A DNA stretch of 38,549 nt from Actinomycetes bacterium (GTDB lineage Bacteria; Actinomycetota; Acidimicrobiia; Acidimicrobiales; JABEUL01), in NCBI GenBank assembly GCA_021777355.1, contig JAJYDO010000018.1, positions 1 to 38,549 on the forward strand, given 5' to 3'. Shown here in pieces: positions 1-38,549 of this stretch; the stretch's first letter is position 1; each line of letters begins with the position of its first letter. The position numbers and the translations under genes were made by a program. The notes beneath the pieces are model-generated. The model ran no database searches and was not told where the DNA came from. It saw only the letters and a list, made by a program, of their open reading frames with translations.

Positions 1-75
1 ACAAGCTTCATCACAATGGTTATGTTAGATCGAGCAGGAATCGCTCCTGACTTACCTTGGAGTCAAGCAAAATGA
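1..75 (+). CDS. C-terminal end of an unidentified CDS entering from the left edge (...TSFITMVMLDRAGIAPDLPWSQAK*)
   Basis: Open frame 1 from the window edge to TGA at 73-75; too short to identify. Confidence 0.25.
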   Translation, partial: TSFITMVMLDRAGIAPDLPWSQAK

Positions 76-310
76 CCCCCGATAACGTCATAAGAGCCAT
101 ATTTAACTGCCCTTTTTTCATGATACGCCGCTTAACATTGATATTGCTTAATGCCCTGTAGATAACTTCAGCATGGTATCTGAATCTTTTGCGTTCAGTT
201 CTATTAGCTATTCTTCCTCACATACATGAACAATTGCAATTGATTGTGCTTAACAACTAAGGAGGGACTCTAAAAATATATGCCTTATCGTTTGGCGTCT
301 ACAATTGCAA

Positions 311-790
311 TCAATCATGCACGATTCGTCGAAATAAAGTACCTAAAATGGCTCCAAAAGAAACCAAAGCAAGAACAATAATGCCAACGGGAACTGCAAA
401 AATTGCTAATCCAGGAACTGCTGTGTTGTCGCAATTCATCTTCACCCCACATCCTGGTTGAAAAGTCATCGTTATTACATAAGTAACCATCACCGAGGTG
501 GTTCCAATAGGAGCCGCAAAAAGAACACCCATCCACCATTTGTGCCCACCCAATATGATGCCAACAACAATCGTGGCGAGTATATCGAATCCCGCAATCG
601 AATACACGGTAGTGAGCTTTCCTGTACTACTATTTGGAATAGCAAATATGAAAATCATCCAAGGAATTACCAGTGCTAAGCACCAAAGTGCCATCATCAA
701 GGTAAACCAAACTTGCCGACCACGCGATATCTTAGCCAGTTCTTCTTCAGTTCTCCAGCTTTCCCAATTCGGTGAGCCCGCTGTAGCCAT
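311..790 (-). CDS. Small multi-pass membrane protein, hypothetical
   Basis: 159-aa ORF with about four hydrophobic segments; no family recognised. Confidence 0.6.
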   Translation of the reverse strand: MATAGSPNWESWRTEEELAKISRGRQVWFTLMMALWCLALVIPWMIFIFAIPNSSTGKLTTVYSIAGFDILATIVVGIILGGHKWWMGVLFAAPIGTTSVMVTYVITMTFQPGCGVKMNCDNTAVPGLAIFAVPVGIIVLALVSFGAILGTLFRRIVHD

Positions 791-854
791 TTCAAACCTA
801 AGCTAGCACAATGTTTTACAAAGGTGCCAACAATCAGACAAGTTGTCGCCTTTA

Positions 855-1172
855 TTAGTTTACCATCGCCATGACGCTTTTGATTTGTCCTCTCTTGTCT
901 CTTGGATTTGATTTACATTCGACAATAGTTTCGCCGGTCGGAGTGAAATCTCTAATTTTTTTTCTTGACTCTCTCTTTGGATTTGCCGCCATTACCTGTT
1001 GGTAGATTTTCTTCCGGTTTTTCAATATCTCGATATCGAGTCCAAGGTATTTCTCGCTAGGTGTGACGTAGTTGATTCCAGAGTGCAGGTGAACATCATT
1101 GTAGGCTGCCATGAATTTAGTCACCCATGTTCTTGCCTCGGTAATGTCTTTGAACCCCTGATGATGCCGCAC
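855..1172 (-). pseudogene. IS3-family transposase (integrase core) C-terminal remnant
   Basis: ITEARTWVTKFMAAYNDVHLHSGINYVTPSEKYLG resembles the C-terminal end of IS3 OrfB (W...YN..H.HS.i.yvTP...); upstream catalytic portion is missing. Confidence 0.75.
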
Positions 1173-2009
1173 CTTTCAATAGTCATTACTGGATCGTCAT
1201 CTTTTGCCCTAGCTGGCCAAGTTGGTGAGCCCCTTACGGGGAGAAAGATAACTAAATATCTTTACCCAATATCAATTAGAGAATTGCTATCTAAAGAGCT
1301 CGTACCTTTTAAAGCATTTCAAGACCACTAGCCGAACCTCTTAATTTATGGCATGTATCCAGATTCAATCACCGCTCCCGGTGACCAAAATCGGTCTGAA
1401 TATTTACGGGAACTTGTCGACTCCTATCTTCTTTGAGATATCCTCGCATTTCAAGAAGTTAAGGGATCGCGTGTGCTTCTTCAACTCCTTGTTCTTTTGG
1501 CGTATCAAGTGGGAAGCTAAGTCTCACATACCGAACTCGCCTCATCCCTAGGAATAGACAAGAATACAGTTGCCAGATATCTAGATCTTCTCGAGAAGGC
1601 TTTTGTAATTTTCCGCCTCGGAGGATTCAGTAGAAATTTGAGGAGCGAAGTTACCAAGAAGGCAAAATATTATTTTTACGACACCGGAGTCCGTAATGCT
1701 ATTATCAATAACTTCAATGTCCTCGACATCAGGAATGACGTTGGCCAGTTGTGGGAGAATTTCGTCATTGTCGAGCGGCTAAAGCTACGTGCATACACAA
1801 ACCTTTATGCCAACCAATTTTTTTGGCGTACATGGAAGCAACAAGAAATCGATCTTATCGAGGAGCGAGGAGGCAAGTTGTTTGCTTTTGAAATTAAGTG
1901 GAATGACCAACCAGTCACCCCTCCGTCTCAGTGGCTTGAAGCATACCCAACCGATACTGAGTGGCAAGTTATTTGCCCCAGTAATGCTCTTTCTTTTTTC
2001 GGAGTTTAA
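1168..2009 (+). pseudogene. AAA_14/DUF4143 ATPase pseudogene, 5' truncated, with three in-frame stops
   Basis: One continuous frame reads ITGSSSFALAGQVGEPLTGRKITKYLYPISIRELL...FQDH*PNLLIYGMYPDSI...YLRELVDSYLL*DILAFQ...AYQVGS*VSHTELASSLGIDKNTVARYLDLLEKAFVIFRLGGFSRNLRSEVTKKAKYYFYDTGVRNAIINNF... (TAG 1329, TGA 1434, TAA 1518). Confidence 0.85.
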
Positions 2010-2323
2010 ATTTAATTGTAGAGCGAAAGGAAAGCAGCAGACCAGATACTTCGCGCAACTCTCCTGATCAAATCTTCTTTAGCTCTGAGGCCTAATACTC
2101 AGGAACACCTTCGCTAGCCACCGTTACGTGGCCTAAAAGTTGTCTGTAGACCCGCGTAGGTTCTCTTTAGGCAAATACCAACAGGTAATCGGCTAAGTGT
2201 CGCCTGTGACTATTGAATCAAGAAGTTTTGAGCAAGCTGGGCAGAAAAGTGTCCTGGGTGCGGGGCACCAGCATAAATTGAGGATCTAATAAACTCAATG
2301 GCTTCGGGTACTCAGCTAGGTGC

Positions 2324-2336
2324 TACTATTGTAGTA
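2324..2336 (+). promoter_or_regulatory. Perfect inverted repeat TACTA-TTG-TAGTA overlapping an extended -10-like element (TGCTACTAT) next to the antitoxin ATG; putative autoregulatory operator and leaderless promoter
   Basis: Sequence tgcTACTAttgTAGTAtATG, ATG at 2338. Confidence 0.5.
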
Positions 2337-2337
2337 T

Positions 2338-2601
2338 ATGAATACTATCGGTGTCAGAGAATTACAACAGCATGCTTCCCTCGCAGTGCGTAGAGTCCAA
2401 GAAGGGGAAACAATTGGAATTACGGTTCGAGGGAAACTGGCCGCGGTTTTAACGGTTCCGTCTAACACTTTTGGATCTTCTGCTTTATTGGCAGCTGGAC
2501 GAGTCGTTCTTGCAAGCAAGGGAACAAGAGAGCTGCCGACATTGAAAAAGGCACGTATTGCTACGTCGGATGTGTTGAACGAATTAAGAAATGAAGAATA
2601 A
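2338..2601 (+). CDS. Type II antitoxin, Phd/YefM-like
   Basis: MNTIGVRELQQHASLAVRRVQEGETIGITVRGKLAAVLTVP N-terminal DNA-binding pattern; followed by a PIN-domain gene. Confidence 0.8.
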   Translation: MNTIGVRELQQHASLAVRRVQEGETIGITVRGKLAAVLTVPSNTFGSSALLAAGRVVLASKGTRELPTLKKARIATSDVLNELRNEE

Positions 2602-2606
2602 CAACC

Positions 2607-2993
2607 TTGGCTTGGTATTTAGATACTTCTGCATTCTTGAAATTGATTATCGACGAGGATGAGTCCCGCGCATTGCGGACGTGGTATCGAGCCAACAATT
2701 CAATTTGGTCTTCGCAATTACTGAGAACAGAAGCTTTAAGGGCAAGATTTAGGTTAGGCCTAACTTCTGAACGGATCCAGTCGGTTTTGTCAACGGTTTC
2801 GTTAATTTTGCCAAATGAGAATACTTTCTTTGAAGCCGGGATGATGAAGTCAACAGCGTTACGATCGCTAGACGCTTTGCATTTGGCAACCGCAAGAGAA
2901 TTGGGAGGAGACTTAAAAGGAATCGTCACATATGATCTTCGGCTTATCGAGGCCGCATCGCTTCTTGGTATCCAAATTATTTCTCCCAATTAG
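2607..2993 (+). CDS. VapC-like PIN-domain ribonuclease toxin (TTG start)
   Basis: MAWYLDTSAFLKLIIDEDES...RTEALRA...LRSLDALHLATARELGGDLKGIVTYDLRL carries the conserved PIN acidic positions; starts 5 nt after the antitoxin stop. Confidence 0.85.
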   Translation: MAWYLDTSAFLKLIIDEDESRALRTWYRANNSIWSSQLLRTEALRARFRLGLTSERIQSVLSTVSLILPNENTFFEAGMMKSTALRSLDALHLATARELGGDLKGIVTYDLRLIEAASLLGIQIISPN

Positions 2994-3324
2994 CCATGTC
3001 TGCTCTGTGTCGTACACGGACGTGGAGTCGACGCACTTGGCCACAATTGATTGACGATCACTCGTCCGAGCATGCTTACTTGACTTGCGAGCGTGGCACT
3101 TCCAATCAGGCAAGTGGAAATGTACTAAAAGCTTTTAAAGTATTTAGTGAAGTCTGGTCATTACGCTTGGCCGCCTCGCTATCTTGAACGGGCAGGTACA
3201 AAACTGATCTCGGGTTATTGGCTAAAAAGTATTATGAGCATTGCTTCCACCGTATAACAAATAATAGAGTATTTTCCGCTCACTTTGGAACGTCTAGTCA
3301 CATAAGCATCCTAGCGAATCCCAT

Positions 3325-3369
3325 TGGTGCCCCCGGCAGGACTTGAACCTGCGACGCACGGTTTAGGAA
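3325..3369 (-). repeat. att-like copy of tRNA-Arg(CCU) 3' half, left end
   Basis: Minus strand TTCCTAAACCGTGCGTCGCAGGTTCAAGTCCTGCCGGGGGCACCA: anticodon loop, T-arm, acceptor 3' strand and CCA, with no 5' half. Confidence 0.85.
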
Positions 3370-3470
3370 TCAGATTTACATCGTCTACTTAGTACTACCC
3401 TGTATCATCTAGCCTGCTCAGTAAGGGTTCCAGTCCATCTAGTACTAGGGTGTTTCAACTTATTATGTGC

Positions 3471-3495
3471 ATTTGATTCCCATTTGATTCCCAAA
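3471..3495. promoter_or_regulatory. Tandem 11-bp repeats ATTTGATTCCC-ATTTGATTCCC(AAAG), putative integrase arm-type sites, left
   Basis: Same 11-bp-period pair is found at 15056-15080 at the other end of the island. Confidence 0.55.
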
Positions 3496-3942
3496 GATAA
3501 CGTTTTCCAACCCCCGCCTTCAGGAAAGTTGTCGGAAGTGAAAGTAGTATTTAGGGCACTTGCAATGAAAAGAAATAATGGAAACTCGTTACTCACGAGT
3601 TCGACCAGGGATAATCTGTTCCAATTGCCTGGTCAAATAATTTGAGCTTCTCCTTTCAGAACTTCTAGCTTCGCATTTCCGAATTTGCGAATTACTCACT
3701 TGCCAGTTTTGACACGTTGCTTCTGCGTCAAGGCGCCTTCGCCTCACTGTCGGGCAGCGTGACGGAAGTCTCGATGTTTGCTGGCTTAATCAGTAGGAAT
3801 ACCTTGGCTCCAAGATACCTCAGAGCATTTTTCAGACACTCTCTGAACTTCGGTGGTGGGAAATTACTCGGCAAACTTAAACGGGTTGATTTAGCCCTTA
3901 AGGAGTGTGAAGCTGTGGCGGCGATTTCCATTTTTTTACGGC

Positions 3943-3970
3943 AGCGCGTTCAAACTTTCTTTATATGTTC
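3943..3970 (-). repeat. 28-bp inverted repeat, copy 1 (mate at 9703-9730)
   Basis: Minus strand GAACATATAAAGAAAGTTTGAACGCGCT; 27/28 match to the plus strand at 9703-9730. Confidence 0.8.
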
Positions 3971-4061
3971 TAGGAAACTCGCTATCCAATTAGCCATATG
4001 TCTTGATTGAGCTGCCCAAGGCATGTGTCCAGTATAGTGGACAATTCCATCTCATTTAAAT

Positions 4062-4718
4062 CTAATGTGTGTAGTTTCCGTCTGATCCCTTTGGAATAAC
4101 GTCAGCAATTGAACATGCATTCTTAACATTGACGGTTGCAGTTCCCTCGTAAGTTCCCACTGTTGTCCCTACTGGCAGTCCTTGAATTGAGGTTGACAGT
4201 GGAGTGCTCCCATCATAAATAACTAAATATCCGCATTCAAACTTGGCACTCGTATTTGAATACTTAATTGCTATTTGAACAAGCTGACATTTTTGGCCCT
4301 CAGCTACACACATTCCAACACCAACTTGCAAAGTATCAGGAATTTCTACTGGTTTAGTGTTTGCGGGATTTTTAATTGACTCGGGCCATCCATATTGATT
4401 GGCCTCATGATTGATAATTTGCGTAATCTGATTTGCAGTTGGGAAATACCCTCCATTTTCAGTCCAAATTGCTTGAACATCCATTTTCAAAGTCGGCAAA
4501 TTATCTACTGCCCCGTCCGGTCCATAACCTGGAGAATAAGGGGGTACTTGTCCGCATACATGACTAGTGGAGCTAGTCGCATACTGCAATGGAGTACATC
4601 TATGGCTTAAAATCTTGATCCCAACAAGAATAGCTACCACCAGAGTTAATGCTAACGTCACCATCAGGATTACAGTACGCTTCTTGTGCAACTTAATATC
4701 GACTGTATTGCCTAGCAT
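4062..4718 (-). CDS. Membrane-anchored extracytoplasmic protein, hypothetical
   Basis: N-terminal basic stretch plus one TM helix (TVILMVTLALTLVVAILVGIKIL) and a Cys-containing ectodomain; 24 nt after the upstream gene. Confidence 0.65.
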   Translation of the reverse strand: MLGNTVDIKLHKKRTVILMVTLALTLVVAILVGIKILSHRCTPLQYATSSTSHVCGQVPPYSPGYGPDGAVDNLPTLKMDVQAIWTENGGYFPTANQITQIINHEANQYGWPESIKNPANTKPVEIPDTLQVGVGMCVAEGQKCQLVQIAIKYSNTSAKFECGYLVIYDGSTPLSTSIQGLPVGTTVGTYEGTATVNVKNACSIADVIPKGSDGNYTH

Positions 4719-4742
4719 ATTTCTTCCTTTCTCTTCATTGAC

Positions 4743-6104
4743 TTAAGAACAGGCACTCCAGTTCTCGCTAAAACGGTCATCGAACCAACCGCTACCCGAA
4801 CTGGGGAAGGCGGACGGGTTCGAATACGAGTTAGGCGATAGTGTCGCCAATACATTCGATCCGGGTTGGATTTGCATTGTACCCAGTGATTGGTAATGTG
4901 AATAAAATCCAAGATCACCGAACTTGATATAAGGAAGTGACTGACTTTGGTTAGGTCCTCCCCATTTAGAGAAGTAAGCCCGTGTTTCGGAAAATGTACT
5001 TTTCCCAAAATCAGCAAGTGGGAACTCCTGCTGATTAGATTGACCGCAATTACTCTCACAAGGTGCTTCCACCATCCATACTGCTACCTCGTTTGTATAG
5101 CTACCCGTAAGATTGTAATAATTTTTTGCATTAGTACCTAAAACATCAACTGTAGAACTTGAGCACCCAAGTTTGCTTTCATCATGCATTATGAAACTCA
5201 CACCAGAATAAGCACCATTATAGCTAAAAGACACGTTCAATGCCATTATGTCATTTGCAGAGGGAGTGCATCCGTTGGAAAATGAGGGAAACTTGGGACC
5301 AGCTGGATCGCTGTTACTCAGAACTTCCGTAAACGGAGCACTCGGTCCTCCATCTTGTTGTAACATGCCTTCTTGCATCAAGCCGCGATCATGGAGATCA
5401 TATAGCCCAATCCAGTTTGAGACGGCAGTTGGATAACATGACGATGATTTAGTTTTGCCGATAACAGTTTCTGCTGATACATCGTACATTTCACCTTGAG
5501 GATAACTCGATGTAGCACTAGCGTAGAATCCTCCCCAATTTTGGCCAGCAGTCGAATTTTCCACAGTATTACGGATAGTACTATTACCCAAACTGCTAGC
5601 CTGTCGTGACGACGGCCCTTTATAGGCCTGTAACTGCAATCCACCTGTTGCAGTTACAGGCACTTCTTCTTGAATTGATCTTGAGGGTGTTAACGTTATC
5701 GACCCCCACTCATTGTCCCACTGTTGAGCGCCCAGCGGATCCGTAGGCTTCGGTGGAAAACCATACGTTTTTAATTGTTCTGATGACGCTGTTTTAGCAT
5801 TGAAATTCGGGGGCGTTACAAGGTTATACACCACACCTGTCGATGTCTTGAAAACTTGCTTATATCCACCGTCCGGAAGATAAATAACGGCAGGGTTTGG
5901 CAAAACTTTTGCCATAGTATAAGATGGCGTAATTGACGAAACAAGTCCTATTTGACGCGATGCTCCACATCGAGAATTGTGATTAATTGGAGAAGAAATT
6001 GATCTTACTACTTGTGACTTCGTTTCTCCATATAATCCAGATCCTAAGCCGATGGACAGCAATCCTGCGAGTTTCCACTTGCTAATGTTGTTAGATCTAG
6101 TCAA
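4743..6104 (-). CDS. Secreted eqolisin/peptidase G1-like protein
   Basis: Signal-like N-terminus; NWGGFYA...SNWIGLYD...LMQEG and VAVWMVEAP....FPLADFGKSTFSETRA resemble G1 peptidase motifs (WxG, WvGL, Q-x-G, WivEaP, plAdFG); propeptide-like YGFPPKPTDP. Confidence 0.65.
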   Translation of the reverse strand: MTRSNNISKWKLAGLLSIGLGSGLYGETKSQVVRSISSPINHNSRCGASRQIGLVSSITPSYTMAKVLPNPAVIYLPDGGYKQVFKTSTGVVYNLVTPPNFNAKTASSEQLKTYGFPPKPTDPLGAQQWDNEWGSITLTPSRSIQEEVPVTATGGLQLQAYKGPSSRQASSLGNSTIRNTVENSTAGQNWGGFYASATSSYPQGEMYDVSAETVIGKTKSSSCYPTAVSNWIGLYDLHDRGLMQEGMLQQDGGPSAPFTEVLSNSDPAGPKFPSFSNGCTPSANDIMALNVSFSYNGAYSGVSFIMHDESKLGCSSSTVDVLGTNAKNYYNLTGSYTNEVAVWMVEAPCESNCGQSNQQEFPLADFGKSTFSETRAYFSKWGGPNQSQSLPYIKFGDLGFYSHYQSLGTMQIQPGSNVLATLSPNSYSNPSAFPSSGSGWFDDRFSENWSACS

Positions 6105-6775
6105 TTTCTTCTCTCCTTAGCTTTTCTAATAAGTCTATTTATTTTTGGTTCAATAACAGTTTCAAATAGTTCTCTGGTGATTGCGCAAAGCAACAGATCG
6201 CAATACTGACCATCAACATACACATGTCTTTTCAAGCGCCCCTCTATTTCGAAAAGTCTTCCCATGCCAGAAGAAAATTGGCCAAAATTATTCTCAGTTG
6301 TTTCAAAATAGAGCTTTCTAAATGGCCAAGTGTGGAATAAATATCTAATAAACAATCCAATTGCCTCCATTCCCAAGCCAATACCATGCCAATTTGAGCC
6401 CATCAGTATTCCAATATATGCGTGCCCGTTTCGAAAGTCACCGTTATAGCAAACTAAAATGCCATGCACCCTGGATGGCTGCTTTTTGCTGCAGATGGCG
6501 AATTGTACAATGATATTTTCGTTGACAGTGTTTGAAAACACCTCAATAGGAGGTAGGTCTCCCAAATATCTCCATCTATAGGCATTCGCTGGATCTGAGA
6601 TCAGTCCATATATCTGTGGTAAGTCGCTATGCTGTGCCGGCCTTAAGATTATTCTCTTCGTTTCCAACTCAACTCGAAGTGAACTGCTAAATTGGTCGCC
6701 ACTTCCTCCTACTTTCGCCTCCACTGTAGAAGTAGGAAGGTCGAATTGATGGTTCATTAGCTGTTTGCTATTCAT
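6101..6775 (-). CDS. GNAT-family N-acetyltransferase
   Basis: RIILRPAQHSDLPQIYGLISD...AYIGILMGSNWHGIGLGMEAIGLFIRYLFHTWPFRKLYFETTENNFGQFSSGMGRLFEIEGRLKRHVYVDGQYCD; probable start at MNSKQLM overlapping the upstream stop (ATGAATAG). Confidence 0.85.
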   Translation of the reverse strand: MNSKQLMNHQFDLPTSTVEAKVGGSGDQFSSSLRVELETKRIILRPAQHSDLPQIYGLISDPANAYRWRYLGDLPPIEVFSNTVNENIIVQFAICSKKQPSRVHGILVCYNGDFRNGHAYIGILMGSNWHGIGLGMEAIGLFIRYLFHTWPFRKLYFETTENNFGQFSSGMGRLFEIEGRLKRHVYVDGQYCDLLLCAITRELFETVIEPKINRLIRKAKERRN

Positions 6776-9653
6776 TCCCACCTCCGCCGACAGCTTTGAC
6801 CAGATCGTTGCCAAAGTCTGCGATCCATAGGTTCCCATTTGCGTCGTAGGCAATATTGGTTGGCAGGTTCAATTCAGCAGAAGTGGCAGAGCCAAGATTC
6901 CCAGAATTACCACAAGTTCCGTTTCCTGCAACGGTAGAAATATCACTAGTTGAAGAATTTACAAATCTAATTACACAGTTGTAAGTGTCGGCAACATAAA
7001 AGTTTCCACCTCCACCTTGGGATGCAAACTCAACTCCAACTGGCAGGTTCATTTCAGCACTTGTAGCAGCGCCGCCATCACCTGAGTAACCTGCAGTTCC
7101 GTTTCCTGCAAGCGTAGAAATATCACCCGTTGTTGGCCAAACTTCTCTAATTACGCTATTTCGAGCATCTGCAATAAGCATCACTCCGAATGAATTAACG
7201 TCAAGGCTGGTCGGAAAATTCAGTTCGGCAGAAGTTGCCAGCGAAGAATCACCAGAGTACTGTACTTTATTATTTCCCGCCACTGTAGATATTAAACTCG
7301 ACGACGCATTGATATACCTCACCACATTGTTGGATTGATCTGCAACATATACATCACCACTACTGTCCGCTGCGACGCTCCATGGCTGATTCAATTCAGC
7401 GCTAGTAGCTGCCCCTCCGTCACCTGAGTAACCAGCAGTTCCGTTTCCTGCGATAGTAGAAATGTCTCCTGTGGACGCAGTGACTTTTCTAACGACACTG
7501 TTGCCTTCGTCAGCGACAAGAATGTCGTCAGTAGAGTCTAAAGTAACGCCAGTTGGATTTGATAATTCAGCACTTGTAGCCGCGCCGCCGTCGCCTGAGT
7601 AACCAGCTGTGCCATTTCCTGCGATAGTAGAAATGTCTCCTGTGGACGCAGTGACTTTTCTAACGACACTGTTGTCAGTATCGGCAATAAATAAGTTATT
7701 AGATGAATCAACTGTTATGTCTGAAGGTCGCCCTAATTCGGCACTCGTAGCCGCGCCGCCGTCACCTGAGTAACCGTAGTTACTATTCCCAGCGACTGTC
7801 GAAATTAGATCGTTTGATTTGCTTATCTTTCTTATCACATTGTTATTCATGTCCGCAATATAAACGTTCGCCGAAGAATCACAACTCAACCCTGAAGGAG
7901 AGTTCAATTCAGCACTTGTAGCCGCGCCGCCGTCACCTGAGTAACCTGCAGTTCCGTTTCCTGCAATTGTGTAAATATCACCTGATGTCATAACCTGTCC
8001 GAAGAAGGTGCCACTTGAGGCTGGCACCATTCGAATTACATTGTTACCTTGATCTGCGATAAAAATATCTCCAGAAGAATCTAAAGCCACGCCAGTTGGC
8101 GCATTCAACTCAGCACTAGTGGCTGCTCCACCATCACCAGAGTAACCATTAATGTCGTTTCCTGCAACCACTACTTCCGAACTACCTGTTATCTCTCTAA
8201 TTACATTATGGACACTGTCCGCAATATATGTATTGCCGCCATAGTTCGCCATTCCGCTAGGAAGCTGAGATACCATCAAGGGGTTCCCTGAACCAGGTCC
8301 ACCTGCATAGGTGGAAATTACACCCTGTGTTGTTACATGCCTAATTCTATTATTGAAACTATCTGCAATCCAAAGATTCCCAGAAGGATCTATCCAGACA
8401 CCAAGGGGTTGGTGCAATTCAGCACTTGTAGCTGCGCCACCGTCACCTGAGTAACCAGCTGTACCATTTCCTGCAATTGTGTAAATATCACCAGATGTCA
8501 TGGTCTGTCCGAAGAAGGTACCACTTGAGGCTGGCACCATTCGAATTACATTGTTACCTTGATCTGCGATAAAAATATCGTTCGATGAGTCGACTGAAAC
8601 ACTACTTGGCCCATTCAACTCAGCACTTGTTGCCGCGCCACCGTTACCTGAGTAACCAGCTGTACCATTTCCTGCAATTGTAGAAATGTAATTAGTGGAA
8701 ACTATGATTTTCCTGATCACATTGTTTGATAAGTCTGCAACATAAACATTGCCATTCGAATCTATAGCCGTAGAGGCAGGATGGGATAATTCCGAATTAA
8801 CATCTAGCCCACCGTCACCGGAGTAACTATCAAATGTATTACCCGCCAATAAAGAAATATTATCGCTTGAATGGCTTACTTCCCGAATAACATTATTGTC
8901 GTGGTCACAAATATAAATATTTCCCGATGAGTCGACCGAAACACTACTTGGCCCATTCAACTCAGCACTTGTTGCCGCGCCACCGTTACCTGAGTAACCA
9001 GCTGTACCATTTCCTGCAATTGTGTAAATATCACCTGATGTCATGGCCTGTCCGAAGAAGGTACCACTTGAGGCTGGTACCATTCGAATTACGTTATTTG
9101 CCTGATCTGCAATAAAAATATCGTTCGATGAGTCGACCGAAACACCAGTTGGCGTATTCAATTCAGCGCTTGTAGCTGCGCCACCGTCACCTGAGTAACC
9201 GGCTGTGCCATAGCCTGCAATTGTGTAAATATCACCTGATGTCATGGCCTGTCCGAAGAAGGTACCACTTGAGGCTGGTACCATTCGAATTACGTTATTT
9301 GCCTGATCTGCAATAAAAATATCGTTCGATGAGTCGACTGCAATACCACTTGGCGCATTCAATTCAGCACTTGTTGCTGCGCCACCGTCACCTGAGTAAC
9401 CAGCTGTGCCATTGCCTGAGTTCACACTCATTGTGTTGGCACTAAGATTCATCGTCCGTCCCACATTGTGACGCGGATCTGACAAATAGAGGGAACTCCC
9501 TATAACTGATATTCCAAAACATTTGATGCTTGTTAAAGTTGGAGCATCATTACCAGCCCCGCCCGCGGCGGTGTAGATTTCTTGATTGTTGAACTGGCAA
9601 GAAGTTAAAACTATTGCCAAAAGCACTAAAAGAATAGATTTACGGAACGCCAT
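6768..9653 (-). CDS. NHL-repeat (beta-propeller) lipoprotein, about 14-15 repeats
   Basis: MAFRKSILLVLLAIVLTSC signal peptide with lipobox; repeated AGNGTAGYSGDGGAATSAELNxPxGVxVDSSxNIFIADxxNNVIRKV units; ORF extends to 9686 but MAFRKS is the likelier start. Confidence 0.9.
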   Translation of the reverse strand: MAFRKSILLVLLAIVLTSCQFNNQEIYTAAGGAGNDAPTLTSIKCFGISVIGSSLYLSDPRHNVGRTMNLSANTMSVNSGNGTAGYSGDGGAATSAELNAPSGIAVDSSNDIFIADQANNVIRMVPASSGTFFGQAMTSGDIYTIAGYGTAGYSGDGGAATSAELNTPTGVSVDSSNDIFIADQANNVIRMVPASSGTFFGQAMTSGDIYTIAGNGTAGYSGNGGAATSAELNGPSSVSVDSSGNIYICDHDNNVIREVSHSSDNISLLAGNTFDSYSGDGGLDVNSELSHPASTAIDSNGNVYVADLSNNVIRKIIVSTNYISTIAGNGTAGYSGNGGAATSAELNGPSSVSVDSSNDIFIADQGNNVIRMVPASSGTFFGQTMTSGDIYTIAGNGTAGYSGDGGAATSAELHQPLGVWIDPSGNLWIADSFNNRIRHVTTQGVISTYAGGPGSGNPLMVSQLPSGMANYGGNTYIADSVHNVIREITGSSEVVVAGNDINGYSGDGGAATSAELNAPTGVALDSSGDIFIADQGNNVIRMVPASSGTFFGQVMTSGDIYTIAGNGTAGYSGDGGAATSAELNSPSGLSCDSSANVYIADMNNNVIRKISKSNDLISTVAGNSNYGYSGDGGAATSAELGRPSDITVDSSNNLFIADTDNSVVRKVTASTGDISTIAGNGTAGYSGDGGAATSAELSNPTGVTLDSTDDILVADEGNSVVRKVTASTGDISTIAGNGTAGYSGDGGAATSAELNQPWSVAADSSGDVYVADQSNNVVRYINASSSLISTVAGNNKVQYSGDSSLATSAELNFPTSLDVNSFGVMLIADARNSVIREVWPTTGDISTLAGNGTAGYSGDGGAATSAEMNLPVGVEFASQGGGGNFYVADTYNCVIRFVNSSTSDISTVAGNGTCGNSGNLGSATSAELNLPTNIAYDANGNLWIADFGNDLVKAVGGGGNE
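9013..9338. repeat. Two identical 125-bp copies (9013-9137, 9214-9338) at a 201-bp period inside the NHL gene
   Basis: Direct comparison of both segments shows no mismatch; one unit encodes 67 aa. Confidence 0.9.
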
Positions 9654-9702
9654 TTTTTTCCACATTTGGCCTACATTAACACACATAGTTCACGCACCGC
9701 TT

Positions 9703-9730
9703 GAACATGTAAAGAAAGTTTGAACGCGCT
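9703..9730 (+). repeat. 28-bp inverted repeat, copy 2
   Basis: GAACATGTAAAGAAAGTTTGAACGCGCT; mate of 3943-3970 on the opposite strand. Confidence 0.8.
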
Positions 9731-10059
9731 AGAGACGGCGAGGGGCGACGAAGGAAGCCCGGAGCCTGACACTCCATTGGTAATTTTGTCAAAGCTTTCA
9801 CATAGAATGCAATTTATTTGATTAGTGTTTCAGATGAGTGCACTGCATGTTGGGTCAAGGATCTTGAATTGTTGAGACTTTCGAATCATTTGGAATACTT
9901 GTTGCCATTGGTGCTAGTTGACAGTAATTGCGACACTGACACTGTGAGTTATTGCAGTTCTGTCAGTCTCGCTAAGAGCTACATTTTAATTCCAACTAAC
10001 CTAATTATTCCAATACTTTTGCTAGATCAAGTTTCGACTGCTCCAAGTCAAGGTTAGCC

Positions 10060-10209
10060 CTATCCATTTTGCACTAACAGATCACCAAGAACTTGAGCCG
10101 CCATTGCATCTGAAGACTCAACAAAGTGGGCATAGACATTTAGTGTCGTAGCAGCATTAGCATGTCCAAGTCTTCCTGATACCGTTTTTACGGGCACTCC
10201 TGCGGCCAT
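10060..10209 (-). pseudogene. C-terminal fragment of the split island integrase
   Basis: MAAGVPVKTVSGRLGHANAATTLNVYAHFVESSDAMAAQVLGDLLVQNG*: tyrosine-recombinase box with GH and nucleophile Tyr, completing the truncated 15042..14038 fragment. Confidence 0.9.
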
Positions 10210-10215
10210 ACTGGT

Positions 10216-10228
10216 AATGAGCAATGTT
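10216..10228 (+). repeat. Terminal inverted repeat AATGAGCAATGTT (left)
   Basis: Perfect 13-bp match to the minus strand at 14023-14035. Confidence 0.85.
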
Positions 10229-10279
10229 CGAAATGTACGGAATAGGATTTAATACGGAAGTTTTAAGTAGCTATTCCGC

Positions 10280-12376
10280 TTAGTTCGCGATGGGTTCTTT
10301 GACTAATTGAGCTGCGTAGCCTGACCAACTTGCTCCGGCATCGGTTGACCAATGAACTGCAGTGGTGACGTGCATCCCAAGTAGTTCTGCTAGAGCCGCA
10401 GCGGGTAAACGCGCCGCAAGATAATTAAGAGAAGCTCGTCTTCCTGGCATAGTTCGAATACCAATCCTCCGAAGCCTTGCTCCCAGATTTGCTGCATTCA
10501 CCGGTCTGCTTGCATTTAACCCGGGGAATAACCAAATAGTATGAGTCGGAGTAGCAACACCGTTAAATTGACGCTTATTGTTGACTAATTTGATAATGAG
10601 ATTAGCTAGTGGTTGTTGCACTTCAATCCGAGTGGCACCAAGTGCTAAGTAGACGTTTTCGTTAGAGATGGTTAGTTGGTCGAGGGTCAAGGTTGCAATT
10701 CGTGAAATCGTTTGACCGTAGAGTAAAACAAGACATCCGGCAACTCGATCCCCGACTTCAAGTGAATTGTCGGCTAGCAATCGGTGAATAATCGCCCAAC
10801 GAGTTTCATCATCCATTGCTGTACCTGCACGCGAACGAGTCTTTGGAATGACCAACCTGTCGACAATCTTTTGTTTTATTGCCCAGTCAAGGAAATCACG
10901 GGTATGCTGAGCAAGCAACGGAGTCTCATCGAACAATTTGTCAATATTGCTTTGCCTGCACTCTGTAATGCCTATCTGAGTGGAATCTAGATAGGCGCAA
11001 AAAGCAATTGCTCCAATTAGGCAGTTCTTCGAATAGGCAATCGGTGTATTTACTCGATTTGAAATTGCAGCACGTTCACGAATTCTTCTCAAGACACGCC
11101 AAGTTGCATAAGAACGGAGCATCCGTCTATTCTCAGGTGTAGGTACTTCATCGAGCCGAGTTGCTACCCAAGCTTCTAGCTCAACAAGGCTGTCATTTCG
11201 GACTGGAAGTATATTGTGAGCTACCAACATCTGACGAACTAGGTTTGCTACCCTCTTATTCGGATGGATGTCAAGCGCCTCGTGAGTAAGAGCAATGTTG
11301 CCTTTAGCTAACTCAGCAATAATCGTCGCACTAGCAGACTTCGTTATCCAATTGTATGCACTAAATGGCTGAGGGTTGGAGATGATCGCTTGATATATCG
11401 GTGCTAGAGGACCGTTAATGTCGATAATGAGCGAGTTAGCTTGCTCTCTCAAGACACAGCGAATGCACAAGCCGTGCCGGTAAGGGCGCTCTTCTGCATT
11501 ACAGAGACGACAGCGTAATAGGTCGGGGGCACCGGAACAATCAACACATTGATTAGCACTTGGACCAGGCGGATGAACAAGTCGTCGCTCGGTCAAACAA
11601 GTAACGCAGATCCCTCTGCGACTCAAAGCAGCCCGGTAACAAGGTTCGCAAACCGGACCCTCCTTCCACTGCACCGTCGGATGAAGTAATTTGTCACAAT
11701 GAGAACATCTTTCTTTTCGGCGCGGAGAACATGATGCACAGATTGGGTTTCCAGACGCTACAAAGTTGCAGGGTCGTTCTCTATGACATACTCGGCATAT
11801 CGCAATATGCCCTCTGAAACAGCTATCGCAAATATCACCACTACCATCTTTGGAACGTAAAGCAATCTGTCGGATCTTCCCACATTTTGAACATAGACGT
11901 TTTGGTTTAGGCGTACAGGCAGAACACAATGCCGAACCGGTTGGACCCCTTCCGTAGACGACTTTGACCTTTTTGCAGGAAGAACAGGCTGTTGCTAGCT
12001 GTCTGCGTCTGCAATTTTCACATACCCCACCTTCATCTGACACAACTAGCTGAATCCCAGTTCTTTTGCATCGTACACAGGTTGGCTCTGGAAGCTCAAT
12101 GCCGTAAGAGCGCAGTGCATTAATGAGTTCTCCAACAGATTTAGGTGCCCCGAACAATAGTGCCTCATTGCCATGCTTCAAAGCATTTCGGATCGAATGC
12201 AAAGTGGCAGAACTTGTAATTTGCTGTTCAACGACTCGGGAAACTATGGTGCGGTCCACTTTGTCAGTTACAGCGATAACACTGTCAATTACCATATTCA
12301 TTGCGCAACCATGGCAAACATCGGTATATGTGGAATTGAAATTGCATGCGCTACATAGCTGCCTACGAGAACTCAC
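10280..12376 (-). CDS. Multi-zinc-ribbon protein with a C-terminal tyrosine-recombinase-like, probably catalytically inactive domain
   Basis: About 7-8 CxxC...CxxC modules in the N-terminal ~350 aa; C-terminus ...GQTISRIATLTLDQL...WLFPGLNASRPVNAANLGARLRRIGI...LAARLPAAALAELLGMHVTTAVHWSTDA. ORF opens at 12475; GTG at 12376 (VSSRRQLCSAC) overlaps the upstream stop by 14 nt and is preferred. Confidence 0.75.
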   Translation of the reverse strand: MSSRRQLCSACNFNSTYTDVCHGCAMNMVIDSVIAVTDKVDRTIVSRVVEQQITSSATLHSIRNALKHGNEALLFGAPKSVGELINALRSYGIELPEPTCVRCKRTGIQLVVSDEGGVCENCRRRQLATACSSCKKVKVVYGRGPTGSALCSACTPKPKRLCSKCGKIRQIALRSKDGSGDICDSCFRGHIAICRVCHRERPCNFVASGNPICASCSPRRKERCSHCDKLLHPTVQWKEGPVCEPCYRAALSRRGICVTCLTERRLVHPPGPSANQCVDCSGAPDLLRCRLCNAEERPYRHGLCIRCVLREQANSLIIDINGPLAPIYQAIISNPQPFSAYNWITKSASATIIAELAKGNIALTHEALDIHPNKRVANLVRQMLVAHNILPVRNDSLVELEAWVATRLDEVPTPENRRMLRSYATWRVLRRIRERAAISNRVNTPIAYSKNCLIGAIAFCAYLDSTQIGITECRQSNIDKLFDETPLLAQHTRDFLDWAIKQKIVDRLVIPKTRSRAGTAMDDETRWAIIHRLLADNSLEVGDRVAGCLVLLYGQTISRIATLTLDQLTISNENVYLALGATRIEVQQPLANLIIKLVNNKRQFNGVATPTHTIWLFPGLNASRPVNAANLGARLRRIGIRTMPGRRASLNYLAARLPAAALAELLGMHVTTAVHWSTDAGASWSGYAAQLVKEPIAN

Positions 12377-12719
12377 TTTTAATCTCCGATATGATGTTTG
12401 CTCTTTTTGGTGGGATTGTGAGTGTGCCAACTCTGGCTGATGGCTTGCTCGCAACTGGAGCTGAACTTCCATCACATATTGGCTCGACCAAATCTGTCGG
12501 GCTACATCCTAAGATGTCACAAAGTGCAGATAAGGTCATCAGGTTTAACCGTTTAGGCGTCCCAGTGACTAGCCGATATACCTGTTCCCTAGAAAGCTTC
12601 ACCCCACGATCGGCTAACAGTGGCACAAGATCTGACGTTGCAAACATCTTCCTTTGAGCCATTATTGATCGAAGATGCCAATGGAAGCTAATAGACGAGA
12701 CTTGACCTTGAGTACTCAT
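12363..12719 (-). CDS. Small helix-turn-helix (XRE/Cro-like) protein
   Basis: MFATSDLVPLLADRGVKLSREQVYRLVTGTPKRLNLMTLSALCDILGCSPTDL pattern; ATG overlaps the upstream recombinase stop (TAATG). Confidence 0.8.
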   Translation of the reverse strand: MSTQGQVSSISFHWHLRSIMAQRKMFATSDLVPLLADRGVKLSREQVYRLVTGTPKRLNLMTLSALCDILGCSPTDLVEPICDGSSAPVASKPSARVGTLTIPPKRANIISEIKSEFS

Positions 12720-13804
12720 TAGTAACTCCCGGCAGGGAATGCCTGGTCTAACGCAACCCTAAGCATTCGGTTGGTAAAGTCCGATCCAATGTGAGTATAG
12801 ATTGCAGTAGTCGATGCCCAGGAATGCCCTACTTGGTGTTGTACAAATAGCGGATCAACTCCTTTTTCGATCAAGTGAGACACGTATGAATGCCTTAGGG
12901 AATGAACAGACAGTTCAGTTGGTAGACCAGCTTCAGCTCGCCAGCTAGCAAACCGCTCGTCGATACTTCGAGGTGAAAGCCTTCCACCACGTTCGGTCAA
13001 CCACAGTGCAGGATTTCTAGCGGACTCCACATGTTGTGTGCGAACTTCATCCACATATTGAGCTACAACCTCAGCTGCCCATGGAAACACTGTTGCTACA
13101 GCGCGACGTCTAGGAGGGCTGCCACGCAGTGCCTTGCCAAATCGAACCTGACATATTCCAAATGAGCCCAACTCAAGAGCTGCCGGGTTTGGACCGAAAT
13201 CATTAACGTCCAACATCGCTGCTTCTCTGCGCCGGAGCCCCCATGCATAAATCACCTTCAACAATGTCGCATCTCGAAACGCAGCAAACCATCCCTTTCT
13301 AGGTGAAATAGCAGCATCGACAATCGCTGCATCTGCTACATCAAAAAACGCCTGAAGTTCTAGTCGAGTAAAAGGACGTCTTGCAGGCCGACCCTCATAG
13401 TCTGAAACGTGAACAGCTGTATTTCGTTCGTGACAGATTTGGATTGGGACAACACCTATGCGATCCAGGCATTCAGCTGCCCACCCATATCGGGGATCGC
13501 AAAGAAACTCCATGAAGAGCGACAGTGATCCCTCGTAGGTTCTAATAGTAGAATGTGCCCAGTTTCCACTGGAAATCCACTCATCAACCTGGTCAGAACG
13601 CCACTCCCAAGGCCAGTTTCCACAGAACTCTCGGAACCTACGCACTACTCTTTCACGATCACGTATCACTGATAAAGAAAGTCTTCGGGCGGAATGCTGA
13701 CGTCGCCAACCTTCCAACATAGCGTCAAACATAGCTGCTTCAGCGTGCAAAGGCGTGGCCGAATTCACCATAACCAACGCAGCAGAACCCGAAGGTCTCA
13801 CCAT
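12719..13804 (-). CDS. Tyrosine recombinase/integrase, apparently intact
   Basis: YAWGLRRREAAMLDVNDF (Arg I), HSLRHSYVSHLIEKG (HxxR), QVGHSWASTTAIYTHI (GH and Tyr). Confidence 0.92.
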   Translation of the reverse strand: MVRPSGSAALVMVNSATPLHAEAAMFDAMLEGWRRQHSARRLSLSVIRDRERVVRRFREFCGNWPWEWRSDQVDEWISSGNWAHSTIRTYEGSLSLFMEFLCDPRYGWAAECLDRIGVVPIQICHERNTAVHVSDYEGRPARRPFTRLELQAFFDVADAAIVDAAISPRKGWFAAFRDATLLKVIYAWGLRRREAAMLDVNDFGPNPAALELGSFGICQVRFGKALRGSPPRRRAVATVFPWAAEVVAQYVDEVRTQHVESARNPALWLTERGGRLSPRSIDERFASWRAEAGLPTELSVHSLRHSYVSHLIEKGVDPLFVQHQVGHSWASTTAIYTHIGSDFTNRMLRVALDQAFPAGSY

Positions 13805-13832
13805 GGCATCCTCCTTAGTGATCGGAGCACCA

Positions 13833-13886
13833 GATACAACATTATGTAATCTGATGCAACATTACTTAATGCATCATTGTTGCATC
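13833..13886. promoter_or_regulatory. Iteron-like operator upstream of the recombinase: GATACAACATTATGTAAT, GATGCAACATTACTTAAT (20-bp period), inverted third copy ending TGTTGCATC
   Basis: Direct repeats at 13833 and 13853; 9-bp inverted repeat GATGCAACA (13853-13861)/TGTTGCATC (13878-13886); located 29-82 bp upstream of the start. Confidence 0.6.
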
Positions 13887-14022
13887 TATTGAATTAGAAG
13901 TGGTGGATACCCGCTGTGATCAGCACTTAGACACGCGATGAATTAGAGATGGAGCTAAAGCTGAAAAACGTTTTCCCAGGTGGGATGTCATCGCGAACCC
14001 TACGGAATGATGCAAAATCTAC

Positions 14023-14035
14023 AACATTGCTCATT
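14023..14035 (-). repeat. Terminal inverted repeat AATGAGCAATGTT (right)
   Basis: Mate of 10216-10228. Confidence 0.85.
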
Positions 14036-14037
14036 TG

Positions 14038-15042
14038 CATTCTCGTGGCCGCAAAGTGCCTCAAGTCATGAAGACGCACTCCCTCTATTTGGAGACCTTT
14101 ACATAGCCGCATAAAAGCTAGAGTTACTTTGCCTGGTCTCCAACACGCACCTCCATCAGCTCTGTCAGAGAAGATAAAAGCATTGGGAGTTAATGAAACA
14201 CCACACTTGCTTGCTCTATCCCTACATGTTTCATGCCAATCCTGGAGCAAGAGGCAGGTATCGCTATCAAGAGATATTGTTCTAGCGGAATGAGTTTTAG
14301 TGTCCTTTTCAATCATTTGATCGTTTTTATCTCCAACAATTGAGCGAGATATTGTAACTATGCCTTTTTTAAGATCAACATCACTCCATCTAAGGGCACA
14401 TAGCTCACCACGTCTCGCACCAGAAATAGTTGCCAGTCGCAAAAGGCATCCGAATCCTGGGTCAGATAATGTAGCGGTATCTATTAATTTGACGACTTGA
14501 CTAACAGTTGGAACAATGACTTGACTTTTCCTAACTTTAGGCGGGCTAGATTGGCTTGCCGGATTAGATGATACCCATCCCCATTTAACTGCTTGGCCAA
14601 GTATTCGATGGATTAAGGCATGGATATGTCTCACACTCTGAGCACTCAGTGGCTGGCCATCTACTCCGCCTGATTTCTTAAGCCTTGTATAAAACGTATC
14701 TAAATCAGAAGCTCTTAAACCCCTAACTTTACGGGAGCCAAAATTTGGCAATATATGTCGATTGAGTAGACGCTTGTACTCATTTAGTGTGGAAGGCGAT
14801 AATGAATCGCCGGTTATCTCCAGCCACTTTCTAACAAGTTCTGCTAAAGTGCCTTCAGTTGTCGCATCTGCTCCTGCTCCCACTTCGACTAGAAGTTGAC
14901 TTAGCTCGTCTTGTGCGTGTCGTTTGGTGCCATGAATTGTGCGAGTTAGATACATTCGCCGTTTTGTATCTTTGTTAACCCCAAGGAAGACTTTCGCCCG
15001 CCAAGTTCCTTTCCCCCGGGGTTCTAAATGCCCTTGCACCAA
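14038..15042 (-). pseudogene. N-terminal part of the island phage-type tyrosine integrase, truncated after HDLRHFAATRM (ORF runs on to 13927 in insertion-derived sequence)
   Basis: SAM-like N-terminal domain, ISGARRGELCALRWSDVD (Arg I), HDLRHFAATRM; the GH and Tyr motifs are absent here and found at 10209..10060. Confidence 0.9.
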
Positions 15043-15055
15043 ACCAACTTACCAC

Positions 15056-15080
15056 ATTTGATTCCCAAAAGATTCCCAAA
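15056..15080. promoter_or_regulatory. Tandem 11-bp repeats ATTTGATTCCC-AAAAGATTCCC(AAA), putative integrase arm-type sites, right
   Basis: Same pair and orientation as 3471-3495; lies just upstream of the integrase start. Confidence 0.55.
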
Positions 15081-15134
15081 TATAGACCTCTGACACTTTG
15101 GGACGGAATGTGTAACCCCCTGACAAGGACTTTC

Positions 15135-15179
15135 TGGCGCCCCCGGCAGGACTCGAACCTGCGACGCACGGTTTAGGAA
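15135..15179 (-). repeat. att-like copy of tRNA-Arg(CCU) 3' half, right end
   Basis: Minus strand TTCCTAAACCGTGCGTCGCAGGTTCGAGTCCTGCCGGGGGCGCCA; no recognisable GCCCCCG 5' acceptor strand or D-arm at the expected distance. Confidence 0.85.
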
Positions 15180-15423
15180 ACCGGCGCATTGGGCCCCATG
15201 GCGGATTGCACTTACTCATTTCTCGACAATACCACTTGACTTTCTATGCCTGAATAGATGCTGAACAATTCTGCTATTGACTGGAAGCAGTCGCTAGCAA
15301 GCTTGGATTAACTATCAAGATTTAACTTTAAACTCGCGAAATTAATAAGCTCCTCGTTTTGACAGAAAGTCACCTCTTGAGATGTCAAAATAGGATAAGA
15401 GTAATTGTGGGAATTTACAATAA

Positions 15424-15705
15424 ATGAACAGGAGGAAATCGCTAGTAGAATTAGAGATCGCTAAAAAACTGACTTTAACCAACATAAATAGTGGCACTTG
15501 CAACACCTTTGCTCCAAGGCCACAAAAAGTTTTAGGTGCAACCACAATGGCTGAATCTGTAGAACTCCCTCCCAAGGAAGTAATTGTCCCTGAAGCGGGG
15601 CAATTTTTTATCTTGAGAACAATGAATATGATCGGTCTAGAACTTGTTGATAAAGAAGCTATGAAAAATGCGTTGCGAAAAAAGTTGGCATTCGAGCTTT
15701 CATAA
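15424..15705 (+). CDS. Hypothetical protein
   Basis: 93-aa ORF only; no recognised domain. Confidence 0.35.
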   Translation: MNRRKSLVELEIAKKLTLTNINSGTCNTFAPRPQKVLGATTMAESVELPPKEVIVPEAGQFFILRTMNMIGLELVDKEAMKNALRKKLAFELS

Positions 15706-15737
15706 ACGCTTGTAGATGGCTGAAGCTTTCAGGCCTT

Positions 15738-15772
15738 GTAATTTACGGTTCCACTTCTAACAAGTAAATTAC
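15738..15772. terminator. Perfect 9-bp inverted repeat GTAATTTAC...GTAAATTAC at the 3' end of the DUF3048 gene; weak terminator candidate
   Basis: AT-rich stem, 17-nt loop, between convergent gene ends; no clear U-tract. Confidence 0.3.
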
Positions 15773-16797
15773 GATACGGTTACACTTACTTGATCTGGGA
15801 CTATTTCAACCCAAGTTCTGCCGGGATTTAATGGAATCTGATTTCCGTTGGAATCGGTGAGTATAGGCGCTCCATCCAAAGAAGGCCTTGACCAGGTCCC
15901 ATCTATTTCTAATCCATTTCGGAATACGGAAGCCTTCCCAGTTCCGGTTTGGGAAGCCACAACTTCAAGTCCACCTTCCGAATTTTCAACCCATGGGCCA
16001 AATGTCACTGACTCTTTTTCAATCACCACGTTGGCTGCATTTATTGGAGTTCCGCTTGCATCAAGTTGTGTTGCGCCGTTATAAGAAAGAGTCCATGACT
16101 GGCCATTCCATGTCCAAGTTCCATTATTGGTTGGGGAATAGTCTATGTTGATGCTTGTTACCTTCTGTCCAGCAGGAGTAGCGAATGCATAATCGAAAAT
16201 CGGTGCTGGCGGCAAGGTATCTGAAGAATTAAATTGCCACACCTTACTTGGGACCACGTAAGTGTCATATGGGGCGTAGCGACCAGGAGGGTTTTGCTCA
16301 AGTTGGGAGTGAGTAAATAAGTTGTTTTCAATATCATTTGCCTGATTCACAGCCGAGACGACAGGATTTATTCCTCCTGCGTGAATAAAAATCGGCTTCG
16401 AAAGTTCGTCTAAAATCCCGACGTCAATCAACCTCGCAGATCTGACCGGCCCGACAAGCGGAGGTGACTGGCACTGAAAAACAGCAACATACCTCGTTAT
16501 GAATCCTTCGACCGGCTCTTCAAAAACAATATCGGCATTGTTTAACCCGCTCTGAGGCCTGGCATTTGGATAATTATCAACCTTTACTGCAATTGCAGGT
16601 CTTGTCGGCACGACATTGTTTGGTGCCTGCAAACCGGTTAATGGACATGGGACTACGGGAACTGTAGTAGTTGGTTTCTCTGTTGTCGGAGAAACTTTAA
16701 GAACTATAGGACTAGAGCAACTTTGTACCAGTGCCAATAAAAAGATAAGGGGAATAAGTCGTAGAAACTTCACATCAAACAATTCAAGAATTAGCAA
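15769..16797 (-). CDS. DUF3048 (YerB-like) lipoprotein
   Basis: Lipobox VQSC; CPLTGLQAPNNVVPTRPAIAVKVDNYPNARPQSGLNNADIVFEEPVEGFITRYVAVFQCQSPPLVGPVRSAR. Confidence 0.9.
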   Translation of the reverse strand: MLILELFDVKFLRLIPLIFLLALVQSCSSPIVLKVSPTTEKPTTTVPVVPCPLTGLQAPNNVVPTRPAIAVKVDNYPNARPQSGLNNADIVFEEPVEGFITRYVAVFQCQSPPLVGPVRSARLIDVGILDELSKPIFIHAGGINPVVSAVNQANDIENNLFTHSQLEQNPPGRYAPYDTYVVPSKVWQFNSSDTLPPAPIFDYAFATPAGQKVTSINIDYSPTNNGTWTWNGQSWTLSYNGATQLDASGTPINAANVVIEKESVTFGPWVENSEGGLEVVASQTGTGKASVFRNGLEIDGTWSRPSLDGAPILTDSNGNQIPLNPGRTWVEIVPDQVSVTVS

Positions 16798-16811
16798 TAG
16801 CCATTGGCTAT

Positions 16812-17885
16812 CTAAATAATACTCTCTCGCCTGTCAACAATACCGCCACCTAACACTTCTGTTCCGCTTTCTGCGTCATAAAAAGCCACAGTTTGGCCGC
16901 TTGCCACTCTCCTTTGGGCCTGGCTCAACTCGATAACTCCGTTTTCAGTCCAAATTGCCTCTAAAGGCTTGCCATGGGCTGAGACCTGGACGATAAAGGG
17001 GGTGCCATCTTGGGGGAATCCATCAAAAAAGTTTACATCTCTAAGCTTGAGAGTTTTATCAAGAAGATGCTCCAGTCGACCAATCCTTACTTCCTTGCTT
17101 TTCATGTTCACATCCAAGACATACCGTCGTTGGCCTTCTGAGTCGTGGCCAATCTCTCTTCTTTGGCCGACCGTCATGACCTCTAAGGCCGGAACTTCTC
17201 CGACTACCTCTCCTGTTGCATGATCGACAAGCTTCCCGGGTGTTAAAGGAATCCTTTCTTCCAAGAACTCTTTGCGGCCACCGGTAGCTAAAATAAAGCA
17301 AACATCCTGACTATCGGGTTTGGCGGCAGTTGGAAAATTCAACTTGGCCGCTACTTGGCGAACTTCATCTTTCGTCATAGCCCCCAGTGGGAAAAAAGTA
17401 TGTTCCAATACTTTTGGGTCAGTTCCTGAAAGCACATAAGATTGATCCTTAAGTTGATCAACACTTCTAAATAGCCTTGCTCTATCAGAAGAACTATCGC
17501 TACTTTTCTCAACTCGGGCGTAGTGGCCTGTGGCAATTGCGTCAAAACCTAAACGCATTGCCCTTTTGAACATTGCATCGAATTTGATATGGCGATTACA
17601 CTCAATACAAGGATTAGGGGTCTCCCCAATTGCATGGGACTCCACATAAGGATCGACCACTTTTTCATCAAATCCCTCAGTCATTCCCCAAACATGATGA
17701 TCAATGCCTAACCGGAGTGCGACTCGCCTGGCATCTTCAACGTCAGAAACCGAACAACATCCGGAATCACTTAACCCGCCCCATAACTTGAGGGTAACGC
17801 CAATAACTTCGTGTCCTTGTTCCATCAATAGTGCTGCAGCCACGGAAGAATCAACTCCACCTGACATTCCTACCGCAATTTTCAT
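16812..17885 (-). CDS. mnmA: tRNA-specific 2-thiouridylase MnmA
   Basis: MKIAVGMSGGVDSSVAAALL PP-loop, TPNPCIECNRHIKFD, KPDSQDVCFI. Confidence 0.96.
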   Translation of the reverse strand: MKIAVGMSGGVDSSVAAALLMEQGHEVIGVTLKLWGGLSDSGCCSVSDVEDARRVALRLGIDHHVWGMTEGFDEKVVDPYVESHAIGETPNPCIECNRHIKFDAMFKRAMRLGFDAIATGHYARVEKSSDSSSDRARLFRSVDQLKDQSYVLSGTDPKVLEHTFFPLGAMTKDEVRQVAAKLNFPTAAKPDSQDVCFILATGGRKEFLEERIPLTPGKLVDHATGEVVGEVPALEVMTVGQRREIGHDSEGQRRYVLDVNMKSKEVRIGRLEHLLDKTLKLRDVNFFDGFPQDGTPFIVQVSAHGKPLEAIWTENGVIELSQAQRRVASGQTVAFYDAESGTEVLGGGIVDRRESII

Positions 17886-19030
17886 TTTGGTATTCCCGTC
17901 GATGACCTCAACTGCTCGACAGCCTTGGTCGTGGCGACAATGGCTTCATTGATCTCATCTTGGTTTGAAGACCAACCAAGAGAAAATCTGATTGCAGCTG
18001 TGCCGCTCTGACCAGCGCCAATTGCCTGCAAGACATGGCTGGGCGCAATTGAACCACTCGAACATGCAGATCCTGCTGATGCCGCTACCCCGTATTCATC
18101 TAACAAGAAAAGTACTTCTTCCCCTTCGACTCCCTGGATAATGACATGTAGAGTTCCGGAAACTCTTTTATCTTGTGAGACAGTTACCTCAAGTCCCTTA
18201 ATATTTTCTCTCAGTCCTTTTTCAAGCGACTGAGTCAAGGTAAGTGCCTTCGCCCATTCCGATGCATTAACTGCCTTTAGAGCAGCACTAAGAGATGCCG
18301 CTCCAACTACGTCAACAGTTCCGCTTCGCCTGCCTCGCTCTTGACCTCCCCCATGGTTGTGCGGTGCAATAGTAACGCCCTTTTTGGTCACAAGTGCTCC
18401 AACGCCTACGGGTCCGCCAAGCTTGTGGGCACTTAGCGAGATCATATCCACCTCATTGAATATCTCGCCAATGGGTAGCCACCCAGCGGCCTGGACGGCA
18501 TCTGAGTGCACTATTGCATGAGGGGACATCTTTCTGACTATTTTAGAAATTTCTGAAATAGGCTCAATAGTTCCTAACTCATTATTAGAAGCCATTATTG
18601 AAACCAAAACTACGCTTTCATCCATCAAGTCATTCAATCGATCAATATCAACTACTCCATCGGCCCCTACCGGAGCTTTAACCAGTTCGAATCCAAATTG
18701 GTCGCATGCCTCTTGGGCAGAAACCAACACTGCACGGTGCTCAATTTGGGAAATGACTACTTTCCCGCCTTTTTCAAGCCGTTGAAGAATTCCAAAAATT
18801 GCCAAGTTGTCGGACTCCGTGCCACCTGAGGTGAAAATCACTCCGCCAGGATCTCCGCCAACAATCAAAGCAATTTCTTCCCTGCTCGAGTCGAGAATTG
18901 CAGTGGCGCGCCTTGCTGCTCCATGCTTTCCGGATGGATTCCCCAAATTTTGATCGTGCAAATGCGATATCAATGCCGCTATTTCTGGTCTAATAGGAGA
19001 AGTTGCGGCATGATCCAAATAGGCTGCCAT
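17882..19030 (-). CDS. iscS: Cysteine desulfurase (NifS/IscS family)
   Basis: YLDHAATSPIRPE, SLSAHKLGGPVGVGAL (PLP Lys), SAGSACSSGS; 4-nt ATGA overlap with mnmA. Confidence 0.95.
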   Translation of the reverse strand: MAAYLDHAATSPIRPEIAALISHLHDQNLGNPSGKHGAARRATAILDSSREEIALIVGGDPGGVIFTSGGTESDNLAIFGILQRLEKGGKVVISQIEHRAVLVSAQEACDQFGFELVKAPVGADGVVDIDRLNDLMDESVVLVSIMASNNELGTIEPISEISKIVRKMSPHAIVHSDAVQAAGWLPIGEIFNEVDMISLSAHKLGGPVGVGALVTKKGVTIAPHNHGGGQERGRRSGTVDVVGAASLSAALKAVNASEWAKALTLTQSLEKGLRENIKGLEVTVSQDKRVSGTLHVIIQGVEGEEVLFLLDEYGVAASAGSACSSGSIAPSHVLQAIGAGQSGTAAIRFSLGWSSNQDEINEAIVATTKAVEQLRSSTGIPK

Positions 19031-19273
19031 ATATATAGCTTATGGCAATATTGAACCCTTCGGAGCAGCGAGAAGAGATCTTTTCCCAAAAGAGGACCGA
19101 GAACTATTCCACTTAGTACTCCACAAGCTGGTAATTTCCATTTTTAAATGATGCATTGATTACGGGTCCATCATTTAGAGTGATTTTGACAGGTACTTTT
19201 TATGAGCATCTCTTTAATTGCCGATCTATAGCACGAGGTCTAATTTGCCCGGCTAGGTACTAAGGTTAAGTAA

Positions 19274-20656
19274 ATGGTTAATTACCACGTAATTGTTGCA
19301 GCCAATCGTGGTCCGGCATTGGATACAAAAGGAGATCTCTCTTTTGGTTCTGGTGGCTTGGTTTCTGCCCTCATGCCTGCCATCCAAGGGAGAAAGCTGA
19401 CCTGGATAAGTGCTCCTTCATTTAGCGCAGATTCGAACTTTGTTCCAAAAGACTTTGACAACAAAGTTGCAGACGGTATCACGCTTGAAACTGTCCCCAT
19501 GGATTTTGAAACATACATTGGTGCCTACGACAGAATCTCAAATGAAACTCTTTGGTTCTTGCATCACAATTTGTTTGATGCTACGTATAGGCCGACATTT
19601 GATCACACTTGGTATGAGAATTTTGAAACTTATCGAATTTACAATCAAAAGTTCTCCGAGAAAATCGCCGAGACTGCCAGTGAGGAATCATTAGTCCTTA
19701 TCCAGGATTACCATCTCTCGCTTGTTCCCCATTATCTGAATAAGTTAAGACCCGAGTTAAAAGTCTCGCATTTTTCTCACACGCCAATATCAGAACCAGG
19801 CATCTGGTCAATGCTGCCCGATGAGATTGCACGAGAGATCATCTTAGGGATCTCTAAAGCCAAGATGGGAGTAGGCTTTCACACCACAAAGTGGAGGGAT
19901 AACTTCCTTTACTGCACGAAAGCTTACGGCATTGATTCCCCATATGCATTCTCGCTTCCACTTGGAACCAACCCAGAAGAGTTATATGAGACAAGAACTC
20001 ATAAGGATTTCAAAGTCTTTCAAGACCAATTTAGAGGCCTTTGCGAGGATCGGCAACTAATTGTGAGAGTTGACAGGTTAGAGCCATCTAAGAACATTTT
20101 GCGAGGATTTCATGCCTATGATGAACTTTTAAGTTCCAACCAAGAACTAAAAGAGAAAGTGGTATTCCTGGCACTTATTAATCCATCTAGAAGTTCACTT
20201 GATATTTACAGGCAATACCGTGAGAACATCGAAGCGCTGGTGAGTTCGATAAATGAGAAATACGGGACTCCTGCTTGGAACCCGATAGAGCTTAGAATTG
20301 GAGACAACCGCATTCAATCAATGGCCGCTCTCAGCCTGGCAGATGTAATCTTTGTTAATCCTGTTCGTGACGGACTCAACTTAGTGGCCAAAGAGGGACC
20401 AATCATAAACCAGAGAGATGGCGTATTGGCATTATCCAGAGAGGCCGGAGCATTCGCAGAACTTCGTGACTCATCTATAGAGGTCCACCCTATGGATGTC
20501 AGCCAGAGTGCCGGAGCTTTATATCAAGCTCTTAGTTTAGACAAAGACGAGAGGGTCCGCTTAAGTCAAAGCGCCAAAGCAATATGTTCTTCATACACGG
20601 CTAGAAATTGGCTGGATGACTTAATCGAAATTACCGCTGGACGACAAAGTTACTGA
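19274..20656 (+). CDS. otsA: Trehalose-6-phosphate synthase (GT20)
   Basis: ANRGP...GSGGLVSAL, QDYHLSLVPHYL, VDRLEPSKNILRGF, RDGLNLVAKEGP. Confidence 0.92.
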   Translation: MVNYHVIVAANRGPALDTKGDLSFGSGGLVSALMPAIQGRKLTWISAPSFSADSNFVPKDFDNKVADGITLETVPMDFETYIGAYDRISNETLWFLHHNLFDATYRPTFDHTWYENFETYRIYNQKFSEKIAETASEESLVLIQDYHLSLVPHYLNKLRPELKVSHFSHTPISEPGIWSMLPDEIAREIILGISKAKMGVGFHTTKWRDNFLYCTKAYGIDSPYAFSLPLGTNPEELYETRTHKDFKVFQDQFRGLCEDRQLIVRVDRLEPSKNILRGFHAYDELLSSNQELKEKVVFLALINPSRSSLDIYRQYRENIEALVSSINEKYGTPAWNPIELRIGDNRIQSMAALSLADVIFVNPVRDGLNLVAKEGPIINQRDGVLALSREAGAFAELRDSSIEVHPMDVSQSAGALYQALSLDKDERVRLSQSAKAICSSYTARNWLDDLIEITAGRQSY

Positions 20657-21528
20657 TTAACCTGGCCAATTAATTTGAAAAACTCGATCAATTCCGCTGG
20701 GCCGTCTAAGACAATATCTGCTTCATCCATTAGTTGAGATGGCGTTTCATCTGATCTTATAGCTACTGTTAAAGCTTGAAAATCCGGCTTGGTTTTAGAA
20801 TTTTTAATTGTCCTTAATTCAGAAAATGCCGCAATATCGCCCATGTCATCACCTATATAGCAGCCTCCATCAAGATCTTGGGCAAGCCACTGCACGACAT
20901 TAGCTTTTGAAGGAAGCCCTGGCGGCCTTAGTTCGACATTAGCTTTGCCGTAGTGAAGTTCAAGGTTGTATGTTGAGGCTACTTTTTGAGCAAAAGCCTC
21001 AATGGATTCTTTGGCTTGTAATTGGCGTCTCCAGTGAAGGGTCAACATATATCTTTTTTTCTCCACGACCCCAATCAAGTTCTCAAGCTCTGCAAAATTG
21101 AAAGCTTCAAGCGCTACTTGATCAATTAGTGCTTCCATGGCCAATAATTCATCTTTTGAAATCAATGGATAAGTATCCTCAGGTGATTTCTTGTCTCCCA
21201 AAATTTGGTGCTCGAGCCCGTAAAGGCCAAAAAGTTCGATTGGTGGGGGTGAATTCAATTGATTGTATTTAGGGAAGATTTTCTCAAACAAGAAATTGCA
21301 TCTGCGTCCAGAAACAACTGCCAATTTGCTAAATCCTTTACAACAAGCAACAAAAACCTCAAATACCTGCTCGTCCAGGTAAGCATTTTCAGGAACTTCG
21401 ACTATCGGACTAAGCGTCCCATCAAAATCGCAAGCCACAAACGCACTTTGAGAAGAACCTTTGAATCTATCAATTCGAAGCAAAAGATTTCTATCGAGTT
21501 TCATCCAATTATCAACGTTAGTCGCCAC
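20650..21528 (-). CDS. otsB: Trehalose-6-phosphate phosphatase (HAD)
   Basis: ACDFDGTLSPIVEVPENA, VVSGR, YIGDDMGD; convergent with otsA, 7-nt 3' overlap. Confidence 0.92.
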   Translation of the reverse strand: MATNVDNWMKLDRNLLLRIDRFKGSSQSAFVACDFDGTLSPIVEVPENAYLDEQVFEVFVACCKGFSKLAVVSGRRCNFLFEKIFPKYNQLNSPPPIELFGLYGLEHQILGDKKSPEDTYPLISKDELLAMEALIDQVALEAFNFAELENLIGVVEKKRYMLTLHWRRQLQAKESIEAFAQKVASTYNLELHYGKANVELRPPGLPSKANVVQWLAQDLDGGCYIGDDMGDIAAFSELRTIKNSKTKPDFQALTVAIRSDETPSQLMDEADIVLDGPAELIEFFKLIGQVNQ

Positions 21529-21590
21529 ATGGTGCCGTTGGCTGCGCTGGATTTTAAATAGATGCGCTTAAGGAGCTAAAAAGAAGCTAG

Positions 21591-22160
21591 CTACCCTGCA
21601 ACTGACGTGGCAGTCGAAGCAAACGGAGGACCTAAAGCCAGGAGTATCTCGGCGTTTCCAAGAGTCTTGACAGGAGGAGTTGTCGGCATAGGAGAAACCG
21701 AAGAGTTAGGGAGGCCAAGAATGTGAGCTACACCCAAGGCATCTCCTTGGCCGCCGCTTTGGAAGTAAATGGTTGTTGTTGTAGTTGGAGTTAATGTGTC
21801 CGTAGCGGGCAAAGTAGTGTAACCATCATTTTTCAATACAGTGGTGAAATGAGCTGCTGCATTTGGGACTGCAGTACCATTTGCCACCAAAACAACTACC
21901 TGCGAGACTGGGCGAGTTACAAGTGTGGTGGTAATGAGGGGAAGAGTTGAAGGTGCAGTTGTAGTTGAACTGGTAGATGGAATATTGGCACTTGTTGGAA
22001 CTGAGCCGGAGTCATGTATTGATCCGATTAGGGCAAATCCCATTACAACAGCGACAACCAAAACAATTGCGCGCCGAATAGCCACTACCGATGAGACTCC
22101 ACCAAAGCGGCTCTCAGGAAGATTAAAATCGTCATTAGAACGTACCCTGTTGGAAGGCAT
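21591..22160 (-). CDS. LytR C-terminal (LytR_C) domain membrane protein
   Basis: TM helix, Thr/Pro-rich linker, then VVVLVANGTAVPNAAAHFTTVLKNDGYTTLPATD. Confidence 0.8.
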   Translation of the reverse strand: MPSNRVRSNDDFNLPESRFGGVSSVVAIRRAIVLVVAVVMGFALIGSIHDSGSVPTSANIPSTSSTTTAPSTLPLITTTLVTRPVSQVVVLVANGTAVPNAAAHFTTVLKNDGYTTLPATDTLTPTTTTTIYFQSGGQGDALGVAHILGLPNSSVSPMPTTPPVKTLGNAEILLALGPPFASTATSVAG

Positions 22161-22286
22161 TAGAATGTCTCCATAGCTACAGCCTTATGGTTTTGACAGG
22201 CAATTGCAAGTATTTAACCAACTATTGCCTTTCTACCTCCCAATTTCAAAGGCAGAGTTGAAAACCATATACGCTTAATATGCATT

Positions 22287-22359
22287 GCCGGTGTGGCGCA
22301 GCTGGAAGCGCAGGCGATTTGTAATCGTCAGGTCGTGGGTTCGAGTCCCTCCACCGGCT
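22287..22359 (+). tRNA. tRNA-Thr(UGU)
   Basis: GCCGGTG...CACCGGC T acceptor, anticodon arm GGCGA TTTGTAA TCGTC, T-loop TTCGAGT; 73 nt, no encoded CCA. Confidence 0.92.
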
Positions 22360-22387
22360 CAAATCAAATCCCTGGTCAGAAGGGTAT

Positions 22388-23269
22388 TTAGCCAAAAGCT
22401 TCAATTGGAGGTGCAAAATAATATGCACTTTGAACAGCTTCGGAAAATCTCATTAGCCTGTCTGAAATCCCGTCTTCTAATCCAAGCATTCTCTTTAGCA
22501 TACGGTTTAATCTCCCCTGATCAGCGCTAAAAGCCAGGAACATCAGACCGTGGTCAACTAGTCCTCCAAATGCAGCCGACCTCCTGAATATCTCAAGTTC
22601 CTCACCTTCCAGATTGGAAATAACTACTCTTTTGATATGTGAATCTTTGGCAATTGCTGACTCGTCAAGTTCGACGCTCCCTATCAAAGTTCTTCCAAAA
22701 ACGAGCTCCTGCTCGGAATTCGTCTGATTTTCAAACTTGTCGAGATCATGCTTCCATTTCTGCAAAAGTGCAATTGATCCCCCATCGCCCTGGATTCCTC
22801 TCAAGGTGGCTTCAAAGATGGCTTCGTCAAGGGGAGGGTTCTCGCTCCCGTCTTCGAACTTGGTTAGGTCTTGGCTGGAGTGATATTGAAATCCTCTGTT
22901 TTCGTGGGCAAGTGTGAAATATTGGGAAATTACCTTATTTAATTTTCTAGCCAAATCAAAAAGCGCATCATCCCTGCCGCCATGTAACCATATCCATAAA
23001 TCATGCTGGCACTTTGGAACTACTAATCCTTCAATTCCTTTAATAGTTTCAAAGTCCTCAAATATTAAAGGGCGGTACTGTTTCGGAACAAGATTCAAAA
23101 GCGACTTTCCAAGGCCAATAACTATGTTGACCCCGCTTAGCGTATTTGCTAGTAATCTACATTCGTTCAATTTCGAAAAGTCAAAATCAGAGTTGCCAAC
23201 AATGTCAAATTCAAGGTGTAGATGAACTTGAGTGCCAATTGCAAAGATCCCGCTTTGAGGTGTTCCCAT
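22388..23269 (-). CDS. DyP-type peroxidase
   Basis: TKFEDGSENP resembles the GFxDGTxNP motif; HIKRV with proximal His; LMFLAFSADQGRLNRMLKRMLG C-terminus. Confidence 0.88.
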   Translation of the reverse strand: MGTPQSGIFAIGTQVHLHLEFDIVGNSDFDFSKLNECRLLANTLSGVNIVIGLGKSLLNLVPKQYRPLIFEDFETIKGIEGLVVPKCQHDLWIWLHGGRDDALFDLARKLNKVISQYFTLAHENRGFQYHSSQDLTKFEDGSENPPLDEAIFEATLRGIQGDGGSIALLQKWKHDLDKFENQTNSEQELVFGRTLIGSVELDESAIAKDSHIKRVVISNLEGEELEIFRRSAAFGGLVDHGLMFLAFSADQGRLNRMLKRMLGLEDGISDRLMRFSEAVQSAYYFAPPIEAFG

Positions 23270-23329
23270 TATTCCTAATTTAACAACTAAATTATGCAGC
23301 CACCAGCCAATGCAGGCATGGTATTTGTC

Positions 23330-23674
23330 TCATATCGAGTCAAATAAGGTCCCATTTTCGCCCAAAAGATCAATTAATCTGCTTTCAAGGTCATTTTTTT
23401 GACCTCGAATCTCAATTAATTTCGTCCTTGAGGTATTTCCCCAAACAACTTTTACTGACGACAACTTTACGCCAAAAGCTCCCGCCAAGATCTTTAGAGC
23501 AGCCTTGGTGGCCAATCCGCCGACTGCTTTTTCTTTAACCATGACTATTAAATCGCCCTGGTGAGATCCTCCAACTTTATCTAGTTTGGAATTCGGTCGC
23601 ACAAATACTTTAAATCGAAGCTCATCGATAGGCACAATAAATGTTAACTCTGGTTTCACCCCTATCTCGTCCAA
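23330..23674 (-). CDS. DUF167 (YggU-like) protein
   Basis: FKVFVRPNSKLDKVGG...VMVKEKAVGGLATKAALKILAGAFGVKLSSVKVVWGNTSRTKLIEIRG. Confidence 0.85.
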   Translation of the reverse strand: MDEIGVKPELTFIVPIDELRFKVFVRPNSKLDKVGGSHQGDLIVMVKEKAVGGLATKAALKILAGAFGVKLSSVKVVWGNTSRTKLIEIRGQKNDLESRLIDLLGENGTLFDSI

Positions 23675-24633
23675 CTTAAAGCCTAAAAAGGCAACTCAGA
23701 TTTCACAAATACTTGACGATAACTCCATCTACACCGTGAGCTTCGTCAGTTACCTAGGATGCTTCTTAGCAAATAGCCCGCCGAATCTCGAAGACTGACC
23801 GGGTGAAAAGGCAAAGAAGTTACCGTAGTGAAAAGTGGAGTTCCACTAGCTCTTGCGCTGAGGTGGTATGCGGGCCAAGTAAATCCAACTAAAGGTGATG
23901 ACTACTCTGGAGATTTACCCTGTCTAAAGCATCTCTATGTAAATCTGCAAGAATGAAAAGTCGCCAAGATCATTGTAGATTCCGCCTTCACAATAAGAAG
24001 CGGTTCATCGGCTGCAAAAGCCAACAAAGCTGCTTAGCCTATCTCCTCGAAAGAAGGCTACCAAAAGATCTTTCAGTACCTGACAGAATTACCTTTAAGT
24101 GGTTTACGGAAAGGAAACCATTCTCCAACTGGGATAAATACAAATTCCCACAGGCCATTGGCAGGGCTTTGCCTCCTTAAAGTGGTCTGGATCAAATTTC
24201 TTGCCAACTAACGAAAAACTATCTAAACTGCTTGAACGATAAATTGTGGCCTTCTGAAACTGACCTTCTCTCAAAATGCCCTAGGTTTGCCAAATCCCTA
24301 ACTTCACATTACTCCAGGCGAAAACTGCCTAGGTGGAATAACAAGTGTCACGAGCAATCCTGGCCAAGAAGGAGATCTTAAATTTTTGGTAATCCAGACA
24401 GGGGCCATTCAATTGAAGCTCATATTTCATGGACTTTGCTACAGTGGCTAAATCTATTCCTCATTTTCCAATGGCTGGAACAGGTCGGCGATTGGTAAAA
24501 TAGAACAATTGAGGCTACTGAAATTGGCAGACTTGCCTTTTGGAATGCCTTCATTTTATCGCAACCGGACTAACCACGCGTTTATAGATTATATTGCCCA
24601 GATAAGTCTTACAGTAGTAGAGTACTAAAAGTA

Positions 24634-25053
24634 GTGGAAACAAAACACGGCTTGCTCAATGTTTCACGGTCTTTGGTAATCCCGTTGAAAGAACTTCATT
24701 GGACTTATTTGGCCTCGGGAGGACCAGGAGGTCAGCATTCGAATAAGAATGCCACCAAAGTTGTTCTTACTTTCGATATTGAACATTCTGATTCACTCGG
24801 TCCTAGGCAGCGATCTAAGTTATTGGAAAGATACGGCCCTATTCTAAGAGTTGTAGCATCTAGGGAGAGATCTCAACTACGCAATCGAGAAACTGCCCTA
24901 TTGCAATTAAAAAATATGCTGGCCGATCCTTTAAAGGTTAAAAAAACACGAATACCAACCAAAAAGAGTCATGCGGTTGAAGAAGTTAGGCTTAGCCAGA
25001 AAAAAAGACAGTCTGAGAAAAAACGACTCCGCCAAAGATTGGACTTAGAATAG
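24634..25053 (+). CDS. arfB: ArfB/YaeJ-like peptidyl-tRNA hydrolase (release-factor GGQ domain)
   Basis: ASGGPGGQHSNKNATKVVLTFDIEHS with GGQ and a basic C-terminal tail. Confidence 0.9.
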   Translation: METKHGLLNVSRSLVIPLKELHWTYLASGGPGGQHSNKNATKVVLTFDIEHSDSLGPRQRSKLLERYGPILRVVASRERSQLRNRETALLQLKNMLADPLKVKKTRIPTKKSHAVEEVRLSQKKRQSEKKRLRQRLDLE

Positions 25054-25246
25054 GTTTGCATAATTACCGGAGTGATGACACGGGTATTTATCTAGTTTGA
25101 CATTTTCTTAGATCTGATCGGGATTAAATACTTGTTCGTTAGAGGAACTTTCCTTGCGATCTCAGCTAGTCAGATAAACTTTGGCCAAAATTACAACTCT
25201 TAACATTTGACGTTTCCCGCCAAGCCACTATCTAACTCTAAAGGCT

Positions 25247-28200
25247 CTAACTGCTTCCATCGTTAAACCAACCCGAAATGTCTACTATTACTTCGACGTT
25301 ACCTGCCAAGTTGTAGATAGATACTTGGCCTGGCTGAGGTGAAGTAGGCGAACTCAGTTTTGATACCACTAAGTTTGGAACTATCTGATTCTGTACCCAA
25401 TTCAGATTTGAGGCAACTGGCATTGTTGAGTCCTCTGGGTAGAGAGTTAAAAAGCTCGAAGAGCTTGGCGCCGCAACAGTCACATTCATTATTGCTCCAG
25501 ATGCGCCAGCAGGAGCACTTCCCAGTATGCCCGTTACCTGAAGATTTAATGACGACTTAGGGCCGAGCATTGCGCATGGTGATGGAGTACAAGAGCCTTG
25601 GCTGAATCTCGTATCCAATATTCTCTCAGGGACAAGGGCATTGAAACGTGAGCCGTTGATACTGCCGGGCTGAGAGTACCAGCCCATTACATCGATTACG
25701 ACATCAACGGTGCCTTGCATATTGTATAAAGTGACGCTTCCGTCACTACCCAGCTTTGTCGAAACCAAATTTGGAACAACCTGACCAGGAACGTAATTGA
25801 GATTTGAAGCAACTGGCGGGTTCGTCCCTGTTGGGAAAACAGTTAAGTAGCTTGCCATTGTAGGATTTGCTACGGTCACATTCATGATCACGCCGGTTGC
25901 TTGGCCTGCCGGAACACCTCCAGCCCCAGCTACATTGACCGTTAAATAGCTGTTCGGACCTAATGTTGCACAAGGCGCAGGAGTGCAACTTCCCATAGCT
26001 GACCTAGTGTCAAGTATCCGAGCCGGCGACAATGGGTTATATCTTGACTCTGCCACCGTTGTTCCGTCAGTGTAATATCCGACTACATCGGCAATGACAT
26101 CCACAGAACCATAGGAATTATAAATATCTACTTTTCCGGAACCGAGTTTCACCGTAACGAGATTAGGTACCGCAGGTTGACCTTGAACAAGATTCAAGTT
26201 GGAAACCACTGGCAAGGAATTGCCATCTGGGTAAACAGTTAAAAACCCAGATGCAGTTGGATCTGCTGCTGTTACATTCATCACTACAGCCGAGGCCCCA
26301 TTTAACGGAACCCCGCCTCTCCCAGCAACTTGAAGCACAAGAGTTTGCTGTTGCCCAATTGGCGCAATAACGCCCCCTGTTCCGTTTCCATATCGAGTAT
26401 CTAGGATCCGATCCGGTGGCAGCGGAACAAACTCTCCTAAAGTGATCTGTGGGTAGACTACTTCTGATATCGCCGGCTCTCCTGCACCAGCAGCATTTAC
26501 GGCTTGAACGCTTACACGATAACCCTGCATGTTAATCAGACCCGACAATGAATAAGACAAAACTCCTGAAGCAACAGTTATAGGTGCTGGAGCCGAAGGT
26601 CCATTTAGGGTTATGACGTAAGAAGTAATAGGTGAACCACCATCAAACACCGGAGGCTGCCATGAAATATGCAATCCGGAATTAACGGGATTAGCCTGCA
26701 AATCACGAGGCCGAGAGGGCGCTTCCACCGGAGATGATATAGCTAATGCATCGGGGCTTGCCCCCGTGGGGAGAGACATCGGGGTTTCTGGAAGATTCGA
26801 TGCAGTGGCGATGGGTGTAACTTCGTTTGAGTTGTAATTTGCAACGTAGACCGTACTACCATCTGGACTCACAACTATTGCATTTGGTCCGGACTGAGCA
26901 CCGCTTGTGTCAACTATTGCTGGTTCAACAACGCCTCTGATTAAGTCAATTGGAGTGACTGTTTTAATGCCATTTGAAACATACAATGTATTGCCATTTG
27001 GAGTGATTGCAATTCTATATGGTTGCGTAATTACAAACTGCTGTGGCTCAATTCCAATTGGATCAGTGCCAAGGTCGAGGATTGAAACCGTTCCATCAAA
27101 GAAATTTGTCACATATGCTTTTGTTCCGTCAGAAGAAATAACCATTGAAGTAGACCCATTTCCTGGAACCACCTCACTATTTGGATCCAATTCCCAAGTT
27201 GAACCGTTTAAATACATCCTTGCGACAAGTCCTGGACTTGTAGAGCTTCCACAAAGCACGTAAGCGTAACTTCCGTCGGGCGAAAACACCAACGCTTCCG
27301 GTGGCGCCGGAAGCGATATGGTCGACCCAAAGGTTTGCGAAGGTATGTCGAATACTCTAACCGTTGAATCTGCACTTAACCCAACCAATGCAGTGCTGCC
27401 GTCAGGGGAAATTGCTATTGGATAGGGATCACAACTCGTGCCTGTTGAACATGCATCAATTGGTGTCTCTGGAGTTGGTGGGGTTGTTTGGAGATCGATT
27501 GGAGTTAAGGTTCCATCGCCACCATTATTTACTAGTGCCAGCGATCGATCGGGAGTAATGGCAATGCCTGAAGGATCACTTCCAACATTTAGGGGAGATC
27601 CAAGTACGTTACTAAAAACTGAAAAAGAATAAACCTTTGCAAGTCCCGCCGTTGCTACTAATCCGATTGGTTGGCTACTCGTTATTAGGTAAACAAATCT
27701 GTCAATATAACCAAGATCTGAGCTTGTGCCATTTGCAGTAACGACAGTGACTAGCTCTGTGCCTGAACCCGGTGGCGAGATTACCGTTAGACGTGAAGCT
27801 GAATCTACTTGGGCATAAGGTGCTTGTGTTCCCGCAAAAAATACCTGTGTCTCCGGCGTAAAACCAGAACCCGTTATGGCAACTTGTGCACCCCCCGCAT
27901 TTGAGCCCGATGCAGGTGTAATCGATAAGACACTCGGCGCTTCGTTCGCGACAATTGCAACTGGATTAGTTCCCACCGATATTGTCGGATCTGCAGTGTC
28001 ACTAGTAAGATCAATTGGGGTGACAGTGTTGTCGTTTGCATTTGTGACATCGGCAAAGTTTCCACCATTCACAATAGCGACAGCACTAGGTGAGGCACCT
28101 ACTGACACATTTGCAATTATCGCCATTGTAGACATGTCAATAACGTCTATCGTGTCATCTTGCCTGTTTGCAACAACTGCTTCAGTCCCGTCAGGTGTTA

Positions 28201-30244
28201 TTGCAATTGCATCTGGAGTTGCGCCAACTGCGAATGTGCTTCCCACATTTGGCGTAGACCCAAGGAATATCGGTGTTACTGAGCCTGACGCGCTAGCTGA
28301 GTTCGAATTGACTATCAAAGCGGTTGTTCCATCTGGTGAGATTGCAATTGCTACAGGTTCATTCCCGACTCCAATTGCTTGCCCTACTACTGCCCTGGTG
28401 TTTCGGATGTCGACTGGCACAACAGTGTTATCTTTTTCGCAGACTACGTAAGCAGTAAGGCCATCAGGGGTTATTTCCACGGCGACAGGGTCATTGCATA
28501 CTGTCACAGCTGGATAAACAATAGGAGGCGATGTAGTTAAATCTATTGTGTATAAGAAATTAGTTGATCCATCGGTTACAACTGCGAGCTTCCCATCAGG
28601 AGTCACCGCGATTGCATTGACACCAGGTGAAACCGTAATTGCCGAGCCAACGGTATTAGTCGAAGTATCTATCGGAGAAATCGTTCCTGATGTAGAATTC
28701 GCTACATATAATGTCTGCCCGTCAGATGAAAGTGCAGCACTTTCTGGAGCAGTGCCTACTGACACGTTAGGGATAGTAGATTGTGGAGAAGTGCTTGTGG
28801 TGATGGGTGTGACCTCCCCACTAGTTTGATCCACGACATAGGCAGAATCTCTCCCATAAGCAAATAAATCTGCATCATTTAAAGCTGAGCTGCCATTTAA
28901 GTTAGAAACTGAAATGTCTACAGTTGGAGTAGTCCCCGATGGAGATGATGGTGGAACAGTTGCGGTAATTTCGGTAGACGATACAACACTTTCCCCGCTA
29001 GCCGGTTGCGATCCGAAATAGACAACCGATCCTGGCAGAAATCCCGATCCCGAGATGGTTACCAGCTCCCCTCCACTGAACGATCCACTGGATGGTGAGA
29101 CGTGTGTGACTTGTGGTGTTGGCATTATTGCAATAGCAGAAGCCCCACTCCCCACACACACTGGCGAGGACGCCACATTAGTCAAAGTATTTATTACAGT
29201 GACGCTTCCATTTGACCCGTATGCTCCGCAGCTCGAATCACCTTGCAAATTCAAGACCGCAAGGGCCGCTCCACCCTCTCCAAATGCCATAGGGCCGGGC
29301 GATTGATCTACATAAATAGGGTTCCCTACTGTTCCACTGGAAGTAGCAATTGGTGTTACGTCATTGTTCGTCATGTCGGCGGCATAAGCATAATTACCGT
29401 TCGGAGATACAACAACATTTGAAATATCTCCAACCGGGAGACCAACTGTAGAAGATACACTTTGCGCTGCGGTTGACACTACCGTTACATCTGAAGCAAT
29501 TCCATCGTTGAGATAGGCATATAAGCCGTCCGGGGTGAAGGAGGTCGTCGAATTATAAGTACCTACGCCTAAACTTATTACATTACCCAACGTACCCGAG
29601 GGGAGCTCGATCTGAGTGATACTTTGGCCTGTATATTCCACGTATGCCACGTCCCCCGCCGGATTAAGTGTTAACGACTGGGGATGTTTTCCAACTGCGA
29701 TAGAGGTGAGTGGAGTGGGAGGAGTCGTAGCAAGGTCAAACGGGGTCACATAGCCACTTGCGCCTGATGGATTTGCATCAAGCACATAGGCTTTTGTCCC
29801 ATCAGGAGAAATTGCAATCGAGACGGGATCTGATCCGACTGATACTGATGTCCCAACCACTGGTGGGGAGACCGTAAGGTTAAGAGGATACATAACATTG
29901 TTTGTGCTATCTGTAACCCACGCTGTCGTATCATCGGGCGTAATAGCAATTGCATTCGGAGTAGAACCAGTAGGTAGATTAATCGGCGTACCTGCCACAG
30001 GCGGGTTAAGCGAAATATTTATTGGAGTTACTGTTCCGTCTCCCGAGTTGGTCACATAGGCAGTGTCGCCGCCAACAACCTTCATTGATGACTGCCTAAA
30101 AAAATAAGATTCATGCGGAAATAGAGGTGCCCAAAATGACGCCAGCAGCATTATAACAACAGTTGCTAACACCAATTTAGATAGAGGGGACTTTTGCTTT
30201 TGGACCCTTGCACTTGGGAGTATTATTTCCCCTATCTGGTACAT
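25247..30244 (-). CDS. Large exported multidomain protein: YVTN-type beta-propeller repeats, two IPT/TIG domains, one Fn3, three C-terminal 'RILDTR' repeats
   Basis: AYVTNSGDGTVTPI / IAITPDGTTAWV repeats; VTHVSPSSGSFSGGELVTISGSGF and VLSITPASGSNAGGAQVAITGSGF; PSRPRDLQANP...LHISWQPP; PPDRILDTR, SPARILDTR, VPERILDTR. Confidence 0.9.
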   Translation of the reverse strand: MYQIGEIILPSARVQKQKSPLSKLVLATVVIMLLASFWAPLFPHESYFFRQSSMKVVGGDTAYVTNSGDGTVTPINISLNPPVAGTPINLPTGSTPNAIAITPDDTTAWVTDSTNNVMYPLNLTVSPPVVGTSVSVGSDPVSIAISPDGTKAYVLDANPSGASGYVTPFDLATTPPTPLTSIAVGKHPQSLTLNPAGDVAYVEYTGQSITQIELPSGTLGNVISLGVGTYNSTTSFTPDGLYAYLNDGIASDVTVVSTAAQSVSSTVGLPVGDISNVVVSPNGNYAYAADMTNNDVTPIATSSGTVGNPIYVDQSPGPMAFGEGGAALAVLNLQGDSSCGAYGSNGSVTVINTLTNVASSPVCVGSGASAIAIMPTPQVTHVSPSSGSFSGGELVTISGSGFLPGSVVYFGSQPASGESVVSSTEITATVPPSSPSGTTPTVDISVSNLNGSSALNDADLFAYGRDSAYVVDQTSGEVTPITTSTSPQSTIPNVSVGTAPESAALSSDGQTLYVANSTSGTISPIDTSTNTVGSAITVSPGVNAIAVTPDGKLAVVTDGSTNFLYTIDLTTSPPIVYPAVTVCNDPVAVEITPDGLTAYVVCEKDNTVVPVDIRNTRAVVGQAIGVGNEPVAIAISPDGTTALIVNSNSASASGSVTPIFLGSTPNVGSTFAVGATPDAIAITPDGTEAVVANRQDDTIDVIDMSTMAIIANVSVGASPSAVAIVNGGNFADVTNANDNTVTPIDLTSDTADPTISVGTNPVAIVANEAPSVLSITPASGSNAGGAQVAITGSGFTPETQVFFAGTQAPYAQVDSASRLTVISPPGSGTELVTVVTANGTSSDLGYIDRFVYLITSSQPIGLVATAGLAKVYSFSVFSNVLGSPLNVGSDPSGIAITPDRSLALVNNGGDGTLTPIDLQTTPPTPETPIDACSTGTSCDPYPIAISPDGSTALVGLSADSTVRVFDIPSQTFGSTISLPAPPEALVFSPDGSYAYVLCGSSTSPGLVARMYLNGSTWELDPNSEVVPGNGSTSMVISSDGTKAYVTNFFDGTVSILDLGTDPIGIEPQQFVITQPYRIAITPNGNTLYVSNGIKTVTPIDLIRGVVEPAIVDTSGAQSGPNAIVVSPDGSTVYVANYNSNEVTPIATASNLPETPMSLPTGASPDALAISSPVEAPSRPRDLQANPVNSGLHISWQPPVFDGGSPITSYVITLNGPSAPAPITVASGVLSYSLSGLINMQGYRVSVQAVNAAGAGEPAISEVVYPQITLGEFVPLPPDRILDTRYGNGTGGVIAPIGQQQTLVLQVAGRGGVPLNGASAVVMNVTAADPTASGFLTVYPDGNSLPVVSNLNLVQGQPAVPNLVTVKLGSGKVDIYNSYGSVDVIADVVGYYTDGTTVAESRYNPLSPARILDTRSAMGSCTPAPCATLGPNSYLTVNVAGAGGVPAGQATGVIMNVTVANPTMASYLTVFPTGTNPPVASNLNYVPGQVVPNLVSTKLGSDGSVTLYNMQGTVDVVIDVMGWYSQPGSINGSRFNALVPERILDTRFSQGSCTPSPCAMLGPKSSLNLQVTGILGSAPAGASGAIMNVTVAAPSSSSFLTLYPEDSTMPVASNLNWVQNQIVPNLVVSKLSSPTSPQPGQVSIYNLAGNVEVIVDISGWFNDGSS

Positions 30245-30630
30245 CCCTCACCTCCTTGCACACAATTTTTGGAATTTTCTCCAACAGCCGCTTAATATTG
30301 GCTCACCCAATTTCTTCGGCAAAGTAGAATAAAACTTGATAATTTGTTCACTTGAAAGTTCCGAAATTAGAAGTCAGCTTAAAAACACGAGGTTGGTTTC
30401 CCACGCCTCTTTCGAAAAATTGATTGAGGAGACAGTGTATCCGTGTATTCAAGGCTTCGAAGATTTCTGGAAAACAGCCGTAACATTGGCCAGGAACATA
30501 ACGACTACTGCATCCATGGCCTATCACAGGATTCCGAAATAGCCAAACTAACAAAGATAATCTTTAGCTAGCTACATGGGCATTTCAGTCATTTCCCCTT
30601 TAAATTAATCTTAATCGTTGTCATATGTTT

Positions 30631-31092
30631 TCAAATCAGATCACTCAGTTTTACTTCAAGTCTTTCAGCCTTCTCAAGAAGTTCCTTTTTGAAACTCTTC
30701 ATCTTTATGAGTCTCTTTTCGATCTCTAAAAGCATAGAGTCGTTGACCTTTTTCGCCTCTTGAATGATCTCTCGCTGGCGTTTTTTTGACTGAGTATTTT
30801 TCCACTCCTCGCGAAGTCTCTCGTAATCATCTTCGGCCATCAAAAGGATTTTTATGTCGCCTAAAGAGAATCCGAAAATAGTTTGGAGTTCCTTTATCCT
30901 TGTAAGTCTGGCAATATCTCTAGATGTATATTTGCGAGTTCCTCCATCTGTATGGGCAATTGGCGGGAGGAGGCCTAATTCTTCATAGTATCTAATTGTT
31001 CGGGGAGTTATGCCTACTACTTTTGAAACCTCCCCAATTTTCATCTCTACTTCTGCCATATGGCCATCTTTCACCGAAGAGATTGACTTCAC
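30631..31092 (-). CDS. MerR-family transcriptional regulator
   Basis: KIGEVSKVVGITPRTIRYYEELGLLPPIAHTDGGTRKYTSRDIARLTRIKELQ. Confidence 0.93.
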   Translation of the reverse strand: MKSISSVKDGHMAEVEMKIGEVSKVVGITPRTIRYYEELGLLPPIAHTDGGTRKYTSRDIARLTRIKELQTIFGFSLGDIKILLMAEDDYERLREEWKNTQSKKRQREIIQEAKKVNDSMLLEIEKRLIKMKSFKKELLEKAERLEVKLSDLI

Positions 31093-32768
31093 TTGGTTTC
31101 CTCCGAATTAATTACAGGCTTTCCTTGGAAATATGACGCGACGGCGGCAAAAATGCAAGTAATCGAAGCGAAAATAAGGACAATTTTCAGTCCCGACATG
31201 AAAGGTCCACTAATTAGACTAGGGAAATAAGCCTTGCTAGTCAATACTTGTACGCTCTGTTGTGGAAGCGTGGTAAGCAATTTATGGCCTAATAAAGTTC
31301 CCATTGGGTTGTATCCCAAAAACGCAGCAAAAAGGTAGCCGACTGGTGGTCCACCTGAGAGCTTTTCCGCAGTTTGAAGAGGAACGTGATGAGCAACTAA
31401 ACCCGCTCTCATTGCACCGGGAATCGAGCTTGCCAGTCCTATCACCATAAGGGAGAAAAATATGCCAATAGATAGTGGAGTGCCAATATTTCTAAAAGTC
31501 ACTCTCATCCCAGATGCAGCCCCTCTCTCGTGAGGTGGCACAGCATTCATAATTGAGACGGTATTTGGTGCCGTAAAGAAACCAAATGCCAATCCATTAG
31601 CAAAAAGAATTAAAGCAAACTCCAAATAGTTAAAGTCTGCATTTAAAAACGACATTAAACCAAAAGTAACGGCACCGACTACCATGCCGGTCACCGCGAA
31701 TGGTCTTGCACCAATTCGATCACTTAGCGTTCCTGCAAGTGGTCCTGCAACTAGAAAACCCCCTGTAAGTGGAAGCAGGTAGATGCCGGCCCATAGAGGA
31801 GTGGATTCAAACGAGTAACCATGCAGCGGAAGCCAAATCCCCTGCAGCCATATCACGAGCATAAACATCAGGCCGCCTTGGGCAACGGAGGCTAAAAGGC
31901 CTGCGATATTGCCCATTAAAAATGCTTTTAATCGAAAAAGCGGCAATCTAAACATAGGCTCTGGACTTTTAACTTCAACAACTGCAAAAATGAGTAGTAC
32001 TGCAATTCCGCCAAATATTGTGGCTAGAACCATAGGGTTTGTCCAGCCTGTAGTGTGTGTTCCGTAGGGCTGGATGCCATAAGTGACGCCGACTAGAACC
32101 GATGAAAGCCCTAGCGCAAAAAGTATATTGCCTGGCCAATCGATCTTGGCGGGAGTTTTTGCCCCAAGATCCTTGAGCTTCATGTATGCCCAGATAGTCC
32201 CAAAAGTGCCAACGGGAACATTGACTAAAAACACCAGTCTCCACTGAACTGCCGCTAACACCCCACCTAGAATTAGACCTAGAAACTGACCGGCAATTGC
32301 TGCAACTATATTGACTCCCATTGCCATCCCCCGCTGATTGGCAGGAAAAGCATCAGTCAAGATCGCAACCGCATTTGCCATAATCATCGATCCCCCAATA
32401 GCTTGAACCATTCTCCAGATCACAATTTCAAGCGCCGCTCCCTGCCCGTGTCCCACAACCAAGGAAAGTGCCACTGCGGCCAGGGTAAAGATCAAAAACC
32501 CTGCATTGTAGATCTTTACCCTGCCAAACATGTCGCCCAATCGTCCAAGAGTCACTACAGCGACTGCACTTACAAGCAAATAGCCCATAAGTATCCAAAG
32601 AAGGAATGGGAAATTCGAAGGATCCAGCGGATTAAGCGAAATGCCCCTGAAAATTGCCGGGAGAGCAATGAGAATTGACGAAGAGTTGATAGTTGCCATC
32701 AACATGCCAAGAGTCGTATTTGATAGTGCAATCCATTTATAGCGATCCGCTTGAGTACTCATGCACAA
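31089..32768 (-). CDS. MFS drug-efflux-type transporter (DHA2/EmrB-like)
   Basis: Multiple TM helices, LGRLGDMFGRVKIYNAGFLIF; ATGA overlap with the MerR gene. Confidence 0.92.
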   Translation of the reverse strand: MCMSTQADRYKWIALSNTTLGMLMATINSSSILIALPAIFRGISLNPLDPSNFPFLLWILMGYLLVSAVAVVTLGRLGDMFGRVKIYNAGFLIFTLAAVALSLVVGHGQGAALEIVIWRMVQAIGGSMIMANAVAILTDAFPANQRGMAMGVNIVAAIAGQFLGLILGGVLAAVQWRLVFLVNVPVGTFGTIWAYMKLKDLGAKTPAKIDWPGNILFALGLSSVLVGVTYGIQPYGTHTTGWTNPMVLATIFGGIAVLLIFAVVEVKSPEPMFRLPLFRLKAFLMGNIAGLLASVAQGGLMFMLVIWLQGIWLPLHGYSFESTPLWAGIYLLPLTGGFLVAGPLAGTLSDRIGARPFAVTGMVVGAVTFGLMSFLNADFNYLEFALILFANGLAFGFFTAPNTVSIMNAVPPHERGAASGMRVTFRNIGTPLSIGIFFSLMVIGLASSIPGAMRAGLVAHHVPLQTAEKLSGGPPVGYLFAAFLGYNPMGTLLGHKLLTTLPQQSVQVLTSKAYFPSLISGPFMSGLKIVLIFASITCIFAAVASYFQGKPVINSEETK

Positions 32769-32815
32769 ATCTTAGTCAAAGATAGATATCTTACGTTTAC
32801 GTTAAGGATATATTC

Positions 32816-34114
32816 CTATATGGTGCAGCCAGACCACGCTACCGATGCAATTGAACACATTGACTGAGGTGTAATTTTCCAAGTTCCCTTAGTCAGTTCA
32901 GCAGTTCCTGAAAGTCCCGAAGTGTTAGCTGGGGGGGATTGGTTATTTGTAAACACTATGTTGTATTTGACATTTGCCTCGGTAGGTGAGGCAAGAGTAA
33001 CTTCGACTACTTGGACTTTGGCTCCACTCAAATAAGATCCTCCCGGACCTTCGGCAATTGAAATTAGAGTTAAGCCGTATCCGACGGGATCGGCAAAGTA
33101 CTGCGATCTCAGAGAGTATGGCAGCGAGCAGTCAAATGCGTTTGTAAAACTTGTATTTATTCCACTAATGGTACTCTGATCGATTGTCGGTCCCGGCAAA
33201 GCCCCATTGCTTCCCGAATTTGGCTGTGATCCTCCTTTTGGAAGCGACCCAGGAGCGATCGAGGTTAATTGAATGGGCTCACTAGCCAAAAGAGATCCGT
33301 CGGCTGAATAGGCATTAATTACTGCATTTCCTTTTTGAGGGAAAAGGATTAGGGGATCTCCCAGGTGTCCAAGAGCCGAGAATCCGCTAACTGGTGCCAT
33401 GGAGTCAGTCTGGCCATCGGCAAATGTTACAGATACCCAACTAACCGCCGAGTTTGACTGCACTGTTAAATATGTAGCCTGTTCTCCTTCTGGGATTCCA
33501 AAACTTGAGATAGTTGTCACAAATAGGGGCGAGGAATCACGTCCCATAAATGGAACTTGATTTGAAATCACCGCATTCGCATCAGAAAGCTCAAGTGTGA
33601 CGGTGCCTGTAACCGAGCAGCTATTTTCTGTGTTATCACTCCCCGTTACAGCATTCATAAATGCGCGAAGCAAAATGCCGTCTTTAGTGGTACGGGTAAA
33701 TAACATGTTGCCGATATTCGTGGTCGATTCTGACCCATTTGTAAATGACGCACTTCCATTAACTCCACCTTGCATCTGTGGCAGATGTCCAAGTGGTTTG
33801 GACTTGCCTAAAGAAGGAGGCCCGGTGTTCAAAGCCCCCCGGTTGGGGCCCAAATTAGGACGTGACATTGCAGATGTAGATGAACCAGATGGGCTTCTGA
33901 TATCACTTAGCTCGAAGCCAGTCGCAAATGTTAAAACCAAAATGGAAAAGGCCATCAGGTAATTTCTGAATTTGATCACCCTTTTTTGTCCCGTTATTTT
34001 CGATCTCACTTCAGACCAATTAAGACCAGCATCTGGGAATTGGGCATCACCTTGGAGCTTTTCCCTTAACTTGCTTTCCAGGTTTACTTGGGGTTCATTA
34101 ATTTCATCTGACAT
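32816..34114 (-). CDS. Single-TM membrane protein downstream of the ECF sigma gene; putative anti-sigma-like partner
   Basis: Likely start MSDEINEPQVN just after the sigma stop (ORF opens at 34189); TM FRNYLMAFSILVLTFATGFEL; long ectodomain. Confidence 0.7.
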   Translation of the reverse strand: MSDEINEPQVNLESKLREKLQGDAQFPDAGLNWSEVRSKITGQKRVIKFRNYLMAFSILVLTFATGFELSDIRSPSGSSTSAMSRPNLGPNRGALNTGPPSLGKSKPLGHLPQMQGGVNGSASFTNGSESTTNIGNMLFTRTTKDGILLRAFMNAVTGSDNTENSCSVTGTVTLELSDANAVISNQVPFMGRDSSPLFVTTISSFGIPEGEQATYLTVQSNSAVSWVSVTFADGQTDSMAPVSGFSALGHLGDPLILFPQKGNAVINAYSADGSLLASEPIQLTSIAPGSLPKGGSQPNSGSNGALPGPTIDQSTISGINTSFTNAFDCSLPYSLRSQYFADPVGYGLTLISIAEGPGGSYLSGAKVQVVEVTLASPTEANVKYNIVFTNNQSPPANTSGLSGTAELTKGTWKITPQSMCSIASVAWSGCTI

Positions 34115-34115
34115 T

Positions 34116-34700
34116 TCAAATTCCTCCTTGGCTTTGTTCAACGCTATTTTCAGACGACACTGGCTTCTTGGAATCATAAATTTCATCACTTGACGTGTCG
34201 TAGAGCATAACCTTCAACTTTTTTTGTCCCCTTGAAATTAGTGACGATACTGTGCTCGATTTGCATTTAAGAACTTGTGCAATTTCTTCTGTGGATAAGT
34301 CCAAGTAGTATCTGAGCACTATTGCGGAACGTTCTTTATTCGAAAGCCTTGAAAGAAGCTCCGATATCTCGTCAATCTGATTCTGCTCAGATTTGCCTTC
34401 TTTGAATCTCGGAAGGTACTTAAATTCAATTTTTCTGCGCCTAAGTTTTGTTTTGCACGAGTTAACTACGCATCTTGTAAGATACGGAAGAGGGTCATCT
34501 AATGTTGGTTTCTTCAAATATATTTTGACGAATACATCCTGCACAACGTCATGAGCAATCGCTTTGTCGCCCAGATGAAGATAAGCAATGCGGAACAGGC
34601 GCATTCCAAAGATCTCATATAGGCTCTCTAACCCGTAGTCAAATTCTACGGACTTTAGAACAGCCGGCCTCTTAGAAGCCATGTCAACTATTTTTTCCAC
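34116..34700 (-). CDS. ECF/sigma-70-family RNA polymerase sigma factor
   Basis: RLFRIAYLHLGDKAIAHDVVQDVFVKIYLKKP (region 2) and RLSNKERSAIVLRYYLDLSTEEIAQVLKCKSSTVSSLISRGQKKLK (region 4). Confidence 0.93.
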   Translation of the reverse strand: MEKIVDMASKRPAVLKSVEFDYGLESLYEIFGMRLFRIAYLHLGDKAIAHDVVQDVFVKIYLKKPTLDDPLPYLTRCVVNSCKTKLRRRKIEFKYLPRFKEGKSEQNQIDEISELLSRLSNKERSAIVLRYYLDLSTEEIAQVLKCKSSTVSSLISRGQKKLKVMLYDTSSDEIYDSKKPVSSENSVEQSQGGI

Positions 34701-34775
34701 CGAATATATTCACGCTTCACGACTACTATTTCATGCAAGAAATCCCAAATTGTGGCTTATTATTACTTCTAACAG

Positions 34776-36251
34776 CTAGTCTGCGACGATTACTTGGTCT
34801 CTGCCGTTTTCTTTTGCCTTGTAAAGTGCACCGTCGGCAAGTAGAAGTAGATCCTTTAGATCGCTAATTTGACCCGTTGACTCTGCAATGCCCACGCTCG
34901 CAGTCACTCCAACTGATACGCCTTTTTTCCCAAATACTTTGGAATTCGCAATTAATGACCTAATCCTTTCTGAAACCACTACGGCCTCGAGTGCATCGGC
35001 ATCGGGAAGAATAATCATGAACTCTTCCCCTCCGTAGCGACCAATGATATCCACGTCACGGCACCCATTTATACAGGCTTTGGCGCAAGCTTTCAAAAGG
35101 TTGTCTCCCACGGCATGCCCGTGCGTGTCATTTACTTTTTTGAAGAAATCCAGGTCAAGTATTGCAACCGCAAGTGGAATTCCAGATCGCTCGGATCGCC
35201 TCAGTTCCCGTTCACCGAGTTCCATCGAATGGTGCCGATTAAATACACCCGTGAGGGGATCAGTTGTAGCAAGCCTCTGCATCCGCCCAAACAGGCGGAC
35301 TCCGATAAGCCAGGCTGCACCCTCTCCTGCCAAAACAACTGCGGCCATTCCAAGGAGTCCGAGCAAGAGATCTTGATCTGCTTGTTTTTCAATGGGCGCC
35401 AAGGGGAGGCCGGCTATTACTAACCCGGAAATACCTTGGCCGGACGATCCTAATTGGGTTGCTGCAAAAAGTCTTGGAATTCCGTCTATGCCATTTGCAG
35501 AAAAAGTTGAACCGGTACTGATCGTTGCCCCAACTTCTGATTGAAACGTGGAACCGGCAAACATATTTTGTCCCATCTCAGATTTATTTCCAAACAACGT
35601 TGCCAGCACTTTGCCGTCTGAAGTAGTTATATTGATTTGAGTTGAGTTTGGAAGATTTAGCTGAAGAGGCTGCGAACTTAGATAACTTAGTGAAACTGAA
35701 GCATAAATTACGCCAATAATTGCCTTCTCGGGGTTGTAAATTGGTGCACCGTAAGCTATGACTTCGGTCTTTGAGATCTTTCCAACGGTAATATCTCCAA
35801 GCGAAAAACTTTGTGTTTCAATTGCTTGTTTAAAAAAACCCTGGTCGGCTATGCTGACCGTTCCTGTAAATGGCAGAGCGGAACATTTAACTGTTCCGTT
35901 TAGGTCGGCCACGGCAATATTTGCATATGCAAGAAGCTGACCAGCAATGGAACCCAAAAGATTCGAACAATCTTGAGAGTTATAGTTCTCAACCAGTGGA
36001 ACTTCGCCAAGGGAAGCAATTAACTGCTGGGTGGCTTGAGCTAGAAGGCCTTGCTCGGCAGATATTTCGGCTGCAATTTGCTTTACTTCCGTACTTGCAT
36101 CAGCTAATGAGCCTTTTCTTTGTTCAACGCTGACATTTAAAATCAGTAATATCGCCGGCAGAAGTGAAAAACCGACCAATAGCATTAGTCGCAACCTCAA
36201 TGTTGCCAAGGAAAAAGTGATTCCGCTTCGGAACCTGGGGCTGCGGGCCAT
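34776..36251 (-). CDS. Membrane-bound GGDEF diguanylate cyclase with extracytoplasmic sensor domain
   Basis: TM, ~250-aa sensor, TM, then DPLTGVFNRHHSMELGERE...GRYGGEEFMIILPDA; RDVD fits an I-site five residues upstream. Confidence 0.92.
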   Translation of the reverse strand: MARSPRFRSGITFSLATLRLRLMLLVGFSLLPAILLILNVSVEQRKGSLADASTEVKQIAAEISAEQGLLAQATQQLIASLGEVPLVENYNSQDCSNLLGSIAGQLLAYANIAVADLNGTVKCSALPFTGTVSIADQGFFKQAIETQSFSLGDITVGKISKTEVIAYGAPIYNPEKAIIGVIYASVSLSYLSSQPLQLNLPNSTQINITTSDGKVLATLFGNKSEMGQNMFAGSTFQSEVGATISTGSTFSANGIDGIPRLFAATQLGSSGQGISGLVIAGLPLAPIEKQADQDLLLGLLGMAAVVLAGEGAAWLIGVRLFGRMQRLATTDPLTGVFNRHHSMELGERELRRSERSGIPLAVAILDLDFFKKVNDTHGHAVGDNLLKACAKACINGCRDVDIIGRYGGEEFMIILPDADALEAVVVSERIRSLIANSKVFGKKGVSVGVTASVGIAESTGQISDLKDLLLLADGALYKAKENGRDQVIVAD

Positions 36252-36303
36252 AACTTCAGGTTAGTTGGTGAACCTCTGCTCGCGGGATCATTACTTTAAA
36301 GGA

Positions 36304-38549
36304 TTATGCCAAGTCGACATTTATCAAAAGTTGGTCGCCTTCAATCAGCTTGAATTCCCAGTCCTTGACAGATCCGGCATTGCTCAAGTCACCTTGAGCT
36401 AGCTTTAAGACTTTAATTCCATATTCATTTGCTGAAATGTTACACTTGGTAACTTCGGCTTTCATCGACAGCTTGGCTTCACTCTTGGATCTCCTTATTT
36501 CACTTAGAACTTTTGAAACAATCTGGATAACCACGTCGCCGTCGAAATCGCCGGGGAGAGAGGGTAGTTCAATTGGTTCTGGCCACTTGCTTGAGTGAAT
36601 TGAGCCTTCGTGCCACCAAGACCAAACTTCTTCTGTTGCAAATGGCAAGAAAGGTGCCAGAAGTTTCAGGGAGGTCTCTAAGATTGAAAACAGTGCGAAT
36701 CTGGCCGAATCGACATTTGGGTTCTCTTCTTGGCCATATGCTCTAACTTTCACCAGTTCCAAATAGTCATCGCAAAAGTTCCAGAAAAAACTCTCGCTCA
36801 CCTCAAGGGCTTTGGTGTAGTCATAGCGCTCAAGCGACTCACTTGCATCTCTTATAACAGCATTTAGTTTTGAAATCATGGCTAGATCTAGAAGTTCAAA
36901 AGTTTTTGGCTGAGGGACCTCAATCTCGCCTTCTGGATTAGTCAGCCGGTCCAATACAAACTTAGATGCATTTAAAATCTTTATTACAAGCCTTCTGCCG
37001 ATTTTCATCTGACCATCATCTACGGCGGTGTCAACCCCGGGCCTCCCCGATGCCGCCCAGTACCTAACGGCATCAGCTCCATGAGATTCCAGAAGAGGAA
37101 GAGGCGTAACTACATTGCCTTTTGACTTCGACATCTTCTTGCGGTCGGGATCTAGAACAAACCCGGATATCGCCGCATGGTTAAAGGGAAGCGAGTTGTG
37201 TTCAAAATGCGACCTTACTACTGTCGAAAAAAGCCAGGTCCGTATTATGTCATGGGCTTGGGGTCTTAAATCCATTGGGAAGACCGCCTTGAAAAGCTCG
37301 GGATTAGCAATCCATCCTCCTGCAATTTGGGGAGTTAGCGAAGATGTCGCCCAGGTATCCATTACATCCGGATCTCCAACGAAGCCTTCGGGTTGGTTGC
37401 GATCTTTTTCGGAGAATCCTTCAGGGATATCCGATGACGGATCAATCGGAAGATCGGATTCACTTGGAATTAATGGTGCGCCATAGTTGGGCATGCCATT
37501 TTCATCGACTTTATACCAAAGCGGAAAAGGCACCCCGAAGTACCTCTGCCTCGAGATATTCCAGTCCCCATTCAGCCCTTTGACCCAAGCCTCATATCGA
37601 GCTTTCATGTACTGGGGGTGCCAGACGAGCTCTTCTCCCCGCTTCAACAGCGGATCAATGGCATCCATAGTCCTTATATACCACTGCCTGGAAGTTACTA
37701 TTTCTAAGGGCCTTTCTCCCTTTTCAAAAAACTTAACGGCATGCTTTATCTTTCTGGCCTCGCCAATCATGGAACCATCCTGCATCAAAAGTTCAACAAT
37801 TGCACTTCGGGCCCCGGCCACTCGTTTGCCCGCTAAATGTGAGTAGTTCTCATTTGCAAGCTTTGGATCAATCGACAAAAATGCATCACTTCCAAAGTCA
37901 ACAGGCATCATTCTGCCATTTCTGGCAACCACTACTCGGAGGGGAAGGTCCAGATCCTTCCACCATATTACGTCGGTCATGTCGCCAAAGGTGCATATCA
38001 TGGCTACTCCGGTTCCCTTCTCGGGATCGGCCAAGCTGTGAGCCACTATTGGAACCTTGACTCCAAATAGCGGGGTAATTGCAATTTTTCCAAAGAGTGG
38101 CTGATACCTCTTGTCATCCGGATGAGCCACAAGTGCCACACATGCAGGCAAGAGTTCGGGTCTGGTCGTATCGATTTGGACTTCTGCGTCCCCATTTTCA
38201 ATTTTAAATGAAAGCTTGTGGAATGCCCCGTCAATTTCTTTGTCTTCCAGTTCGGCCTGGGCGACCGCGGTTTGAAAATCCACGTCCCAAAGCGTCGGAG
38301 CCTCACTTTGATATGCCAGGCCTTTATTAAGCAGGTTTAAAAATCCCTTTTGAGATATTGCCATTGCTTCTCTGCCAATTGTTGCATAGGTCTTTGACCA
38401 GTCAACGCTTAGGCCCAGGTATTTCCACAAGTGCTCGAATGCCTCTTCGTCTCTGGAGGTAAGTTTTAGGCAAAGTTCTACAAAATTTGGTCTTGATATG
38501 GCAACGGGCGGATCAAACGGAGTGTCTTTTGTTTTGAAATTTGGATCAT
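36304..38549 (-). CDS. valS: Valyl-tRNA synthetase, N-terminus beyond the window edge
   Basis: DPPVAISRPNFVELC, LSVDWSKTYATIG, APTLWDVDFQTAVAQAELEDKE, KKMSKSKGNVV; frame stays open to 38549. Confidence 0.94.
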   Translation of the reverse strand, partial: DPNFKTKDTPFDPPVAISRPNFVELCLKLTSRDEEAFEHLWKYLGLSVDWSKTYATIGREAMAISQKGFLNLLNKGLAYQSEAPTLWDVDFQTAVAQAELEDKEIDGAFHKLSFKIENGDAEVQIDTTRPELLPACVALVAHPDDKRYQPLFGKIAITPLFGVKVPIVAHSLADPEKGTGVAMICTFGDMTDVIWWKDLDLPLRVVVARNGRMMPVDFGSDAFLSIDPKLANENYSHLAGKRVAGARSAIVELLMQDGSMIGEARKIKHAVKFFEKGERPLEIVTSRQWYIRTMDAIDPLLKRGEELVWHPQYMKARYEAWVKGLNGDWNISRQRYFGVPFPLWYKVDENGMPNYGAPLIPSESDLPIDPSSDIPEGFSEKDRNQPEGFVGDPDVMDTWATSSLTPQIAGGWIANPELFKAVFPMDLRPQAHDIIRTWLFSTVVRSHFEHNSLPFNHAAISGFVLDPDRKKMSKSKGNVVTPLPLLESHGADAVRYWAASGRPGVDTAVDDGQMKIGRRLVIKILNASKFVLDRLTNPEGEIEVPQPKTFELLDLAMISKLNAVIRDASESLERYDYTKALEVSESFFWNFCDDYLELVKVRAYGQEENPNVDSARFALFSILETSLKLLAPFLPFATEEVWSWWHEGSIHSSKWPEPIELPSLPGDFDGDVVIQIVSKVLSEIRRSKSEAKLSMKAEVTKCNISANEYGIKVLKLAQGDLSNAGSVKDWEFKLIEGDQLLINVDLA

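Follow-up and report, generated by a model that had tools for sequence, protein, structure and literature searches.

Does a tyrosine recombinase gene that breaks off within its catalytic domain record an accident, or the preferred site of the element that broke it? The question is raised by the integrase gene of a tRNA-Arg island in the window, by which we mean the whole 38,549-nucleotide stretch of an Acidimicrobiales contig (JAJYDO010000018.1) analysed here.

An island integrase gene in two pieces

The N-terminal and catalytic part of the integrase (14037..15042, minus strand) is 78% identical to an intact homologue and ends one base into the codon after HDLRHFAATRM; its PF00589 match stops here, at profile position 142 of 172. 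An earlier, sequence-only reading had noticed this loss of homology and had placed the missing end at 10209..10060, in a piece absent from its list of ORFs (80 aa or more), with HxxR parted from GH and Tyr by an insertion. This is borne out. The C-terminal part (AAGVPVKTVSGRLGH...NVYAHF..., 10060..10208, minus strand) matches PF00589 positions 143-168 and is continuous with the rest of the gene in relatives; the profile is split at 142/143, the two pieces lying either side of the insert.

The reading was also right that the joined ORF is an in-frame integrase, but not in the exact junction, given as M-M-AAGV. Uninterrupted relatives read ATG-CTG/CTA-GCN at the junction codons, and the limits of the insert were therefore corrected to 10209-14036, bordered by AGAATGC on one side and TGGCC on the other. 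Removal of exactly this insert in silico leaves one in-frame integrase of 384 aa, with the restored peptide ...HDLRHFAATRM-L-AAGVPV.... End-to-end alignment with single integrases had been set beforehand as a check, and the joined protein passes it: 382 of its 384 aa align with an uninterrupted ORF of another genome (G331:C81) at 79.6% identity, and 306 of 386 positions are identical when the two are aligned globally. A homologue in a further genome (G393:C96) is 72% identical to the restored integrase, the source genome itself carries an intact paralogue (G000:C26, 75% identical), and the N- and C-terminal pieces fit one integrase subfamily. A 3.8-kb three-gene transposon is confirmed to cut the island integrase gene in two.

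The outer island that the reading assumed is supported too: direct repeats of 45 nt, both from the tRNA-Arg(CCU) 3' end, bound it at 3325-15179. The repeat next to the integrase (15135..15179, minus strand) is a displaced tRNA fragment, an exact match to the 3' end of an intact tRNA-Arg(cct) that lies on contig C100, and the second (3325..3369, minus strand), in the same orientation, has 2 mismatches over a 35-nt query. Because HxxR is now separated from GH and Tyr, it is a fair inference that the integrase is inactive and that the island has lost its mobility. The intact paralogue on contig C26, which adjoins the same tRNA-Arg sequence, could plausibly act as a helper for the island in trans.

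Ends, genes and distribution of the inserted trio

The transposon (10209..14036, minus strand; about 3.83 kb, the terminal base being uncertain by 1) is present as a single copy in its genome. A 13-bp terminal inverted repeat is perfect between its two ends: the left copy, AATGAGCAATGTT (14023..14035, minus strand), is conserved in relatives as AARTGnGCnnnGTTGCA, and the right copy, AACATTGCTCATT (10216..10228, minus strand), is followed by ACCAGT[A/T] at the element end. Perfect repeats of this kind were sought in all relatives and are not general, only the core site being conserved; right ends of relatives were read from the sequence, an automatic scan for the best inverted match being noisy.

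Three genes, all on the minus strand, fill the element, hereafter the trio. Gene A (12719..13804) encodes a 361-aa XerD-like tyrosine recombinase (PF00589, E=1.3e-20) in which R, HxxR, GH and Y are all present, with the catalytic columns conserved among relatives. Gene B (12363..12719) encodes a 118-aa HTH_26 (Cro/C1-type) protein (PF13443, E=6.9e-17) and sits between A and C in relatives too. Gene C (10280..12376) encodes a protein of about 698 aa with a zinc-ribbon array, the Cys pairs of which are conserved in alignment, and a C-terminus that the predicted structure settles as a degenerate tyrosine-recombinase fold: the AlphaFold model has a pLDDT of 84.6 and its top PDB matches are all tyrosine recombinases. 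In the alignment of C, R646 and Y687 are invariant, while the HxxR His and the box I Arg are not kept. A profile-profile comparison of C with A gave a probability of 0.1%, from an alignment too shallow for the purpose. At least 520 relatives of the trio are found among the matches listed. No gene C was found in phages and no phage match spans most of gene A, nor was a trio found in genomes of the same genus or family.

SSV-like viruses leave their integrase in two pieces flanking the integrated element, which is what is seen here, and the split gene could on that basis be the inner element's own integrase, with attP inside it. This is extremely improbable, since the inner element has its own recombinase, its end repeats are inverted rather than direct and no bases are duplicated relative to uninterrupted homologues. 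Moreover, the split integrase adjoins the tRNA-Arg att repeat of a larger island, and intact homologues adjoin the same tRNA without a trio, in genomes from which the trio is absent.

A recurrent insertion point at the HxLRHT codons

What escaped the sequence-only reading is that the inner element's clade as a whole has a motif-defined target and returns repeatedly to this insertion point. The clade, supported 99/93 in the tree of A, is represented by eight readable insertions only. Six of these cut integrase genes at one codon, which lies 11-12 codons beyond the H of HxxR. The cut follows HDLRHFAATRM in the window, HDLRHTHASLP in L063, HDLRHTHVAWL in L062, HDLRHTFATAH in L065 and HQFRHTVGTRL in L067, and the right flank of L043 is an integrase tail, DAGVPLRDVQEAASHADPRTTMRYDRGR; within the clade such a right-side tail is readable only there and in the window. 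For the window, L062, L063 and L065, the Pfam integrase matches end at profile positions 138-142 of 172.

At a fixed distance upstream of the clade's insertion point lies a CTNMGGCACACC-type DNA motif, the codons for L-R-H-T. L062-L065 have the form YTNMGGCACACC at a single fixed offset and L067 has it with 1 mismatch, whilst the window's own site, with LRHF, is weaker at 3 mismatches; the sites on which the motif is counted are also those from which it was derived. The two remaining insertions, L064 and L068, are not in integrases. L064 has CTGCGGCACACC at that offset, which points to recognition of the DNA. Integrase matches were found in 18 of 73 left flanks and in none of 47 control regions. 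L085, once taken for an integrase flank, was dropped, its Pfam match being to a 2'-5' RNA ligase.

A sister clade uses another part of the same kind of gene: its elements lie directly behind the codon for the catalytic Tyr, in a diverse range of integrases, in 24 of 31 readable flanks and in 7/8 of an independent plasmid set. On one Rhodococcus plasmid, two integrase genes that differ from each other each contain a 4067-bp copy, and the two copies are identical. Other clades of the family have other targets, namely the ends of nrdJ and of an M23 peptidase gene. This variety, and the fact that insertions in the integrase genes of genomic islands are not rare, would suit an ordinary transposon that landed by chance at a meaningless position. 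Such a landing has very little probability given that six unrelated integrases of the window's clade are cut at the same codon, with the motif at a fixed offset, and given the counts for the sister clade, the twin copies on one plasmid and the lack of integrase matches in the control regions.

Position and orientation of the upstream integrase are constant, and RIT and GInt units have three recombinase-like genes in a row, so the integrase might instead be a fourth gene of the element. It is hard to credit this multi-recombinase unit. The upstream integrases are so diverse that 30 of them form 25 clusters at 60% identity, and identical copies of the element have different ones; the missing tail lies beyond the element's far end in the window, L043, L044, L117, L118, L129 and L173; and several contigs begin precisely where the element ends. 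Chance insertion, SSV-type splitting and the four-gene unit were each tested and rejected.

For the sister clade, insertion behind the Tyr codon might allow the element to supply a new C-terminal tail (RELHQTGEKSQVA...) in place of the old one, so that the integrase stays active. The tail is exactly 30 codons long in 26 of 40 elements, and pN/pS is 0.82 in its frame against 0.97 and 1.02 in the other two. However, this selection signal is weak, the tails vary in length and sequence, and the insertion in pDK3 is displaced and does not keep to the tail frame. Tail donation is thus unlikely in the sister clade, and it is inapplicable to the window, where Tyr is cut off.

What is strongly favoured for the window is the site-specific insertion of a compact Tn554-like transposon into the integrase gene of its tRNA-Arg island, with the DNA encoding the conserved HxLRHT catalytic motif as attachment site. 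The insertion parts C from TN in the Leu codon that follows, some 21 nt downstream of the codons for L-R-H-T, and no target duplication is detectable. All sequences used are genomic, and from them we infer that the element is mobile and how it inserts: A probably cuts and joins by way of a circular intermediate, as in Tn554, SE and GInt elements, and B and C may help to choose the site.

Known elements and recombinase genes as targets

The kind of element is already known. Tn554 of Staphylococcus aureus shares with the trio a three-gene recombinase module and site-specific insertion, but its target is a unique site, radC, whereas that of the trio is the catalytic codons of recombinase genes. 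Where Van Houdt et al. (2012, PMC3414803) cite Tn554, it is site-specific with a single att site. Their Tn554-related actinobacterial transposons are compact and encode a tyrosine recombinase of about 350 aa, next to it a second of abnormal length (611-828 aa), extended far at its N-terminus, and, in most, a small third gene; the paper describes no integrase targets for them. The trio, also compact and actinobacterial, corresponds in its 361-aa A with conserved R/HxxR/GH/Y, in the adjacent long C of about 698 aa with its C-terminal recombinase fold, and in its small third gene. Other marks of these transposons are a catalytic motif in the long recombinase, of which C keeps R646 and Y687, and a TnpC-like third protein, where the trio has the HTH_26 protein B. 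In pRHL2 and pRHL3, two of the examples listed there, no C homologue is detectable and the match to A is only 30-31% over 51-71 aa, so that shared descent at the family level is unsupported.

RIT elements (recombinases in trio) have three contiguous overlapping genes like the trio and sometimes lie inside genes of other mobile elements, occasionally the transposase of a Tn6049-like transposon or radC of a Tn4371-like ICE (PMC3414803). All three RIT genes are recombinases with catalytic motifs, whereas the trio has an HTH protein in B and a degenerate recombinase in C, and the trio was rejected as an RIT element. SE elements and GInts (PMC10214605, PMC5385486) are site-specific, with a circular intermediate, and like the trio combine several recombinase-like genes, one without the catalytic set, with a small extra gene; they differ from it in gene sets, hosts and targets. 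Neither ginABCD nor intA-tfp-intB-srap is found in the trio, which has three genes, one a catalytic and one a degenerate recombinase. Against the GmtY and GmtZ NCBIfam models of the Gamma-mobile-trio (GMT), A scores 18 and 16 bits where the cut-offs are 340 and 600, and C has no match. Membership of one family with GMT, RIT, GInt or SE elements was tested on these grounds and rejected. ‘Res-site hunter’ transposons of the Tn5053 family likewise land in the recombination system of another mobile element, but they use a DDE transposase, and their targets are the res DNA sites of serine resolvases rather than motifs in the coding sequence of tyrosine recombinases.

Recombinase genes as an attachment site appear to have no earlier account in the searchable open-access literature. 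One class of mobile element here lands where the coding DNA of another class's recombinase is most conserved. Inteins and homing introns in catalytic motifs offer a parallel, except that the insertion here is the work of a tyrosine-recombinase transposon. Use of this landing site predicts that integrases in Actinobacteria are widely inactivated, or have their tails swapped, in a hidden way. Affected integrases are annotated as intact if Tyr is kept and otherwise as lacking their C-termini, and this bears on any judgement of the mobility of islands and ICEs. It is a tentative suggestion, with rather less than an even chance, that the trios are ‘recombinase hunters’. Separate clades would each have taken the DNA for one catalytic motif of the tyrosine-recombinase superfamily (box II HxLRHT; the nucleophile TTxxY) as attachment site and so have gained endless targets on islands, plasmids, ICEs and their own relatives, as where one trio is nested in the A gene of another; the HxxR clade would immobilise the elements that it enters and hold competing mobile DNA in check. 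The trios also offer a natural site-specific insertion system with a target that can be read from sequence and is directly testable.

A split integrase gene in a tRNA-Arg island

The minus-strand ORF from 15042 encodes tyrosine-recombinase domains as far as PF00589 position 142 of 172 and then runs into unrelated sequence, whilst PF00589 positions 143-168 are matched by a 49-aa stretch at 10209-10060 on the same strand. When joined, the pieces match a single open frame in genome G331 along 382 of their 384 residues (79.6% identity); they are 75% identical to an intact paralogue that this genome carries on contig C26 and 72% identical to the homologue in genome G393. The split gene proposed in the sequence-only reading is thus real, since its halves match consecutive parts of the domain and the joined frame aligns with intact genes. 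The M-M join proposed there was correctly located but wrong by one in residue identity: the junction codons in uninterrupted genes are ATG CTG/CTA GCN, so that the insert is best placed at 10209-14036. Its removal leaves AGAATGC^TGGCC (caret, junction), giving ...HDLRHFAATRMLAAGVPVKTV... in frame, and the restored protein is identical to that of G331 at 306 of 386 positions. Because GH and the Tyr are severed, the island integrase should be dead. Another same-genus integrase, 90-94% identical to that of the window, is frame-broken (L056, G396:C110, positions 1-974); its contig stops ~31 nt short of the insertion site, where the assembly may have been interrupted by a repeat.

A 45-nt repeat of the tRNA-Arg(CCU) 3' end lies at 15135-15179, ~90 nt from the integrase start; it recurs at 3325-3369, equally oriented, with two mismatches over a 35-nt query. 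With these copies at both limits and the intact tRNA-Arg(CCU) on contig C100, 3325-15179 is a typical tRNA-associated island of 11.8 kb. The intact paralogue on C26 adjoins the same tRNA-Arg sequence, so the cell may hold a helper for the island in trans. Island cargo includes a long beta-propeller-like repeat protein of 972 aa (6768-9686); another, of 1665 aa, is encoded at 25247-30244.

The inserted element

The element carries three slightly overlapping genes on one strand: A, encoding a tyrosine recombinase (361 aa); B, an HTH_26 protein (118 aa); and C, a protein of ~698 aa in which numerous conserved Cys pairs precede a recombinase-like domain that has lost the His of HxxR and kept an invariant Arg and Tyr. 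Modelled with AlphaFold (pLDDT 84.6, pTM 0.59), C has tyrosine recombinases for all its best PDB matches (XerA, lambda Int, Cre and Tn1549 Int). The element ends bear a perfect 13-bp inverted repeat. There is one copy in this genome, and the trio was not found in the tested genomes of the same genus and family. The order A-B-C is kept across Actinobacteria, and homologues of C occur in 242 plasmid records; none were found in phage records.

In architecture the element corresponds to the Tn554-related transposons of Actinobacteria, in which long and short recombinases are joined by a TnpC-like partner and for which integrase targets were not described (Van Houdt et al. 2012, PMC3414803). That the trio works like these transposons is supported; membership of that family by sequence is not, because C homologues were not detectable in two of the published examples.

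Targeting of integrase catalytic codons

In a tree of 96 A proteins the window falls in a nine-member clade (support 99/93). Left flanks run into the element as HDLRHFAATRM in the window, HDLRHTHASLP in L063, HDLRHTHVAWL in L062, HDLRHTFATAH in L065 and HQFRHTVGTRL in L067, whilst L043, where only the right flank is fully readable, has an integrase tail (DAGVPLRDVQEAASHADPRTTMRYDRGR...); in the window, L062, L063 and L065 the Pfam match of the flank stops at 138-142 of 172. L066, with unreadable flanks, was left out, and the targets of L064 and L068 are not integrases. L064 interrupts a tandem repeat in which the DNA CTGCGGCACACC reproduces the Leu-Arg-His-Thr codons at identical distance; the repeat continues past the element with zero bases lost or gained. 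The sequence YTNMGGCACACC occurs at one single offset in L062, L063, L064 and L065; the L067 site has one mismatch to it and the window site three. Exact matches have a background rate of ~7 per million positions. The motif was derived from the counted sites, so that the weight rests on how constant the offset is and how diverse the genes are, rather than on a p-value.

A sister clade of ~39-40 elements (support 100/100), with the common left end AACCCTCGGGAATTGCATC, cuts directly after the nucleophile. Integrase genes make up 24 of its 31 readable flanks, all cut at one place, Y-x^NP-RELHQ, and in 18 of them the Pfam match stops at 166-168 of 172. The DNA has TA[C/T] at a single offset in 29/29 integrase sites and also in off-targets L077, L084, L085 and L178; severed integrase tails were found past the right end in L044, L117, L118, L129 and L173. 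The insertions are largely independent events, since 30 flanks (including that of L085, not an integrase) fall into 25 clusters at 60% identity. In an independent set, the left end was present in 8 of 10 complete plasmids, seven times in integrase genes and once in an IS3-like transposase. The most decisive evidence for integrase targeting by this clade is plasmid pDK3 of Rhodococcus sp. DK180, where two 4067-bp copies, 100% identical, lie in two different integrase genes (...GHVWIATTMHYVH before the element and tail SIEQLAAEYGAARASL; ...GHALLTTTQRYLT and tail RKQDVIRRILAHH). In L181 (3766-11092) an inner trio lies just after the catalytic Tyr of an outer trio's A gene, with the outer B and C beyond; L080:9488-16835, a trio in or adjoining another, resembles it. 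Overall, integrase profiles matched 18 of 73 left flanks, versus 0 of 47 control regions 3-4.2 kb farther out.

A split gene alone would be a modest finding; what raises it is that insertion at integrase catalytic codons recurs and is fixed by a motif. In the open-access literature that was searched, no paper was found to describe recombinase genes as a target.

Site choice and other target motifs

Off-targets outside integrase genes indicate that DNA sequence rather than gene product sets site choice. The best supported mechanism, by analogy, is that A, perhaps with C, would recombine the palindromic end cores of the element with the target via a circle, as demonstrated for the SE and GInt systems (PMC10214605, PMC5385486). 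Candidate readers of the motif are the zinc-ribbon array in C and the HTH in B.

A third clade (12 rows, support 95/83) lies directly behind genes with a terminal (H)xDHxH motif, which in those tested encode M23 or SLT cell-wall hydrolase domains; left flanks behind hydrolase genes are those of L069, L070, L079, L081, L103, L126, L133, L136, L162 and L163. The trios L046 (2720-5860) and L165 (1551-4659) directly follow the 3' end of ORFs whose products end in CPSCG(N/T)TSGCS and resemble class II ribonucleotide reductase, Pfam-confirmed for L046 (nrdJ). Conserved coding motifs, specific to each clade, thus seem to be the rule as targets in the family.

In the Tyr clade, the left flanks of L178 and of L077/L084 lie in IS3-like and ISL3 transposase genes, the DNA of which copies the (T)TAC core. 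In 26 of 40 copies, 30 codons at the left end of this clade (L082-L142) form an in-frame tail (RELHQTGEKSQVA...), for which the signal of coding constraint is weak (pN/pS 0.82, versus 0.97 and 1.02 in the other frames).
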